From: Planctomycetaceae bacterium
GTDB lineage: Bacteria > Planctomycetota > Planctomycetia > Pirellulales > Pirellulaceae
Direction of reading: 5' to 3'
DNA length: 64,000 bases
Assembly: GCA_012729315.1 (NCBI GenBank)
Contig: JAAYDI010000175.1
Location: forward strand, 1-64,000
The notes beneath the pieces were generated by a model. The model worked only from the letters and a program-made list of their open reading frames with translations. It searched no databases and had not been told where the DNA came from. Each line of letters starts with the position of its first letter. The stretch's first letter is position 1. Positions 1-64,000 of the stretch are shown here, piece by piece. A program made the translations under genes and the position numbers.

Positions 1-343
1 CCACGGGTGGCGCCGCGAGGCGCGGCTTACCCCGGGCTGTGATAGGGGCGCTGCGCTACGGCTCAAGACGACAGTTCGCGTGGCGCGCATAGGTCACGAC
101 ACGCGACTTCCATCGACACACGAACATAACGCGGTTGCGGCCACGATACGAGTTGCTTTTCACGTGCATGTGGCGCAAATAATGCAACTGGAGGGTGAAG
201 TCCGTGTGGCTAGGCCGACATGTGTGGGCTGACATGTGTCTGGTCCGACATCCGACGCAGCGGATACAATACGCGGATTGTTTCGGCAACGGCGTCTACA
301 AAATGCCAACGTTGTTCGTGCTCGACAGTCGAGGAACGTGTCC
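1..343. other. Gene-free left edge of the window
   Basis: I see no convincing gene here. The first 70 bases are GC-rich and contain a short hairpin (GCGCC at 10-14 with GGCGC at 19-23, loop GCGA), in the style of the structured intergenic repeats seen later in the window. TACAAT at 265-270 is a possible -10 box for the downstream glycosidase gene, but no good -35 box lies at the right distance. GAGG at 331-334 is the ribosome-binding site of that gene. Confidence 0.5.
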
Positions 344-3127
344 ATGCGATACTTGCAATCAGTCTTTCTCGCGGTGTCGGTTACCACGATCTTCAGTCTT
401 GGGGTGAGGGCTGCGGAGCCTGACACGACGCTCCGCACCGACTACAAATATGCGTGGCCGCGTGAGCACCAACTCGTTCTCGATGGCACGTGGCAAGTCG
501 CCTGCAGCGAGCTGTCCGAGACGGTAGCCTTGCCCGAGAACCTTGACGGTCTGGATTGGTTTGAGGCGGAACTGCCCACGGGCGTCCACTGGGCGTTGTA
601 CCGCGCCGGCAAGGCGGGCCATCCTTACGTGGGACTCAACGCCGCGGACATGCGTTGGTTGGAAGACAAGGCCTGGTGGTTCCGCAAGCGGTTCACGGTG
701 CCGGAGTGGTTTTCAGACAAGTACGTGCGGTTGATGGTCGAGGGTACCGACTATTACGGCCATTACTGGCTCAACGGCACCTACCTGGGCCGCAGTGAAG
801 GAGCTTTCGGCGCTGCCAAGATGACGGCCTCCGGCCTGCGGACCGCAGGCGCTAATGAGCTGATTGTCCGTGTGGAGTGCGGAGGCTACAAGCTCGGCAG
901 AGCAGGGGGCGCTCCGCAGGCGTCCCTGGTGAAGTCTGAACTGTGGTCAGGATGGGATGTGGGCGCTCACGACCTGAACAGTGTCGGCATCTGGCAGCCG
1001 TTGCGGCTGGTCGCCAGTGGCTGGCCATGTCTCGAGCGACCCTTCGTGCGAACCATCGCGCTTGGTGACGATTTGGCCACGATTCGCACGACGGTCGAGG
1101 TCTGTTCGTTGCAGGATCTGGATGCCGACTGCGATGTGACGGTTCGGATTCGTGGTGTGGGCTTCGAATGTCATGCCAAGGATGCTACGACCCGCGTGCG
1201 GCCACTGTCCAACACAGTGCTGGTCGACATGGACAGCGAAGTCCCCACGCCGCGACTCTGGTGGCCGAACGGATTGGGCGAGCAGCCGATGTACGAGTCC
1301 GAGATTACGATCTCGCAGGCGGGACAGCAAATTGACCGGCTGGTGGTGCCGTTTGGAATCCGCACGGTCGAGCGTGGGAGTGCCGGTACCCCGCGAACTG
1401 ATTACGCTCAGACACCCTGGGTGTTTCACGTCAACGGCCAGCCGATGTTTGTGAAAGGGACCAATTGGATGCCAATCGACGCCCTGGGCGACGTTTCGCC
1501 AGAACGCTACGAGTGGCACCTCGCGCTGGCTCGCGACGCCGGCATTCAGATGATTCGCGTGTGGGGGGGCGGCATCATCGAGCCCGATGTGTTCTATGAG
1601 CTTTGTGACCGCTATGGGATCATGGTCTGGCAGGATTTCCCTCTGAATTGCGGTTGGCAGGCCTCCAAGATCGACCGCAATCTCTGGAAGCACACCGTCA
1701 TGTGGACCATCTTCCGGCTACGGAATCACCCATCGCTGGTCTTCTGGTGCGGCGGCAACGAGTTCTCACCGGACAATCCCGCCAACAGCGACCTGGTGGG
1801 CATGTTGGGCCGCTACACCCGAATCCTGGACGGTACGCGTCCGTTCATGGGCGCTTCGCCGGACGAAGGCGATTTTCACGCCTACCCGCAATGGGACGCC
1901 TCCGAGTGCTGGAATTCCGATTTGGTGCGAGGTCCGTTTGCCAGTGAATGGGGGTCGCACGGCATGCCCAGTGCCCAGACCTATCGCGAAATTGTCGACG
2001 CCCGGGAGGCGGAGGCAGTCATCGGGCCGGCGGTGCTGCAGATGGACAAGAAGCTCATGGACGATCAATTCCCTGAAATCGCATATCACTGGGTCGAGTT
2101 CAGTGCAGACCGGCTGCCGCAGATGCTGTCGCGCGGATCGGCATACGACGATCTGGCAACCGTGCCGCTGGAGCGTTTCACAGAGGCGATCGCGGCAGGT
2201 TCAGCCGAGTTCTACAAGTACTCCGCCGAGGCCGCACGAGCCGGTTATCCGCGCAATGGCGGCCTGCTGTTTTGGGTGTGGAAGCGTCCCTGGCCGATCG
2301 TGGGCGTTCAGATTTGCGACGGCTTGGGGCAACCGCTCGCGGTGTACTATGACGTGAAGCGGGCCTACAGCTCGTTGTGGCCCTGTTTGGTGCCACCGCA
2401 CCTGAACTACGTACCGGGAGACAGCGTGGAGATGAAAACGCTGGTATTCTCGGAGGTGCACCATGCCGACATCCAAGGGGCGCGTCTGACAGTGAGACTG
2501 ATCGATCCGCAACTCCGCCAGCGTCGGGTCTGGAACGAGGGGCCCGCGATTGATATACCGGCCGGTCCGCACAGCGTGGCCGGTCCCACCATTGGCTTCA
2601 CAGTGCCGGATGATTTCGCCCGTTCCTTCTTTTTCCTGGTCATCGCGATTGACGATGCCGCGGGCAACCTGGTCGCCCGGAACGTCTACCCGTTCCGCTG
2701 TCCGCCGCAATTGGAGGACGATGCCTGGCGCGAGAAGTACCGCAGCGAGGCCAGGCCGGGACTGCAACTCACCGCCGGTCCCTGGCTACGGCCTCAGTTG
2801 CTGAAATGGCCTACTGAGTTAGCTGCCGAGATCCTTGTTGCCGAGCAAGAGAGCGACACGCGCGGGCGGCTGGTAGTCGCCGTGGAAAACACCGGCGGCC
2901 GGCCGGCCGTCATGACCAACATTCACGTCGCCGGTCGCCTGCGCTACGTTGCCGACGACGCGTTCTTCTGGCTGGAGCCGGGCGAGCGGCGCGAGATTGA
3001 GCTGCGACTCCGCCTGCTGCCGGGCGAGTCTCCGAAAGATCTGGAAGTCTCCGCGCGTGCGTGGAACTGCGATCCGGGCTGCAAGCTGACGGCGTCACTC
3101 AAGTGCCTGGAACGAGACACTCCGTGA
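344..3127 (+). CDS. Secreted glycoside hydrolase family 2 protein, beta-mannosidase-like
   Basis: The 927-residue product is probably an exported exo-glycosidase cleaving beta-mannosides or related sugars from polysaccharide fragments. The chosen ATG follows GAGG by nine bases and opens a signal peptide (MRYLQSVFLAV... ending near VRAAEP); the frame stays open upstream to 236 but lacks such a signal there. It has the GH2 order: N-terminal sugar-binding jelly roll, immunoglobulin-like domain, then the TIM barrel. The barrel has VWGGGIIEPDVFYELCDRYG, the acid/base Asn472-Glu473 in WCGGNEF, and the probable nucleophile Glu535 in FASEWGSHG. These motifs fit the mannosidase branch better than beta-galactosidase. 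A C-terminal beta-rich domain follows. Stand-alone gene, convergent with the next one. Exact substrate is not determined by sequence. Confidence 0.9.
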   Translation: MRYLQSVFLAVSVTTIFSLGVRAAEPDTTLRTDYKYAWPREHQLVLDGTWQVACSELSETVALPENLDGLDWFEAELPTGVHWALYRAGKAGHPYVGLNAADMRWLEDKAWWFRKRFTVPEWFSDKYVRLMVEGTDYYGHYWLNGTYLGRSEGAFGAAKMTASGLRTAGANELIVRVECGGYKLGRAGGAPQASLVKSELWSGWDVGAHDLNSVGIWQPLRLVASGWPCLERPFVRTIALGDDLATIRTTVEVCSLQDLDADCDVTVRIRGVGFECHAKDATTRVRPLSNTVLVDMDSEVPTPRLWWPNGLGEQPMYESEITISQAGQQIDRLVVPFGIRTVERGSAGTPRTDYAQTPWVFHVNGQPMFVKGTNWMPIDALGDVSPERYEWHLALARDAGIQMIRVWGGGIIEPDVFYELCDRYGIMVWQDFPLNCGWQASKIDRNLWKHTVMWTIFRLRNHPSLVFWCGGNEFSPDNPANSDLVGMLGRYTRILDGTRPFMGASPDEGDFHAYPQWDASECWNSDLVRGPFASEWGSHGMPSAQTYREIVDAREAEAVIGPAVLQMDKKLMDDQFPEIAYHWVEFSADRLPQMLSRGSAYDDLATVPLERFTEAIAAGSAEFYKYSAEAARAGYPRNGGLLFWVWKRPWPIVGVQICDGLGQPLAVYYDVKRAYSSLWPCLVPPHLNYVPGDSVEMKTLVFSEVHHADIQGARLTVRLIDPQLRQRRVWNEGPAIDIPAGPHSVAGPTIGFTVPDDFARSFFFLVIAIDDAAGNLVARNVYPFRCPPQLEDDAWREKYRSEARPGLQLTAGPWLRPQLLKWPTELAAEILVAEQESDTRGRLVVAVENTGGRPAVMTNIHVAGRLRYVADDAFFWLEPGERREIELRLRLLPGESPKDLEVSARAWNCDPGCKLTASLKCLERDTP

Positions 3128-3173
3128 GCTGTCCGAAGTTCGAACCCGATGCCGGAAGTGCTGATGTCGACCG

Positions 3174-6100
3174 TCATCCCCACAGCAACCCGGCGTAGCC
3201 GACGACGCGGTCGCGGCTGCCCCCGGCGTCGGCGCTCGTCGCATACGCGACTTCCCGGCACGCTGTCCGTGGCCCCAGCCGGCGCAGCGCTTCGAGCGCG
3301 ACCACGGCAGGCAGCAGGCCACACATGCTGATGTCCTGGTCGCGCACAGTCGCATACAGCTGCGCCGGGTCGCAGGTCCGGATCGCATCGAGGGCCAGAC
3401 GATCGAGCCGGCGGTTCTCATCGATCGGTGCGTAATGGTTCAGATCGGACGAGATGACCAGGAGCGGCTGCGGATCCTCGGCGCGCAGGAAGTCAGCCAG
3501 CAGCCGGCCGAACTGCTGGCAGTGTTCCAGGTCGCCATCCCCGATGATGATACCCACCACGGCGGCGGCAGGTGCCAGGCGCGCGAGCACGGGGAGCTGC
3601 ACTTCGATGGCATGTTCGTCCTGATGCGCCGCGGCGTCCAGTTGCAGTCCGGGGATGGCGGCCGCCAGGCGGCGGGCGAGTTCCGGATCCGATGGTACGA
3701 CGTGTCCGGGGATGGCCCAGTTGTCATGCGGTGCGACGGACCATGGCGTGCCCTGCCGGGAGTGCTTGGGGGCCAGCACGATCACCCGGTCGGGAATGAC
3801 GATCTGCTGAAAGACACGGGCCGCAATCCGGCCGGAATAACGCAGTCCGGCGTGGGGCACCATCACGACCGGACAGTGTACGCGAGGCGCGTCCGGTGTG
3901 CCGGCCAGCAGTTCGTCGACCAGGGCATCGAGCGCCGCGGGTTCGGAGGGATAGAACACGCCGGCGACGGCGGGGGGACGCACGGCGGTGCCGCGTTGCG
4001 GGTGCGGAAGGCTCGAGACCGCCATGGACCGGCAACTGCTGTCCGCGCTCAGACTCAGCACGTTGGCGGTCCGCGGGTTGAGCACCTGCACACGTTCGGC
4101 GGTGGCGTCGAGCAACTCGCGCGGTGTCCTGTCGCGGTCGAACGTCCAGCCGTATCGGCCCCGTTCCAGCACCACCAGCGCGCGGCGTTGGGGATCCAGC
4201 CCCTGCAGGTCGGCATCACTCACCGAACCGTGCATGGCCGAGTCGTACAGGACGGCCACTTCGGCGTGGATCTCATCGAGCGCATCCGTCGGCAGTTGCA
4301 TCGACTTGATAGCCTGTGCCGCGCGCTCGGCGCACTGGTACAGCGTCGACTGCAAAGGGAGTCCCGGGCGCAACGACAGCTGCGAGCTGGTCGATTCGAA
4401 GTGATGCTGAGGAATCCGCACGGCCAGCCCCACGCTTTGCACATTCATGTCCGGGCACGACGGCAGATAGTAGTTCGGGGTCGCGCCCAGGACCAGCGCG
4501 ACGACATTCCCGCGGCAGTGCGCGGCCAGCCGCTGGAGATCCTCCGGCTGCAGCAGCGGCGGAGCTTCGGGAGGAGCCGTGGCCAGCAGATCCGGGTCCA
4601 GGCGGCCTTCGATAAGTACCGCTTCGAACGTCTGCAGTCGCGCCGCATCGTCCTGCCAGGCGCGGACCGGCAAGCCGGCTTTGCGGCAGACCTGGCGCAG
4701 AAACGTTTCGGCGTCCCAGCCGTTCTCGACCGCCACGACGGGCAGCAGCAGGCCGGCGGCTTCGCCGTGCTGAATCCTCAGGCCGTGCCGGCCCACTTCC
4801 ACCGCGCGCAGCCGCTCTGGACCAGGCTCGGTCACCGGCCGGAAATCGTGCAGGATGGACACCGCCACGTGCAGATGCGGCAGCTCGGCCGGCGAGATGG
4901 GGGGCAGCCGCATGTCGCTCGTGGCGGTGCGGTGAGCGGCGTTCTGCAGCGCTTCGAGCAGCGGCACGCGCGCGCCGAGAAACCCGCAGCAGGCGCGCAG
5001 GTGGGAGCCTCGTTTGAGCGTCACGAACACGCCCGCCACAGGCCGCTGCGCGGCGCCCCCACAGGACTGATCGCTCAAGTCCGCGGCACGCTGGCAGACC
5101 CCCGCCACGACCATCTCGCACGCGACGCGCAGGATCTGCTGCTGCTCGCGCGGCGTCAGCCCCAGGCTCGAATTGCGCGGCGGAGCGGCCGGATCGTCCG
5201 GGTCCGGAACGCGCGCGGGACCGGCCGCTCCTGCGGGTGCGGGCTCGGCCTGAGGGGGCTGCGGTGCCGCGCGGGCGAACTGCGCAATCCTCACTGGCAG
5301 CCGACGCTGACCCCACTCCCCCGGCTGATCGAGAAAGCGTCCGGCGATCGGCGCAGCGCACTGCGCGCAGCGGTTGTCACGCAGGTGGTACGCGCCCACC
5401 TGATGCCAGTTCCGTGCGATCAGCAGCGTGCCGCACGCGGGACAGTACGTGCTGTCGTGTTGCGGGTCGTGGACGTTGCCCACATAGACGTACTTGATAC
5501 CCTGCGACCGCGCCAGCTCGTACGCCGCCAGAAGCGTCTCGTGCGGCGTGGCCGGATGATCGCGCATCCGGAAGTCCGGATGGAACGCCGTGAAGTGCAG
5601 CGGCACCTCGTCGCCGACGTGCTCCAGCAGCCAGTCGCACATGCGGCGGAGTTCGTCCGGAGCGTCGTTCTCGCCCGGGATGATCAGGTTGGTGATCTCG
5701 AGCCACACGTCGGTGTCCCGATGGAGCCAGGTGAGCGAATCGAGCACCGGCTGCAGGTGGGAATTGGTCAGCTTGTAGTAGAACGCCTCCTGAAACGCCT
5801 TCAGATCCACGTTCGCCGCGTCGATGACCTCGAAGAAGCTGCAGCGCGCCTGCGGCGCGATGTAGCCGTTGGTCACCGCGACCGTCCGGATCCCGCGCTC
5901 GTGGCAGGCGTGCGCCGTGTCGATCGCGTACTCGGCCCAGATCACCGGGTCGTTGTAGGTGAAGGCGACACTGTGGCACCCCAGCTGCACGGCCGCCTCA
6001 GCGATGGTGGCCGGTTCGGCTACGTCGCTGGCGCGATCCACTGCCCGTGACCTGGACGAATCCCAGTTCTGGCAGAACTTACAGCCGAGATTGCAGCCGG

Positions 6101-6389
6101 CGGTACCGAACGACAGGACCGCCGTGCCCGGCAGGAAATGGTTGAGCGGTTTCTTTTCGATCGGGTCGACACAGAAGCCCGTGCTGCGGCCGTAGGTGGT
6201 CGAGACCAGCTGGCCGTCCACGTTCTGCCGCACGAAACAGAAGCCGCGGTCCCCCGGTTTGAGCGTGCAGTGGCGGGGACACAGGTCACACATGATGTGC
6301 CCCGACTGATCCAGCTCATGCCACCAGCCGCCGGCCGCTGTCCCGTCCGCGAACCGCTGCCCGGAAGGAGCTTGCACCACGCGCCCCAT
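3174..6389 (-). CDS. Radical SAM / AMMECR1 / Memo three-domain fusion (AmmeMemoRadiSam system)
   Basis: This 1071-residue protein joins three families that are usually encoded as separate neighbouring genes. Residues about 30-370 are a radical SAM enzyme with CDLCPRHC at the N-terminus and the cluster-binding CNLGCKFC (Cys99, Cys103, Cys106). Next is an AMMECR1 domain (about 420-620, with GVFVTLKRGSHLRACCGFLG). The C-terminal 280 residues are a Memo domain related to extradiol dioxygenases (AVAGVFYPS, VMVPHAGLRYSG, DEHAIEVQLP). The reaction of this system is not established; a radical modification of a nucleotide, cofactor or RNA is only a guess. I chose the ATG at 6389, preceded by AGGAG eleven bases upstream. 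A GTG at 6428 with GAGG upstream would add 13 residues. A cysteine pair around 345-365 (CPAC, CAQC) may bind zinc. Confidence 0.93.
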   Translation of the reverse strand: MGRVVQAPSGQRFADGTAAGGWWHELDQSGHIMCDLCPRHCTLKPGDRGFCFVRQNVDGQLVSTTYGRSTGFCVDPIEKKPLNHFLPGTAVLSFGTAGCNLGCKFCQNWDSSRSRAVDRASDVAEPATIAEAAVQLGCHSVAFTYNDPVIWAEYAIDTAHACHERGIRTVAVTNGYIAPQARCSFFEVIDAANVDLKAFQEAFYYKLTNSHLQPVLDSLTWLHRDTDVWLEITNLIIPGENDAPDELRRMCDWLLEHVGDEVPLHFTAFHPDFRMRDHPATPHETLLAAYELARSQGIKYVYVGNVHDPQHDSTYCPACGTLLIARNWHQVGAYHLRDNRCAQCAAPIAGRFLDQPGEWGQRRLPVRIAQFARAAPQPPQAEPAPAGAAGPARVPDPDDPAAPPRNSSLGLTPREQQQILRVACEMVVAGVCQRAADLSDQSCGGAAQRPVAGVFVTLKRGSHLRACCGFLGARVPLLEALQNAAHRTATSDMRLPPISPAELPHLHVAVSILHDFRPVTEPGPERLRAVEVGRHGLRIQHGEAAGLLLPVVAVENGWDAETFLRQVCRKAGLPVRAWQDDAARLQTFEAVLIEGRLDPDLLATAPPEAPPLLQPEDLQRLAAHCRGNVVALVLGATPNYYLPSCPDMNVQSVGLAVRIPQHHFESTSSQLSLRPGLPLQSTLYQCAERAAQAIKSMQLPTDALDEIHAEVAVLYDSAMHGSVSDADLQGLDPQRRALVVLERGRYGWTFDRDRTPRELLDATAERVQVLNPRTANVLSLSADSSCRSMAVSSLPHPQRGTAVRPPAVAGVFYPSEPAALDALVDELLAGTPDAPRVHCPVVMVPHAGLRYSGRIAARVFQQIVIPDRVIVLAPKHSRQGTPWSVAPHDNWAIPGHVVPSDPELARRLAAAIPGLQLDAAAHQDEHAIEVQLPVLARLAPAAAVVGIIIGDGDLEHCQQFGRLLADFLRAEDPQPLLVISSDLNHYAPIDENRRLDRLALDAIRTCDPAQLYATVRDQDISMCGLLPAVVALEALRRLGPRTACREVAYATSADAGGSRDRVVGYAGLLWG

Positions 6390-6590
6390 GAATGATCGGT
6401 CTCCTGGTTGCCCCACTCGCGGAGCCACTCGAGATCCTCGCGCAGTTCCGCCAACGTAACGTATTGCGCAGTCCGCAGAATTCCGCGCTCAGTCGGCGCA
6501 CACTCAATCCTATCGCGACGGCACCGGGCATGGCAAGGACGGTGCCCGGGAGCTGGCAGCACACGTCCGCCAGAGCGCGCGACCGGCGCT

Positions 6591-6611
6591 GCGCGCAGCG
6601 GTGCTGCGCGC
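6591..6611 (-). terminator. GC-rich hairpin after the VIT-VWA gene
   Basis: GCGCGCAGC (6591-6599) and GCTGCGCGC (6603-6611) form a perfect 9-bp stem with a 3-nt loop, starting 28 nt downstream of the VWA stop codon. A second pairing (CCGGCGC 6583-6589 with GCGCCGG 6610-6616) competes with it. No U-tract follows, so an intrinsic terminator is plausible but not certain. Confidence 0.4.
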
Positions 6612-6638
6612 GCCGGCCGCGCGCGGTACTCCGGCAGA

Positions 6639-9083
6639 TCAGAACTCGTAGGCCTGATCGCCCAGCAGGACGAGGACGCGGCCTTCCAAGGCGAGGTACT
6701 TGGCGACGTCTTTGCCGTACTTCCGGCTCAGGGCGAAGTACGCATCGCTGTAGCGCTCGATCTGCTGCGCGTTCTGGATCTGCTCTTCCGTGAGCGCGGA
6801 ATCCTCCCAGCGGTTGTTGCGTTGGAAGAACGTCTTCTTACCCACGTTGAGCACGGTGGTGGCCACGGCCGGGCCGTCCGACTCCGACGGCGGAGGCGCG
6901 GAGGCGGCCCCGGGCATCGCCGGCTGGATGCCGGCCGGAGCAGCTGGGATGGCTCCCATGCCTGCTGCCATGCCTGCTGGCATATCTGCTTCCATGCCTG
7001 CTCCCCTGCCTGCTGCGCGGCCGCTGTAGAGCTGGGATGCCCTAGACCTGGCACCGGGATGGCTGGGCGTCGCGCCCCGGCTCAGGTCCAACGCGTACCC
7101 GGATCCCGCCTGCTCCATCTGCTGCAGGTTGCCCTTGATCATCCGCTGGCGGAAGGCGTACGCGCCCGTTTCATGGTTCAGCGCATCGAGCGCCATGCCC
7201 GCCTGGAGCTGCACGGCGGCCACGTCGCGGATGTTGGCCTGCTCGTCTGCCAGGAACGACGTGTAGGGGGTCAGGATGCCGTGCCGGGTGGCCAGCGCCA
7301 CCAGTTCGTTGACGAGTTCCTGGTTCTTGCCGTGCAGGTCAATCTCGTCGATGATCTGGCCGACGCGGCGGACCGCCCACAGCTTCTCGATGAACGCCTG
7401 CGAGTCGTCAGCCGATTTGTCGGTGAGTTTGGCCGGGAAACTGAACGACTGCTCGCTCCCCTCCACCTTCCCGTGGATTGTCACCGTCGCGTCACCCGGG
7501 TGCTTGTAGCGACCGACCAGCACCAGCTGGTCGCCGGCAAACAGGTCCACCGCATCCTGGGGATAGACGCGGCTGATCACCGCGCCCTGATCGACCGGCC
7601 GGTTGGCGACGTCGAATGTCACCTGCAGATCCACCATGGCCGGCGCGCCGATCCGCGCGTAGAGCCGCGCCACGTGGGCTTCGATGTCCTCGTCCGGCAG
7701 GACATACTGGCTACGGCCGAAACAGATCCGCACCAGCTTGTCCAGCAGCCGGCTGTTCACGTCGTACCCGACGCCGAAGGTGAAGATGCGGGCCCGCACC
7801 TTGTTGGCCGTCTTGGCATTGGCCACGATCTGCGGCTCGCGCCGTTCCCCCGCGGTGGGCAGCCCGTCGGTGAGGAAGACGATGTACGCCGGCCGGCTGG
7901 CATCCTGCAGCTGGGCCAGCGCCGCCTGCAGCGCCCCGTCGATGTTGGTGCTGCCCCCCGCATAGATCCCCTCGATGAAGCCCAGCGCCTCGTTGCGCGT
8001 CTGGTCGTTGTACCGCTGCAGTTCCGGGCGGAAGCTCTCCACCGTGCTGTCGTAGGCCACGATGTTGAACAGATCGGTCTCCCGCAGGTTGTTCAAGACG
8101 AACTTCAACGCACCCTTGGCCTGCTCGATCTTCTTGCCGCTCATACTCCCCGAACGGTCGACAACGAAGATCACCGTCTTGGGCTGAGGCTGATTGGTCG
8201 ACCGCTCAATGTCCGGACTGACCAGCAGCAGGAAGTATCCCTCGTCCCCGGTGTCGGGGCGGTAACTCATCACACTGGCACCGATACGCTCCTTCCCCAC
8301 GTCGAACATCAGACGGAAATCGGAGGTGGGGATCTCGTTCGTACCGGTATAGGCAATCCGCGCCGCGCCGTCCGCGGGACGCTGGAGTTCGATCGAGTGA
8401 GTCGGGCTGTACACGTTCTTGATCGGCACCTGGCTCTGTATCGTCACATTGACCGCCACCTTCTCGACCGGCTGTGACGTGTACCTGGCAGTACTCAGCG
8501 GGAACAGCCATTCGGTGAGCCCGTCGGTCCGGCGGCAGATCTGGCTGTACCGCATCGTGACCGTGCGTTTGCCTCCCGGCGGCACCGGGAAGATGCTCGT
8601 CTGGAACATGCCGGTGCCGAGCCATTCCAGCAGCGCCGGATCCTGATTGCGGCGAATATACCCTTCATAGACGCGCCGCGCTTCCTCGGCGCTGAGCAGC
8701 TTCGCCTCGTACTCCTTGCCGTCCACCATGAAGGTCATCTGGTCCACCGCTCCGTCATACGGCAATGGGAACAGGAAGGAGACCTCCATCTGCCGGCTGC
8801 CCGTGTTGACAAACGATTGGGACACCTGCACCTTGGCGACCTGATCCGTCACCGTGGCATCCACCGCCAGCTCCTGGATCCGATACGACGCCGGTGGCTC
8901 CGGCACAGGCCGCGGCCGCGGATAGGGATGGGGATCGCGAATAATTGGCGGCCGCGGCAGGCGGTAGTGATGACCAGGCTCGATGTCCACTAACACACCC
9001 TGCCCCCAGACCAATGAGGGGACGAGTACAACGCCAATGATCAGTAGACCAGTGGTCAGTAGACCAGTCAGTATTCGGGACAT
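6639..9083 (-). CDS. VIT and VWA domain surface protein
   Basis: The 814-residue protein has a signal peptide (MSRILTGLLTTGLLIIGVV... to VWGQ), a Pro/Arg-rich linker, a VIT domain (about 67-195) and a VWA domain from about 305. The metal site reads VVDRSGSMSG with Asp309, an intact DxSxS. This pairing resembles inter-alpha-trypsin-inhibitor heavy chains and is common in planctomycetes, where it is thought to mediate metal-dependent protein binding in the envelope. A Met/Ala/Gly-rich low-complexity stretch precedes a conserved C-terminal segment (KKTFFQRNNRWEDS... to the end). The ATG at 9083 was chosen because GAGGAGG lies eight bases upstream and the signal peptide begins there; the open frame extends to 9275 without such support. 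Confidence 0.92.
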   Translation of the reverse strand: MSRILTGLLTTGLLIIGVVLVPSLVWGQGVLVDIEPGHHYRLPRPPIIRDPHPYPRPRPVPEPPASYRIQELAVDATVTDQVAKVQVSQSFVNTGSRQMEVSFLFPLPYDGAVDQMTFMVDGKEYEAKLLSAEEARRVYEGYIRRNQDPALLEWLGTGMFQTSIFPVPPGGKRTVTMRYSQICRRTDGLTEWLFPLSTARYTSQPVEKVAVNVTIQSQVPIKNVYSPTHSIELQRPADGAARIAYTGTNEIPTSDFRLMFDVGKERIGASVMSYRPDTGDEGYFLLLVSPDIERSTNQPQPKTVIFVVDRSGSMSGKKIEQAKGALKFVLNNLRETDLFNIVAYDSTVESFRPELQRYNDQTRNEALGFIEGIYAGGSTNIDGALQAALAQLQDASRPAYIVFLTDGLPTAGERREPQIVANAKTANKVRARIFTFGVGYDVNSRLLDKLVRICFGRSQYVLPDEDIEAHVARLYARIGAPAMVDLQVTFDVANRPVDQGAVISRVYPQDAVDLFAGDQLVLVGRYKHPGDATVTIHGKVEGSEQSFSFPAKLTDKSADDSQAFIEKLWAVRRVGQIIDEIDLHGKNQELVNELVALATRHGILTPYTSFLADEQANIRDVAAVQLQAGMALDALNHETGAYAFRQRMIKGNLQQMEQAGSGYALDLSRGATPSHPGARSRASQLYSGRAAGRGAGMEADMPAGMAAGMGAIPAAPAGIQPAMPGAASAPPPSESDGPAVATTVLNVGKKTFFQRNNRWEDSALTEEQIQNAQQIERYSDAYFALSRKYGKDVAKYLALEGRVLVLLGDQAYEF
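6958..7017. repeat. 12-bp tandem repeat, five units, inside the VIT-VWA gene
   Basis: Five adjacent 12-bp units of the type ATGCCTGCTGCC (6958-6969, 6970-6981, 6982-6993, 6994-7005, 7006-7017) with a few substitutions. On the coding strand they give four-residue units of the form AGMA/AGMG/AGME. The unit keeps the reading frame, so copy-number change would alter only linker length. Confidence 0.85.
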
Positions 9084-9343
9084 GCCGTAACCTCCTCGCA
9101 AGCTTCCCGCAAGAACCACGATCAGTCTTTCTGGTGTTGTGACGTTGTGGTGTGCGGGAAAGTTCCGCGATTTTGCGGGCGATTGGGGTTTCTGGGTGGG
9201 CTGGAGGGGTTTCTGTCCCGTGTCCCGCCCGCGCGACAAAGGTGCTCTTGTCGCCAAGCCGTTTTTTCGGGACACTACCGCCCCCTTTCTGGGAATTCTT
9301 TCGGGTTGAGCATCGGGCTGTGCGCACGGCGGACGGACAACAC

Positions 9344-9979
9344 ATGAACCCCATCGAATGTCGCTGGATTCTTGTGCTCGTGTTCGCGCTGGTCCCAGCG
9401 TCCGGGTGTCGGCTGCACGAAGCCCTGTCCGGGCTGCATCAGTCGAACCCGCCGCCGCAGGCGGCTTTGGCGCAGAATCCGATGTACGTACCGTTGAGTG
9501 ACCGGGAGTTCCTGTGGAATCAGCTGGTGGATACCGTCGACGACTATTTTGACATTGAACGGGAAGAGCGCGTGCGGTCAGTCGGTGGGGTGCTGACGGA
9601 GGGGCAGCTCGACACGTTTCCGCAGGCGGGGGCCACGATACTCGAACCGTGGCGCAAGGACTCGTCGCCGGGCTTCGAGCGGCGTTATGCGACCCTGCAG
9701 TCCATTCGGCGGCGGGCCGCGGTCCAGGTGCGACCGCAGGTTGACGGGGGCTACCTGGTCGATCTGCAGGTCTACAAGGAGCTGGAGGATGTCAGCCAGC
9801 CCGAATTCTCGACGGTCAGTCTGGACGAGCTGCGTCATGACGGATCGCTGCGGCGTCCAGGGACTGACCTGCAGGGTGGGCCGGTGACACGAGGCTGGAT
9901 CCCGATGGGCCGCGACACGATGCTGGAACAACGCATGCTGGCGGATCTGCGCGGTCGATTGGGTGTCGCGAGCCAGTGA
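9344..9979 (+). CDS. Small lipoprotein, function unknown
   Basis: The 211-residue product begins with a lipoprotein signal (MNPIECRWILVLVFALVPAS) followed by the lipobox cysteine Cys22 in ASGC. The frame is open from 9152, but the ATG at 9344 is where the signal peptide starts. The mature protein is mostly soluble, with no motif I recognise; the stretch LWNQLVDTVDDYFDIEREER is acidic and looks conserved in style. It is divergent from the VIT-VWA gene, with a 260-bp gap between them. It is probably a planctomycete-specific lipoprotein; I do not assign a role. Confidence 0.8.
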   Translation: MNPIECRWILVLVFALVPASGCRLHEALSGLHQSNPPPQAALAQNPMYVPLSDREFLWNQLVDTVDDYFDIEREERVRSVGGVLTEGQLDTFPQAGATILEPWRKDSSPGFERRYATLQSIRRRAAVQVRPQVDGGYLVDLQVYKELEDVSQPEFSTVSLDELRHDGSLRRPGTDLQGGPVTRGWIPMGRDTMLEQRMLADLRGRLGVASQ

Positions 9980-10048
9980 CGCGGGAGCCGCCCCGTACGA
10001 CTGCCTGTCACTCGGGCAGGCCCGCACGGCACGTCGCGCCGCCTGGTC

Positions 10049-10882
10049 TCACGGTGCCGCCTGATGATCGGTCGCCGGGGTTGGCGTGGCGATCCCGAGC
10101 GCGGGTGGTGCGGGTGCCGTCTGAGCCGATTTGAAGACCGGCAACAGAATGGTGAAGGCGGTGCCCTTGCCGACCGTGCTCTGCACGCGTATCCGTCCGT
10201 GGTGGGCCTCCACAATGTTTCGGCAGGAGGACAGGCCCAGGCCCGTGCCCCCCTTGCCGGTCTCGTCCGGCCCGTTCTTGGTGCTGAAGAACGGATCGAA
10301 AATTCGGGGGAGTTTATCGGCGGGGATGCCCGCGCCGTCGTCGCGGATCATCAGCACGAGCATCTCTTCCGCCGGATCGTAGTCCAGTTTCACCAGGATC
10401 CGGCCACCCCGCGGCATGGCCTGTCGGGCGTTGATCAACAGGTTGAGCAGTATCTGCTGGATCTGGTTGCCGTTGACCATCGCCTCGGGCACGGCAGCGA
10501 TCTGCTTGTCCACCGTAATGTGGTACTTGTTCATTTCGCGCTCCAGCAGCAGCAGCGCGTCTTCCACAAGTTGCTGTAAGTCGGTGGGTTCAAACGTCTC
10601 AGCCCGATTGCGAGCGACGCCGAGAATCGAATTCGTGATGCGGGCAGCCTTCTGGCTGGCAGCCAGTATCTTGTCGAGTGCCTTATCGCGTGTCGCGTCG
10701 TCGCGGCAACGCATACCCAGCTTCGCGTAGTTGATGATGGTCATCAACACGTTGTTGAATTCGTGCGTCGTCGTGCCGACGAGTTCTCCTAGCGAGGTGA
10801 GTTTCTGTGCCTGGTGAAGCTGGGCAGTCAGAATCTGGACCTGTTCCTCGAGCGTGGGGCGATCCGAGTTGCCGTACGACAT
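10049..10882 (-). CDS. Soluble sensor histidine kinase
   Basis: The 277-residue protein is a compact two-component kinase without membrane or recognisable sensor domain. A short coiled-coil (EEQVQILTAQLHQAQKL) leads to the dimerisation/phosphoacceptor helix with the H-box GTTTHEFNNVLMTI. The ATPase domain has the N-box LLNLLINARQAM, G1 DDGAGIP, F-box FDPFFSTK and G2 GTGLGLSSC. I chose the ATG at 10882, preceded by AAAGGG; the frame continues upstream to 10918. No response regulator gene is adjacent. The input is presumably a partner protein or a cytosolic signal. Confidence 0.9.
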   Translation of the reverse strand: MSYGNSDRPTLEEQVQILTAQLHQAQKLTSLGELVGTTTHEFNNVLMTIINYAKLGMRCRDDATRDKALDKILAASQKAARITNSILGVARNRAETFEPTDLQQLVEDALLLLEREMNKYHITVDKQIAAVPEAMVNGNQIQQILLNLLINARQAMPRGGRILVKLDYDPAEEMLVLMIRDDGAGIPADKLPRIFDPFFSTKNGPDETGKGGTGLGLSSCRNIVEAHHGRIRVQSTVGKGTAFTILLPVFKSAQTAPAPPALGIATPTPATDHQAAP

Positions 10883-11069
10883 CTGCACAATCCCTTTCCA
10901 CTCACGAAACCGAGCCAACCGGCTGTGGAGAACGCTCGGGCGTCCCCATCTTGACTGACTTGACTGGCTTGCCGCGCTCGCGGCGACCGGAATGTCTTGC
11001 CCCGTAGCCGTGGCTTAACTTGTTTCCCGGTAATTGGTTAGCTCTATGTGAGGTATCGTCGAATCGAAC

Positions 11070-11098
11070 TGGGCAACTGTAACCGAAGCCGGTATAAT
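11070..11098 (+). promoter_or_regulatory. Sigma70-type promoter for the 86-residue protein
   Basis: TGGGCA (11070-11075), a 17-bp spacer and a perfect TATAAT (11093-11098), about 57 bp before the start codon at 11155. The same TGGGCA-17-TATAAT arrangement occurs at 37936-37964. Confidence 0.6.
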
Positions 11099-11154
11099 CC
11101 CGCCCTGTCCGGTTTGGTTTGGCCACGGATCCAGGGCGAAATAGGGGAGCTGGG

Positions 11155-11415
11155 ATGCACACGGTCGAGTTGTTAGAACAGGCATGCGCCATCGCGGAAC
11201 AACTGGGGTATCAGACGCGTCAGGAGTGGTTGGGAGGAGCTGGCGGGGGCGCCTGCGAGTTCGCTGGCCGGAAGTGGATCTTCATTGACTTGGCACTGAG
11301 TGTATTTGAGCAGCTCGACCAGGTTACGGACGCGTTGCGGCAGGACCCGGGCATTCATCTGGTGGAACTGTCGCCGCCGATGCGCCAGTTGCTGGAGCTC
11401 CATCGTGCCGCGTGA
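11155..11415 (+). CDS. Conserved-looking 86-residue protein, function unknown
   Basis: A small soluble protein (MHTVELLEQACAIAEQLGYQ...) with alternating helix and strand, possibly a single alpha/beta domain. AGGGGAG (11143-11149) stands six bases before the ATG, and a good promoter lies just upstream, which together support it as a real gene. It ends seven bases before the convergent nadD gene. It has no motif I can assign. The position next to nadD may be incidental. Confidence 0.8.
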   Translation: MHTVELLEQACAIAEQLGYQTRQEWLGGAGGGACEFAGRKWIFIDLALSVFEQLDQVTDALRQDPGIHLVELSPPMRQLLELHRAA

Positions 11416-11421
11416 GGCGCG

Positions 11422-12027
11422 TCACCGGTACAGCCCGTGCGACTCGATGTACTTCTCCACTGCCCGCGGTGTCCGGTAACGAATGCTCTGACCGCGCGCC
11501 ACACGGGAGCGGATGTCTGTGCTGGACAGTTCGACGATGGGCATCGTGACCTGATGTGCGCGGAACAGCTCCAGACGTTGTGGTGAGGTGACTGTCTGGA
11601 GCCTGTCGAAGCTGGGTTCCGCGGTCCCGGCACGGCGGACGACGACGAGAATGGCCAGTTCACAGATGCGCGCCGCCGCACGCCACTGGGGCAAGTCGGC
11701 CACGGCATCCGCGCCCATCAGCAGGAACAGCTCGGCCTCCGGATGCTGTGCGTGGATGGCGGTCAGGGTGTCCACGGTATAGCTCACTCCGCCGCGATCG
11801 ATTTCGAGGGTACTGATCTGCATCGCCGGGTGTCCGCCGACCGCCAGACGGAGCATATCCACGCGGTGGCGTGCGGCGGCGACGTGGCGATCCTGTTTGA
11901 GAGGGGAGGCGGCCGCCGGCAGCAGCCAGACCTGGTCGAGTGCGCATTGTTCGCGGCACGTTTCGGCCAGCAACAGGTGTCCGTAATGCACGGGATCGAA
12001 GGATCCACCGAAGATTCCGAGTCGCAT
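11422..12027 (-). CDS. nadD: Nicotinate-nucleotide adenylyltransferase
   Basis: The 201-residue enzyme adenylates nicotinate mononucleotide to deamido-NAD in NAD biosynthesis. The nucleotidyltransferase signature is at the N-terminus (LGIFGGSFDPVHYGHL, with the HxGH-type motif HYGH), and the family C-terminal motif ISSTDIR appears as LSSTDIRSRVARG. Length is normal for NadD. It is divergent from priA across a 143-bp gap. The ATG at 12027 has a weak AGG five bases upstream. Confidence 0.95.
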   Translation of the reverse strand: MRLGIFGGSFDPVHYGHLLLAETCREQCALDQVWLLPAAASPLKQDRHVAAARHRVDMLRLAVGGHPAMQISTLEIDRGGVSYTVDTLTAIHAQHPEAELFLLMGADAVADLPQWRAAARICELAILVVVRRAGTAEPSFDRLQTVTSPQRLELFRAHQVTMPIVELSSTDIRSRVARGQSIRYRTPRAVEKYIESHGLYR

Positions 12028-12170
12028 AGGGCCTGCCGTCGAGATTCGAGCGGTTTGGGGGGCGGTTCACGAACTGGTGGCGATGTGCGGGCGACATCGC
12101 GGGTCGGCCCCGGGTCATCTAGACTTGGGGGACCGTAGCGACATTGTCGGTTCCGGAAGATGGTGTGTCG

Positions 12171-14456
12171 ATGGGCCAGGAGCAACAAGATCTGTTTGAC
12201 AAGCAGCCTCCGCCATGGGAGTTGGACGACCGGCGCGAGGTTTGCGTCGCGGAGGTGGTGTTTGCCGAGGCTCCGTTCGGGCCGTACGACTATGAGGTGC
12301 CCGGCACCTTACGGGCGGCGGTACAGCCGGGTGTGCGTGTGCAGGTTCCGCTGGGCCGCGGCAATCGCCGGCGCGTGGGTTACTGTACGGTCGTCGGCAG
12401 TCAGGCGCATGTGACTCGCGCGCTCAAGCCGATCTTGGCGACGGTCGACAGCCGGTCGCTGCTCTCGCCCGCCATGCTGCGTCTGACGCGCTGGATGGCA
12501 GACTACTATCTATGTCCGCTGGGGCAGGTGCTGGACGCCGTGGTGCCAGCGGGAGTGCGGGGGCAGGCGGGGACGCGGGAGCAGGTGTTTCTGCACGTCG
12601 CACCGGGTGTCACGGCCCGGCTGGCGGAGCTGGCGCTGCCGCCCAAGCAGCGTGACGCGTTGCAGATCCTGGCGGGATCGTCCGGCGGGATGACGCCGGC
12701 CGATCTGGCGGCGGCGGCGCACTGCACGTCGGGGCCGATTCAGACGCTGCGGCGCAAGGCGCTGGTGACGGAGGAGGTCCGCCGCGTGCAGCAGATCATT
12801 CCGGACACACGGACCGTGGACCGGGTAGCCCGGCTGCCGCTCAATCCCGATCAGCAGGCGGCGCTCGAGGCGATCCTGCAGCCGCTGCGGCAGCGCCGTC
12901 ACGAGACGATAGTGATTCACGGTGTCACTGGCAGCGGCAAGACGGAGGTGTACATCCAGGCGATCGAAGAGGTGATCCAGTACGGCCGGCAGGCCATCGT
13001 GCTGGTGCCCGAGATCAGTCTCACGCCGCAGACGCTGCAGCGGTTCGAGTCGCGGTTTGCGCGGGTGGCGGTGCTGCACAGTCACCTGACCGGCTCGGAG
13101 CGGCATTGGCACTGGCGGCGGATCGCGACGGGTGAGGTGCAGGTGGTGGTAGGGGCGCGGAGTGCCGTCTTTGCGCCGACGCCGAACCTGGGTCTGATCG
13201 TGATCGACGAGGAGCACGATGCGTCCTTCAAGCAGGACATTGTGCCGCGCTACCATGCCCGCGACGTGGCCCGGCAGCGGGCGCTGGCCGAGCAGGTGCC
13301 GCTGGTGCTGGGGTCCGCCACGCCGGCGCTGGAGAGCTGGTACGCGGCGCAGTGCGGCACGTATCGGCTGATCGAGATGCCGCGTCGCGTCTCGGCCCTG
13401 CCGCTGCCCGACGTGGCCACCGTCGACCTGCGCACGCCGCACCGCGGCCGCCATGCGCCGGGGGCCATCAGTCAGCCCCTCTACCAGGCCGTGCGGGAGG
13501 CGCTGCGCGACGGCGGCCAGGTGATCCTGCTGCTCAATCGCCGCGGCTATTCCACGACGATCCAGTGCCCGGCCTGCGGGCACGTGGTCAAGTGCCCGCA
13601 CTGCGACCTGGCATTGACGCATCACCGGCACGAGCAGACTGCGGTCTGCCACTACTGCGAATACCAGATCCCGCCGCCGCCGCACTGTCCGGAGTGCCGG
13701 TTCGCGGACATCCGCTATTCGGGCCTGGGCACGCAGAAGCTGGAGGTGGAAGTGCAGGCCCGTTTCCCCGGCGTCGCCTGTCTGCGGATGGACAGCGATT
13801 CGATGTCGAAACCGGGCAGTCACGAAACGGCGCTGAGCCGTTTCCGGTCGGGGGAAGTGCGGATCCTGCTGGGCACGCAGATGATTGCCAAGGGGCTGGA
13901 TTTTCCCAACGTGACGCTGGTAGGCGTGATCAACGCCGACACGACGCTGCACTTCCCTGACTTCCGCGCGGCGGAACGGACGTTTCAGTTGGTGACGCAG
14001 GTGGCTGGTCGCACGGGGCGCGGCGCGCGGGGTGGACGCGTGCTGGTCCAGACCTACAGTCCGGATCATCCGGCGATCATGGCGGCCCAGCGGCACGACT
14101 ACCGGCAGTTTGCCCTGCAGGAGCTGCCGGTGCGGCGCGAGTTCGGTTATCCGCCGCTGGTGGCGATGATTCGCATCGTGGTGCGCGGGCCGGTGGAGAC
14201 GGCGGTGGAGCAGTTTGCCGAGCAGGTCGTGGAGCGGCTGCGCGCCACGGCCACCGCGCGGCAGGTCGAACCGCGGATACTCGGTCCGGCCGCCGCGCCG
14301 CTCCCCAAGTTGCGCGGCAACTTCCGCTTCCACGTGCTCCTCTACCACGCTGATCAACCGGCGCTGGCCGGTCTGGTGCGCGCTGCCACGGAGGGGCTCA
14401 AACCGCCCGCCGATGTCCTGTGGACGGTCGATGTCGATCCGCTCGACATGCTCTGA
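12171..14456 (+). CDS. priA: Primosomal protein N' (replication restart helicase)
   Basis: The 761-residue helicase recognises stalled forks and reloads the replisome. Walker A is GVTGSGKTEVY (from residue 251) and the Walker B region reads IDEEHD. The cysteine-rich zinc-binding insert is present (CPACGHVVKCPHC, CHYCEY, CPEC), followed by the C-terminal helicase motifs (GTQMIAKGLDFPNV, VAGRTGRGARGG). The frame opens at a TTG at 12144, but the ATG at 12171 with GGAAG upstream gives the usual short leader. It is followed 98 bp later by the histidine kinase gene. Confidence 0.96.
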   Translation: MGQEQQDLFDKQPPPWELDDRREVCVAEVVFAEAPFGPYDYEVPGTLRAAVQPGVRVQVPLGRGNRRRVGYCTVVGSQAHVTRALKPILATVDSRSLLSPAMLRLTRWMADYYLCPLGQVLDAVVPAGVRGQAGTREQVFLHVAPGVTARLAELALPPKQRDALQILAGSSGGMTPADLAAAAHCTSGPIQTLRRKALVTEEVRRVQQIIPDTRTVDRVARLPLNPDQQAALEAILQPLRQRRHETIVIHGVTGSGKTEVYIQAIEEVIQYGRQAIVLVPEISLTPQTLQRFESRFARVAVLHSHLTGSERHWHWRRIATGEVQVVVGARSAVFAPTPNLGLIVIDEEHDASFKQDIVPRYHARDVARQRALAEQVPLVLGSATPALESWYAAQCGTYRLIEMPRRVSALPLPDVATVDLRTPHRGRHAPGAISQPLYQAVREALRDGGQVILLLNRRGYSTTIQCPACGHVVKCPHCDLALTHHRHEQTAVCHYCEYQIPPPPHCPECRFADIRYSGLGTQKLEVEVQARFPGVACLRMDSDSMSKPGSHETALSRFRSGEVRILLGTQMIAKGLDFPNVTLVGVINADTTLHFPDFRAAERTFQLVTQVAGRTGRGARGGRVLVQTYSPDHPAIMAAQRHDYRQFALQELPVRREFGYPPLVAMIRIVVRGPVETAVEQFAEQVVERLRATATARQVEPRILGPAAAPLPKLRGNFRFHVLLYHADQPALAGLVRAATEGLKPPADVLWTVDVDPLDML

Positions 14457-14554
14457 GACGTCTTCTTTGCTCTGGTTCCCTGCCGGGGCACACCGTAGAA
14501 TACGGGCGATTGTCCGGGGTATGCCCCTGTCTCCTGTCCCCCTAGCGGCCACCC

Positions 14555-16480
14555 ATGAGCTATCGCTCGATCAAACGTGTGCTTGGTGAGACCAGTCTGG
14601 AGCGCAAGTGCCGGTTCCTGTTCGGCGCCTGCCTGCTGCTGCTGGTGACGGCCACATTCTGGGGTGTGGACCGGGTCGCGGGCAACCTGGTGATGACCAA
14701 CACGCGCAACCACGGCCACGACCTGATCGACATCATCATGATCAAGGTCCACTCGCTCACGTTCGAGACGCGCAGTGAGGGGGCGGCGGAGAACTCGGAC
14801 CTGCGGCGGATGAGTCGCGAGTGGCTGCGGGAAATCATTGTGGACGTGGAGGAGACGCAGGACTATCGCTACGAGATCGTCACACTCGATCCCAACAACT
14901 GGTTGAACCACGTCTCTCCCACACGGCCGCAGGACGAAGTCGAGCGGCAGTTGCTGATCGAGTTGAACAAGAAGTTTCAGCAGCAGAAGCGGCAGTTGCT
15001 GCTGGAGGCCGAGACGCCGGCGGCGAAGATGAGTCCCGCGGAGCCGCTGGGGGAAGCGGCCGAGAAGAACACGCGGGCGGTGTTCGTCGACCGGCTGCCC
15101 CGGGAGGGGAACGGTGAATACCACTACTTCGAACCGGTCAATTTCAAGCAGAACTGCCGGCTCTGCCACACGGCCGCCCTGGATGTGGGCACGATGTCGG
15201 CGGCGGAACTGGGGGAGTCGTACGCGCAGGAGCCGCCGCTGCTGGCGGTGAAAGTGATTCTGCCCTTCGCGGACACGGCCAGCGCGATCAGCAATTCGCG
15301 CGCGATTCTGATCGCCGTGGCGATCCTCACCGTCTTCCTGGCCATGATCACCTTGTACCTGATCGTGCGATACGTGATCGTCAAGCCGCTCCAGCATCTG
15401 CGGGACGTGAGCGACGACGTGAGCCGCGGCAAGCTGGAGGTGCGCGCCGAGATCCATACGAACGACGAGTTCGAGGACCTGGCGCAGTCGTTCAACCGCA
15501 TGTTGCGGCACCTGACCGATACCCAGGCTGAATTGCGGCGCGTCAACAAGGATCTGGACGGGAAGGTTGACGAGCTGGCCCAGCTGAACATGCGTCTCTA
15601 CGAGATGAATCGCCTCAAGGATGACTTCCTGGCCAATATGAGCCACGAGCTGCGGACGCCGCTCAACAGCATCATCGGCTTCTCCGAAGTGCTGCAGGGC
15701 ATCGAGGCACTCAACGAAAAACAGAAACGCTACGCTGCCAATATCATGAAGTCCGGCCGCATCCTGCTGGAGATGATCAACGACATCCTGGACCTGGCGA
15801 AACTCGAGGCCGGCAAAATGGAGGTCCGCCCGTCTGAGTTCCGGATCGACACCGTCATTCTCGCGCAGTGCGATCTGGTCCGCGCGCTGGCCGAAGACAA
15901 GAACATCGACCTGGTCGTGGACGTCGATCAGGACCTCCCCTTCGTCTACCAGGATCAGGCCAAGGTCCAGCAGATCCTGACGAACCTGCTCTCCAACGCC
16001 ATCAAGTTCACGCCGGAAGGAGGTCGCGTGGAGGTGTTCGCGGGGCCGGCCCGCGGCGACAGACTGGTCTTGACCGTCGCCGATACGGGGGTCGGCATCG
16101 CGGAAGAGGATCGGGACATCATCTTCGAGAAGTTCCGGCAGAGCAATTCGATCCTGGGCGACGATGGGTTGAGTCGGGAGTATTCCGGAACCGGGCTCGG
16201 CCTGTCCATCCTCAAGGAACTCTGCAAACTGCTCCAGGGTGAGATCAGCTTCGAGAGTGAGCTGGGGCGTGGCAGCAAGTTCATGGTGGTGTTGCCCTGG
16301 GTCGCTGCCGACCGTTCCCCGCGTGAAAGCCGCCTGAGCGCCCAGTTGCACGACCTGGCGGTGCCGAACGCTGAGGAGTTCAAGAGCGGTGCCCGGCCCG
16401 CTCTGCCGGCCGGCTCGCAGCACGACGATCCGGACATGCCGGCGGTCCCTTCGTCCTCCAGTCCTGACGCTTCGCAGTAG
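14555..16480 (+). CDS. Membrane histidine kinase with a c-type heme motif in its sensor domain
   Basis: The 641-residue kinase has two membrane helices (about 20-45 and 245-272) flanking a periplasmic domain. That domain contains CRLCH (Cys201, Cys204, His205), a canonical c-heme attachment site, in the context [13 protein letters not shown], as in DUF3365/Tll0287-like heme sensors. After the second helix come a HAMP domain, a coiled coil and the kinase core: H-box [11 protein letters not shown] with His364, [24 protein letters not shown] and GTGLGLSI. It probably senses redox state or a small gas ligand. No cognate regulator is adjacent; the rnhA start codon lies one base after the stop. The start ATG has no clear Shine-Dalgarno sequence. 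Confidence 0.93.
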
Positions 16481-16481
16481 A

Positions 16482-16955
16482 ATGGCTATGACTCAGCACG
16501 GCACGCGTTCTCAAGTGCACTTGTTCACGGACGGAGCCTGCAGCGGTAATCCGGGACCCGGCGGCTGGGCCTTCATCCTCCGGCACGTGGCGACCGGCCA
16601 GGAACTGGAGAGGTCGGGTGGCGAACGCGACACGACCAACAACCGCATGGAACTGCTGGCCGTCATCCGGGGCCTCGAGGCGCTCAAACGCCCCTGCCAG
16701 GTCGAGCTGTTTACCGACAGCGTCTATGTCGGCAAAGGGCTCGAAGAGTGGCTCGCCAGGTGGAAACAGAACGGCTGGCGCCGCCGAGAAGGCCAGCGCT
16801 GGATGCCGGTCAAGAACGACGAGCTGTGGCGGCGCCTGGATGCACTGGCCCAACGGCACACGATCACGTACACACGTGTGGCCGGACACAGCGGCCATCC
16901 GGAAAACGAACGCTGTGATCAACTGGCCGTGGCCGCCTGCCAGCGCGTCAAGTAA
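16482..16955 (+). CDS. rnhA: Ribonuclease HI
   Basis: The 157-residue enzyme cuts RNA in RNA-DNA hybrids. All active-site carboxylates are in place: Asp17 in [15 protein letters not shown], the Glu in [10 protein letters not shown], the Asp in FTDSVYV, and the last Asp in NERCDQLAV; the loop His is in [10 protein letters not shown]. The ATG at 16482 lies one base after the upstream kinase stop, and a second ATG at 16488 is also possible. Translation is likely coupled to the kinase gene. Confidence 0.95.
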
Positions 16956-16999
16956 AGCGGCAAGCCGCGCGTCCGACCCGTTCCGTACGGCAGCGGGCG

Positions 17000-19900
17000 C
17001 TACTGCAGACGCTCGATGGCGCGGGCGATTTCCTCGCGGCGCTGTTCGATCGGGGCGGGATCGCAGGTGAACGTCGTCAGGTCGCTCGTGATGTCTGCCG
17101 GCACCTTGAGCAGTGCGGAGTACTCGGCCAGCTGCTGGGAGGTCAGCGTGTCCTGGCGCGCAGCCACCAATCGCTGCAGCAGTGCGAGGTACTCGTAGTC
17201 CTCCAGGCCGTCGCGCAGCATCTCCAGGCGGATCGAGGCGACCGCCGGGTCCAGGACCGGTGCGGCGGGGCGGCCGTCGGCGGCGCGCTCAGGCGGGTAC
17301 AGGAATCGCCCGTCGCCATTGCCCCACGCCTGCCGCACGCCCGCGGGGGTGCTGTAGCCGGAGACCCAGCCCATGGGGTCCGCGTACGGGTTCTGCGGAT
17401 GGGCGGCGTCCGGGTAGGCGGCCGCGGAAGTCCAGTAGTTGGTCTGCCACACGAGCACGCCGGCGATGTCGTGCTGCCAGGTCTGCCAGAGCCAGACGCG
17501 GAGTTCGGTACCCGGGTGATCGATAAACAGCGTGCAATACGGCGCCTTCGGGACCGTGCAGACGTACCACCAGAAAGTGTCGCCTGCCGCGCGTCGCGGC
17601 GCCGCCTGTTCCGCGTCGTACGCGGGGGTCAGCGGGCACCAGATGTTGGGCCCGCCGACCAGGGCCTGCTCGACTTGTTCGGTCAGCATCCGGCGGATGT
17701 CGGGTGCCCAGGTCTTGAGTTTGGTGAAACCGTTCATCACGAAGTCGTAGTCTTTCGGATCGGGCTCGTCGAACCAGTAGACGAACGCTTCGTCCAGCCA
17801 TCCCCGGTCGCGCAGATGCGCCTGCAGTTTCTCCAGGAACGCGCGCATCGCCCCCTGGTATTGAGGAGTGTGTTCCGCGTATCCGAGCAGTTCCGGTTCC
17901 GCTCGCGCATGGAACGTGCCGCTGCCCAGGCCGGGTACGTGAAGCTGAAACGTGTTGAAGTGATAGCCTTCCATCGCCTGGTGCATGGCCGTGTCCCAGG
18001 CGCTGAAATCGAAGACCGGCTCGGGGATCTGCTGCGCGACCGCCTCGAAGCCACCGTCGATCAGCTGTTCGGTGCCGGAGGCCACATCGATCAGCGACAC
18101 GTCGTCGAACCACACGCTGCCGGTGAGCGAGCCGTCCTCCCGCCACTCGGTCGCGCGCAAGGTAATGGTCAGGCTCTTCGCACCGGCGGGAAACTGCGTC
18201 ACTGTTTGCTCATAGTGCTGCCATGTGCCGTCCCCTGTGACGAGCAGGTCGTTGTTGCGGCCGGACATCCAGTGTCCGCTCGCGTCGTGATGGGCGAGTG
18301 TGACCAGGAAGCGATGGCCCGGCTGGTGGGTGCGGTACCAGAAGCTCAGCTTGATACCCTGGTCCGCAATCGGAATCCGCGTGCGGAACACGGCCGACGC
18401 AGCGGCGGTGGGCGAGTCGTCAGCCACCCGCAGCGAGGTCGTCCCGGCGTGCACGACCTCCGTGTCGGTCTCCCCTCCGACCCACGGCGGCAGGTTCGTC
18501 CAGGTGACCTGGATGCCGTCGAGTGGCGCCGGGTTGTAGGGCGAGATGTGATGGTCTGCCAGGCACTGGAGGTAGCTCGCGAGCACTTGCCGGCGATCCG
18601 CGTCGGTTGTTACGCCGTGGTATCGCCAGGCCTCGCCCGGGTCAAAACCGAACGCCGTCTGGCAGGTCATCCGGTCCGGAAGGTTGAACCCGAACACTTC
18701 CACCTGCAGCGGCACTTCAGCGCGATAGTCCTCGGCCGCAAGTACGAGCGTACCGAGGTAGCTCCCCGCCGGCTGGTCGCGCGGCACCCGGACCCGCACC
18801 CACAGCGGCAGGTTCTGGTCAGCTTCGGCCGTGACGGGGCCCGCCAGCGGCGGCAGCGGGTCGGGCCACAGCCCGGCGGTCGCGGAGGCATCGGTCGGCT
18901 GCACGACCGATACGTACCGGACGCGCAGGATGTCAATCTGCTCGGCGCCGATCTTCGCTCCGGCCGGTCCTGTCAGCGTTCCAGCGGTGACGGTCAGACC
19001 CGCCAGCGGGCGGGCCGGACGCACGACCAGCTGCACGGCTTCCGCTTCATTGGCGGCGGCAGCCACCTCGATGGCAGCCGACTGCGTGTTCGGCCCGGGC
19101 ACGGGCCGGCGACTGCTGATCTTCCAGCCGGACGAACACCACCACAGCCCGACCTCCGCACTGGACGCGGGCAGCACCTGCCCGTAGCTGGTCTCATGCA
19201 GCGGCGAGATCGTGACGGTGGCCTCCGCCGCGAACTCCACATCGCCGCCGATCCGTATCGCTACCACGTGCTTCCCACTGCCGGCGAGCGTGTAGGGGAT
19301 CGTCACCGGCTGGTCCGCGTCGCCGGCCGGCAGATCCACCCGCTGGCCACCGGCTTCCAGCCGGAGCGTCTTGTTCGCTCGATTGCGCAGGGAAAGTGTC
19401 ACCTTGTTGTCACCGCCAGGAACTGCTTCCCCCAGATCGGTGATAGACACCTGCAGTTGCGGGTCCGATTTCAGCACGGCGACGAAGTGTGTGGCACCGA
19501 CCAGGTCCAGCGGTGGGCCGTCGACGGTCGATTCGTAGCGATATCGGAAGAGCTGCAAGGACGGCGGGCTGGTATCGCCAGTCGCGCGGCGCACGGAGAA
19601 CTTGACCCAGATCTGTTCGGCCGGCAGCAGGGTGGCCGGCACCTCGCAGGCCACCGATCCCCGCTGGCCCAGGCTTCCGATCTCCTCCCACTGCTGCCCG
19701 TCACGGCTGGCGGACACGACGAGCTCGCCGTGCTGATACCAGCCGATCGTGGCGTGCACCTGGGCGCGCTGCTGCATGCGTCCCAGGTCGTGGCGGTACA
19801 CCACGGCGGCCGATTCATCCATCAGCCAGCGATTCGTATTGAACATGCAGCGGTGCCAGGCCAGGGGGCGCGCCTGGTTGGCCGAAGCCTTGCCGAACGG

Positions 19901-20473
19901 CGCCTCAAACGTGTACTGGTTCCCGGTCAGGCGCTCGCCTTCGCCCAGCCGTAACGCGCCATGGGCCTGATAGACCGGAATGATCGGCTCCACCCGCACG
20001 TCGTCGTACGCCACCGTCCCGTTGACTTCCCACTGGCCGAACCGCAGGCGGGCGATGTCAGCCGAGAGCTGCTGGGGCGTCACAAAGAAGGACTCGCATG
20101 CCGTCCACTCGCTGCCGAGCGATGTGAGGTCGCTGTTGCAGAACAGCGGGCCGCTGGTCGGCAGCCCGGTGGTGCCCTGCACCCGGCGGGCCTGGAACCG
20201 CAGTCGATACACCGTGTCGGGTTCCAGGTCCAGCGGCGGGGAGAGCCAGGCACTGTTCGACTGGCCGTCGCCCGTGACGGAGATGGCCCGGTCCCCCGCG
20301 GCGCCCGGAGACAGGAGGCCGCCCTGGCCGCCGGTAAGCGTCCACGCTGCCGGCGATTCGCCGCCGTCCTCGAACGAGCTGTTGGGGACTGGCACCTGGG
20401 CGTGCGCCAGCTGGCCCAGACCCAAGACACACAAACTGATGGTCCACACGATACGGTATGCCGGTTGGAACAT
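17000..20473 (-). CDS. Large secreted DUF4091 carbohydrate-active protein
   Basis: The 1157-residue protein has a signal peptide (MFQPAYRIVWTISLCVLGLG to LAHAQ), an N-terminal carbohydrate-binding-like jelly roll (VPNSSFEDGGESPAAW), and further beta-rich domains. The C-terminal half carries a glycosidase-like barrel typical of DUF4091, including YWFDEPDPKDYDFVMNGF, where the acidic residues are candidates for catalysis. A second jelly-roll-like insert lies in the middle (VWFDDVSLIDVASG). The frame is open far upstream, across the antisense of recG, but ATGs at 20473 and 20479 begin the signal peptide; GAGG lies six bases before 20473, which I prefer. Divergent from recG. It probably degrades a complex glycan; substrate unknown. 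Confidence 0.88.
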   Translation of the reverse strand: MFQPAYRIVWTISLCVLGLGQLAHAQVPVPNSSFEDGGESPAAWTLTGGQGGLLSPGAAGDRAISVTGDGQSNSAWLSPPLDLEPDTVYRLRFQARRVQGTTGLPTSGPLFCNSDLTSLGSEWTACESFFVTPQQLSADIARLRFGQWEVNGTVAYDDVRVEPIIPVYQAHGALRLGEGERLTGNQYTFEAPFGKASANQARPLAWHRCMFNTNRWLMDESAAVVYRHDLGRMQQRAQVHATIGWYQHGELVVSASRDGQQWEEIGSLGQRGSVACEVPATLLPAEQIWVKFSVRRATGDTSPPSLQLFRYRYESTVDGPPLDLVGATHFVAVLKSDPQLQVSITDLGEAVPGGDNKVTLSLRNRANKTLRLEAGGQRVDLPAGDADQPVTIPYTLAGSGKHVVAIRIGGDVEFAAEATVTISPLHETSYGQVLPASSAEVGLWWCSSGWKISSRRPVPGPNTQSAAIEVAAAANEAEAVQLVVRPARPLAGLTVTAGTLTGPAGAKIGAEQIDILRVRYVSVVQPTDASATAGLWPDPLPPLAGPVTAEADQNLPLWVRVRVPRDQPAGSYLGTLVLAAEDYRAEVPLQVEVFGFNLPDRMTCQTAFGFDPGEAWRYHGVTTDADRRQVLASYLQCLADHHISPYNPAPLDGIQVTWTNLPPWVGGETDTEVVHAGTTSLRVADDSPTAAASAVFRTRIPIADQGIKLSFWYRTHQPGHRFLVTLAHHDASGHWMSGRNNDLLVTGDGTWQHYEQTVTQFPAGAKSLTITLRATEWREDGSLTGSVWFDDVSLIDVASGTEQLIDGGFEAVAQQIPEPVFDFSAWDTAMHQAMEGYHFNTFQLHVPGLGSGTFHARAEPELLGYAEHTPQYQGAMRAFLEKLQAHLRDRGWLDEAFVYWFDEPDPKDYDFVMNGFTKLKTWAPDIRRMLTEQVEQALVGGPNIWCPLTPAYDAEQAAPRRAAGDTFWWYVCTVPKAPYCTLFIDHPGTELRVWLWQTWQHDIAGVLVWQTNYWTSAAAYPDAAHPQNPYADPMGWVSGYSTPAGVRQAWGNGDGRFLYPPERAADGRPAAPVLDPAVASIRLEMLRDGLEDYEYLALLQRLVAARQDTLTSQQLAEYSALLKVPADITSDLTTFTCDPAPIEQRREEIARAIERLQ

Positions 20474-20740
20474 GATCATCCTCGCTGTGATGGACTCGTT
20501 GTCGGTAGGACTGGTCGCCGCCAGGTCCGTTCTCGCCGGGACCATTGTAACGTGTATTCGTAGTGCGAATTGCAGGTGGGCTGCAAGACGGTTGGCAGGC
20601 CCACTCGCCCCCTCCCGGCAGGCTCGATTTCCCGCCCGGGAACGAGACCATACAATGCTGGAGATCGGCGCGGCGGGCTGGACCTGTGGACGGCGTGAGC
20701 GGAGCGTGTTGCAGCTCGGGCCAGTATCGGGAAGGGACGC

Positions 20741-22840
<2,100 letters not shown>

Positions 22841-22913
22841 GCGGGCCGGGGTCGATCCCCACGCGGTCCCCCGTCAGGCGCCCGGCAGGGGAGCGGCATG
22901 CCGCCGCCTGCGC

Positions 22914-24200
22914 TCAGCGCGCCTTGTCCGAAATATCCTTGCGGCACCAGGCACCGGGCCAGCGAATATATTTGACTGCGGTGTACGCCTGGAGTTTGGC
23001 GGTGGGGATCGAGTTGCCCAGCGCGGTGACGCCCACCACGCGCCCGCCGCTGGTGAGTACCTGGCCGTCGACCAGCCGGGTGCCGGCGTGGAAGACCTTG
23101 ACGTCGGGCAGGGCGGCGGCCTGTTCCAGCCCCCGGATGGGCTGGCCGGTTTCGTACTTGCCCGGATAGCCTTCCGCGGCCATCACGACACAGACCGCCG
23201 GGCGCGGATCCCATTCCAGGGGCGCGAGTTCGTCCAGCCGCTGGTCGACCGTGGCTTCGAGGATATCCACCAAATCGCTGCGCAGACGCATCAGCAGCGG
23301 CTGGCATTCCGGGTCGCCGAACCGCACGTTGTACTCCAGCACCTTCGGGCCCTGGTGGGTGATCATCAGCCCGGCGTACAGCACGCCGCTGAAGGGGCGG
23401 CGCGATCGTTTCAACGCGTGGACGGTCGGCACCAGCACATGCTCTTCAATCCAGGCCAGCATGGTCGCGTCGACCAGCGGGGTCGGGCAGTACGCCCCCA
23501 TGCCGCCCGTGTTCGGGCCCTGGTCACCGTCGTAGGCCGGCTTGTGGTCCTGAGCCGGTGTGAGCGTCACGATGGTGCGCCCGTCGGTGATTGCCAGCAC
23601 GCTGGCCTCCTGGCCGTCGAGTCGTTCCTCGAAGATGATCTCCCGGCCGGCATCGCCAAACTCGCGGTCCACGATGATCCGCTCGATGGCGGCCAGCACC
23701 TGTTCGCGGCGCGAGCAGACGACGACACCCTTGCCGGCGGCCAGGCCATCGGCTTTCACCACCAGCGGGACTTCCTGATCCTTGTCCGGGTAGCGATCGG
23801 TCACGAAGCGTGCGGCGCTTTCGGCGTCTCGGAAGGCGTGGTAGTCGGCCGACGGCACATCGGCGTTGCGCAGCAGGTTCTTGCAGAAGACCTTGCTGCC
23901 TTCCAGCTGTGCGGCCGCTTTCGAGGGGCCGAACACGCGCAGTTGCTCCGCCTGCAGGGCGTCGACGATCCCGGCGGCCAGCGGCGCTTCGGGGCCGACC
24001 ACCGTCAGCCCCACGTGGTTCTGTTTCGCGAACTTGATCAGCTGCGGAAAGTCGCTGGGACTGATCGCGACGTTCTCGGCATCTTCAGCGGTTCCGGCGT
24101 TGCCCGGCGCCACGAACACGCGATCCACCCGTGAACTCTGCGCGATCTTCCACGCCAGGGCATGCTCGCGACCACCGTTGCCCACCACTAAGACGTTCAT
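22914..24200 (-). CDS. purD: Phosphoribosylamine-glycine ligase
   Basis: The 428-residue ATP-grasp enzyme joins glycine to phosphoribosylamine in the second step of purine synthesis. It begins with MNVLVVGNGGREHALAW and contains VVKADGLAAGKGVVVC, GPNTGGMGAYCPTPLV and NVRFGDPECQPL, all GARS signatures. The ATG at 24200 was chosen because the conserved N-terminus starts there, although the frame opens at 24428. It is convergent with recG across 73 bp. No other pur gene is in the window. Confidence 0.96.
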   Translation of the reverse strand: MNVLVVGNGGREHALAWKIAQSSRVDRVFVAPGNAGTAEDAENVAISPSDFPQLIKFAKQNHVGLTVVGPEAPLAAGIVDALQAEQLRVFGPSKAAAQLEGSKVFCKNLLRNADVPSADYHAFRDAESAARFVTDRYPDKDQEVPLVVKADGLAAGKGVVVCSRREQVLAAIERIIVDREFGDAGREIIFEERLDGQEASVLAITDGRTIVTLTPAQDHKPAYDGDQGPNTGGMGAYCPTPLVDATMLAWIEEHVLVPTVHALKRSRRPFSGVLYAGLMITHQGPKVLEYNVRFGDPECQPLLMRLRSDLVDILEATVDQRLDELAPLEWDPRPAVCVVMAAEGYPGKYETGQPIRGLEQAAALPDVKVFHAGTRLVDGQVLTSGGRVVGVTALGNSIPTAKLQAYTAVKYIRWPGAWCRKDISDKAR

Positions 24201-24727
24201 TCCTGAGTGTCCCTCTGCCAGATGACTCCTGCTGACCGAACGGGCCGGCAACCGCCCGGCCCCGAACGCGGGAACAACAGTATCACAGGCGATCTTCCGA
24301 GGGTCAATTGCCGGCACACCGCCGCCGCTCCAGCGATGGGGACGGCCCGCGGGACCTGCGCGGTCCCCTTTTCGCGGTTTGCCTCCCGTCCTCCCTTGTT
24401 GGCCGTGCGACGTGGCAGCACGCGTCATCCCGTCTGTTCTGTGCGGCTTAGCTTCGTCAACCGTGCCGCACTGCCGAGCAGCGCCGATCGCAAGATCCGT
24501 TTCCGAGCCTGCCGCCTCACGGGGCGCAGGCGCCGATTGCGGGTGCGTGCTGTGACTGCGCTCGCCGGCGCGTGTTTTGATTGTGCGGGCATTCCTTTGG
24601 CGAGCTGGTCACACCCTACCGGATTCCAGACCACTGCACGGAAATGTTCGTGGTGTTCGTCGTCACATCTGTTCCGTGCGGAAACGGCGTGGCATCGCCG
24701 ATGCGAACGTGCTATCTTCTTCCGGTG
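24201..24727. other. Gene-free divergent gap between purD and the Rieske gene
   Basis: No open frame here looks like a gene. The gap must hold the divergent promoters of purD and the respiratory cluster. TATCTT at 24713-24718 is a weak -10 candidate but lies only about 10 bp before the Rieske start codon. A 16-base stretch at 24392-24407 resembles the beginning of the intergenic repeat described at 34548, with one mismatch, but the similarity stops there. Confidence 0.4.
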
Positions 24728-25309
24728 ATGAATACCAGCCATGCGATGTCCACTCCCGAGGCACCTGGCCGCGCGGCGCGCGGAGGGTCGCGGCGCGGCT
24801 TCTTCCGCAGCTGCTGCCGGTATCTGTGTGGCTCGTTTCTGGCGACCGGTTTCACGGCGCTAGTCGCGACCTGCGTCATGTGGCTCCTGGGCGCATGGCG
24901 TTTCATGTTCCCGAACGTGGTGATTGAAGCACCCACCAAGTTCAGCGCCGGATTTCCGGAAGACTATGGGGCCGGGCAGGTGGACTCGCAATACATCGCC
25001 CAGCATGGGGTATGGATCGTGCGGCACGAGTACGAGGGACGCCCGCAGATCTATGCGCTGCGGGCCGTCTGTACGCATTTGGGGTGTACCCCCACCTGGC
25101 TGGAAACAGAGCAGCGATTCAAGTGCCCGTGTCACGGCAGCGGGTTCTACAAAGATGGCATCAACTTCGAAGGCCCGGCACCCCGACCCCTGGAACGCTA
25201 CGCCATTCGGATTGCCGAGGACGGCCAGTTGGAGGTGGACAAGAGCCGGAAGTACCAGGAGGAACTCGGCCAGTGGCTGGATCCCGAGTGCTTCATCGAA
25301 GTCGGATGA
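24728..25309 (+). CDS. Rieske iron-sulfur protein of a cytochrome bc-type complex
   Basis: The 193-residue protein carries the high-potential [2Fe-2S] cluster that takes electrons from quinol. An Arg-rich N-terminus (GGSRRGFFRSCC, Tat-like) precedes a single membrane anchor (about 33-56). The ligand boxes are intact: CTHLGC (Cys115, His117) and CPCHGSGF (Cys133, His136), with Cys120 and Cys135 set to form the usual disulfide. ATG 24728 was chosen; an ATG at 24746 would still keep the Arg-rich motif. It is the first gene of a four-gene same-strand cluster, with cytochrome b 106 bp downstream. Confidence 0.93.
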   Translation: MNTSHAMSTPEAPGRAARGGSRRGFFRSCCRYLCGSFLATGFTALVATCVMWLLGAWRFMFPNVVIEAPTKFSAGFPEDYGAGQVDSQYIAQHGVWIVRHEYEGRPQIYALRAVCTHLGCTPTWLETEQRFKCPCHGSGFYKDGINFEGPAPRPLERYAIRIAEDGQLEVDKSRKYQEELGQWLDPECFIEVG

Positions 25310-25415
25310 CGAAGACTCTGGGGGACGGCAGCCAATTGTGTTATGATCCGCTTCTGTGCCGGATCGCACCGGTCATTCGGCAGCACACCGGGAAAGCAGG
25401 ACGACCCACCGACCC

Positions 25416-26192
25416 ATGCGCTCGCTCCGAGACGTGATTCGCAACTCGCAGCTCTGGCGGAGCGTGTTTCGGCACGCGGCGCCGCTGGACCGTCGCACCC
25501 GCGTGGCGGTGATCCTGACGAACGTCTTCCTGCATCTGCATCCGGTTTCGATCAGCAAGCACGGGTTGTCGCTGAGTTACACCTGGTGCATGGGGGGGAT
25601 CACGTTCTTCCTGTTCGTGGTCGAGGCGGTGACCGGCGTGCTGCTGATGTTCTACTACCGGCCGACGCTCGAATGGGCCTACGCCGACATGATGGCCCTG
25701 CGCGATGTCGTGTCGCTCGGGATCCTCCGCGAGTTACATCGGTGGGCGGCCCACGCGATGGTGATTGCCGCGATGCTGCACATGTACCGGGTGTTCTTGA
25801 CCGGCAGCTACAAACCGCCACGCGAATTCAACTGGGTCGTGGGGGTACTCCTGCTGGTGCTGACCCTGCTTCTCTCCTTCACCGGCTATCTGCTCCCCTG
25901 GGATCAGCTGGCGATCTGGGCAATTACCGTGGGCTCGAACATGGCGCGTGCCGCACCGCTGGTGGGATTCGAAGGCCCCGGGGCGTCATGGCTCACCGTC
26001 GACGGGATTGACCTGATCACGAGCACGTCGGATGCGCGGTTTGGGCTGCTTGGCGAGCGGTTTGTGGGGGAATTCACGCTCAATCGCTTCTATGTTCTGC
26101 ACTGCGTGGCAATCCCGCTCGGGGCGGGGCTGTTGATGGCGATCCATTTCTGGCGGGTGCGCAAGGATGGTGGCATTAGTGGTCCGTTGTAG
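25416..26192 (+). CDS. Cytochrome b6-type diheme cytochrome b
   Basis: The 258-residue membrane protein binds the two b hemes of a quinol oxidising complex. The four axial histidines have b6-like spacing: His108 (ELHRW) and His122 ([13 protein letters not shown]); His229 (FYVLHC) and His244 ([12 protein letters not shown]). The signature [20 protein letters not shown] is present. The protein stops after the fourth helix, as b6 does, and the remaining part is in the next gene eleven bases on. The ATG at 25416 lacks a good Shine-Dalgarno sequence, and a GTG at 25356 in the same frame is an alternative. Confidence 0.92.
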
Positions 26193-26203
26193 CGATAGCG
26201 TGC

Positions 26204-27580
26204 ATGATGCAAGGTCACGTGAGCGAACTTGAGAATCTGGCCGGCGTGAGCGGGTTCCTGGTTGGCTGGTATCTGATCGCCGCGCTGGCCAACGGCGGAG
26301 CGGCGGTGTACTGGTGGCGGCAGCGCCGCGCGCCGGGCGGCGCTGCCGGTGTGCAGGCCTGGCTGCCGAGTCTGCTCTGGCTGGCCGCCGCCGCCGGGTT
26401 CCTGGGGCTGTCAGCGGTCGCGCTGAGCGGCCAGCCGAGTGCGTTGAGCTTGCTGTCGCTCCCCCAGCCGCTGCGGGATGCAGCGGATCGGGTGCTGGGG
26501 CCCACGCTTGTCATGGTCGGCGCGGTAGTGCTGCTGGTGGGGTTCTACTTCGGCCGGCAGTTTTTCGTTCGCTCGGGGGTGGCGTGGAGCGTCTTGAACT
26601 TGGCTCTGTTGGGCCTGGGGCTGTCGCTGACCGACCCCGACTTCGTGGCCATTGTGGCCCGGCCGGACAATGTGCCGATTGTCGGGCTGGTGTTTCTGCT
26701 GGGGTTCTTCACGTGGCTGGCGGCCCGCCAGGCGGTGCGGAACGATCGCCGGCTGGCCCGCCACGAGCCGCCGCTGGAGGCGGTGGACCAGCAGCGCGTG
26801 CTGGTCTGGCCCGACCTGGTCTACATTGAACTGATCTGCATGGTGGCGCTGATGACGCTGCTGCTGGTCTGGTCGATCCTGCTCAAGGCGCCGCTGGAGC
26901 AGCCGGCCAGCACGGTACAGACGCCGAATCCTTCGAAGGCGCCCTGGTACTTCCTGGGTCTGCAGGAGCTGCTGATGTACTTCGACCCGTGGATGGCCGG
27001 TGTGGTTGTGCCCGCGCTGATCATCTTCGGGCTGATGGTCCTGCCGTATCTCGACGTCAACGCGCAGGGCAACGGCTACTATACGATTGGCGAGCGGAAG
27101 TTCGCGTATCTGGCATTCCAGTTCGGGTTTCTGGTGCTCTGGATTGTCCCGATGCTGCTGGGCACATTCTGCCGGGGCCCGAACTGGAGCTTCTTCGGTT
27201 TGTACGAAACCTGGGACGTGCACAAAGTCGAGGCGCTCAACAACGTGCAGTTGTCCGAGCGATTCTGGATAGACTGGCTGGGCCGGCCGCTGCCAGCGGC
27301 GCCCGCGGGTGCCGCCGGGTGGCAGCAGTTGTGTGCCGTGATGCTGCGCGAATCGCCGGGGCTCGTGCTGCTGGGCGTCTACCTCCTGGTGCTGCCCGGT
27401 GCCCTGGCCCGCTACAGCCGGCCGATCTGGGCGTTACGGAACCGCCAGGGTCGCTGCCGCTACTGGATCACCCTGTGGCTGCTGCTGCTGATGGCCCTGC
27501 TCCCGCTCAAAATGCTCTGCCGCTGGTTGTTCAACATGAACTACTTCGTGGCGATCCCGGAGTACTTCTTCAACATCTAG
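26204..27580 (+). CDS. Enlarged subunit IV-like (cytochrome b C-terminal) membrane protein
   Basis: The 458-residue protein contains the cytochrome b C-terminal / subunit IV signature PNPSKAPWYFLGLQELLMYF (from residue 244), the quinol-site helix region, followed by WMAGVVVPALIIFGLMVLPY. Subunit IV is normally about 160 residues. Here roughly 200 extra N-terminal residues add about four or five membrane helices, and the C-terminus has additional helices. It starts eleven bases after cytochrome b, and the octaheme gene follows nine bases later, so all three are very likely co-transcribed. The extra helices may dock the large cytochrome. Confidence 0.88.
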   Translation: MMQGHVSELENLAGVSGFLVGWYLIAALANGGAAVYWWRQRRAPGGAAGVQAWLPSLLWLAAAAGFLGLSAVALSGQPSALSLLSLPQPLRDAADRVLGPTLVMVGAVVLLVGFYFGRQFFVRSGVAWSVLNLALLGLGLSLTDPDFVAIVARPDNVPIVGLVFLLGFFTWLAARQAVRNDRRLARHEPPLEAVDQQRVLVWPDLVYIELICMVALMTLLLVWSILLKAPLEQPASTVQTPNPSKAPWYFLGLQELLMYFDPWMAGVVVPALIIFGLMVLPYLDVNAQGNGYYTIGERKFAYLAFQFGFLVLWIVPMLLGTFCRGPNWSFFGLYETWDVHKVEALNNVQLSERFWIDWLGRPLPAAPAGAAGWQQLCAVMLRESPGLVLLGVYLLVLPGALARYSRPIWALRNRQGRCRYWITLWLLLLMALLPLKMLCRWLFNMNYFVAIPEYFFNI

Positions 27581-27589
27581 TTGCCTGCC

Positions 27590-30500
27590 ATGCCTGCGAC
27601 GGACCAGACCTACTACAACCAGAAGAGCCTGCACCGGGTGTTTGCGGTGGCGAGCGTGCTGTTGTTGGCAGCGACTGTGTGGGTGTTGGTGGTCGATCAT
27701 CGTCGGCCGTGGAAGCAGATCCAGCGCACGAGCGATCGCCTGGAAACGCAGGTGACACGCTGGCGCCAGCTGCAGGCGCTCACGGAAGATGTCGTGAACG
27801 AGCGGGAGCGGCTGGCGCAGAACCTGGCGGAGGAACAGTCGCAGGAGTTGCCCGGCGCCTTGCTGGCGGTGCTGCGCGACGAGATCCGCCAGGATGCCGC
27901 CCGCCGCGCCGAAGCGGCGCCGTCGTTCGATGCGTTGGACGAGGCGGTTGAGCAACTCACCGCGGCGGCCGCGCAAGCGCAGGAAGCGCGTCGCGTGTGG
28001 CAGGCGGCACGGCTGCAGGCCGACAAAGCACGTCTGGACGCCGATGATGCGGCCGCACGCGCCCGGGCTGCCGCCGGCTCGGAGGGCGAATCGCTCGAGC
28101 GCGGCGGCCCGGTGCTGCAGGCTGCCCTGGAACAGACGCGGCGCGCGGAAGCGGAGGCGTTGGCCGCTCGCCGAGAGGCGGAAGCCGCCGTGCTGCCCCG
28201 GCGCCAAGCCGCGCTTGCCGCGCTCCAGGGATGGGTCGATCAGGCGCGGTTTCGGGAAGACACGCTGCGCCGCCAGGGCCGGTTCGAGCGCGCTGAGCTC
28301 GATGCGGCCCGGTCCGCGTACGGCCTGGCGGTCAGCGCCGGCCGGTCCGCGGCGACGCTGCAACAGCTGCAGACGCAGATCGACCGCCGCCAGGCGGAAC
28401 TCGACCGGTTGACGCGCGCCGGCGACGCGGCTGCCGACCACCGCCAGCGGCTGCAGGGCATGCTGCGGCAGATGACCGATAATGAGCAGGCGATCCGCAA
28501 GAAGCTCAACGCCCTCGAGCAAGAATCGCGTCGGATGGACGCTCTGGTGGCCGAGAAACGATCGACGTATTTCACCTTCACGGGGTACCTGCCGCGGCTG
28601 GGCAAGCGGTGGCTGGAACTGCCATTTCTGGATGCACTGAATTCGCCCCGCCGGATCGACAATCTGTGGAGCGATGGGCTCGATCAGCCGTGTGGCAGCT
28701 TCGGCCGGGTACGGCGTTTTGACCGCTGCGTGACCTGTCATCAGGGGATCCAGAAACTGCTCGGCCCGGCACCCGACCAGCCGCTGTTTGCCCCGGAGAC
28801 GACGGTGGAGTTCGCCCTGGAGCTGCCCGACCAGACTGCGCCGACCCCGGCCGGGCCGGCGCTGCCCGCGTCCGAACCCCACGCGGCGGCGACCGGACAA
28901 CTGGACTCGCAGCTGGAGGATCTGTGCGGCATCCGGCTCTCGTCCACCGGCCTGCTGGAGCCCGCCGCGCCCACGGTCATGCGGGTGGTTCCGCAAAGCC
29001 CGGCGGCCAACGCACGTGTGTGGCAGACCGGTGAACAGACCGTGCTCGGTCGGGACCTGCGCGCACAGATGCTGCAGTCGGATCCGGCGCGCCAGCCGCC
29101 TGCCGGCACGTCCTGCGGCCTGCTGGTGGGTGACGTGATTGTGGCAGTGGATGGCCATCCCGTGCCGCAAGTGCGCGACCGCCGCGCATGGGTGGCGGAG
29201 CAATGCCTGGCGGCGGCTGCGGCGCGCCGCGCGGCGCTGGCAGCGGGTGAGACGCCGCGGCCTGCATTGCGGGTGACTGTGCGCCGCGGACTGCCACATC
29301 CCTATGCCGGGCATCCGCGGCTCGACCTGTTCGTAGGTCCGAACAGTCCTCATCCGGCGAGCCGGTTCGGCTGTACCGTGTGCCACGAAGGGCAGGGGAG
29401 TGCCACCGCCTTTGAATGGGCGTCGCATGCACCCAACGATCCCGGCGCCCGCCGCCGCTGGCAGGAACAGTACGGCTGGTTCGACAATCCGCACTGGGAC
29501 GCTCCGATGTACCCGCGCCGATTTGCCGAAAGCGCGTGCCTGAAGTGCCACCACCAGGTCGTTGACCTGGAGCCGAGTGAACGGTTTCCCGATCCCCCGG
29601 CTCCCAAACTGCTGGCCGGCTATCGCCTGATCCGCACCTACGGTTGCTTCGGGTGCCACGAGATCGATGGCTACAGCAGCACGGGTCGGCGTGTGGCCCC
29701 CGACCTGCGTGTGGAGCCGCAGGATCAGGACTCCCCCGGCACGTTCCGCAAGGTCGGTCCGTCGCTGCGTTTCGTCGGCGCGAAGCTCGATCTGCCGTTC
29801 CTGTTCGACTGGATTCAGCGGCCCGCCCGGTTCCAGCCGATGGCGCGCATGCCTCAGGCTTTCGGCCTGTGGCAGCACCTGCCCAGCACCGATGTGGAAC
29901 GGCAGCGCGAGGCGCTGGCCATCTACAGCATGGCCGTCTACCTGCAGGAACGGAGCCAGCCGTACGACTACGCGCAGCCACCGGCAGAGGTCACTCCGGT
30001 CGCGACGGCCGAACAAGTGGAGGCGCGGATCCAGCGCGGACGCATTGTATTTCAACAGAGCGGCTGCCTGGTCTGCCACAGCCATGCGGACTTCCCGGAC
30101 GTGGCCAGGTACCGGGACGACGATGCTGTGGAACTCGGCCCCGACCTGTCGAACACGGCTGCCAAGTTCGCTGCCAGCCGGCATCCGCACGGTGGTCCGT
30201 GGCTGTACAGCTGGATCCGGCAGCCGACCCGCTACGATGCCCGCACGGTGATGCCCGACGCGCAACTGAGTCTGGTCGAGCAGCGCGATGAGCGCGGTCA
30301 GGTCGTGGCGATCACCGACCCGGTGGCTGACATCGTGGCCTATTTGATGAGCCGCCCGGCAGGTGACTGGACGCCGACTGCGGACGCCCTCGTGCAGCTG
30401 GACGAGTCACAGCGCGTAGCGCTCGAACAACTGACCCTGACGTACTTGCGCGACGACTTTCCCGAAGCGACGGCCCAGCGGTTCCTGCGCGAGGGCATTC

Positions 30501-32272
30501 CCGCAGCCGAAGCGCAGACGATGAAAGGGCCCGAACGGGAACTGAGCGTGGACGCGCCGGCCGATGGGGGCGGGACGCCGGCCGACCTGGTCCGGAAACG
30601 CACCTTCTACGTCGCACGCAAATCACTCCTGGCCCACGGCTGCTTCGCCTGCCACGAGATCCCGGGGCTGGAAGAGGCCAAGCCGATCGGGCCGAGTCTG
30701 ACCGGCTGGGGGCGGAAGAACACCGCTGAACTGGCCTTCGGGCATGTCGCGCAGTACGTCCGGCAGACCGCCCCGCCCGCCGATACGCTACCACCGTACT
30801 TCCGAGAGCAGCTGCAGTCGCACAGCCGGATCGGTTTCATCTTCCAGAAGCTGACCGAGCCGCGGAGTTTCGACTTCCAGGAGACGCACAACAAGAAGTA
30901 CACGGCACGGCTGCGCATGCCGCAGTTCCCGCTGAACGCTGCGGAGCGGGAGGCTGTGATGACGGTCATACTCGGACTCGTCTCCGATCCCCCCACGGAA
31001 GCCTTTGCCTACCAGCCAGACACCCGCACGGCGGCGCTGATCCGCGGCCGCGAAGTGCTCAGCAAGTACCAGTGCCTCGGCTGCCATGTGCTCGAACCGG
31101 AGACGTGGCAGGTCGCGCTGCCACCGGACAGCTACGGCGCGCAACCGGCGCAGACCACTTATCCGTTTGTGCACGCGCCGGTTGATGAGGCGACGTTGGC
31201 CGCTGCGCGGCAGACCGACCGCCGCGGCCTGCGCACTGCAGTGCTGCGCGGCATGCCCGCCCTGGGGCACGACGGCCGGGCGGCCATCTTCGATCCCGAC
31301 GAGTTCCCGCTGGAAGAAGACGAAGAGGCGCCGTTCGCTCCGGATCAGCTCCTGTACGGCTTCGACCTGTGGCGTCCCGCGGTACTCGATGGGTGGCCGT
31401 ACCAGGTGGGTGAGGGGATGCTGGTGATCCCGTCCACGCAGCTCGAGCAGCGGCGGCGCGCGTACGGTGGGGCCTTGACCCGGTACCTGCTGCCACACGT
31501 GGTGGAACGCGAGCGGCGGGAGAATCCCAGCGCGAAAGGGTCCGAAGCCTGGGCCTGGTTGCCGCCACCGCTCTGCGGCGAAGGAGGCAAAGTGCAGCCC
31601 GCCTGGCTGAACGATTACCTGCTTGACCCGCATCCCGTCCGCCCCGCCGCCCTGATGCGGATGCCGAAGTACAATCTATCCCCCAGCGAAGCGCAGGTGC
31701 TGACCGACTACTTCGCCGCCCAAGACCGGGCCGCGTATCCGTACCCGGTGGCCACCCAACGCCGGGAAACGTATCTGGCACAGGCCAGTGCCCGCTACGC
31801 GCAGCGGCTGGCCGCGTCGTCCGCCCCGGACACCGCCTCACTGGAACTAGAGGCGTCACCTGCCGGCCGGCACCTGGGGGATGCGATGCGGATCGTTACG
31901 AGCGAGAACTACTGCATCAAATGCCACCGCGTCGGTGACTTCGACCCGGGGGGAATCGACCGTGTCAAAGCGCCGGATCTGGCGGCCGTGTACCAGCGAT
32001 TGCGGCCAGATTACGTCCGCGCCTGGCTGGCCAAACCCAACGCCCTGTTGCCCTACACCGGCATGCCGATCAATATCCCGTACGACCCCGCGGCCCCCTT
32101 CCTCGGCGCTGCCGCGTCGCAGGATCTGTACCACGGAACCAGCCTCGAACAACTCGATGCCCTGGTCGATCTGCTCCTGAATTACGACCAGTATGCCCGG
32201 CAGCAGGCACGCGTCGCGCCGTTGGTGGAGCAGCAGAAGAGCGGCGCGGAAGCGGCCGGGAAACGGCCCTGA
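27590..32272 (+). CDS. Giant membrane-anchored octaheme cytochrome c with coiled coil and PDZ-like segment
   Basis: The 1560-residue protein has one N-terminal membrane helix (about 16-36, FAVASVLLLAATVWVLVV) and then a long Ala/Arg/Glu/Gln-rich coiled coil to about residue 320. Eight CxxCH heme sites follow, at Cys380, 595, 650, 686, 826, 1018, 1162 and 1442 (CVTCH, CTVCH, CLKCH, CFGCH, CLVCH, CFACH, CLGCH, CIKCH). Between the first and second heme, around residues 500-530, GLLVGDVIVAVDGHPV looks like a PDZ domain core. It should receive electrons from the Rieske/cytochrome b module in the periplasm. The ATG at 27590 is used; a TTG at 27581 is in the same frame. No obvious Shine-Dalgarno sequence, which suggests coupling to the upstream stop nine bases away. 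Confidence 0.92.
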   Translation: MPATDQTYYNQKSLHRVFAVASVLLLAATVWVLVVDHRRPWKQIQRTSDRLETQVTRWRQLQALTEDVVNERERLAQNLAEEQSQELPGALLAVLRDEIRQDAARRAEAAPSFDALDEAVEQLTAAAAQAQEARRVWQAARLQADKARLDADDAAARARAAAGSEGESLERGGPVLQAALEQTRRAEAEALAARREAEAAVLPRRQAALAALQGWVDQARFREDTLRRQGRFERAELDAARSAYGLAVSAGRSAATLQQLQTQIDRRQAELDRLTRAGDAAADHRQRLQGMLRQMTDNEQAIRKKLNALEQESRRMDALVAEKRSTYFTFTGYLPRLGKRWLELPFLDALNSPRRIDNLWSDGLDQPCGSFGRVRRFDRCVTCHQGIQKLLGPAPDQPLFAPETTVEFALELPDQTAPTPAGPALPASEPHAAATGQLDSQLEDLCGIRLSSTGLLEPAAPTVMRVVPQSPAANARVWQTGEQTVLGRDLRAQMLQSDPARQPPAGTSCGLLVGDVIVAVDGHPVPQVRDRRAWVAEQCLAAAAARRAALAAGETPRPALRVTVRRGLPHPYAGHPRLDLFVGPNSPHPASRFGCTVCHEGQGSATAFEWASHAPNDPGARRRWQEQYGWFDNPHWDAPMYPRRFAESACLKCHHQVVDLEPSERFPDPPAPKLLAGYRLIRTYGCFGCHEIDGYSSTGRRVAPDLRVEPQDQDSPGTFRKVGPSLRFVGAKLDLPFLFDWIQRPARFQPMARMPQAFGLWQHLPSTDVERQREALAIYSMAVYLQERSQPYDYAQPPAEVTPVATAEQVEARIQRGRIVFQQSGCLVCHSHADFPDVARYRDDDAVELGPDLSNTAAKFAASRHPHGGPWLYSWIRQPTRYDARTVMPDAQLSLVEQRDERGQVVAITDPVADIVAYLMSRPAGDWTPTADALVQLDESQRVALEQLTLTYLRDDFPEATAQRFLREGIPAAEAQTMKGPERELSVDAPADGGGTPADLVRKRTFYVARKSLLAHGCFACHEIPGLEEAKPIGPSLTGWGRKNTAELAFGHVAQYVRQTAPPADTLPPYFREQLQSHSRIGFIFQKLTEPRSFDFQETHNKKYTARLRMPQFPLNAAEREAVMTVILGLVSDPPTEAFAYQPDTRTAALIRGREVLSKYQCLGCHVLEPETWQVALPPDSYGAQPAQTTYPFVHAPVDEATLAAARQTDRRGLRTAVLRGMPALGHDGRAAIFDPDEFPLEEDEEAPFAPDQLLYGFDLWRPAVLDGWPYQVGEGMLVIPSTQLEQRRRAYGGALTRYLLPHVVERERRENPSAKGSEAWAWLPPPLCGEGGKVQPAWLNDYLLDPHPVRPAALMRMPKYNLSPSEAQVLTDYFAAQDRAAYPYPVATQRRETYLAQASARYAQRLAASSAPDTASLELEASPAGRHLGDAMRIVTSENYCIKCHRVGDFDPGGIDRVKAPDLAAVYQRLRPDYVRAWLAKPNALLPYTGMPINIPYDPAAPFLGAAASQDLYHGTSLEQLDALVDLLLNYDQYARQQARVAPLVEQQKSGAEAAGKRP

Positions 32273-32625
32273 CGAGCATCGGTTGGCACGGTGGAGACTG
32301 CCGGGTTCCTCAGTCCGCGCGACGTGCTGATCATTACTCGAGAGTTGGGTGGTCACTTCCCGTTACAGTCGTTTCCGGAATCGATACGATCGATGTGCCA
32401 GAATGCCATGCAGTCGACGGTGGAGGGTCATCATCAAAGTCACAGCAAGTATCCCGAGCGTATGGTGGACGCGGAAGACCTTTATATATCCTCCAGCGTT
32501 GCATGCGATTTCAGGCGGTACTGTCGGAGCCCACCGCGAGCCGCCCATTGCCGGCCGGCATCCGGAAGCCCAGCTGCGGGTGTTGAAATCAATCGGATCG
32601 TGGGTCGACGTGTTCCGCGGGCGTC
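32273..32625. other. Gene-free gap after the octaheme gene
   Basis: No convincing gene, repeat or terminator. It has a slightly AT-richer patch with TTTATATATCC near 32480-32490. The short open frames here have atypical composition (many Arg, Cys and Trp residues) and no supporting ribosome-binding site. Confidence 0.4.
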
Positions 32626-34332
32626 CTACCAGCGACCTTCGATGCCGGCGCTGATGCCCTGTGCCCAGTAGTTGGACTCCTGGAAGGCGAATTCGGGGCG
32701 GAGCGGGCCGGCGAGCGGTACGATGGGGGGGGCCATCTGGTCGGGGTTGACGTCCAGGTCCATCTGGTTGCCCACCCGCACGACCGGCCCCCAGAAGATG
32801 AAGGTATAGCCGACGGTGGCACGCACGTGTTGTGTGATCTGCAGGCCGACGATGGCGCTGAGTTCCGGTACCACGGTGAACCGGTCGCGGCTGTGGAATC
32901 CGATATTGGACGGCTGGGCCAGGACGCCCCCCACGTACGTCGCGGTCTGGGCCCCGGGCTGCGAAATGGCTGTGGCGCCCAGAATGTCCACCTCCTGGCG
33001 GCCCCAGCCAAACGCTGTCTTGGCGGTCAGGTCCAGGGAGAACCGCTGCCAGCCACCCTGCCAGATCGCTCCGAGGTCGAGCGCGTGGAGCTGATTACGC
33101 GTGTCGAACAGGTCGTACAGCTGATAGTTGGCGAGTGAGTTGCGATCGAGCGACGTCAGGTCCTCGCCTATGAACAGGTGATCGTTCAGCTGCATGTAGC
33201 GGTAACCGGTGATCATGTCGACGCGCGAATACGCAGTGGTGCGCTCGTTGCAGAACGATTCGCAGGCGAGCAACGAGCGCAGCGCGATGCTGGCGGACTG
33301 CAGCTCCGACGTCGCATTCACGACGACTGTGCCCCGCATCACATTGGGGTAGGAGATCAGCTGCGCGTCTTCACGTGGCGGTGGATCGAATGCGTGGGTG
33401 ATCGGTGTGCGCGGGTTGATGTTGAAGAAGGGCCGGGCCAGAATGGGATCTCCTGAGGCATTGCCGGTGGCAACGAAATCGGCCTCCTGAGTCTCCAACA
33501 TGAAGTACTCGCCCTGCACGCCCCACTGGCTGAGGCGATCAAAGTACAGTCCGGAACGCACACGTACACCGCTCGTGTTGCCGTCCAGCAGGTCCTGGCC
33601 GCCAAACAGGATCACCGTGTCAGGTTCACCCAGGACTCCGGCTTGATCGCGCGGAGTGCCCGCCGGACTGCTCGTGACCAGCGCCGGAACACGCATCCCG
33701 TCGGTTCGCCACAACAAGTACTCGGCACCTCCCCAGATCCAACCCCGCGGACCACACGGCGTGGGCGAACTGTCCAGCGGCATCGCCAGACCCGGGACCA
33801 TCACCCCCGGCGCGCCCACATCCGACAGGCCCACATCCGGCGGGTCGAGACGCGGCAGGTCCATGCCTGGCAGAGCCAACTCCTGCTCCGTCACGGGCTC
33901 CGTGAACTGGGCGAGCCCGATGTGCGGCTGGGGACTCCGCTGCGATTTCCCCCGGGGCCGTTGTCCCGGCGCTCGCGCGCCGGCATGCGCGATCCGATCC
34001 ACCCACAGCCGCGGTTCGCCCTCCGTGCGCAGTATCGGCTCCCGGACGCTGACCGAGACCGTCTCGCCTTCAAAACTGTCCATGTCCAGCGATTCACGTG
34101 GGATCAGATATGCCTCCAGCTCCCCCTGCTCGTCCACCAGCACATAACGGTCTTCCCGCCGTTCCAAGCGGCCTGTCATGACATATGAACCGACTGAGCC
34201 GACCGGCCCGGACTCCTCACGCTCCACAGCCGCTCGACGCGGTGAAAGTGCCTGTCCCCACGCCGAACAGGACAGTGTCAGCGACACGAGCAAGGCAATG
34301 ACGGTCAAAACCGAAGTAACACAAGCCTGCAT
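32626..34332 (-). CDS. BBP7-type outer-membrane beta-barrel protein
   Basis: The 568-residue protein has a signal peptide (MQACVTSVLTVIALLVSLTL to SAWGQ), a Pro/Gly-rich linker with a tandem PxxGxP-like section (DLPRLDPPDVGLSDVGAPGV), then a barrel. The barrel starts with WGGAEYLLWRTDGMRVPALV and ends with ESNYWAQGISAGIEGRW, the aromatic-terminated end expected for outer-membrane insertion. This pattern matches the planctomycete BBP7 family; no channel or adhesin role is proven. Monocistronic, opposite in direction to its neighbours. The ATG is preceded by GGGA at about eight bases. Confidence 0.85.
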   Translation of the reverse strand: MQACVTSVLTVIALLVSLTLSCSAWGQALSPRRAAVEREESGPVGSVGSYVMTGRLERREDRYVLVDEQGELEAYLIPRESLDMDSFEGETVSVSVREPILRTEGEPRLWVDRIAHAGARAPGQRPRGKSQRSPQPHIGLAQFTEPVTEQELALPGMDLPRLDPPDVGLSDVGAPGVMVPGLAMPLDSSPTPCGPRGWIWGGAEYLLWRTDGMRVPALVTSSPAGTPRDQAGVLGEPDTVILFGGQDLLDGNTSGVRVRSGLYFDRLSQWGVQGEYFMLETQEADFVATGNASGDPILARPFFNINPRTPITHAFDPPPREDAQLISYPNVMRGTVVVNATSELQSASIALRSLLACESFCNERTTAYSRVDMITGYRYMQLNDHLFIGEDLTSLDRNSLANYQLYDLFDTRNQLHALDLGAIWQGGWQRFSLDLTAKTAFGWGRQEVDILGATAISQPGAQTATYVGGVLAQPSNIGFHSRDRFTVVPELSAIVGLQITQHVRATVGYTFIFWGPVVRVGNQMDLDVNPDQMAPPIVPLAGPLRPEFAFQESNYWAQGISAGIEGRW

Positions 34333-34485
34333 CGGACGATCCCGATCGTAAGAGGAGATGGAGCCGGACAGGATGCACAGAATATGCGCGAACGACTTGT
34401 AACGAAAACCGGCCGATCACACAAGATCGTGTTGCGATACCCCCCGTCGCGTGAGGTGCAGGAACACACTTTCTCGGGAGAGAGA

Positions 34486-34620
34486 CCAGGGGAATTCAGG
34501 AATTTAGGAATTCAGGAATTTAGGAATGTGTCCGTGTGGCACGTCCCTTGTTAGCCGTGCTGAAGGAGCGGATCGGTGAGCCCAACAGCTGCGCCCGCTC
34601 GGAAATGGAATGGACCGGAC
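34486..34620. repeat. Intergenic repeat, copy 1
   Basis: It begins with four octamers of GGAATTCA/GGAATTTA (34491-34522, plus a partial fifth), then a spacer, then a 73-nt core (34548-34620). The core matches 57720-57792 at 65 of 73 positions with no gap, and all eight differences are transitions. GAGCGG can pair with CCGCTC inside the core, and in copy 2 the partner is CCGCTT, which keeps pairing through G-U. Confidence 0.85.
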
Positions 34621-34821
34621 AATCGCCACGTCGCACGGCCGCTGGACAGGCGGATTGGCTGATTTGGGGGGTGTGGGAGAGAGTGGAGGTGTGGAGACGT
34701 AGAGAGGAGACCGCAGGAACGAGGAGAGAGTTGGGACGGTGAAAGGCTCGGTCATTCCGAGCCGGTTGTAGTGGACAAATCCATGCCATGGATGGGCCCA
34801 TTCGCATGGACTGCCTACCTC

Positions 34822-35053
34822 CTCACCGTACAGCGGTTACATCCCGCAATTGGCCGAAGGCCACTATCAACGTAGCGTGGGGCACCGCCCCAGGAAATCG
34901 AAGCCATGGCACACGTTTGGCTGAAGGCCAAACTCACCTACGGCATGGTCTCCCATGTGTGAATATGGCCTTCGGCCAAACATCTCGTTGTGCTCCCATT
35001 CCTGGGGCGTTGCGCGTTGCCCCAGGCTACGGTGAGAACTGACCTTCGGCCAG
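34822..35053. repeat. Cluster of short inverted repeats (GGCC-GAA-GGCC family)
   Basis: Hairpins seen directly: TGGCC/GGCCA with loop GAA (34851-34863); TGGGGC/GCCCCA (34878-34892); TTTGGCT/GGCCAAA with loop GAA (34916-34932); TGGCC/GGCCA with loop TTC (34966-34978); and CCTGGGGC/GCCCCAGG, 8 bp (35001-35026). CTCACCGTA (34822-34830) is the inverse of TACGGTGAG (35028-35036), tying the ends together. A degenerate CCTTCGGCCAG follows at 35043-35053. It looks like one structured element or several stacked repeat copies. Confidence 0.75.
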
Positions 35054-35227
35054 ACGACAGCTATCCCGGTACCGCACCCCTGGTGCAGGGTCGCCAACCT
35101 GGCACAGGGTTCGCAGTGAGAAGTAAACCGTTAATGCGAAGTGGCTCACCGGTGGAACAAATGTCAAAACCGGCACCAGGGCCGTTTCTTCGGGCCTTTC
35201 ACCACGCCGCTCAAGACGTGGAGTCGC

Positions 35228-35233
35228 TATAAT
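35228..35233 (+). promoter_or_regulatory. Possible -10 box (TATAAT) before the diheme cytochrome gene
   Basis: A perfect TATAAT 39 bp before the start codon at 35272. No good -35 hexamer lies 16-18 bp upstream, so it is only a candidate. Confidence 0.3.
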
Positions 35234-35271
35234 CGGTCGGGAATCAGTACAAGGCACTCGAGTCGGCAACG

Positions 35272-36528
35272 ATGATGGAATCCCGGCCTGATCGCGGAGA
35301 CCTGTTACCGGTGTATCAGCCAGGAGGCATGTGCGGCCGATGGGCCGTCCTGTTGGTGTTCATCGGCGCGCTGGGGTGCGATCGCGGGCCGGACAGTTTC
35401 CCGGTCAATCGGGTGTTTGCCCGCAACCAGAAGCTGGCCAGGACGCTCGACGAGTTTGACACGCCGCGCGTCACGGTGCTGTTGAAGGACATCGATCGGG
35501 TCGTCACACGATATTTTGGTGTGCCTGGTGACCCGCTGATGCCCTCTTGCGAGGGTGTGGAGCTCGGGCCGCTGTTCGCACTGGCCGACTTGCGGCACGC
35601 GGCCGGTTTCGTCGAGCAGGAGGCGGGGCACGTCGAGCCGGGGTTGTATCGGGACCTGTGCGTCCGCTGTCATGGTACCTCGGGAGACGGTAGCGGACGC
35701 CTGGCGCGCGGACTCAACCCGTACCCGCGCGACTACCGCCGCGGAATCTTCAAGTTCAAGCGTACGCCCTCGACGTTGCCGCCGACCGACGCGGACCTGC
35801 ACGGGGTCTTGCTGCGCGGCATTCCTGAAACGGCGATGCCCTCGTTTCGTGATCTGTCGCCGTCGCAGCGCGGGGCGTTGGTACAGTACGTGCGATATCT
35901 GAGTATCCGGGGACTCTTCGAACGTGCTGTCATGATGGAAGTCGCGATCACGTTCGATGACGACGATCGCCTGCTCGATCCGAAACAGCAGGAGGTCAGT
36001 CCCACTGCGTACGCCCGGCAGGTGGAGATGCTGGATGCGATCCTGAACGAAGTGGTGCAGCCCTGGCTGGACGTGGACGAGCAGATGGCCGACGTGCCCC
36101 CCGTGCCGGCCGATTACGACGCACCGCAGTCGACCGCGCGTGGCCGCGAACTGTTCTTTACGACGTTGACCAACTGTGGCACGTGCCATGGCAACACGGG
36201 GTTCGGTGACGGCCAGACGGAGGACTACGACGACTGGGCGAAGGAGCTGGAGCCGGCCAACCCCGAGGCACTGGCCGACTATCTGGCACTCGGCGCGCTG
36301 CCACCCCGCTACGCTGAGCCTCGCAATCTGCGACTGGGCACCTACCGGGGCGGTGATCGGCCGGAGGATCTCTTCGTCAAATTCAAAAATGGTATCGCCG
36401 GTACCACGATGACCAGCGTTGCTACGCAGCTGACGGACCATGACATCTGGTGCCTGGTCTCCTATGCGCGCTTCCTGCCGCGCGATCCGGTGTTTAGAGA
36501 GGAGAGGGGAGCAGAGAGCAGAGAGTAG
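35272..36528 (+). CDS. Diheme cytochrome c lipoprotein
   Basis: The protein is up to 418 residues, with two c-heme sites: CVRCH (Cys130) and CGTCH (Cys302), each in its own cytochrome c domain (the first followed by GTSGDGSGRLARGLNPYP). A lipoprotein signal ends in FIGALGC, so the mature protein is probably tethered to a membrane. The ATG at 35272 is used; the ATG at 35329 starts directly at the signal peptide but has AGGAGG only one base before it. The last residues (ERGAESRE) and the stop codon are encoded by a purine-rich heptamer repeat. It is a likely electron carrier for a terminal enzyme outside this window. Confidence 0.88.
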   Translation: MMESRPDRGDLLPVYQPGGMCGRWAVLLVFIGALGCDRGPDSFPVNRVFARNQKLARTLDEFDTPRVTVLLKDIDRVVTRYFGVPGDPLMPSCEGVELGPLFALADLRHAAGFVEQEAGHVEPGLYRDLCVRCHGTSGDGSGRLARGLNPYPRDYRRGIFKFKRTPSTLPPTDADLHGVLLRGIPETAMPSFRDLSPSQRGALVQYVRYLSIRGLFERAVMMEVAITFDDDDRLLDPKQQEVSPTAYARQVEMLDAILNEVVQPWLDVDEQMADVPPVPADYDAPQSTARGRELFFTTLTNCGTCHGNTGFGDGQTEDYDDWAKELEPANPEALADYLALGALPPRYAEPRNLRLGTYRGGDRPEDLFVKFKNGIAGTTMTSVATQLTDHDIWCLVSYARFLPRDPVFREERGAESRE

Positions 36529-36547
36529 AGAGTAGAGAGTAGAGAGC
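36513..36547. repeat. Heptamer microsatellite AGAGAGT/AGAGAGC, five units
   Basis: Five uninterrupted 7-bp units (36513-36519 to 36541-36547) within a longer purine-rich tract (about 36496-36582). The TAG stop codon of the cytochrome gene (36526-36528) spans the junction of the second and third units. Confidence 0.9.
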
Positions 36548-36628
36548 GGAGAGGAGTGAGGAGAGTGAAGGGAGAGAGAGATCTTGAGTGCTCCGACCTT
36601 TCCATAGCAGGCACTGGAAGTTGACGGT

Positions 36629-37915
36629 ATGGCGCGCAAATGTTTGAAGCGAACCCGGGATCCGGCTGTGGCGATCAGCGCCTCCGCGGACGGAGTGCCG
36701 GCTGGTGCGTCCACTGCCGGTCGGGTCCAGGTGGGGCGGTTTGTATGGTTTGCGGTCTGGGCGTGGTGCGTGGCGGTATTCGTGGTCCTGATTGTGGTGC
36801 TGGGCGTCCTCCGCGCGTGGAGCGGACCGGGCAGCTGGCCGCAGCGGGACGATGTGGGCCTGTCGATAAAACTCGCGGCGGCCGGTTCCTGTCTGTTGGT
36901 CGTGTCGAGTTGTGTGTTGTGTGGGGCGCGTCGCGTGATGGAGCGTGGTGCGTGGCGGCGTGGTGCGTGCTATGCGTCGGTCGCGCTGCTGCTGGCCGTG
37001 TCGGCGTTAGGGCTCCGCGCGCAGGAGTACCGTCTGCTCTGCCGGGACGGGATCGGGCTGACAGGCGTGCGCGACCAGTTTTTCGACCAGGCTGACCTGT
37101 ACTACCTGCATGCGGTGAAGAAGCGGTTGCAGCAGCTGTCGCGCGGACTGGAGGTCCGCCGCACCGCGCGTCCGGCGGCTTTTTCGGTCGCCGACCAGCA
37201 GCGGCTCGACCTGATCACGATGCTGCAGGAGGCGCTGGTCGGCTGGACTGAGCAGGAAGTAGGGCACTGGCTGGAGGACACGCAGCAGCGGCGCGAGCTG
37301 ATCGAGTTGATGGCGTACCAGATTCATCCCACGGCGGGCCGGCGCGACGGCGCGCGGGCACGGGCGGAGGTGGAGAAGGAGGCACTGCAGCGCCGGCGGC
37401 AGTGGTTCGCGGTGTTGCGGGAGTACTGCCAGCAGCCGGCTGGTGCGGACGCGTCCGCGCGGCAGTCGGGGGTGCGTGAGACGCTCGAGCGGCTGGGGGC
37501 CGGCGACTGGGCTTTTGCTGCAGCGGTGTTCCACGACGCGGGGGACAGCACGCTGCTGGGCGAGCGGCTGAATCAGATCAACGCGAGTCTGGCGGACCTG
37601 GATGCGCGCGAGGCGTTTGTGCGCACGTATCTGGACCCGCACTGGCAGAGTGCCTCGGCACCGGGGCTCAATCGCGCGCAGCCCGGCCTGCGGCTGCCGG
37701 TGAGTTTTCCGAACGCGCGGGCGTGGGCCGCCTGCTTTGCCGCGATCACGCTGTGGCACAGCGTCATGCTCGTGCTCTCGGCGCTGACGCTGGTGTGGTG
37801 GCTCTGCCAGCGCGGCCGCCGGGCGCGGCAGGCGTCGGGGAGGGTCCTGACACTCTGCTGGCACACGACGTCCGTGCTGGGAGTTGTCGTGCTGGGCGTC
37901 CTGTATGGCTGGTGA
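36629..37915 (+). CDS. Membrane protein of unknown function
   Basis: The 428-residue protein has three predicted membrane helices near the N-terminus (about 38-62, 78-98, 110-128), a soluble helical region of about 220 residues rich in Arg, Gln and Glu, and two helices at the C-terminus (about 355-385 and 405-427). I recognise no motif and no metal-ligand pattern. The ATG has GGAAG eight bases upstream. It lies 100 bp after the diheme cytochrome gene and 83 bp before the propeller gene, which has its own promoter. It may belong with the cytochrome, but this is only inferred from position. Confidence 0.78.
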   Translation: MARKCLKRTRDPAVAISASADGVPAGASTAGRVQVGRFVWFAVWAWCVAVFVVLIVVLGVLRAWSGPGSWPQRDDVGLSIKLAAAGSCLLVVSSCVLCGARRVMERGAWRRGACYASVALLLAVSALGLRAQEYRLLCRDGIGLTGVRDQFFDQADLYYLHAVKKRLQQLSRGLEVRRTARPAAFSVADQQRLDLITMLQEALVGWTEQEVGHWLEDTQQRRELIELMAYQIHPTAGRRDGARARAEVEKEALQRRRQWFAVLREYCQQPAGADASARQSGVRETLERLGAGDWAFAAAVFHDAGDSTLLGERLNQINASLADLDAREAFVRTYLDPHWQSASAPGLNRAQPGLRLPVSFPNARAWAACFAAITLWHSVMLVLSALTLVWWLCQRGRRARQASGRVLTLCWHTTSVLGVVVLGVLYGW

Positions 37916-37935
37916 CCGGACACCGCCATCGGTGA

Positions 37936-37964
37936 TGGGCAACGCTGCCGGCGCTCCGTATAAT
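37936..37964 (+). promoter_or_regulatory. Sigma70-type promoter of the eight-gene envelope operon
   Basis: TGGGCA (37936-37941), a 17-bp spacer and a perfect TATAAT (37959-37964), 35 bp before the first start codon. It is the same hexamer pair and spacing as at 11070-11098. Confidence 0.6.
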
Positions 37965-37998
37965 GCGGACGATTTATCTCCTCCAGTAACGGAACGGT

Positions 37999-40524
37999 GT
38001 GACAGGGATGGGAACGATGGGGCTGGCCCGCGACACGTTGCTGCCTGCATGTCGGGCGCGCCGGGCCTGCCGTACCGTGCGTTGCGACGGCGGGAGTTCA
38101 GGCGGGAGTTCAGGCGGGAGTTCAATAGTGTGGCGGTGGTGTCTCCCGATCCTGCTCATGGTTGCCTGTGCAGCGGGTCTGCCCCGCGCGCTGGCACAGC
38201 TGACCGATGTCCAGGTCGACGAAGCGGGCAACGAGGTGCGGGCCTGGCTGGAGCACGTCGAAGCGTTTCTGGCTGATGCGCAGTGGGAGGACGCGGTCGA
38301 GACGTTGCGGCGGGTGATGGAGAACCGGGGTGACCGGCTGATCGAGACGCCGGTGGACGCCGTGTGGCAGGCGCGCGGCTTTGTCGCCTACGTGCCGCTG
38401 CGCGACTACTGCCAGAAGCAACTGGCTTCCTGGCACACGCGTGCTCCCCAGGCGCTGACCCTCTACCGTCAGCAGGTGGAGGGGGTGGCGGTACGGGCCT
38501 ATGAGGAGGCGTTGGCGCAGGGCAGCGAGGCCGGTTTGCAGCGGATCGTCGACGAGTTGTTGTTGAGTTCGGTGGGGGATCAGGCGCTGCTGCGGCTGGG
38601 CGAGATGGCGTTGGAACGCGGCAACTACACGCTGGCCCGTCGCAGCTGGGAGTCGATCCACCCGCAGCTGCGTGTCTTTCCGGCGGCCGCGCAGGTACTC
38701 GGGTGTGTGCCCGGCTGTGCCTGGTGGTCGGCCCTGCGCGGCAGGAACTGGGAGGCGCAATGGTCCGCGCTGGCCGCTGCTTTCGCCCAGCCTGCGGGGC
38801 CCGTGGGCTGGCTGGCGTACCCGGACAGCGACATCCCGCTCTCTGCGGTCCGCGCCCGCCTCGTGCTGGTGTCGTTGCTGGAAGGTGCGTTCGAACGGGC
38901 GCGGCTGGAGGCCGAGCTGTTGCGACGGCTGGATCCGGAGGCGGTCGGCGTGCTGGCGGGACGTCGCGTCAAGTTGGCGGACGCCGTGGCGGAACTCCTG
39001 CAGAGCGCACAGGCGTGGCCCGCGCCGTCGCATCCGGTGGGCTGGCCGACCTTCGCCGGTTGTGCCGCGCGCAACGGCCGGGCGGAGGAGGGGGTCGACG
39101 TGGCGCTGCGGCCCATCTGGCGCGCCGCCCTGCCGCGACTGATGGATCAGGAGGATTTCTTGAGTCGCGGCCAGCTGCGCGTGGCGGAGCCGGCCGACGG
39201 GTTGCTCAGCCATCACGTGGCCGTGGACGACGGCGTCGTGTACGTCTGCCAGCTGGACGCGATCCGCGCTGTGCGGCTGGCCGACGGCCAACCGCGCTGG
39301 CCGCTGCCTGACGCGGGGCCTGCGGCGCCTGACACGGCGGCGGGCGTGATTTTCCAGGGGCGGGGAGGGATGCAGGACGGGGTGCCGCGCCGTTCCACGC
39401 ACGCCGGCGTGCCGCGTCAGAGTGTGACGATCGACCAGGGGCGTCTCTTTGCGCGGCTGGGGCCGGCCTGGATCGGTGGGGGTGATCAGTCTCCGCTGCG
39501 GGACGAACAGCGCAGTTATCTGGTGGGGCTCGATCTGGCCACCCAGAAACTGCTGTTCGATCGCATTCTGCCCGGCGCACCTGGCTGGGAATTCGAGGGT
39601 GCGCCGCTGGCGCGCGGGGCACGCCTGTATGCCACGTTACGCCGCCGCGATCCGGCTACCGCTCAGATCAAGGTGGTCTGCTACGCGGTGGAGACGGGGC
39701 GTCTGGTCTGGGAGCGGGACGTGGTGCGGGGCGAGCCTCTGGCCGACGTGTTGTTCGAACAGGCCAGCGGCCTGCTGTCGCTGTCCGACGACACGCTCTA
39801 CTACAATACGAACCTGGGAGCGGTTGTCGCGCTGCGTGCGCGCGATGGACAGGTGAGCTGGCTGTGCCGCTACCGCCGGTCGGGCGCGAGTGACGACGAG
39901 CCGGACCTGATCGACCGGCACTTCTTCCGCGACGTCACCCCGTGCCTGGTGGATCGCGGAACGGTCTATGTGGCGGCTGCCGATTGCGATCACCTGTTCG
40001 CCCTGGACGCCGCCAGCGGGCACCTTCTGTGGAGCACGCCTGCCGGGATGGCCACCGATGTCGTACACTTGTTGGGAGTGGCCGGGGACAGGCTGGTGGC
40101 CAGTGGCGATTACCTGTACTGGCTGGACGCATCGTCGGGCGCTGTGGTGTGCCAGTTTCCGGGGCCGCAGGGAGGAGCGCGGGGACACGCAGGACCGCAG
40201 CCGCGCAGCCAGGGACGCGGGGTGCTGGCTGGCCGCGAAGTGTACTGGCCCACACGCGAGCGGATCTACGTGTTCGACCAGGAGACTGGCCGCCAGGTGC
40301 GGCAACCGATCGAGCTGGCCGCGCTCGGGTTGCAGGGTGGGCATCTGGTCGTCGCGGATGACGTCCTGTTGATTGCCTCGGTCGACGAACTGGTGGCCTT
40401 GAACGCCACCGGCCGCACAGAAACGCAGCATGTCGGCGCGGCCGCCACAGCACAGCGGCAGACAGTACAGCGCCAGGCAGTACAGCGCCAGGCAGTACAG
40501 CGCCGGAAAGAGACGGAACCATGA
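37999..40524 (+). CDS. PQQ-type beta-propeller protein with helical N-terminal region
   Basis: The product is up to 841 residues: a membrane anchor or signal (about 45-66, [20 protein letters not shown]), a helical, tetratricopeptide-like region to about 340, then a propeller with repeats such as [20 protein letters not shown] and [14 protein letters not shown]. The blades are of the PQQ/BamB kind, but I see no PQQ-binding tryptophan-docking site, so a scaffold role is more likely than a dehydrogenase. A GTG at 37999 and ATGs at 38008 and 38017 are all possible starts. GGSS repeats sit before the signal, and RQAVQ repeats at the C-terminus. Its stop overlaps the moxR start (ATGA). Confidence 0.83.
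38089..38124. repeat. Three perfect 12-bp repeats encoding GGSS
   Basis: GGCGGGAGTTCA occurs three times in a row (38089-38100, 38101-38112, 38113-38124), giving a [12 protein letters not shown] segment just before the membrane anchor of the propeller protein. Confidence 0.9.
40453..40506. repeat. 15-bp repeats at the 3' end of the propeller gene
   Basis: Units of CAGCGCCAGGCAGTA (40453-40467 with changes, 40468-40482, 40483-40497, then a partial unit). They encode RQAVQ repeats at the C-terminus, right before the ATGA overlap with the next gene. Confidence 0.85.
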
Positions 40525-41585
40525 CGCTTCCTTCAGACGATCGCCAGGCTGTCGAGGCACTGGCTGCGGCCTACCAGCAGATCGCGCACGAACTGGGCAA
40601 GGTCATTGTGGGGCAGCAGCTGGTCATTGAGCAGCTGATGGTGGCCATCTTCGCGCGCGGGCATTGCCTGCTGGTGGGTGTCCCCGGACTGGCCAAGACC
40701 CTTCTGATCCGCACTCTGGCCAGCGCGCTGTCGCTGCAGTTCAACCGCATCCAGTTCACTCCGGATCTGATGCCGGCCGACATCACCGGCACGGAGGTCA
40801 TCCAGGAGGATCGTTCGACGGGGGTGCGCGAGTATCGGTTTCTTCCGGGGCCTGTGTTTGCCAACATCGTGCTGGCGGACGAAATCAACCGCACGCCCCC
40901 CAAGACACAGGCGGCGCTGCTCGAGGCGATGCAGGAACAGCAGGTGACGGTGGGCGGCGAGAAGCACGCGTTGCCGGACCCGTTCTTCGTGCTGGCGACT
41001 CAGAACCCAATTGAGCAGGAGGGGACGTATCCGTTGCCGGAAGCCCAGCTCGACCGATTCATGCTGCACGTGTGGGTGGACTACCCGACGGAAGCGGAGG
41101 AGCTGGAGATTATCAAACGCACGACGGCCGAGTACACGGCGGAGGTCCAGCCGGCGCTCGGCGCCGCGCAGATCATCAATCTCATGCGGATCATCCGCAG
41201 GGTGCCGATTGCGGACCATGTCGCCCGGTACGCGCTGCGTCTGGCCCGTCTCACGCGGCGGCACGAGGCGGATGCGCCCGATTTCGTGAAGGAGTATGTG
41301 CAGTGGGGTGCCGGGCCGCGGGCGAGCCAGTACATGGTGTTGGGCGCCAAGGTGCGCGCGGTGCTGGCCGGGCGCTACTACGTGCGTCATGAGGACATCC
41401 GGGCCCTCGCTCCGCCGGTGCTGCGGCACCGTCTCCGCACCAACTTCAACGCCGACGCCGAGGGCATCTCCACCGACGAGATCATCCGGCGCTTGATTGA
41501 CTTCGTTCCGACCGATGACGAACGTGAGGGGGCTGGTGGAAAGCAACCCGCAGTCTTTAGATCCGCGGACGCTGGCCAAGATTAA
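40521..41585 (+). CDS. MoxR-family AAA+ ATPase
   Basis: The 354-residue ATPase is a chaperone-like protein that typically acts on VWA-domain partners. Walker A is GVPGLAKT (residues 53-60) and Walker B IVLADEIN. The family stretch [16 protein letters not shown] and the sensor [20 protein letters not shown] are both intact. Its ATG overlaps the propeller stop by four bases, and the DUF58 gene begins inside its 3' end. The downstream DUF58, BatA-like and VWA genes are the usual partners, which supports the assignment. Confidence 0.95.
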
Positions 41586-42441
41586 AGGCCTGCACCTGCG
41601 CGCGCGGCACATCGTGGAGGGTTACGTAGCCGGCCTGCACCGGAGCCCCTTTCACGGATTCTCGATCGAGTTCGCGGAGCATCGGGAGTACGCGCCGGGG
41701 GATGATCTGCGCTACGTCGACTGGAAGGCGTTCGGGCGGACCGACAAGTTCTACGTCAAGCAGTTCGAGGACGAGACGAACCTCATCTGCCAGCTCGTGC
41801 TGGACGTCAGTGAAAGCATGAGCTATTGCGGGCCGCGCGCGGCGCTCTCCAAGTTCGAATATGCCCAGGCACTGGCAGCGGCGCTGGCCTGGCTGGTGCT
41901 CCAGCAGCAGGACGCGGTGGGGCTGGTGACGTTCGACCAGCAGATCCGGAACCGCGTGCGGCCGAGCAGCAGTCCGTCCCATCTGCGGCAGGTGCTGCAG
42001 GTTCTGGAGGCGGCGACGCCGGAATCCCGGACCCGGGCGGGCGCGGTCTTCCACGAGCTGGCCGAATGGATGACCAAGCGCAGCGTGGTGGTCGTGTTGA
42101 GCGACTTGTTTGACGACGTGGAGGTGTTGCTCTCGGGCCTGGAGCACTTCCGGCAACGGCACCATGACGTGATTGTCTTCCACGTGCTGGATCCGCAGGA
42201 AGTCGAATTCTCCTTCGCCCGCCCGACCATGTTCCAGGGGCTCGAAGCGCTGCCGCGCGTGGTGGTCGACCCCCGCTCGCTGCGGCGCGCCTACCTGCGG
42301 GAATTCGACGACTTCCTGCGCACCGTCCGGCTCGGATGCCGCCGCCATGGGTTGGATTACCAGGTGATGCGTACCGATCGCCCGCTCGATCTGGCGCTGT
42401 CCAGTTACCTGTCGGCGCGCGCGTCCCGGATGCGCGGATAG
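41515..42441 (+). CDS. DUF58 protein, MoxR partner
   Basis: The 308-residue protein has the DUF58 core ([31 protein letters not shown]) and a VWA-like metal-site remnant [11 protein letters not shown]58 proteins pair with MoxR ATPases, as here. The ATG at 41515 overlaps moxR by 71 bp. A GTG at 41536, with GAGGGGG just upstream, has a better ribosome-binding site and gives the usual family length, so the true start may be there. The next gene starts eleven bases after the stop. Confidence 0.92.
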
Positions 42442-42452
42442 TGGGTGTGAAC

Positions 42453-44666
42453 ATGATCTCTGTCACCGGTATGGCTCTGCTGTCTGCGTTCTGGCCGTTC
42501 GCCAGCGGCGTCATGCTGTGGTGGGGTCTCGCGGCGCTCATCCCGCTGGCGATCCACTTCCTCAGCCGCCGCCGCTACGACGAGGTGCCGTGGGCGGCCA
42601 TGAAGTTCCTGCTGACGGCGATCCGCAAGAATGCCCGCCGCTGGCGGCTCGAGCAGCTGGCGTTGCTCGCGCTGCGCGTCCTGATCCTCCTGCTGTTGGC
42701 CGTCGCCCTGGCGGATCCGATCTGGCCGCTGTTCGGCGCGGCCGCGAGCCCGAGCGGTTCGGCGGGGGACGCGCACGTCGTGGTGGTCATCGACGCGTCG
42801 TTCTCGATGGACTACCGCCACGCGGATGGCACGCGGTTTGACGCGGCCAGGCAGCTGGCGGGGGAGCTGGTGAAGAGCCGTTTCCAGGGGGACGGGTTCT
42901 CGCTGATCCTGCTGGCCGCGCCCCCCGTGGTTGTCGTTGGCGATCCGGTGTTTGACCGGGAGGATCTCGCGGCGGAGATCGCGGAGCTGCAGCGGACCGA
43001 CGGCGGCGCCGACCTGGCCGCCACGCTGGCCGAGATCGAACGCGTGGTGGATCGTACTGCCCGGCGGGAACCACGCCTGCTGCGCCGCCGCGTCTGCTTC
43101 TTCACCGATCTGGGACTGACGACCTGGGGGGCCGTGTCCGAGGCGGCGGTGCAGGGGGCGGTGGCACGCCTGGCGGACAAGGCGGATTTGCAGCTGGTCG
43201 ACCTGGGGGAGGCGGGGGGCCAGAACGTCGCCGTGACGCGCGTCGTGGCGGCCGAAGGGATCGTCACGGTCGGCACGCCGACGCGGATCGACATCGAGGT
43301 GGAGAATCTTGGGGATGCCGACCGGCCGCGGCATGGTGTCGAGGTGCTGGTCGGCGGACAGCGGATTTCGCAGGAACAGCTGGATGTGCCGGCCGGCGGG
43401 CGTGCCACAACCGCCATCGTGCACCGCTTCCAGATCCCGGGCGAACAGATTGTGGAGGTGCTCACGGCCAGCGACCCGTTGGAGGTCGACAACCACCGCT
43501 GGCTCAGCCTGTCTGTGCGGCCGGCCCTGGAGGTGTTGTGTGTGGAGGGCAAGTCCGGGGCGGCCCGCCACGTGGCGCTGGCGCTCGAGCCGGGCACATC
43601 CCAGCAGTCGCAGGTGCGCCCGTCGGTCCAATCGGAGATCGCGCTGCTGGAAGAAGATCTCAGTCGCTACGACTGCCTCTTCCTGTGCAACGTCCGCCGG
43701 TTTGGCCGCGACGAGGCCGGGCTGCTGCGGCAGTTCCTCGAACAGGGTGGTGGCGTGGTGATGTGTCTGGGCGATCAGGTCCAGGCGCAGAACTACAACA
43801 GCATTCTGGGGGCCGCCACCGGCGGGCTGCAGATCTTGCCGGCACACCTGGGTGATCCCGTGCCGCTGGGTGAGTACTTCTTCGACCCGCTGGAATACCG
43901 CCATCCGATTGTCGAGCCGTTTCGCGGGCACGAACGTGCCGGGCTGCTGACCACTCCGATCTGGAAGTATGTCAAGCTGGAGCCGTTCCCGGGCGACGAT
44001 GTGCGGACGGCGCTGGCGTTCGAGAACCAGGATCCGGCCGTGTTGGAAGCCAGCGTGGGGCGCGGGCATGTGATTGTGCTGGCCACGGACGCCGCGAGCA
44101 CGTCGGTGGACGCGACGACGGACCCACCGACTCCCTGGTCTGCCCTGGCGGCCTGGCCCAGTTTTCCGCCGCTGGTGCAGCAGATGCTCAGGTCGGCCGT
44201 CCGCGGGCGGGTACAGTTGCGCAATGCGATGGTGGGGGACGTGCTGCGCGGTGCCGTGCCAGGCGGGCTGGCCGATGCCTCCGTGGTGTTGACCGATCCG
44301 GCCGGGCGCAGCCAGCGTCTGTCGGCGGAGGGCACGGGCAGTGTCAGCGAATGGACCTTTACGGACACGGCGCGCAGCGGTGTCTATACCGGCGTCGTGG
44401 GTGGCACGGAGGGCACCGTACAGCGCTATGCAGTGAATGTTGATACGCGAGAAAGCCGGCTGGAACGTTTGGACCCGGAGCTACTGCCGCGCGCGATCCA
44501 GCGCGGCGCGAGCGACACGGCGTTCCGCCGCACGCATGCCACGGCGTCGCATGCTTCACAGTCGTTCCGATACCTGTTGGCAGGCGTGTTGCTGTTGCTT
44601 CTGAGCGAGACGTTGCTCGCCTGGCTTTTTGGAAGGTCGGCCGCTCATGCTGCAGTGGTGTCATAG
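42453..44666 (+). CDS. BatA-like membrane protein with VWA domain
   Basis: The 737-residue protein begins with the aerotolerance-type N-terminal domain: a membrane helix, then LIPLAIHFLSRRRYDEVPWA and a second helix (ALRVLILLLLAVALADPIWP). A VWA domain follows with the metal site VVVIDASFSMDYR. After it come immunoglobulin-like and Rossmann-like regions, and a C-terminal membrane helix (LLAGVLLLLLSETLLAWLF). It should be anchored in the cytoplasmic membrane with a periplasmic bulk. ATG 42453 is used; 42471 is an alternative. Its end overlaps the next gene by 20 bp. Confidence 0.9.
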   Translation: MISVTGMALLSAFWPFASGVMLWWGLAALIPLAIHFLSRRRYDEVPWAAMKFLLTAIRKNARRWRLEQLALLALRVLILLLLAVALADPIWPLFGAAASPSGSAGDAHVVVVIDASFSMDYRHADGTRFDAARQLAGELVKSRFQGDGFSLILLAAPPVVVVGDPVFDREDLAAEIAELQRTDGGADLAATLAEIERVVDRTARREPRLLRRRVCFFTDLGLTTWGAVSEAAVQGAVARLADKADLQLVDLGEAGGQNVAVTRVVAAEGIVTVGTPTRIDIEVENLGDADRPRHGVEVLVGGQRISQEQLDVPAGGRATTAIVHRFQIPGEQIVEVLTASDPLEVDNHRWLSLSVRPALEVLCVEGKSGAARHVALALEPGTSQQSQVRPSVQSEIALLEEDLSRYDCLFLCNVRRFGRDEAGLLRQFLEQGGGVVMCLGDQVQAQNYNSILGAATGGLQILPAHLGDPVPLGEYFFDPLEYRHPIVEPFRGHERAGLLTTPIWKYVKLEPFPGDDVRTALAFENQDPAVLEASVGRGHVIVLATDAASTSVDATTDPPTPWSALAAWPSFPPLVQQMLRSAVRGRVQLRNAMVGDVLRGAVPGGLADASVVLTDPAGRSQRLSAEGTGSVSEWTFTDTARSGVYTGVVGGTEGTVQRYAVNVDTRESRLERLDPELLPRAIQRGASDTAFRRTHATASHASQSFRYLLAGVLLLLLSETLLAWLFGRSAAHAAVVS

Positions 44667-47052
44667 CCTGTGGAACAGTGTGCTGGGGGGCCCGTCACCG
44701 CGCGCCGGCGAAGGGCTCGAGCGGACGTTCAGCCACACCTGGCCGTGGCCCCCCTGGGTGACGCTGCTGTTTCTGATTGCCGCCGCCGCCTACGTGGTCG
44801 CGGTGTACCTGCGGGAGCCGGGCGCGGTGTCGCGCCGGACACGTCTGACGCTGGCCTCCATCCGCATCCTGCTGATCGCCGTGCTGCTGGTCATGATGTA
44901 CGGCTGGATGCTCAACCGGCACCGCACGGATCTGCCCGACCTGGTGCTGGTCGTGGACGATTCCCAGAGCATGGGGGTGGTCGATCCGATCGACGAATCG
45001 CGTCTGGCAGACCGCCTCGACAGGCAGCTGCGAGCGTTGCAGCTGACGGCGCCCACCCGCTTCAACCGGGTCAAGACTCTGCTGCTCGATCCCGGCGACG
45101 GCTGGCTCGCCCCTCTGCAGGAACGCTACAACGTCAAGCTGTACCAGCTCGGTACCACCGCGCGGGTACAGAGCGGACAGGAGGAATCGCTGCGCGACGT
45201 GCTGCTGGCGGCCACGGCGACGCAACCGGTGAGCCGGCTGGGGGACGGGCTGCAGGCCATCCTCGAATCGCAGCGCGGCCGGCCGACGGCAGCCGTCGTG
45301 CTGCTGACCGACGGCATCACGACCGAAGGCAAGTCGATCAGCGACGTGGCGCACTATGCGCGCCGCAAGAACATCCCGCTGTTCCTGTGTGGCGTGGGCG
45401 AGGAACGGCCGGCACGCGACCTGCGGATCTCCGATCTGCTGGTCGACGATGTGGTCTTTGTGGGCGATGTCGTGCATGTCGACTTCAAGCTGACAGGCAG
45501 CGGGTTCGACACGGAGCAGGTGACCGTGTGGCTGGCGCGGCAGGGGCAGGATGCGCGGCTGGCGCAGCAGACGGTGACCGTCGCGGGGGACGGCGCGCCG
45601 CACGGCGTCCGGCTGTCGTATCGGCCGGGCGAGGAGGGGGAATACGAGCTGGTGGTGGGGGTGGAGCCACTGGCCAACGAATCGAACCTGGAAAACAATC
45701 GGCTGACACAGCGGCTGCGCGTGCAGGACGAGACAATTCGCGTCCTGTATGTGCAGGAGTATCCGAGCTTTGAGTTCCGGTTCCTGAAGACGCTGCTGGA
45801 ACGCAGCATGAAGCCGTCGGGGAGCGGCAAGGCGGTTGAGTTGACGACGGTGCTGCAGGAGGCCGATCTCGAGTATGTCGAGCTGGACAGGACGGCGCAG
45901 CGCGTGTTTCCGGTGAGTCGCGAGGAGCTGTTTGCGTACGACGTGGTGATCTTCGGCGACGTCAATCCGTCGTACATGAGCCGGCCGGTGCTGGAGAATC
46001 TCGCCGCCTTTGTCAAGGAGCGTGGCGGCGGCATGGTGTTGCTGGCCGGCCCCCGCCACACACCCCTGGCGTATCGCGGCACACCGCTGGAGGATCTCAT
46101 TCCGGTGGATCTCAGTTCGGTCCTGATGCCATCTGACGAGTCATTGTCACAGGATGCGTGGCGCGTGCAGCCGGCGTTGCTGGGCGCCGCCAGCCCGCAA
46201 CTGCAACTGGCTGACACGGCGGCGGCCAACCTGGAGGTGTGGCGCGGCCTCCCGCCGCTGCGCTGGCTCCTCGACGCGCCGGATGTCCGGCTGGGCACGC
46301 GTGTGCTGGTCGAGGCCGTCGCCGCTGCCGACGGGGCGCAGCCCGGCCGGCCGGTGATCATGCTCAGTTTCGTCGGCGCCGGGCGCGTGGTGTTTCATGC
46401 CACGGACGAGAGCTACTTGTGGTCCCGCGTGCGCGGCAGCGACCAGTACTACGAACGGTACTGGATGCAGACGATCCGCTACTTGAGTCGATCTCGACTC
46501 CTCGGCGCCAGCCGCGCCGTGGAACTGCTGTCCGATCGCGCGCAGTACTACCGGGGCGAGGTGGTGCCGCTGCACGTGCGTTTCTTCGACGAACGGATGG
46601 CGCCGGTAGCCGACGACGGTGTGGTCGTGGTGGTCGAGCAGGACCAGGGGCGGCGTCAGCGCGTCAAACTGCAGCGCGACCTGGCGCGGCGCGGCATGTT
46701 CGAAGGTACGGTCAGCCATCTGGCGGAAGGATCGTACCGGGCGTGGATCGCGGCGCCGACCGTCGAGGACAATCCGGCGGCAGCGAGTTTCACGGTGGTG
46801 CCGCCCCCCGGCGAGTTGGCGCGGCTGGCCATGGATGCGGGCGATCTGCGGGCGGCGGCCAAGACGTCGCAAGGCCGCTTCTTTGACGCCCGGTCCGCGC
46901 ACCGGTTGCTCGACGCGCTGCCCGCCGGCCGGCAGGTCCGCATCGATTCCCTGCCGGCCGTGCCGGTCTGGAATTCACCGCTGCTGGCCGGCCTGTTCGT
47001 GGCCCTCTTGACGTGCGAATGGCTCATCCGCCGCCGGCTGGGGTGGACGTGA
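44647..47052 (+). CDS. Membrane VWA / glutamine-amidotransferase-like protein
   Basis: The 801-residue protein has two membrane helices near the N-terminus (VTLLFLIAAAAYVVAVYL and ILLIAVLLVMMYGWML), a VWA domain with LVLVVDDSQSMG, a CARDB-like beta domain, and a Rossmann region (VVIFGDVNPSYMSRP... GGGMVLLAGP) of the amidotransferase-like fold, plus a C-terminal helix. It is the second VWA protein of the operon, and both probably form an envelope complex under MoxR control. The ATG at 44647 has GGAAGG ten bases upstream; a TTG at 44629 is in frame. Confidence 0.88.
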   Translation: MLQWCHSLWNSVLGGPSPRAGEGLERTFSHTWPWPPWVTLLFLIAAAAYVVAVYLREPGAVSRRTRLTLASIRILLIAVLLVMMYGWMLNRHRTDLPDLVLVVDDSQSMGVVDPIDESRLADRLDRQLRALQLTAPTRFNRVKTLLLDPGDGWLAPLQERYNVKLYQLGTTARVQSGQEESLRDVLLAATATQPVSRLGDGLQAILESQRGRPTAAVVLLTDGITTEGKSISDVAHYARRKNIPLFLCGVGEERPARDLRISDLLVDDVVFVGDVVHVDFKLTGSGFDTEQVTVWLARQGQDARLAQQTVTVAGDGAPHGVRLSYRPGEEGEYELVVGVEPLANESNLENNRLTQRLRVQDETIRVLYVQEYPSFEFRFLKTLLERSMKPSGSGKAVELTTVLQEADLEYVELDRTAQRVFPVSREELFAYDVVIFGDVNPSYMSRPVLENLAAFVKERGGGMVLLAGPRHTPLAYRGTPLEDLIPVDLSSVLMPSDESLSQDAWRVQPALLGAASPQLQLADTAAANLEVWRGLPPLRWLLDAPDVRLGTRVLVEAVAAADGAQPGRPVIMLSFVGAGRVVFHATDESYLWSRVRGSDQYYERYWMQTIRYLSRSRLLGASRAVELLSDRAQYYRGEVVPLHVRFFDERMAPVADDGVVVVVEQDQGRRQRVKLQRDLARRGMFEGTVSHLAEGSYRAWIAAPTVEDNPAAASFTVVPPPGELARLAMDAGDLRAAAKTSQGRFFDARSAHRLLDALPAGRQVRIDSLPAVPVWNSPLLAGLFVALLTCEWLIRRRLGWT

Positions 47053-47114
47053 GCACAGAGAATGTGGCAGCAACTGCGCTGCGGCGAGCCGGGCCTCGGG
47101 GGCGTGGCGCGCGG

Positions 47115-47144
47115 TTGGCCAAAGGCGCGGCGGTGCGGTATGAT
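47115..47144 (+). promoter_or_regulatory. Possible internal promoter before the coiled-coil gene
   Basis: TTGGCC (47115-47120), an 18-bp spacer and TATGAT (47139-47144), in the only large gap (158 bp) of the operon. If it is used, transcripts begin near 47151, which fits the start codon at 47211. Confidence 0.4.
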
Positions 47145-47210
47145 TCGATGCGGCAAACGTGGCGTGTATCGGAACAAGGACGGCGCGGGATAGCGACGGC
47201 GTGGGATAGC

Positions 47211-50200
47211 ATGGCGACCAGCGACATCGTGTCCAGTACGCGATCCACTGTGCAGCAACGGGTGCGGCGCGTGGCTCGGCGCGCGCACCTGCTGGTGTGC
47301 CTGCACGGTGTCAGCTGGTTCGTGGCCACGGTCTGCCTGGTGGCGCTGTGTCTGGGTGTGAGCGACTATCTGATCCGGTTCCAGGACCGGGGAGTGCGTC
47401 TGATCTGTTTCGCGCTGGTGTGGCTGGTCGCCGCCTGGGCCGTTGTGCGCTATCTGGTGAGTGCCTGGCGGTATCGCTGCAGCGATCTGCAGGCGGCACG
47501 GTGCATCGAGCGATGGTTTCCCGGTCTGGGAGATCTGTTGTCGAACGCGGTGGCGTTCAGTGCGCAGAGCGCGTCGGATCCGAAGGCCGGTTCGCTGGAA
47601 TTGCGAGCGGCGGTCATTGCTCGGGCTGAAGCGGCTGTCGAGCCGCTTGATTTGACCGCGTCTCTGGACCGCCGGCCCGCGCTGCGCGCGGCGTGCGTGG
47701 CGGCCGTGGTCCTGACGCTACTCGCGCTGCTGGGCGCGGCCAACGGACCGGCCACGCGGCTGGCGGCCAAGCGGCTGCTGGTTCCCTGGGGAGCTGATCA
47801 TTGGCCGCGCCGGCACGTGCTGAGATTCGTGGTGGCTCCCACGCACGTAGCAGCCGGTCAGGATTTCGAGGTGGAACTGGTGGATGACAACGGTCGCCTT
47901 CCGGACCAGGTCCAGATTCACTACTGGCACGAAGGCGACGCGGATGCCGGCATCGAGACACACGCCATGCAGCCGCTGGGACAGAAGCTGACCCATCGCC
48001 TGCCCGGTGTGACGCGCGGGTTCCGCTACCGGGCGACCGGGGGCGACGATCAGAACATGGCGTGGCGGGAGTTGCGGGTCGTCCAGCCCGCTCGGGTCCT
48101 GTCCCAGGAGATCCACCTTGTGCCCCCCGCCTACACCGGACTTGCCGCGCGGACAGCGACGGGCAGTTTCCGAGCCTTGCAGGGAACGCGGGTGGCCCTG
48201 CATGTGCGGGTCAGCAAGCGATTGGCTGCCGCGGCCTTGGATACCGATACGACGTCGGGCCCCCAGCGGATACCGCTGCGCCTGGATGGAGACCGCCGCG
48301 ACTGCACGCTCAGCCACCAGGACGACCCGGGCTGGGAGATCCGCCAGACCGGTGGATACGGGTTCCATCTGGTCGACGCGGACGGAGTGGACAGTGGGAC
48401 GCAGGAACGCTGGGAGGTGGAAGCCATCGTGGATACGCCCCCCACGGTGACGCTCAAGCAGCCGGCGGCGGATCTGTTTGTCACGCGGCACGCCACCATC
48501 CCGCTGGAAGCTATCGTGAAGGACGATCTGGCGATCCGCTCTGTGACGCTCCAGTTCACGCGGGACGCTACAGCGGAAGACACGCACCAGGTGGTCCCGC
48601 TGTGGACCGGACCGGATCAGGTGACGCCCGAATCGGACCATGTGGCGCGCGGCGACGATGAGGGCGTACAGCGGACGGTACAGCATGCGTGGGACCTGGC
48701 CACAATGCCGGATCTGGTGCCCGGATCGCAGATCGATTTTCGAGTGGTGGCCGCCGACTACCAGCCGCAGGAGAGTCCCAGCGCGAATCGGCGGATCACG
48801 ATCATCTCGGCGGAAGAACACGAAGAACGGACCGTGCAGCGTCAGGCGGAGATCCTGGCGCAGATTGCGGAAGTGGCCCGATTACAGCAGCAGACGTACG
48901 AACAGACCACGCAGGTCGCGGTCCCGCTGCGCGAGCGCGCGGCGCTGAGCCGCGACGACATCGACCAGCTGCAGGGTGCGGAGCTGAACCAGCGGCAGGT
49001 CCAGCAGCGGCTGGGGCATCCGAGCGACGGCATCCAATCGCAGGTCGCCGACCTGCTGAGCGACATGCAGCGCAATCAGCTGGATAGTTCCGCCGCCATG
49101 GCACGGCTCGCGCAACTGCGCGACGGCATCCGGGCGCTGAACGAGCAGGCATTGCCCGGGATTGAGCACCACCTGATCGATGCGTTGAAGATGGCGCGGG
49201 AGAATATCGGCGCCCGCGCCGAGACCGGAACCCCCGACGCGTCGCGGGCCCGCCAGCCGCTGCTGCAGCTGGTGCACGAAGCAACGGCCGCGCAGCAAGA
49301 GGTGATTCGTACACTCGAACAGATGCTCGGTCAGCTCGCACAATGGGACAGCTACCGGCGGCTCGCCACCGAAGTGGGCCGCCTGCGGCGCGAGCAGGAA
49401 GATGTGCGGCAGCGGACCGAGTCCCTGCGCCAGGAGACGCTGTCCAAGGATCTGCAGGACCTGACAGACGCCCAACGCATCACGCTGCGCCAACTCGCTG
49501 AACAGCAGAATGACATCGCCCTCCGCTTCGACATGCTGCAGGGCCGCATGCACGTGACGCGACAGGAACTCTCGGCGGCGGATCCGCAGGCGGCTGCCAT
49601 CCTGGACGAGGCCCTGACAATGGTAGAGCGCGCCGGGGTGAGCGGCGATATGCGGAACGCCGCCCGGCAGATGGGGGCGAATCGCTTGAGCCAGGCTGCC
49701 GAAGAGCAGGGGCAGGCCATCCAGTCGCTCAGCCAGTTGCAGGATATCCTGGCCAATCGCCAAGAGGGCACGCCCGACGACGAACGCCGCCAACAGCTGG
49801 AACAACTGCTGCAGGCCGTGGCGGAACTGATCGATCGGCAGCAGCGTCTGGCGACTGAAACACAGCAGCTTGAGGAGTCCCGGCCGGCTGCAGGCGACGC
49901 GGCGCCGGCCGGCTGGGACGAGACGCTCCAGCGTCTGACCGCGGAGCAGGTGGCGCTTGGGCACGACGTCGGGAGTCTCCAGAATCTGGTCGCCGACATC
50001 GACTCCTTCATGCTGACACTGCAAGATGTGCAGCGCGCGGCGGCACAGGCAGCGGCAATGCTGCAGGAGCGAGACACGGGGGCCAGCACGCAGGCGCACC
50101 AGCAGGATGTGCTGGACGCGCTGATCCGCCTGCGCGAAGTGCTCAATGAGGAGCCGATTCCGTCGCCACCCGACACGCCGGCACCGGATTCCCCTCCGGC

Positions 50201-51056
50201 ATCGACGCAGGAGGACCGCCCGGCCGACAGCCGGTTCCTGCTGGTGCAGCTCAGGCTGATCCGCACGTTGCAGCAGGAACTCGGCAGCCGGACTGCCCTG
50301 CTCGATCAGGCCATCAAGGATAACGAGGGCTGGAGCGAGCGGCGCGTGGCACAGCAGCGGGAACTGACGGACCGGCAGGGCAGACTGGCGGATCTGCTCG
50401 AGCGGCTTTCGGATGCGCAGCGCGGTCAGGATTCCACGGCGACTGAGCCGCTCCCCGATGTGCCCCCGCACCCGCCGGCCCGGCCGGCCGACACGCCGGA
50501 CCAGACCATGGACCAGCGCCTGCTGGACGGTTTGCCGGGCGCGGCGGCGGCCAATCCGGCGCCGACCCCCGAGGACCCTGCGCCGCGCGAGTTGGCCGCA
50601 GGGTCGGACGTCACCGCGGGGACGCCGTACGAGCAGATTGCCCGGCGGATGCGTGACGTCGCACAGCGACTGGGGCTGCGCGACACGTCGCAGCACACGC
50701 AGGCATCACAGCGACAGATTGTCGAGGCGCTCCAGCAAATGATCGAATCGTTAGACCAGCAGCAGGGGCGATCGCAGCAGCAGACGCAGGGCGAGAAGAA
50801 GCCGGACCAGGATGGCGGTCAGAAGACCGGCCAGGACGCGGCACGCAACAGCGCGGACAGCGGCCAGCCGGACGGCGCGGCAGAGGACACGGCCGCGACG
50901 GTGCAACGCGCGATGGGAGACGTCTGGGGGCACCTGCCAGAACGCTATCGCCGCCACGTGCAGAATGCGGGCGCGGTCGAGTTCCTGCCGCAGTACCGCA
51001 AACTGATCGAAGATTATTACCGGCGGTTGTCGGAAGAACGCACGCCGGGCCGGTGA
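47211..51056 (+). CDS. Large DUF4175-like membrane-anchored coiled-coil protein
   Basis: The 1281-residue protein has two or three membrane helices at the N-terminus (about 28-50, 62-84, 152-175), a beta-rich middle part (residues about 200-530), then a long Gln/Glu/Arg-rich coiled coil to about 1000, an acidic Pro-rich linker and a helical tail (DVWGHLPERYRRHVQNA). This resembles the planctomycete DUF4175-like proteins found in MoxR operons. It may span the periplasm. The frame is open from 47013, but the ATG at 47211 has GGGA upstream and lies after a candidate promoter. Confidence 0.82.
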   Translation: MATSDIVSSTRSTVQQRVRRVARRAHLLVCLHGVSWFVATVCLVALCLGVSDYLIRFQDRGVRLICFALVWLVAAWAVVRYLVSAWRYRCSDLQAARCIERWFPGLGDLLSNAVAFSAQSASDPKAGSLELRAAVIARAEAAVEPLDLTASLDRRPALRAACVAAVVLTLLALLGAANGPATRLAAKRLLVPWGADHWPRRHVLRFVVAPTHVAAGQDFEVELVDDNGRLPDQVQIHYWHEGDADAGIETHAMQPLGQKLTHRLPGVTRGFRYRATGGDDQNMAWRELRVVQPARVLSQEIHLVPPAYTGLAARTATGSFRALQGTRVALHVRVSKRLAAAALDTDTTSGPQRIPLRLDGDRRDCTLSHQDDPGWEIRQTGGYGFHLVDADGVDSGTQERWEVEAIVDTPPTVTLKQPAADLFVTRHATIPLEAIVKDDLAIRSVTLQFTRDATAEDTHQVVPLWTGPDQVTPESDHVARGDDEGVQRTVQHAWDLATMPDLVPGSQIDFRVVAADYQPQESPSANRRITIISAEEHEERTVQRQAEILAQIAEVARLQQQTYEQTTQVAVPLRERAALSRDDIDQLQGAELNQRQVQQRLGHPSDGIQSQVADLLSDMQRNQLDSSAAMARLAQLRDGIRALNEQALPGIEHHLIDALKMARENIGARAETGTPDASRARQPLLQLVHEATAAQQEVIRTLEQMLGQLAQWDSYRRLATEVGRLRREQEDVRQRTESLRQETLSKDLQDLTDAQRITLRQLAEQQNDIALRFDMLQGRMHVTRQELSAADPQAAAILDEALTMVERAGVSGDMRNAARQMGANRLSQAAEEQGQAIQSLSQLQDILANRQEGTPDDERRQQLEQLLQAVAELIDRQQRLATETQQLEESRPAAGDAAPAGWDETLQRLTAEQVALGHDVGSLQNLVADIDSFMLTLQDVQRAAAQAAAMLQERDTGASTQAHQQDVLDALIRLREVLNEEPIPSPPDTPAPDSPPASTQEDRPADSRFLLVQLRLIRTLQQELGSRTALLDQAIKDNEGWSERRVAQQRELTDRQGRLADLLERLSDAQRGQDSTATEPLPDVPPHPPARPADTPDQTMDQRLLDGLPGAAAANPAPTPEDPAPRELAAGSDVTAGTPYEQIARRMRDVAQRLGLRDTSQHTQASQRQIVEALQQMIESLDQQQGRSQQQTQGEKKPDQDGGQKTGQDAARNSADSGQPDGAAEDTAATVQRAMGDVWGHLPERYRRHVQNAGAVEFLPQYRKLIEDYYRRLSEERTPGR

Positions 51057-51108
51057 CGCCCACCAAACACACTGTCAGACGCCGCGGGCAGATAATCAGG
51101 AGTGAACC

Positions 51109-52176
51109 ATGCAAGAGGATGTCACCCGACCGACCGAGCGCCGGCGTTTCCTGGCGACGTCGCTGGCGGCTGTCGGAACGCTGGCAGCTCAGTGGACGAC
51201 CGGGCTCGGCCAGGATCCGGCGGGTGACCTCGCGGCCGCCGATATGCTGACCCCCGAGACGCGGCAGGCGATCCAGGCGGGGCTGGAGTATCTGGCGTCA
51301 CGTCAGAATCCGGACGGGAGCATGGGTGCCGAAGGGTATCAACGTGATGTCGCCGTGGTCAGCCTGGTCGGGCTGGCGATGTTGGCGCACGGCAGCGCGC
51401 CGGGACGCGGCGCCTACGGGCGGTCCATCAACCGGTGCATTGACTATCTGCTGAAGAACACGGATGACAGCGGGTTCATCAATGCGACAGGTCGCGACAA
51501 CCACGGACCGATGTACGGGCACGGGTTCGCCACGCTGTTTCTGGCCGAAGTGTATGGCATGCGGCCGGATCCCGAGTTGCGCGTCAAGCTGGTCAAGGCC
51601 GTGCGGTTGATCGTAAACACCCAGAATGACGAAGGGGGGTGGCGTTACTGGCCCGAACGCCGCGACGCGGACATCAGCGTGACCATCTGCGAAGTGATGG
51701 CGCTGCGCGCCGCGCGGAACGCGGGGATCTACGTCGGCAACGACACCATCGACCGCTGTACCGAATATGTGAAGCGATGCCAGAATCCTGACGGCGGGTT
51801 TGCCTACATGCTGCCGGGCGGCGTCAGCGAGTTTCCACGCTCGGCCGCCGGTGTCGTCGCGCTCCACAGCGCGGGAATCTACGCGGGGGAGGAAATCAGC
51901 CGGGGGCTGGCCTATCTCGAACAGACCGTGCCGCAGGCCGAAGCGGTCGGCACCGCCAACCACTTTTTCTACGGGCACTACTACGCGGCCCAAGCCATGT
52001 GGCAGGCCGGCGGAGACCGCTGGCGCCGTTGGTATCCGATGATTCGCGACACGCTGCTGGCCAGCCGCAAACCGGACGGTTCGTGGTTCGATCAGGTGTG
52101 TCCCGAATACGGGACGGCGATGGCCTGCCTGATTCTCCAGATGCCGCACAACTATCTGCCGATATTCCAGCGATGA
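51109..52176 (+). CDS. Terpene-cyclase/prenyltransferase-repeat protein, Tat-exported
   Basis: The 355-residue protein folds as an alpha/alpha toroid with squalene-cyclase-type repeats (LEYLASRQNPDGSMG, LIVNTQNDEGGWRYW, YVKRCQNPDGGFAYM, TLLASRKPDGSWFD). It lacks the DxDD acid motif of squalene-hopene cyclases, so it is probably not a cyclase; it more likely binds a partner or cleaves nothing. The N-terminus RRRFLATSLAAVG is a Tat-like signal. AGGAGTG sits six bases before the ATG. Its stop overlaps the next start (ATGA). Confidence 0.85.
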   Translation: MQEDVTRPTERRRFLATSLAAVGTLAAQWTTGLGQDPAGDLAAADMLTPETRQAIQAGLEYLASRQNPDGSMGAEGYQRDVAVVSLVGLAMLAHGSAPGRGAYGRSINRCIDYLLKNTDDSGFINATGRDNHGPMYGHGFATLFLAEVYGMRPDPELRVKLVKAVRLIVNTQNDEGGWRYWPERRDADISVTICEVMALRAARNAGIYVGNDTIDRCTEYVKRCQNPDGGFAYMLPGGVSEFPRSAAGVVALHSAGIYAGEEISRGLAYLEQTVPQAEAVGTANHFFYGHYYAAQAMWQAGGDRWRRWYPMIRDTLLASRKPDGSWFDQVCPEYGTAMACLILQMPHNYLPIFQR

Positions 52177-53453
52177 ACCACCACCTGTCTGCCATCGTGA
52201 CGCTGGGCGCCGCGTGCTGCCTGGCCGGACTTCTTGCGAACCCGCAGGCGCCGGCGGCCGACCCGCCGGTCGCGGAGTGCCTCTTGCGGGACGGAACGGT
52301 GTTTGCCGCAGCGCTGCACGAAGTGACCGGCACGGGCGTCGTGGTGTCGGCGGAACCTGGCGGCCTGCAAACGCTGCCCCTGGACGAACTCGTGCTCTGG
52401 GGAGCGTTCGCCGACCGCAGCCAGACTACCCAGGTGGTCCTGGTGGACGGCAGCGTGCTGGTGGCTGACGTCTTGAGTGTGGAGGCGGATGCGGTCGTCA
52501 CGGTCGGGCGGCTCTGGCAGGAGACGCGTCTGCCCCGCGCGGTGGTGCAGGCCATTGTTTTCCATCCACCGGCTGATCCGCAACACCGTGACAAACTCCT
52601 GCGGCGGGCCTGGGACACCGAACGCCCCGACGCTCGATTGCTCCTGGAGAACGGAGATGAACTGGCTGGCCGTTTGCCGGACGTCCTGCGGCCGGATGCG
52701 GGCGCGTTCCAACTCACGCATATCGCGTGGATCACCGGGGACGCCGGTCAGACGATTGACGTCCCGGTGGAGCGTCTGGTCGCAGTTCTGCTCACACCCG
52801 GCCAGACGTGGCGGCCGGCAGCCGGCGGCCAGGAACTGTTGGTGGGTCTGCGCGACGGGAGTCTGGTCCATGCGCAAACCATGCAGCAGAACGGACCGAG
52901 CCTGGAACTGCAGTTGGTTGCCGGGCCGCGCATTGCGACCGAGCCGTTTGCCGCAGCCGGCGGTCAACCGTGGCAGTCCGTGGTGCTGCTGCAGCCGCTG
53001 CGCGGGCACGTCACCTACCTGTCAGATCTCCCGCCTCTTGGTTATCGCCACATTCCGTTTCTCGACATGTCCTGGCCGTACCACCTGGATCGGAGCGTTA
53101 CGGGCGGCCGACTGCGCCACGGTGGCCGGGTCTGGGCCAAAGGGCTGGGCATGCACAGCAGCGCGCGGCTGGCGTTCGAGACGGGGGGCCAGTACCGGGA
53201 GCTGCACGCCGAACTGGCGCTGGACGACGCTGCCGGGCGGCAGGGCAGCGTCATCTTCCGCGTCTACGTGCAGGGCACTACCGATGACTGGAACCTGGCT
53301 TACGAAAGCGGCGTGGTACGGGGCGGTGAACCGGCTCTGCCCATCCGCGTCGACTTGCAGCAGGCGCAGCGGGTGGCGCTGATCGTCGACTACGCCGACC
53401 GGACCGACCAGTGGGATCACGCCAACTGGCTCAACGCCCGCCTGGTACGATGA
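52173..53453 (+). CDS. Secreted NPCBM-domain protein
   Basis: The 426-residue protein has a signal peptide (MNHHLSAIVTLGAACCLAGL), an N-terminal beta-rich domain of repeated DGxV-type strands, and a C-terminal NPCBM/NEW2 domain (about 285-426) with WAKGLGMHSSARLAFETG. NPCBM domains bind carbohydrate. As the last gene of the operon, it may anchor the envelope complex to a glycan. Overlap with the upstream stop by four bases points to translational coupling. Confidence 0.87.
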   Translation: MNHHLSAIVTLGAACCLAGLLANPQAPAADPPVAECLLRDGTVFAAALHEVTGTGVVVSAEPGGLQTLPLDELVLWGAFADRSQTTQVVLVDGSVLVADVLSVEADAVVTVGRLWQETRLPRAVVQAIVFHPPADPQHRDKLLRRAWDTERPDARLLLENGDELAGRLPDVLRPDAGAFQLTHIAWITGDAGQTIDVPVERLVAVLLTPGQTWRPAAGGQELLVGLRDGSLVHAQTMQQNGPSLELQLVAGPRIATEPFAAAGGQPWQSVVLLQPLRGHVTYLSDLPPLGYRHIPFLDMSWPYHLDRSVTGGRLRHGGRVWAKGLGMHSSARLAFETGGQYRELHAELALDDAAGRQGSVIFRVYVQGTTDDWNLAYESGVVRGGEPALPIRVDLQQAQRVALIVDYADRTDQWDHANWLNARLVR

Positions 53454-53515
53454 CGATCGCGCAGCGCAGGATGTACGGCGACGGCCACAGTAGTCCAGGG
53501 CCGATCCCCGCCGCA

Positions 53516-56497
53516 CTACTCGGACGGCGAGGATGTCTTGTAGGCGGTGGTGGCTGCACGGATCGCGCCGGCCGACCGGAACTGGTAGCTGCCTGAACCG
53601 ACCTCGAGCACCGCGCGATCTCCTTCCATGCGGAGGAACTTCACGCCGGGCGCTTCGGCCAGGGGCTGGTCCCCTTCCTGCACGCTTTGAGCGTCGCGTG
53701 CCGGCAGGTAGACGGTCGCCATCGTATTGGCGGGAATCGTGATCTCCAGTTCGAACTGGGCACCCTCCACCTGCCAGTTGCTGTCGATCCGCCCTTGCAC
53801 GCAGGTGTGCGTCGCCATCACCCAGTCGATCGGCTCGCGCTCGGCGTTACTGCCTGGTGCTGGCGGATTCGGTCGGATAGTGATCCGTCGATAACCGGTG
53901 CCGTCGGACTCGATACCGGCCAGGGTCCGGAACATCCACTCGCAGACCGCGCCGAATGCGTAGTGGGAGAACGAGTTCATGGCGGCATTGTGCCGGCCGA
54001 ATCCGTCTTCCTTGGTGTAGCTGTCCCAGCGTTCCCAGATCGTGGTCGCCCCCTGTTCGACTTCGTAGCCCCACGACGGGAATGCGCGGCTCTGGAAGAG
54101 GAACACGGCCAGGTCGTGCTGTCCGACTGCGGAGAGGACGGGCAGCAGGGGACGTGTGCCGAGGAATCCGGTCGCCATGCGATAGCCGTTGTCGCGAATC
54201 ATGTCGGCCAGTTTCTGCCCCGCGCTGGCGCGCAGCGGCGCGGGTATCAGGTCGGCGAACAGGGCCAGGGAGTAAGCGGTCTGTGTTGCGATGCTCAGCG
54301 TGCCGTCGTCCTGCACGTACTTCTTCTGGAAGGCGGACCGGGTCCGCTCGAACTGCTGCCGGTACAGCGCCGCGTCGTCCGGCTTGTTGATGGCCGCAGC
54401 CATCTCTGCCAGGCGGTGCGCGCTGATGGCGAAGTACACCGTATCGATATAGTCGATGGGCGTCGTCTCCCCCTGGGCCAGCCAGTCGCCCCAACTGTTG
54501 CCATGGACGATGCCGAGATCGTCGCGGCTGGTGCGCTGACGCCACGCGAGGAACCGCGTCATGGGCTCCCAGCAGGCTTCGATGATCCGCGTGTCGCTAT
54601 AGGCCTGCCAGATCGTCCACGGACAGATCACACCGGCATCGGTCCAGCCGGCGCCGAAGTCCCACCCATGCTGGAACGGGTAGGGCGCGAAGTCGGCAAA
54701 CGCGCCGCTCGGACGCTGGGACTCCATCAGTTCACGCAGCCACTTGGTGAAGAAGGCGGCGACGTCGGCGTTGTACGTGGCCGTGCCCACATACACCTGG
54801 GCGTCGCCAGTCCATCCGAACCGCTCGTCACGCTGCGGGCAATCGGTCGGCAGGTCGATGAAATTCCCACGCTGCGTGTAGACCACGTTCTGGAACAGCC
54901 GATTGACCATCGGATCGGAGCACACGAAATTGCTCACCAGCGGTGTATCGGAGTGCAGTACCAGCCCCGTGATTTTGGGCGGGGCGGCCAGCGGCGTGTC
55001 GCCTTCGACCGTCACCTCCACGTATTGAAACCCGTGGAAGGTGAAACGCGGCACGTACGTCTCGCCCTGCGCGTCCCCTTTGAGCACGTACCGGTCGATG
55101 GCCCGCGCCTTGCGCAGATTCTCGGTCATCAGCCGGCCGTCGGGGTACACCATCTCGCCGTATCGCAGCGTCACGGTCTGCCCGGCCGCGCCCTGGACCT
55201 CGAGACACACGACACCGGCGATGTTCTGGCCGAGATTGAACAGGTACTTGCCGGGCGCGGGCTCTTTCACCTCGACCGGCTCGATCGCCTCGGTCACGCG
55301 GACGTGTACTCCCGGAAATGCCTCGAGCTTCGGTCTGACAAACCCGAGGTCGACTTCGCGCCCCTTGATCTGCGGAGCCTGGTCCGGCGTGTCCGGACTG
55401 TGGCACTCGTAGAACGTGGCGGTGGGGCGGCCGTTGTCGCCGGCCAGGATCGCCGCCTCCCAGTCGCTGTCGTCGAATCCGGCGCGCGACCAGCCCGCCT
55501 GCTCCCGCCGTGCATCGTAGCACTCGCCCATCAGAAGGTCCGCTTCCTGAATCGGCCCCTGGCCGGTCACGCGCCAGGACGTGTCGGTGGCGATCACGTC
55601 CCGCGTGCCGTCCGCATATTCGATCTCCAGCTGCGCCATCACGGCCGGGGTCTTGCCGTAGATGTACCGGCCGATGCGCTCGGTTCCCATGCCGGTGAGC
55701 AATCCAAATCCCACGTAACCGCTGTACCAGCCGTCCGCGACCCACGCTCCCACGGCGTTCTCGCCAGCCTGGATCAACGGCGTGACATCGTACGTCTGGT
55801 AATAGGCGCGTTGCCGGTAATCGGTCCAGCCCGGCGCGAAATAGGCGTCACCGACACGCTGGCCATTGAGGTGCAGTTCGTAGATGCCCAACGCCGTGGC
55901 GTAGAGCGTGGCCCGTGTCACCTGACTCGACTTGGCTTCAAACGCTTTGCGATACTGCCGCGCCGCCGGCAGAAACAGCTGCGCGGCGTCCCGGAACACG
56001 GGGGTCTCGTCCCGATAGCTGATGTACTGCGCCTGCCAGTCGTCGTCGCGGAGCAGTCCCATCGACCACTGCGCGACCGGCGAGGTGACCCGCCACGTCT
56101 GACCCCCGGCCGCCTCCCCCTGCAACTCGACCTGCCAGTAACAGCGCGTGCGGGACGGCAACGCCAGTCCCCGGTAGGCGAGGTTCACGGTCTCGTCGCT
56201 GGCGACTTCCCCAGAGTCCCACAAGTCCCCTTTGCCTGAAGCAAGCAGGGCGGGCTGCGATGCCACCCGGATGCGATACGTCGTCTGTCGGACACACCGC
56301 AGTTCGGATTCCAGCCGCCAGCTCAGCCGCGGTTGCGGTTGGTCGATGCCTACCGGATCGACGTGGTACTCGCAGCGCAGCTGTGTCACCGTGACCGGCG
56401 CGTCATCGGCCACCACTGTGGATTCGCACAACAGCCATACACCGGCAACGATCCAGACCAGTGACCACACACTGCGGGGGACGAATGCACACTCCAT
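53516..56497 (-). CDS. Secreted alpha-L-rhamnosidase (GH78)
   Basis: The 993-residue enzyme removes alpha-linked rhamnose from plant or algal glycans. A signal peptide (SVWSLVWIVAGVWLL) precedes the Ig-like and beta-sandwich domains and the (alpha/alpha)6 barrel. The catalytic region reads CPQRDERFGWTGDAQVYV with the general acid Glu558 and Asp564; the likely base is Glu822 in TTIWERWDS. The ATG at 56497 was chosen because GGAG lies seven bases upstream; the frame is open to 56521. It is convergent with the NPCBM gene. Confidence 0.94.
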   Translation of the reverse strand: MECAFVPRSVWSLVWIVAGVWLLCESTVVADDAPVTVTQLRCEYHVDPVGIDQPQPRLSWRLESELRCVRQTTYRIRVASQPALLASGKGDLWDSGEVASDETVNLAYRGLALPSRTRCYWQVELQGEAAGGQTWRVTSPVAQWSMGLLRDDDWQAQYISYRDETPVFRDAAQLFLPAARQYRKAFEAKSSQVTRATLYATALGIYELHLNGQRVGDAYFAPGWTDYRQRAYYQTYDVTPLIQAGENAVGAWVADGWYSGYVGFGLLTGMGTERIGRYIYGKTPAVMAQLEIEYADGTRDVIATDTSWRVTGQGPIQEADLLMGECYDARREQAGWSRAGFDDSDWEAAILAGDNGRPTATFYECHSPDTPDQAPQIKGREVDLGFVRPKLEAFPGVHVRVTEAIEPVEVKEPAPGKYLFNLGQNIAGVVCLEVQGAAGQTVTLRYGEMVYPDGRLMTENLRKARAIDRYVLKGDAQGETYVPRFTFHGFQYVEVTVEGDTPLAAPPKITGLVLHSDTPLVSNFVCSDPMVNRLFQNVVYTQRGNFIDLPTDCPQRDERFGWTGDAQVYVGTATYNADVAAFFTKWLRELMESQRPSGAFADFAPYPFQHGWDFGAGWTDAGVICPWTIWQAYSDTRIIEACWEPMTRFLAWRQRTSRDDLGIVHGNSWGDWLAQGETTPIDYIDTVYFAISAHRLAEMAAAINKPDDAALYRQQFERTRSAFQKKYVQDDGTLSIATQTAYSLALFADLIPAPLRASAGQKLADMIRDNGYRMATGFLGTRPLLPVLSAVGQHDLAVFLFQSRAFPSWGYEVEQGATTIWERWDSYTKEDGFGRHNAAMNSFSHYAFGAVCEWMFRTLAGIESDGTGYRRITIRPNPPAPGSNAEREPIDWVMATHTCVQGRIDSNWQVEGAQFELEITIPANTMATVYLPARDAQSVQEGDQPLAEAPGVKFLRMEGDRAVLEVGSGSYQFRSAGAIRAATTAYKTSSPSE

Positions 56498-56646
56498 GAC
56501 ATGACTCCAGCAACCAGACACGACAACGACTCAGCGTCAACCCGGGCACCAGGCCCACAGCAACCAGACAACAGCAACCAGACAACAGCAACCAGGCGGG
56601 GCGGCAGCGGGCCTGTACGGCCGAGCGGCGCCGCCTGCCGCGACGG

Positions 56647-57513
56647 TCAATGCACTTCCCCACGCCTGCCGAACCAGAGCGATCCGAGGATACAGAGGAT
56701 CTGCAAAGCGTAGGTGGCGCCGTGCAGACCCCCTGCGGCGCCAATCACATAGATGAACGACTCGAAATACCGCGCGATCCACCAGCCGCTGATGTCCAGC
56801 AGCACGCCCAGCATCGGCAGGGGCCCCAGCAGCAGCTTGACGCCCTGCGGCAGGCCGGTCATCAGGAACAGTACTCCGACGACGAACGTGAACACGGGGA
56901 CCGTCATGACGTGGGCGTGTGTCACGTGTACCAGCCGGGCCGTGCTTGGCGGCTTGATCTCGACCGTCTGCACCCCCGACGGCTCGCGCGTGATCTTGGG
57001 CTTGGCCGTCACCATCACCAGCTTGTATTCCGGATCGTCGGTGCCCGTCGCCGCGTAGGGGATCTCTTCAATGTCACCTCCATCCGCATGGTGGCACTCG
57101 ATGCACTGAGCCTTGATCACCGCCTGGGCCGATGGGTCCCCCGACTCGGCCAGCCCCTCCTGCGCGAATTCCTCCTCCTTGGCAGCGTTCTCCAGCCAGG
57201 TGATTAACCCACGCACGGCCGGCTCACCGCCTCTGTCCAGATACTCACGCATCCCGCCCCCAGGACGCACCTCGGCCAGCATTTGGGAATTGACGATGAT
57301 CTTGTCTTCCGGCTGAAACGTCCTCGTCATCCCGTGAAACGCGGCCCGCAGGTCGTCCACGGTCATCCCCGGCTCGCCGTCCGCGTTCTGGTGCTTGAAG
57401 TAGATGTTGGCGGTCCCGCACAGGTATCCCGGTCCGATCGTCAGCAGCAGAAGTGTGATCAACAGCTTGGCGGGCAGCGAAAGACGTACCAGACGCAGTG
57501 CATCCCAGTTCAT
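56647..57513 (-). CDS. Membrane protein with one c-heme site
   Basis: The 288-residue protein has an N-terminal helix (PAKLLITLLLLTIGPGYL), a periplasmic part with one heme motif CIECH (Cys137, Cys140, His141), and then three or four C-terminal helices (TVPVFTFVVGVLFLMTG, LLGPLPMLGVLLDISGWWI and others). The segment VHVTHAHVMTVP has several histidines that could coordinate a second cofactor. I do not recognise the family by name. It is divergent from the diheme peroxidase gene and may be its electron donor or membrane link. Confidence 0.82.
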   Translation of the reverse strand: MNWDALRLVRLSLPAKLLITLLLLTIGPGYLCGTANIYFKHQNADGEPGMTVDDLRAAFHGMTRTFQPEDKIIVNSQMLAEVRPGGGMREYLDRGGEPAVRGLITWLENAAKEEEFAQEGLAESGDPSAQAVIKAQCIECHHADGGDIEEIPYAATGTDDPEYKLVMVTAKPKITREPSGVQTVEIKPPSTARLVHVTHAHVMTVPVFTFVVGVLFLMTGLPQGVKLLLGPLPMLGVLLDISGWWIARYFESFIYVIGAAGGLHGATYALQILCILGSLWFGRRGEVH

Positions 57514-57676
57514 TTGTGGAGTCCCCCCGAATAGCGGCCGTCTTCAGTCAGCCCAATGTTCATCGCGATCGCTCTGCCCGACCCTGCGGATCGCGTCGCG
57601 ACGCCTGCTTCCAGACACGAAAGCTATCACACTCGCCAGGCAACCTCAATAGAGGCCGGGCCGCTTCACCGAGGTG

Positions 57677-57792
57677 CCAGGGGAATTCAGGAATTCAGGA
57701 ATTCAGGAATTCAGCTTACTTGTTAGCCGTGCTGAGGGAGCGGACCGGCGAGCCCAACAGCTGCGTCCGCTTGGAAACGGAACAGACCGGAC
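57677..57792. repeat. Intergenic repeat, copy 2
   Basis: Four perfect GGAATTCA octamers (57682-57713) are followed directly by the 73-nt core (57720-57792). It lacks the 15-20 nt spacer that separates octamers and core in the copy at 34486. Confidence 0.85.
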
Positions 57793-57833
57793 GCTTGCCC
57801 CTGCGCACCACGCATGCAGGCCGGCGAAACCAG

Positions 57834-57863
57834 TTGACAATGGCTTGTGCAACGGAATATGTT
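57834..57863 (+). promoter_or_regulatory. Sigma70-type promoter of the diheme peroxidase gene
   Basis: A perfect TTGACA (57834-57839), an 18-bp spacer and TATGTT (57858-57863), about 80 bp before the ATG. Further TTGACA at 57891-57896 lacks a matching -10 box. Confidence 0.55.
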
Positions 57864-57940
57864 GAAACTTCGGTTTCACGGTTCTACGGTTTGACAGTGC
57901 GGCAGTACATCATTCAGGTTGCTTGTGGGAGGAAAGAACG

Positions 57941-59461
57941 ATGCGAGTCTCCAGAGTGAGTTATTGGGTCGCGCACAGCGCGATCATCCTGGTGCTGATC
58001 TTCCTCGTCCAAGGTTGCGCTCCCAAGCCGAAGGCCAAGCCCGTCGACGCGGGCGCGGAGAAGCCGACGACGGAGGCTGCCCAGCCGGCCATCGAACCGT
58101 TACAACCTCCTCCGCCCAAATTCTACTCCGAGGTGGAGCCACCGGCAGCCGAACCGGCAGAAGAGCTGCCAGCAGAGCCGGCCATCGATCCGGCAGAAGG
58201 GCCGGCCATTGAACCGGCAGCTGAACCAGTAGCAGAGCCGGCCATGGAACCAGCCATCGAACCAGCGGCCGAACCAGCAGTGGAACCTGCCATCGAACCG
58301 GCAGCTGAACCAGCGGCAGAGCCAGCCATCGAACCAGCGGCCGAACCAGCAGCCGAACCAGCAGTGGAACCTGCCATCGAACCGGCAGCTGAACCGGCAG
58401 TAGAGCCGGCCATGGAACCGGCAGCTGAACCAGCAGCGGAGCCGGCGATCGAACCGGCCGCTGAGCCGGCTGAGCCGGTCGCCGAACCGGAGCCGGCAGC
58501 CGTGGAGCCTCCCGCGCCGACGGCGTTCACGGTATCGGTGCCGTTGGGACTGCCCCCGCTGCCGATCCCTGACGACAACCCGATGACGGTCGAGAAGGTG
58601 GAGCTGGGCAAGATGCTGTATTTCGACACCCGCCTGAGCAAGGATCAGACGGTATCGTGCGCGACGTGTCACGATCCGAAGATGACCTGGGCTGAGCATA
58701 AAGCGACGAGTGAGGGGATTGGTGGCCAGTTCGGCCAGATGAACTCGCCGACGGTGATCAATTCGGCCTATGCGACATCGCAGTTCTGGGATGGTCGGTC
58801 CGACACTCTGGAAGCGCAGGCTGTGGGTCCGATGCAGAACCCGATTGAGATGGGACATTCGCTGGTCGAGCTGGTGACGCAGCTCAACGAGGTGCAGGAG
58901 TACAAGGAGCGGTTCCAGAAGGTATTCGGGACGGAAGTGACGGCGGACGGCATGGCCAAGGCGATTGCCGCATTTGAACGGACTGTGCTGAGCGGCAATT
59001 CGCCCTACGACAAGTACGAAGCGGGGGACAAGGCGGCGTTGAGCGAGGAGCAGATTCGCGGCATGAAGCTGTTTGACGACGCCGGTTGTTCGTCCTGCCA
59101 CGCGCCGCCGCTGTTCAGCAACTACAAGTTCTACAATGCGGGCGTGGGTTCGCAGAAAACCCCGCCGGATCCGGGGCGGATGGCGGTCACCAACGACGAG
59201 TCCGACCTGGGCAAGTTCCGCACGCCGGCGCTTCGCGAAGTGGCCAATACGGCTCCTTATTTCCATGACGGCAGCTGCGCCACACTGCCCGAAGCGGTGG
59301 CCATGATGGCCGGGGGTGGTATCGACAACCCGAACCTCTCGGCCCTGCTCAGGGGCATCGGTGCGCGGGGGCTGTCCGATCAGGACAAGGCGGACATCGT
59401 CGAGTTCCTGCAGGCGCTCAGCGGCGAGTACCCGATCGTCGAGGCGCCGGCGCTGCCCTGA
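57941..59461 (+). CDS. Diheme cytochrome c peroxidase (MauG/CcpA family) lipoprotein
   Basis: The 506-residue enzyme probably reduces hydrogen peroxide in the periplasm with electrons from a c-type cytochrome. A lipoprotein signal ends with LVQGC (Cys26). Then comes a long Pro-Ala-Glu linker, and from about residue 205 the peroxidase with two heme sites, CATCH (Cys240) and CSSCH (Cys383). GKMLYFDTRLSKDQTVSCA and KFRTPALREVANTAPYFHDG are family signatures. GGGAGG stands nine bases before the ATG at 57941. The linker is not part of known CcpA proteins and should act as a spacer from the membrane. Confidence 0.94.
   Translation: MRVSRVSYWVAHSAIILVLIFLVQGCAPKPKAKPVDAGAEKPTTEAAQPAIEPLQPPPPKFYSEVEPPAAEPAEELPAEPAIDPAEGPAIEPAAEPVAEPAMEPAIEPAAEPAVEPAIEPAAEPAAEPAIEPAAEPAAEPAVEPAIEPAAEPAVEPAMEPAAEPAAEPAIEPAAEPAEPVAEPEPAAVEPPAPTAFTVSVPLGLPPLPIPDDNPMTVEKVELGKMLYFDTRLSKDQTVSCATCHDPKMTWAEHKATSEGIGGQFGQMNSPTVINSAYATSQFWDGRSDTLEAQAVGPMQNPIEMGHSLVELVTQLNEVQEYKERFQKVFGTEVTADGMAKAIAAFERTVLSGNSPYDKYEAGDKAALSEEQIRGMKLFDDAGCSSCHAPPLFSNYKFYNAGVGSQKTPPDPGRMAVTNDESDLGKFRTPALREVANTAPYFHDGSCATLPEAVAMMAGGGIDNPNLSALLRGIGARGLSDQDKADIVEFLQALSGEYPIVEAPALP
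58129..58498. repeat. Pro-Ala-Glu coding repeat in the peroxidase gene
   Basis: About 370 bp of degenerate tandem repeats encode AEPA/IEPA/VEPA units. The units have a mixed period of 12 and 15 bp and vary in the third codon position, but the amino acids stay Pro-Ala-Glu. Confidence 0.85.
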
Positions 59462-59499
59462 GGTGGCGTCGTAGGAATCGAATGACTGACTGACACCAA

Positions 59500-59542
59500 C
59501 CGGGGACGGGGGATGCAGCGGGCCGCTGCGCGGCGTCCCCGG
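59500..59542 (+). terminator. Large hairpin after the peroxidase gene
   Basis: CCGGGGACG (59500-59508) pairs with CGTCCCCGG (59534-59542), 9 bp, and the loop contains another stem GCAGCG/CGCTGC (59515-59529). It lies 39 bp after the stop codon, so a terminator is likely, though it has no U-tract. Confidence 0.5.
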
Positions 59543-59561
59543 CGTGTCGACCGAGCGGACC

Positions 59562-59610
59562 CGTAGCCGCAGGCGAAGTGAGGTCTGGTCCCGCATCGCC
59601 TGCGGCTACG
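59562..59610 (+). promoter_or_regulatory. 15-bp perfect hairpin before the prolyl oligopeptidase gene
   Basis: The arms 59562-59576 and 59596-59610 (CGTAGCCGCAGGCGA and its exact complement) flank a 19-nt loop. It ends 29 bp before the ATG at 59640, between the upstream terminator-like hairpin and the ribosome-binding site GGGGGAG. It could attenuate expression or be a mobile repeat. Confidence 0.5.
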
Positions 59611-59639
59611 TGTCGATTGCCGACGAAGGGGGAGCGGGT

Positions 59640-61781
59640 ATGAACGGTGCAAGGATCTGGTGGGCCGTAGCGGTGGCGGGTATGGTTGTTTCAGCAGGTG
59701 GTGTGTCGGGACAGGAACGGCTCGCGTATCCGAAGACCGCGCAGGTGGACCACACGGATGACTACCACGGCACGCAGGTGCCCGATCCCTATCGCTGGCT
59801 GGAAGACGATGTGCGGACGTCGCCGCAGGTGGAAGAGTGGGTGAATGCCCAGAACCAGGTGACGTTCGGCTATCTGGAGGCCATTCCGCAGCGCATGGGG
59901 CTGCGTGAAAGGTTGACCGAGCTGTGGAACTACGAGAAGTACGGCGCGCCCTTCAAGCTCGGGGGGCGCTACTTCTACTTCCACAACACCGGCCTGCAGA
60001 ACCAGTCCGTGCTGTTCACGCTCGACACGCTCGAGAGCGAACCGCGCGTCCTGATCGATCCGAACAGCTGGTCGGCCGACGGCACCGTGGCCCTGGCGGG
60101 AGTGGCCCCCAGCGACAACGGTAAGTATATCGCCTACGCCGTGCAGGATGCCGGCAGTGACTGGCTGACCTGGAAGATCATGGAGATCGACTCGGGCCAA
60201 GTGCTCGCAGATGAGCTGAAATGGGTCAAGTTCTCCCGTGTGGCCTGGACCCTCGACGGGACCGGTCTCTTCTACGGCCGGTTCGATGAACCGCAGGAAG
60301 GGGCTCAGTTTCAGGGTCTGAATCTGAACCAGCGGATCTTCTACCACCGCGTGAACACGCCCCAGGCGGAAGATGTGCTGGTGTACTGTCGCCCGGATCA
60401 TCCCGAGTGGGGATTTCAGACGACGGTGACCGAAGACGGTCGTTACCTGGTGATCACGGTTTTCAAAGGCACGGACGACAAGTACCGAGTGCTCTACAAA
60501 GACCTGCACGAGCCCTACGGCATGCCGGTGGAGCTGATCGACAACTTCGATCACGAGTACACGTTTGTCGGGAATGACGCTACGACGTTCTATTTCAAGA
60601 CCGATCTGGACGCGCCCCGCAAGCGGCTGATTGCCATCGACATCCGGCGCCCGCGGCGCGACGCCTGGCGGGAGATCATACCGCAGGCGGACAATGTGCT
60701 CGTGGGGGTCAACTTCGTGGGCAACCTGTTCATCGCCGAGTACCTGAAAGATGCGCGGACTCAGGTGCTGCTGTTTGCGCCCGACGGTACGCTGGTCCAG
60801 GAGGTGGCGCTGCCGGGCATCGGGACGGCCAGCGGCTTTGGAGGCAAGCGGACCGACGCCGAGACCTTCTATGTCTTCTCGAGCTTCGCCGTCCCGCCGA
60901 GCGTCTACCGCTTCGACCTGATCACGCGGGAACACCGGCAGTTGCGGCGCGCGGAAGTCCCGTTCGACCCCGACCAGTACGTGACGACGCAGGTGTTCTA
61001 CAGCAGTCGGGACGGTACGCGCGTGCCCATGTTCCTGACGCATAAGAAGGATCTGCAGCTGAACGGCCAGACCCCGACGCTGCTCTACGGCTACGGCGGT
61101 TTCAACATACCCCTGACCCCCGCCTTCTCGGTGAGCCGCCTGGCGTGGATGGAACTGGGCGGCGTGTACGCGGTCGCCAATCTGCGGGGCGGCGGCGAAT
61201 ACGGAGAACAATGGCATCAGGCCGGCACGAAACTCAACAAACAAAATGTGTTCGACGATTTCATCGCCGCCGCACAGTGGCTGATCGATAACCAGTACAC
61301 CAGCACTCCCAAGCTGGCGATCCAGGGGGGCAGCAACGGCGGTCTGCTGGTCGGCGCCGTGATGAACCAGCGCCCGGATCTGTTCGGCGCCTGCCTGCCG
61401 GCCGTGGGGGTCATGGATATGCTGCGCTTCCACAAGTTCACGGCCGGCCGGCTGTGGGTCGATGACTACGGCTCGTCGGACGACCCCGAGCAGTTCCCTG
61501 CCTTGCTGGCCTATTCGCCCTACCACAACCTCAAGCCGGGCACGCAATACCCGGCGACCCTGATCACGACGGCCGACACCGACGACCGGGTCGTGCCGGG
61601 ACACAGCTTCAAATATGCCGCCCGGCTGCAGGAGTGTCAGGCCGGCGAGGCGCCGGTCTTGATTCGCATCGAGACGCGCGCCGGGCACGGCGCCGGGAAG
61701 CCGACCGCCAAACTAATAGAAGAAATTGCCGATCAACTGGCGTTCCTGATCAAGAACCTCGGCGTGCCGTTCACACCATAG
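59640..61781 (+). CDS. Secreted prolyl oligopeptidase (S9A)
   Basis: The 713-residue serine peptidase cuts short peptides after proline. It has a signal peptide (MNGARIWWAVAVAGMVVSAG), an N-terminal propeller (from DPYRWLEDDVRTSPQVEEWV) and a C-terminal alpha/beta hydrolase domain. The catalytic triad is in place: Ser565 in GGSNGG, the Asp in TDDRVVPGHS, and His683 in RAGHGAGKPT. GGGGGAG lies six bases before the ATG at 59640. The frame is open to 59544 but without such support. Confidence 0.95.
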   Translation: MNGARIWWAVAVAGMVVSAGGVSGQERLAYPKTAQVDHTDDYHGTQVPDPYRWLEDDVRTSPQVEEWVNAQNQVTFGYLEAIPQRMGLRERLTELWNYEKYGAPFKLGGRYFYFHNTGLQNQSVLFTLDTLESEPRVLIDPNSWSADGTVALAGVAPSDNGKYIAYAVQDAGSDWLTWKIMEIDSGQVLADELKWVKFSRVAWTLDGTGLFYGRFDEPQEGAQFQGLNLNQRIFYHRVNTPQAEDVLVYCRPDHPEWGFQTTVTEDGRYLVITVFKGTDDKYRVLYKDLHEPYGMPVELIDNFDHEYTFVGNDATTFYFKTDLDAPRKRLIAIDIRRPRRDAWREIIPQADNVLVGVNFVGNLFIAEYLKDARTQVLLFAPDGTLVQEVALPGIGTASGFGGKRTDAETFYVFSSFAVPPSVYRFDLITREHRQLRRAEVPFDPDQYVTTQVFYSSRDGTRVPMFLTHKKDLQLNGQTPTLLYGYGGFNIPLTPAFSVSRLAWMELGGVYAVANLRGGGEYGEQWHQAGTKLNKQNVFDDFIAAAQWLIDNQYTSTPKLAIQGGSNGGLLVGAVMNQRPDLFGACLPAVGVMDMLRFHKFTAGRLWVDDYGSSDDPEQFPALLAYSPYHNLKPGTQYPATLITTADTDDRVVPGHSFKYAARLQECQAGEAPVLIRIETRAGHGAGKPTAKLIEEIADQLAFLIKNLGVPFTP

Positions 61782-61845
61782 CGCCCGGGCAGCGCCCGCG
61801 ACGACCGGTGGTGCGGTCCCAGGCAAGTGAACCGTTGTCTGTGAT

Positions 61846-61905
61846 TTCCTCGACCTCCAGAAAACCTCAACCCCTAGAGAACCTCGACCCCCGGAGAATC
61901 TCAAC
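61846..61905. repeat. 17-bp tandem repeat, 3.5 units, up to the start codon
   Basis: Units at 61846-61862, 61863-61879 and 61880-61896 (form AACCTCGACCCCCGGAG) and a partial unit 61897-61905 directly before the ATG at 61906. The GGAG that serves as ribosome-binding site belongs to the third unit, and the first two units carry CCAGAA and CTAGAG at the same place. Confidence 0.85.
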
Positions 61906-63939
61906 ATGGTCCAGCTTCGTGCGCTTCCGTCCTGGCGCGGCGCGATCTGCGCAGCGGTCGTCTGCGTGATGGTGAGTGCGGGTCCGGGCAGGGCAGGGGA
62001 GGAGGACGGCGCCGCGTCGCCGCCCTTCACGAACTCGCTCGGCATGCGGATGATGCCCATCGCATCCGGATCGTTCGTGCGGGGCTCGGACGAAGGGACA
62101 TGGGACGAGCGGCCGGTGCACGCTGTGACCATCAGCCGCCCGTTCTACGTGTCGGAGACAGAGGTGACCAACGCCCAGTACGAGCAGTTCCGCGCGGAAC
62201 ACCGGCAGGTACGAGGCAAGTTGGGGTTCTCGGTGGAGGATGACGAAGCGGTGGTCTTCGTCACCTGGCACGATGCGGTCGCCTTCTGCCGCTGGCTGAG
62301 CGAGCGCGAGGGGCGAGACTACCGGCTGCCGACGGAGGCGGAGTGGGAATACGTGTGCCGCGCGGGTACGACCACGGCGTACCACACCGGGGACACGTTG
62401 CCCGAGGCGTACCTGCGGAATCCGGGCGACAGCTGGTATCCGGACGGCCGGACGCCGCACGGCGTGGTGTCGCTGCGCGTCGGCCAGACGCCGCCCAACG
62501 CCTGGGGTGTCTGTGACATGCACGGGAATGTCGAAGAGTGGTGTCTCGACTGGTATGGGCCTTACGAGGCGGGCCGCCAGGTGGATCCGGTCGGGCGCGT
62601 GGCCGGCGACTTCCGCGTGACGCGTGGCGGCAGCCACTCGACCAGGCCGGAATTCCTCCGCGCGTCGAATCGCGCCGGGACACTGCCTGCGGACAGCAGC
62701 TGGCTGATCGGCTTCCGCGTCGTGCAGGGCGGGCCGGTAGAGACCACGCCGTTGCCGGTACCAGCACTGCCGCTCTATGCGCGCGATGTGCGCCAGGATG
62801 TTCCGGCCGACCTGACGTCAGGTCCGGACCCGTCGCGACCGTACTTTGATGGCCCGCGGGTGTACGTGCGCGAGCCGGCGGCGGAGGATTGCCCGGTGTT
62901 CAACCGGCACAACCACTGCCCAGCGCTGGTCAACTGTCCCAACGGCGATCTGCTGGCCATCTGGTACACATGCTACGAGGAACCGGGGCGGGAACTGGGC
63001 ATTGTGGCCAGTCGCCTGCCCTACGGCGCGGAGGAGTGGCAAGTGGCCTCGACGTTCTGGGACGCGCCGGACCGCAACGATCATGCGCCGGCACTGTGGG
63101 TGGACGAGCAGGGAACGCTCTACCACTTCAACGGACTGTCCGCCGCGGCCACCTGGGGCAATCTGGCCACGGTGCTCCGCACGTCGACTGACAACGGCGC
63201 GACCTGGTCGGCCGCTCGGCTGATCATGCCCGAACATGGACTCCATCACATGCCGGTGGAGTCGGTGATCCGTACCCGCGAAGGTGCGATCCTGGTTCCC
63301 TGCGACGCGGTGACGGGAGGCGATGGAGGGACCGCGGTGCTGATCAGCCGCGACAACGGCCAGACGTGGGCCGATCCGGGAGAAGGGCGGCCGGCTCCGG
63401 TATTCCAGGCTGGTGCGACCGGCGCATGGATTGCCGGCATCCATGCGGGGGTGGTGCAACTGGCCGACGGCCGTCTCCTGGCGCTTGGCCGCGGCGACAG
63501 CATCGAAGAACGCATGCCGCTGAGTCTGTCGGACAACCTGGGGGAGAGCTGGACGTATCAGGCCAGCCCGTTCGCACCGCTGAGCGGCGGCCAGCGGCTG
63601 GCACTGCTCCGCCTGCGCGAAGGTCCCATTCTCTGTTGCTCATTCTCGCGCCACGTCCCGTTCCGTGACGCCGCCGGCACCGCGCAGGTCGGCGCGGGGC
63701 TGTTTGCGGCGCTTTCCCATGACGAAGGCCAGTCGTGGGAGATCAAGCGTCTGATCACGGATGGAGGGCCCGCACGCGAACTCGACGGCGGCGGCAACAC
63801 CGGGCGTTTCACCCTCAGCGCCACATCCGCCGAGCCGCGCGGGTACCTGTCGATCTGCCAGGCGGCCAACGGTGTCATCCACCTGATCTCGTCCAAGCAG
63901 CACTACGCGTTCAATCTCGCCTGGCTGAACGCCCCCTAG
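61906..63939 (+). CDS. Fusion of formylglycine-generating-enzyme-like and sialidase-like domains
   Basis: The 677-residue protein has a signal peptide (ICAAVVCVMVSAGPGRAG) and an FGE/SUMF1-like domain (about 38-275, with FVRGSDEGTWDERPVHAV, LPTEAEWEYVCRAG, DMHGNVEEWCLDWYG). The C-terminal end of that domain is TRGGSHSTRPEFLRASNR, which lacks the two active-site cysteines of true FGEs, so it is probably a binding or lectin-like domain. Residues 300-677 form a sialidase-like propeller with four Asp-boxes (STDNGATW at 427, SRDNGQTW at 481, SDNLGESW, SHDEGQSW). The whole is likely a secreted glycan-processing or glycan-binding protein. Confidence 0.88.
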   Translation: MVQLRALPSWRGAICAAVVCVMVSAGPGRAGEEDGAASPPFTNSLGMRMMPIASGSFVRGSDEGTWDERPVHAVTISRPFYVSETEVTNAQYEQFRAEHRQVRGKLGFSVEDDEAVVFVTWHDAVAFCRWLSEREGRDYRLPTEAEWEYVCRAGTTTAYHTGDTLPEAYLRNPGDSWYPDGRTPHGVVSLRVGQTPPNAWGVCDMHGNVEEWCLDWYGPYEAGRQVDPVGRVAGDFRVTRGGSHSTRPEFLRASNRAGTLPADSSWLIGFRVVQGGPVETTPLPVPALPLYARDVRQDVPADLTSGPDPSRPYFDGPRVYVREPAAEDCPVFNRHNHCPALVNCPNGDLLAIWYTCYEEPGRELGIVASRLPYGAEEWQVASTFWDAPDRNDHAPALWVDEQGTLYHFNGLSAAATWGNLATVLRTSTDNGATWSAARLIMPEHGLHHMPVESVIRTREGAILVPCDAVTGGDGGTAVLISRDNGQTWADPGEGRPAPVFQAGATGAWIAGIHAGVVQLADGRLLALGRGDSIEERMPLSLSDNLGESWTYQASPFAPLSGGQRLALLRLREGPILCCSFSRHVPFRDAAGTAQVGAGLFAALSHDEGQSWEIKRLITDGGPARELDGGGNTGRFTLSATSAEPRGYLSICQAANGVIHLISSKQHYAFNLAWLNAP

Positions 63940-63968
63940 CTGCTTGCCGCTGGCCCGCCACCGAACTG

Positions 63969-64000
63969 CTACGCCTGTTCCTCGGCGAGCACCTTCGTCA
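63969..64000 (-). CDS. Possible 3' end of a gene reading in from the right
   Basis: On the minus strand, the last 32 bases read in frame as TKVLAEEQA followed by TAG (63969-63971). Charged, helical composition is typical of a real C-terminus, but the fragment is too short for a call. Confidence 0.25.
   Translation of the reverse strand, partial: TKVLAEEQA

Follow-up and report, generated by a model that had tools for sequence, protein, structure and literature searches.

A dispersed non-coding repeat of a Planctomycetaceae bacterium as the probable decayed MITE of a promoter-targeting transposon

Two 73-nt sequences in a 64,000-nucleotide stretch of a Planctomycetaceae genome (the window, which is the whole stretch analysed) raise the question of what kind of element they belong to. 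The two cores (Table 1) align without gaps and with 8 differences (89% identity), all of them transitions; both are intergenic under codon-usage gene calls and both are preceded by octamer arrays, as the initial annotation of the locus had described. The description as a two-copy repeat had to be given up, since a 135-bp query returned at least 44 matches at E<=1e-3 in the same genome and a third piece lies on the minus strand of the window itself. Judged from its sequence, the larger repeat to which the cores belong, here called element 1, is most probably the decayed MITE of a promoter-targeting transposon. It would operate in the manner of the p-MULT elements (ISLre2/ISKra4/TnGBS), of which it is a candidate member.

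Two arguments that had been drawn from the cores carry less weight than expected. The restriction to transitions is true of this core pair and unremarkable as a signal, with p about 0.085 for 8 of 8, because 36 transitions and 13 transversions separate eight family copies from their own consensus. The argument that most changes alter amino acids depends on the reading frame: in the three that stay open in both cores, the nonsynonymous changed codons number 6, 2 and 6 against 1, 6 and 1 synonymous ones, so that it applies to two frames and is reversed in the third. A coding gene was rejected on account of this disagreement and of the dispersed mosaic structure. No Pfam match at E<=0.1 was obtained for five short ORFs that cover window copy 1 and the neighbouring element 2.

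Element 1 is a non-coding mosaic that runs from A-GGTGCAGGAACG to CGTTCCTGCACC-C, with an GGAATTCA array and a hairpin inside. Comparison of copies together with their flanks yielded the order of the modules. The left end (A-GGTGCAGGAACGCACTTTCTCGGGAGAG) is followed by octamers like GGAATTCA and by the left hairpin arm (CTTGTTAGCCGTGCTGA); a loop separates this arm from the right one, after which come the third arm (CGTCGCACGGCCAACAAG), other modules and the right end. Different internal pieces are missing from different copies, and the two cores of the window are members of a deletion subfamily, of which eight selected copies were aligned. Window copy 1, whose right end is absent, is homologous to other fetched loci from -13 to 235 and from 244 to 275 relative to 34455. 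Copy 2 begins with the left-end stub AGGTGC (57672-57677), about 27 nt having been lost between stub and array; part of the third arm is kept in copy 1 and almost none in copy 2. The third piece is 79% identical to copy C102 over its full length and 83% identical to C96 over 24441-24529.

Table 1. Positions of the repeat copies and neighbouring features in the window.
Feature	Position	Strand	Remarks
Third element 1 piece, 5'-truncated	24395..24529	-	overlaps called ORF 22914-24428 by 34 nt
Putative beta-barrel porin gene (BBP7, PF07585)	32626..34332	-	Pfam E 5.8e-97; start faces copy 1 left end
Possible sigma70-like promoter, copy 1	34396..34424	-	TTGTGT-17-TACAAG, chosen by eye; reads toward BBP7 gene
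Element 1, window copy 1	34454..34731	+	left end, octamer array, left hairpin arm, part of third arm, module fragments
Left terminal inverted repeat, copy 1	34454..34466	+	AGGTGCAGGAACA (family AGGTGCAGGAACG)
Array of 8-nt units, copy 1	34491..34530	+	GGAATTCA / GGAATTTA
First 73-nt core	34548..34620	+	left hairpin arm and loop, internally deleted subfamily
Element 2, different high-copy non-coding repeat	34732..35208	+	adjoins copy 1; ends TGGGACGGTGAAAGG...CCTTTCACCACGCC
Possible sigma70-like promoter, copy 2	57621..57649	-	TTGAGG-17-TAGCTT, chosen by eye; toward called gene 56647-57513
Element 1, window copy 2	57672..57808	+	left-end stub, array, core; right part absent
Array, copy 2	57682..57713	+	four GGAATTCA units
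Second 73-nt core	57720..57792	+	same deletion subfamily

The genome comprises 213 contigs and 5.47 Mb. The 44 matches, a lower bound from 40 scored of 93 first-look candidates, correspond to 40 loci once merged, and 63 loci carry at least a fragment of the larger element when three match lists are united with five further end matches. The left-end pattern is matched by window copy 1 and 34 other copies, and both ends are present in C96 (299 bp), C172 (379 bp) and C40 (86 bp). The exact 12-mer end GGTGCAGGAACG occurs 39 times in the 5.47 Mb, at least five times outside element 1; no element sequence was found at the exact end matches C38:54456, C84, C96:13772, C126:8195 and C161. With one mismatch allowed, the end pattern is too loose for copy counting (80/70 versus 47/32 in the control). 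Used as a query, C172 gave 58 matches in its own genome, mostly to its interior, which suggests that a third repeat family is shared with element 1 or has been taken up by it.

The annotation had left the choice between a structured RNA and a mobile non-coding element. A structured non-coding RNA family has become very improbable, and the stem thought to be kept across the cores did not survive folding: as RNA, the cores fold no better than shuffled sequences (z +1.09 and -1.12; 171 and 29 of 200 shuffles fold at least as well). The 121-nt window stretches give z +1.15 and +0.38 as DNA, and the window copies are without intact 3' arms. Among seven two-armed copies folded, C126 (z -5.3) and C157 (z -4.6) fold well, as an RNA family would lead one to expect, but the five others are weak (between -0.7 and -2.0). 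Moreover, compensatory changes in the arm pairs of copies with both arms number 0 of 17 and 0 of 14, and RNAalifold's own structure has two-sided change in 3 of 40 pairs and a covariation term near zero. Rfam yielded no match at gathering score in the window, and a scan of seven loci that hold long copies returned only tmRNA at E<=0.1. The hairpin looks like inherited, drifting cargo rather than a selected RNA.

The other half of the annotation's choice, a mobile non-coding element, is well supported by the inverted-repeat ends, by the dozens of dispersed copies, by the deletion subfamily, by the occurrence in another genus of a family whose ends are of this type and by exact 9-bp target duplications at the two complete copies C96 (CAGCGGGGG) and C172 (CTGCGGACG). 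Such a duplication was found at the far side of none of 22 other left-end copies tested, the two-ended C40:95191 included. Like a MITE, element 1 is short, has terminal inverted repeats and a target-site duplication, and carries no transposase gene.

Among 149 genomes sampled from the family, its own included, a matching 76-bp left end was found in the own genome and in G101, the representative of the other genus; the same-genus genome G001 had no element 1 match at threshold. In G101, 13 near-identical right ends lie at or up to 30 nt from contig ends, the shared 17 nt recur at 17 further places listed, and all 13 of these that were fetched are left ends. The G101 ends share GGGTGCAGGAACGCACTTT over 19 bp and have a terminal G in 26 of 26 cases, and the own MITE ends agree exactly across 12 bp only; the right ends of C172 and of G101 have TTTTAGGC and ACGTTGGGGCGAAATGG in common. 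The G101 ends, which match the own ends, also make 9-bp duplications: among 169 left/right comparisons five pairs carry identical duplications (9/9), the next best reaching 6/9. Element 1 is probably a MITE derived from the IS-like family of G101. The left end of the latter leads into AGGAGG-N8-ATGGGCAAGGAC..., likely a gene start, at the contig end. No transposase was seen in the at most about 140-170 nt of element interior that the contigs reach, no interior contig was present among the listed G101 matches, a pattern scan of viral contigs for a transposase-bearing element gave no hit, and plasmids searched with both G101 ends gave no match. Two right-type ends, L201 and L202 (G101 contigs C109 and C108), share one flanking 9-mer, possibly from an element with two right ends.

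Element 2, which adjoins copy 1, is about 477 bp long, and its internal dyad bears GTAG-tagged REP-like palindromes. Scoring 40 places of 180 candidates gave 76 matches, its own dyad included and many at contig ends. Many contigs of the genome terminate within element 2, where the assembly is probably broken, and copy numbers are for this reason lower bounds. Four copies were compared with both flanks: C6 (GGTGCAACC) and C68 (CCTGTGAGT) have 9-bp duplications, the window copy and C5 have none. Several insertions of element 2 into element 1 were seen. Sequence related to element 2 occurs in 7 of 40 genomes searched, the own genome included, and is longest in G001 of the same genus.

Another candidate reading is that element 1 is itself a repeat of the REP/BIME type, with a RAYT (tyrosine transposase) as its mobiliser. 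A first sequence pattern found nothing in genome contigs, and a second found five loci, all in the Candidatus Anammoximicrobium AS06 MAG, where a REP-like hairpin around GCACGGCC-AACAAGTA-GGCCGTGC stands alone, with longer stems at some loci. The resemblance of this hairpin to that of element 1 and the presence of one Y1 transposase match in the own genome would suit a RAYT origin, which we nevertheless consider very unlikely. That match (C70:16347-16688), the only Y1/RAYT match in the genome, is flanked by GTAG palindromes of the element-2 type, and no piece of element 1 turned up beside it when the RAYT locus was compared by BLAST with the fetched loci; a RAYT/REP origin of element 1 was rejected on this association with element 2. 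Element 1 has neither the GTAG or CGTC tag nor the RAYT association of a REP/BIME. Its 9-bp duplications also disfavour a Y1 mobiliser, from which such duplications are not expected. Compared with the GTAG/CGTC-tagged REPs and RAYTs of PMC3733652, element 2 is similar in its GTAG palindromes, including those at the sole Y1 match, whereas element 1 differs in its inverted ends and 9-bp duplications and is not a REP.

The position of element 1 relative to genes points to the kind of transposon behind it. Genes were called with a home-made codon-usage score trained on the window, and 3 of 43 query-matched places lie mostly within a called ORF. Of the 25 own copies that could be scored, 24 have their left end toward a gene start (p 2e-6, against a baseline of 52% from twenty 20-kb control stretches), and 21 of these 24 genes are within 250 bp; on the far side the ratio is 11:11. 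The 25 are those of 35 left-end copies with a usable gene on the left-end side. Ten were dropped, four with no gene called (C152, C174, C31:21761 and C96:1700, the last with a tmRNA at about 165 bp whose transcription leads away from the copy) and six flagged inside an ORF (C112 and C175 with the gene toward, C49 and C96:7286 with the gene away, C172 and C5:290 with no call). The four flagged copies with a call split 2:2 and bring the total to 26 of 29 when included, and stricter gene calls keep the bias at 24:2 and 23:3. Element 2, taken as an orientation control, gave 11:7 and 9:9. G101 left ends face a gene start in 9 of 11 cases (alone p 0.046), its right ends in 7 of 13. A gene was called beside six of the 11 own right ends listed, and in five of these six cases the end faces the gene's start, which speaks against strict polarity. 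A Pfam scan of 19 of the 25 left-end-side genes, plus one other, returned mixed families, only PF01261 twice, five genes without match and no transposase; a regulon of one function was rejected on this mixture.

The left ends also keep a preferred distance from promoter-like sequences. TANNNT (-10-like) hexamers occur 45-59 nt outward 17 times in 35 own left flanks versus about 4.1 times in shuffled ones, 9 times in 13 G101 left flanks and once in 13 G101 right flanks. For promoters predicted with a home-made sigma70 matrix, the start of the best -10 falls within 40-56 nt outward in 18/33 own left flanks (two of the 35 with short flanks dropped), 11/13 G101 left flanks and 0/13 G101 right flanks. 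A near-identical scan places it there at 6/24 and 4/28 element-2 ends (10/52), 2/10 own right ends and 20/130 random windows near gene starts. Fisher p values are 1e-5 for own left ends against gene-start windows, 9e-4 against element 2, and 1e-5 for G101 left against right. The contrast between the two G101 ends is the stronger evidence, because the 40-56 nt interval was chosen after the TANNNT peak had appeared. A narrower 45-56 interval holds 13/33 own (shuffled mean 3.1), 8/13 G101 left (1.2) and 0/13 G101 right flanks. In the window, the -10 of copy 1 chosen by eye begins 54 nt outward, the matrix's top match in that flank being TATTCT at 71, and the -10-like box of copy 2, also chosen by eye, begins 47 nt outward from the left stub.

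The same pattern could arise if insertion were random and copies were retained where the left end supplies a promoter, an UP-like or an insulating sequence, that is, by exaptation as a mobile promoter or upstream regulator. Left ends are indeed retained more than right ones (35 vs 11), the A+T-rich octamer array adjoins the left end, and the idea of a "putative mobile promoter" has been raised for BrickBuilt (PMC4596501). The -10-like boxes, however, sit in flanking DNA outside the element, and the G101 copies, whose near-identical ends make them probably young, show equal spacing with little time for long-term selection. Exaptation therefore appears unlikely as the origin of the pattern, and targeted insertion is the reading preferred here.

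Targeted insertion of this kind is described in PMC3942029 for p-MULT transposases, which are Mutator-like, make duplications of 8-9 bp and have inverted repeats of 18-39 bp with a terminal C. ISLre2/TnGBS (p-MULT 3) and several ISKra4 elements (p-MULT 4) target the upstream side of sigmaA promoters; for the former a single orientation predominates, at 13-17 bp from the -35 box (TnGBS 15-17), with IR-right as the promoter-adjacent end in p-MULT 3. According to the same text, p-MULT 4 is known from Planctomycetes, ISKra4-group elements with near-perfect repeats have promoters on both sides, and promoter-targeted, oriented insertion, as in ISLre2/TnGBS and part of ISKra4, is unusual among prokaryotic transposases (PMC3942029). 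According to PMC9208149, ISLre2 and ISKra4 show a preference for positions 50-250 bp from genes.

Element 1 and the G101 elements resemble the p-MULT group, as far as that text portrays it, in their 9-bp duplications (8 or 9 bp), in the 19-bp shared ends of G101 with a conserved terminal base (the own MITE matching exactly over 12 bp only), and in left ends that lie in one orientation upstream of predicted sigma70 promoters. They differ in that element 1 is mainly a non-autonomous family and that the best -35 box is 26-30 bp from the G101 left end in 7 of 13 cases and 16-17 bp in 3 of 13, against the 13-17 bp reported. Furthermore, the promoter-facing G101 end precedes a putative ORF start, where AGGAGG-N8-ATG suggests a left end (the ORF is cut at the contig end), whereas it is the right end in PMC3942029; and the G101 ends share 19 bp, yet have promoters on one side only, unlike those of ISKra4. 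Given the difference in the usual spacing and a transposase that has not been seen, element 1 is not assigned to p-MULT. The nearest MITE anatomy is that of BrickBuilt from Porphyromonas gingivalis (PMC4596501), which likewise combines an intergenic position and short inverted ends with a tandem array in its interior, distal deletions and MITE-within-MITE nesting. BrickBuilt differs in its 23-nt units and 4-nt duplications, and the accessible part of that paper reports no promoter-spaced orientation. Titles and abstracts among the literature matches listed, from a coverage that leaves out most subscription journals, contained no MITE with promoter-spaced insertion.

In the mechanism that we consider probable, a DDE-type transposase from related insertion sequences, such as those of G101, would have moved element 1 in trans. 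It would recognise the 12-19 bp terminal repeats and cut the target with a 9-bp stagger. Through contact with RNA polymerase or promoter DNA, the machinery would prefer sigma70-type promoters and dock the left end toward the promoter, so that element 1 would end up upstream of the -35 box and genes would be spared. After insertion, internal modules and usually the right end would be lost, and the remainder would drift and receive other repeats such as element 2. The sequences themselves show the ends, the 9-bp duplications, the number of copies, the G101 family with matching ends, the orientation and the distance to -10-like boxes; the type of transposase, its contact with RNA polymerase or promoter DNA and the movement in trans are inferred from them. 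A bolder version, which we put forward tentatively and hold to be less likely than not in its full form, is a planctomycete transposon that seeks out promoters and whose MITEs install themselves, with one particular end leading, at sigma70 promoters throughout the genome. The distances would be helically phased, with about 17 or about 27 bp to the -35 box and so a difference of one DNA turn, which would make this a new variant of spacing and end polarity. If this were true, dozens of installed copies may now serve as shared upstream promoter modules.

A Pirellulaceae MITE family with a promoter-targeting habit would extend this habit to non-autonomous elements and would allow likely sigma70 promoters to be read off an uncultured genome. 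The spacing difference of about one helical turn could further provide a handle on how the transposase meets RNA polymerase.

Two other features of the window were recorded. A 12-bp tandem repeat at 58129-58506, within ORF 57923-59461 (CCP_MauG, PF03150), is translated into a Pro/Ala/Glu-rich repeat, and a 1563-aa ORF at 27581-32272 with many CxxCH motifs probably encodes a multi-haem cytochrome.
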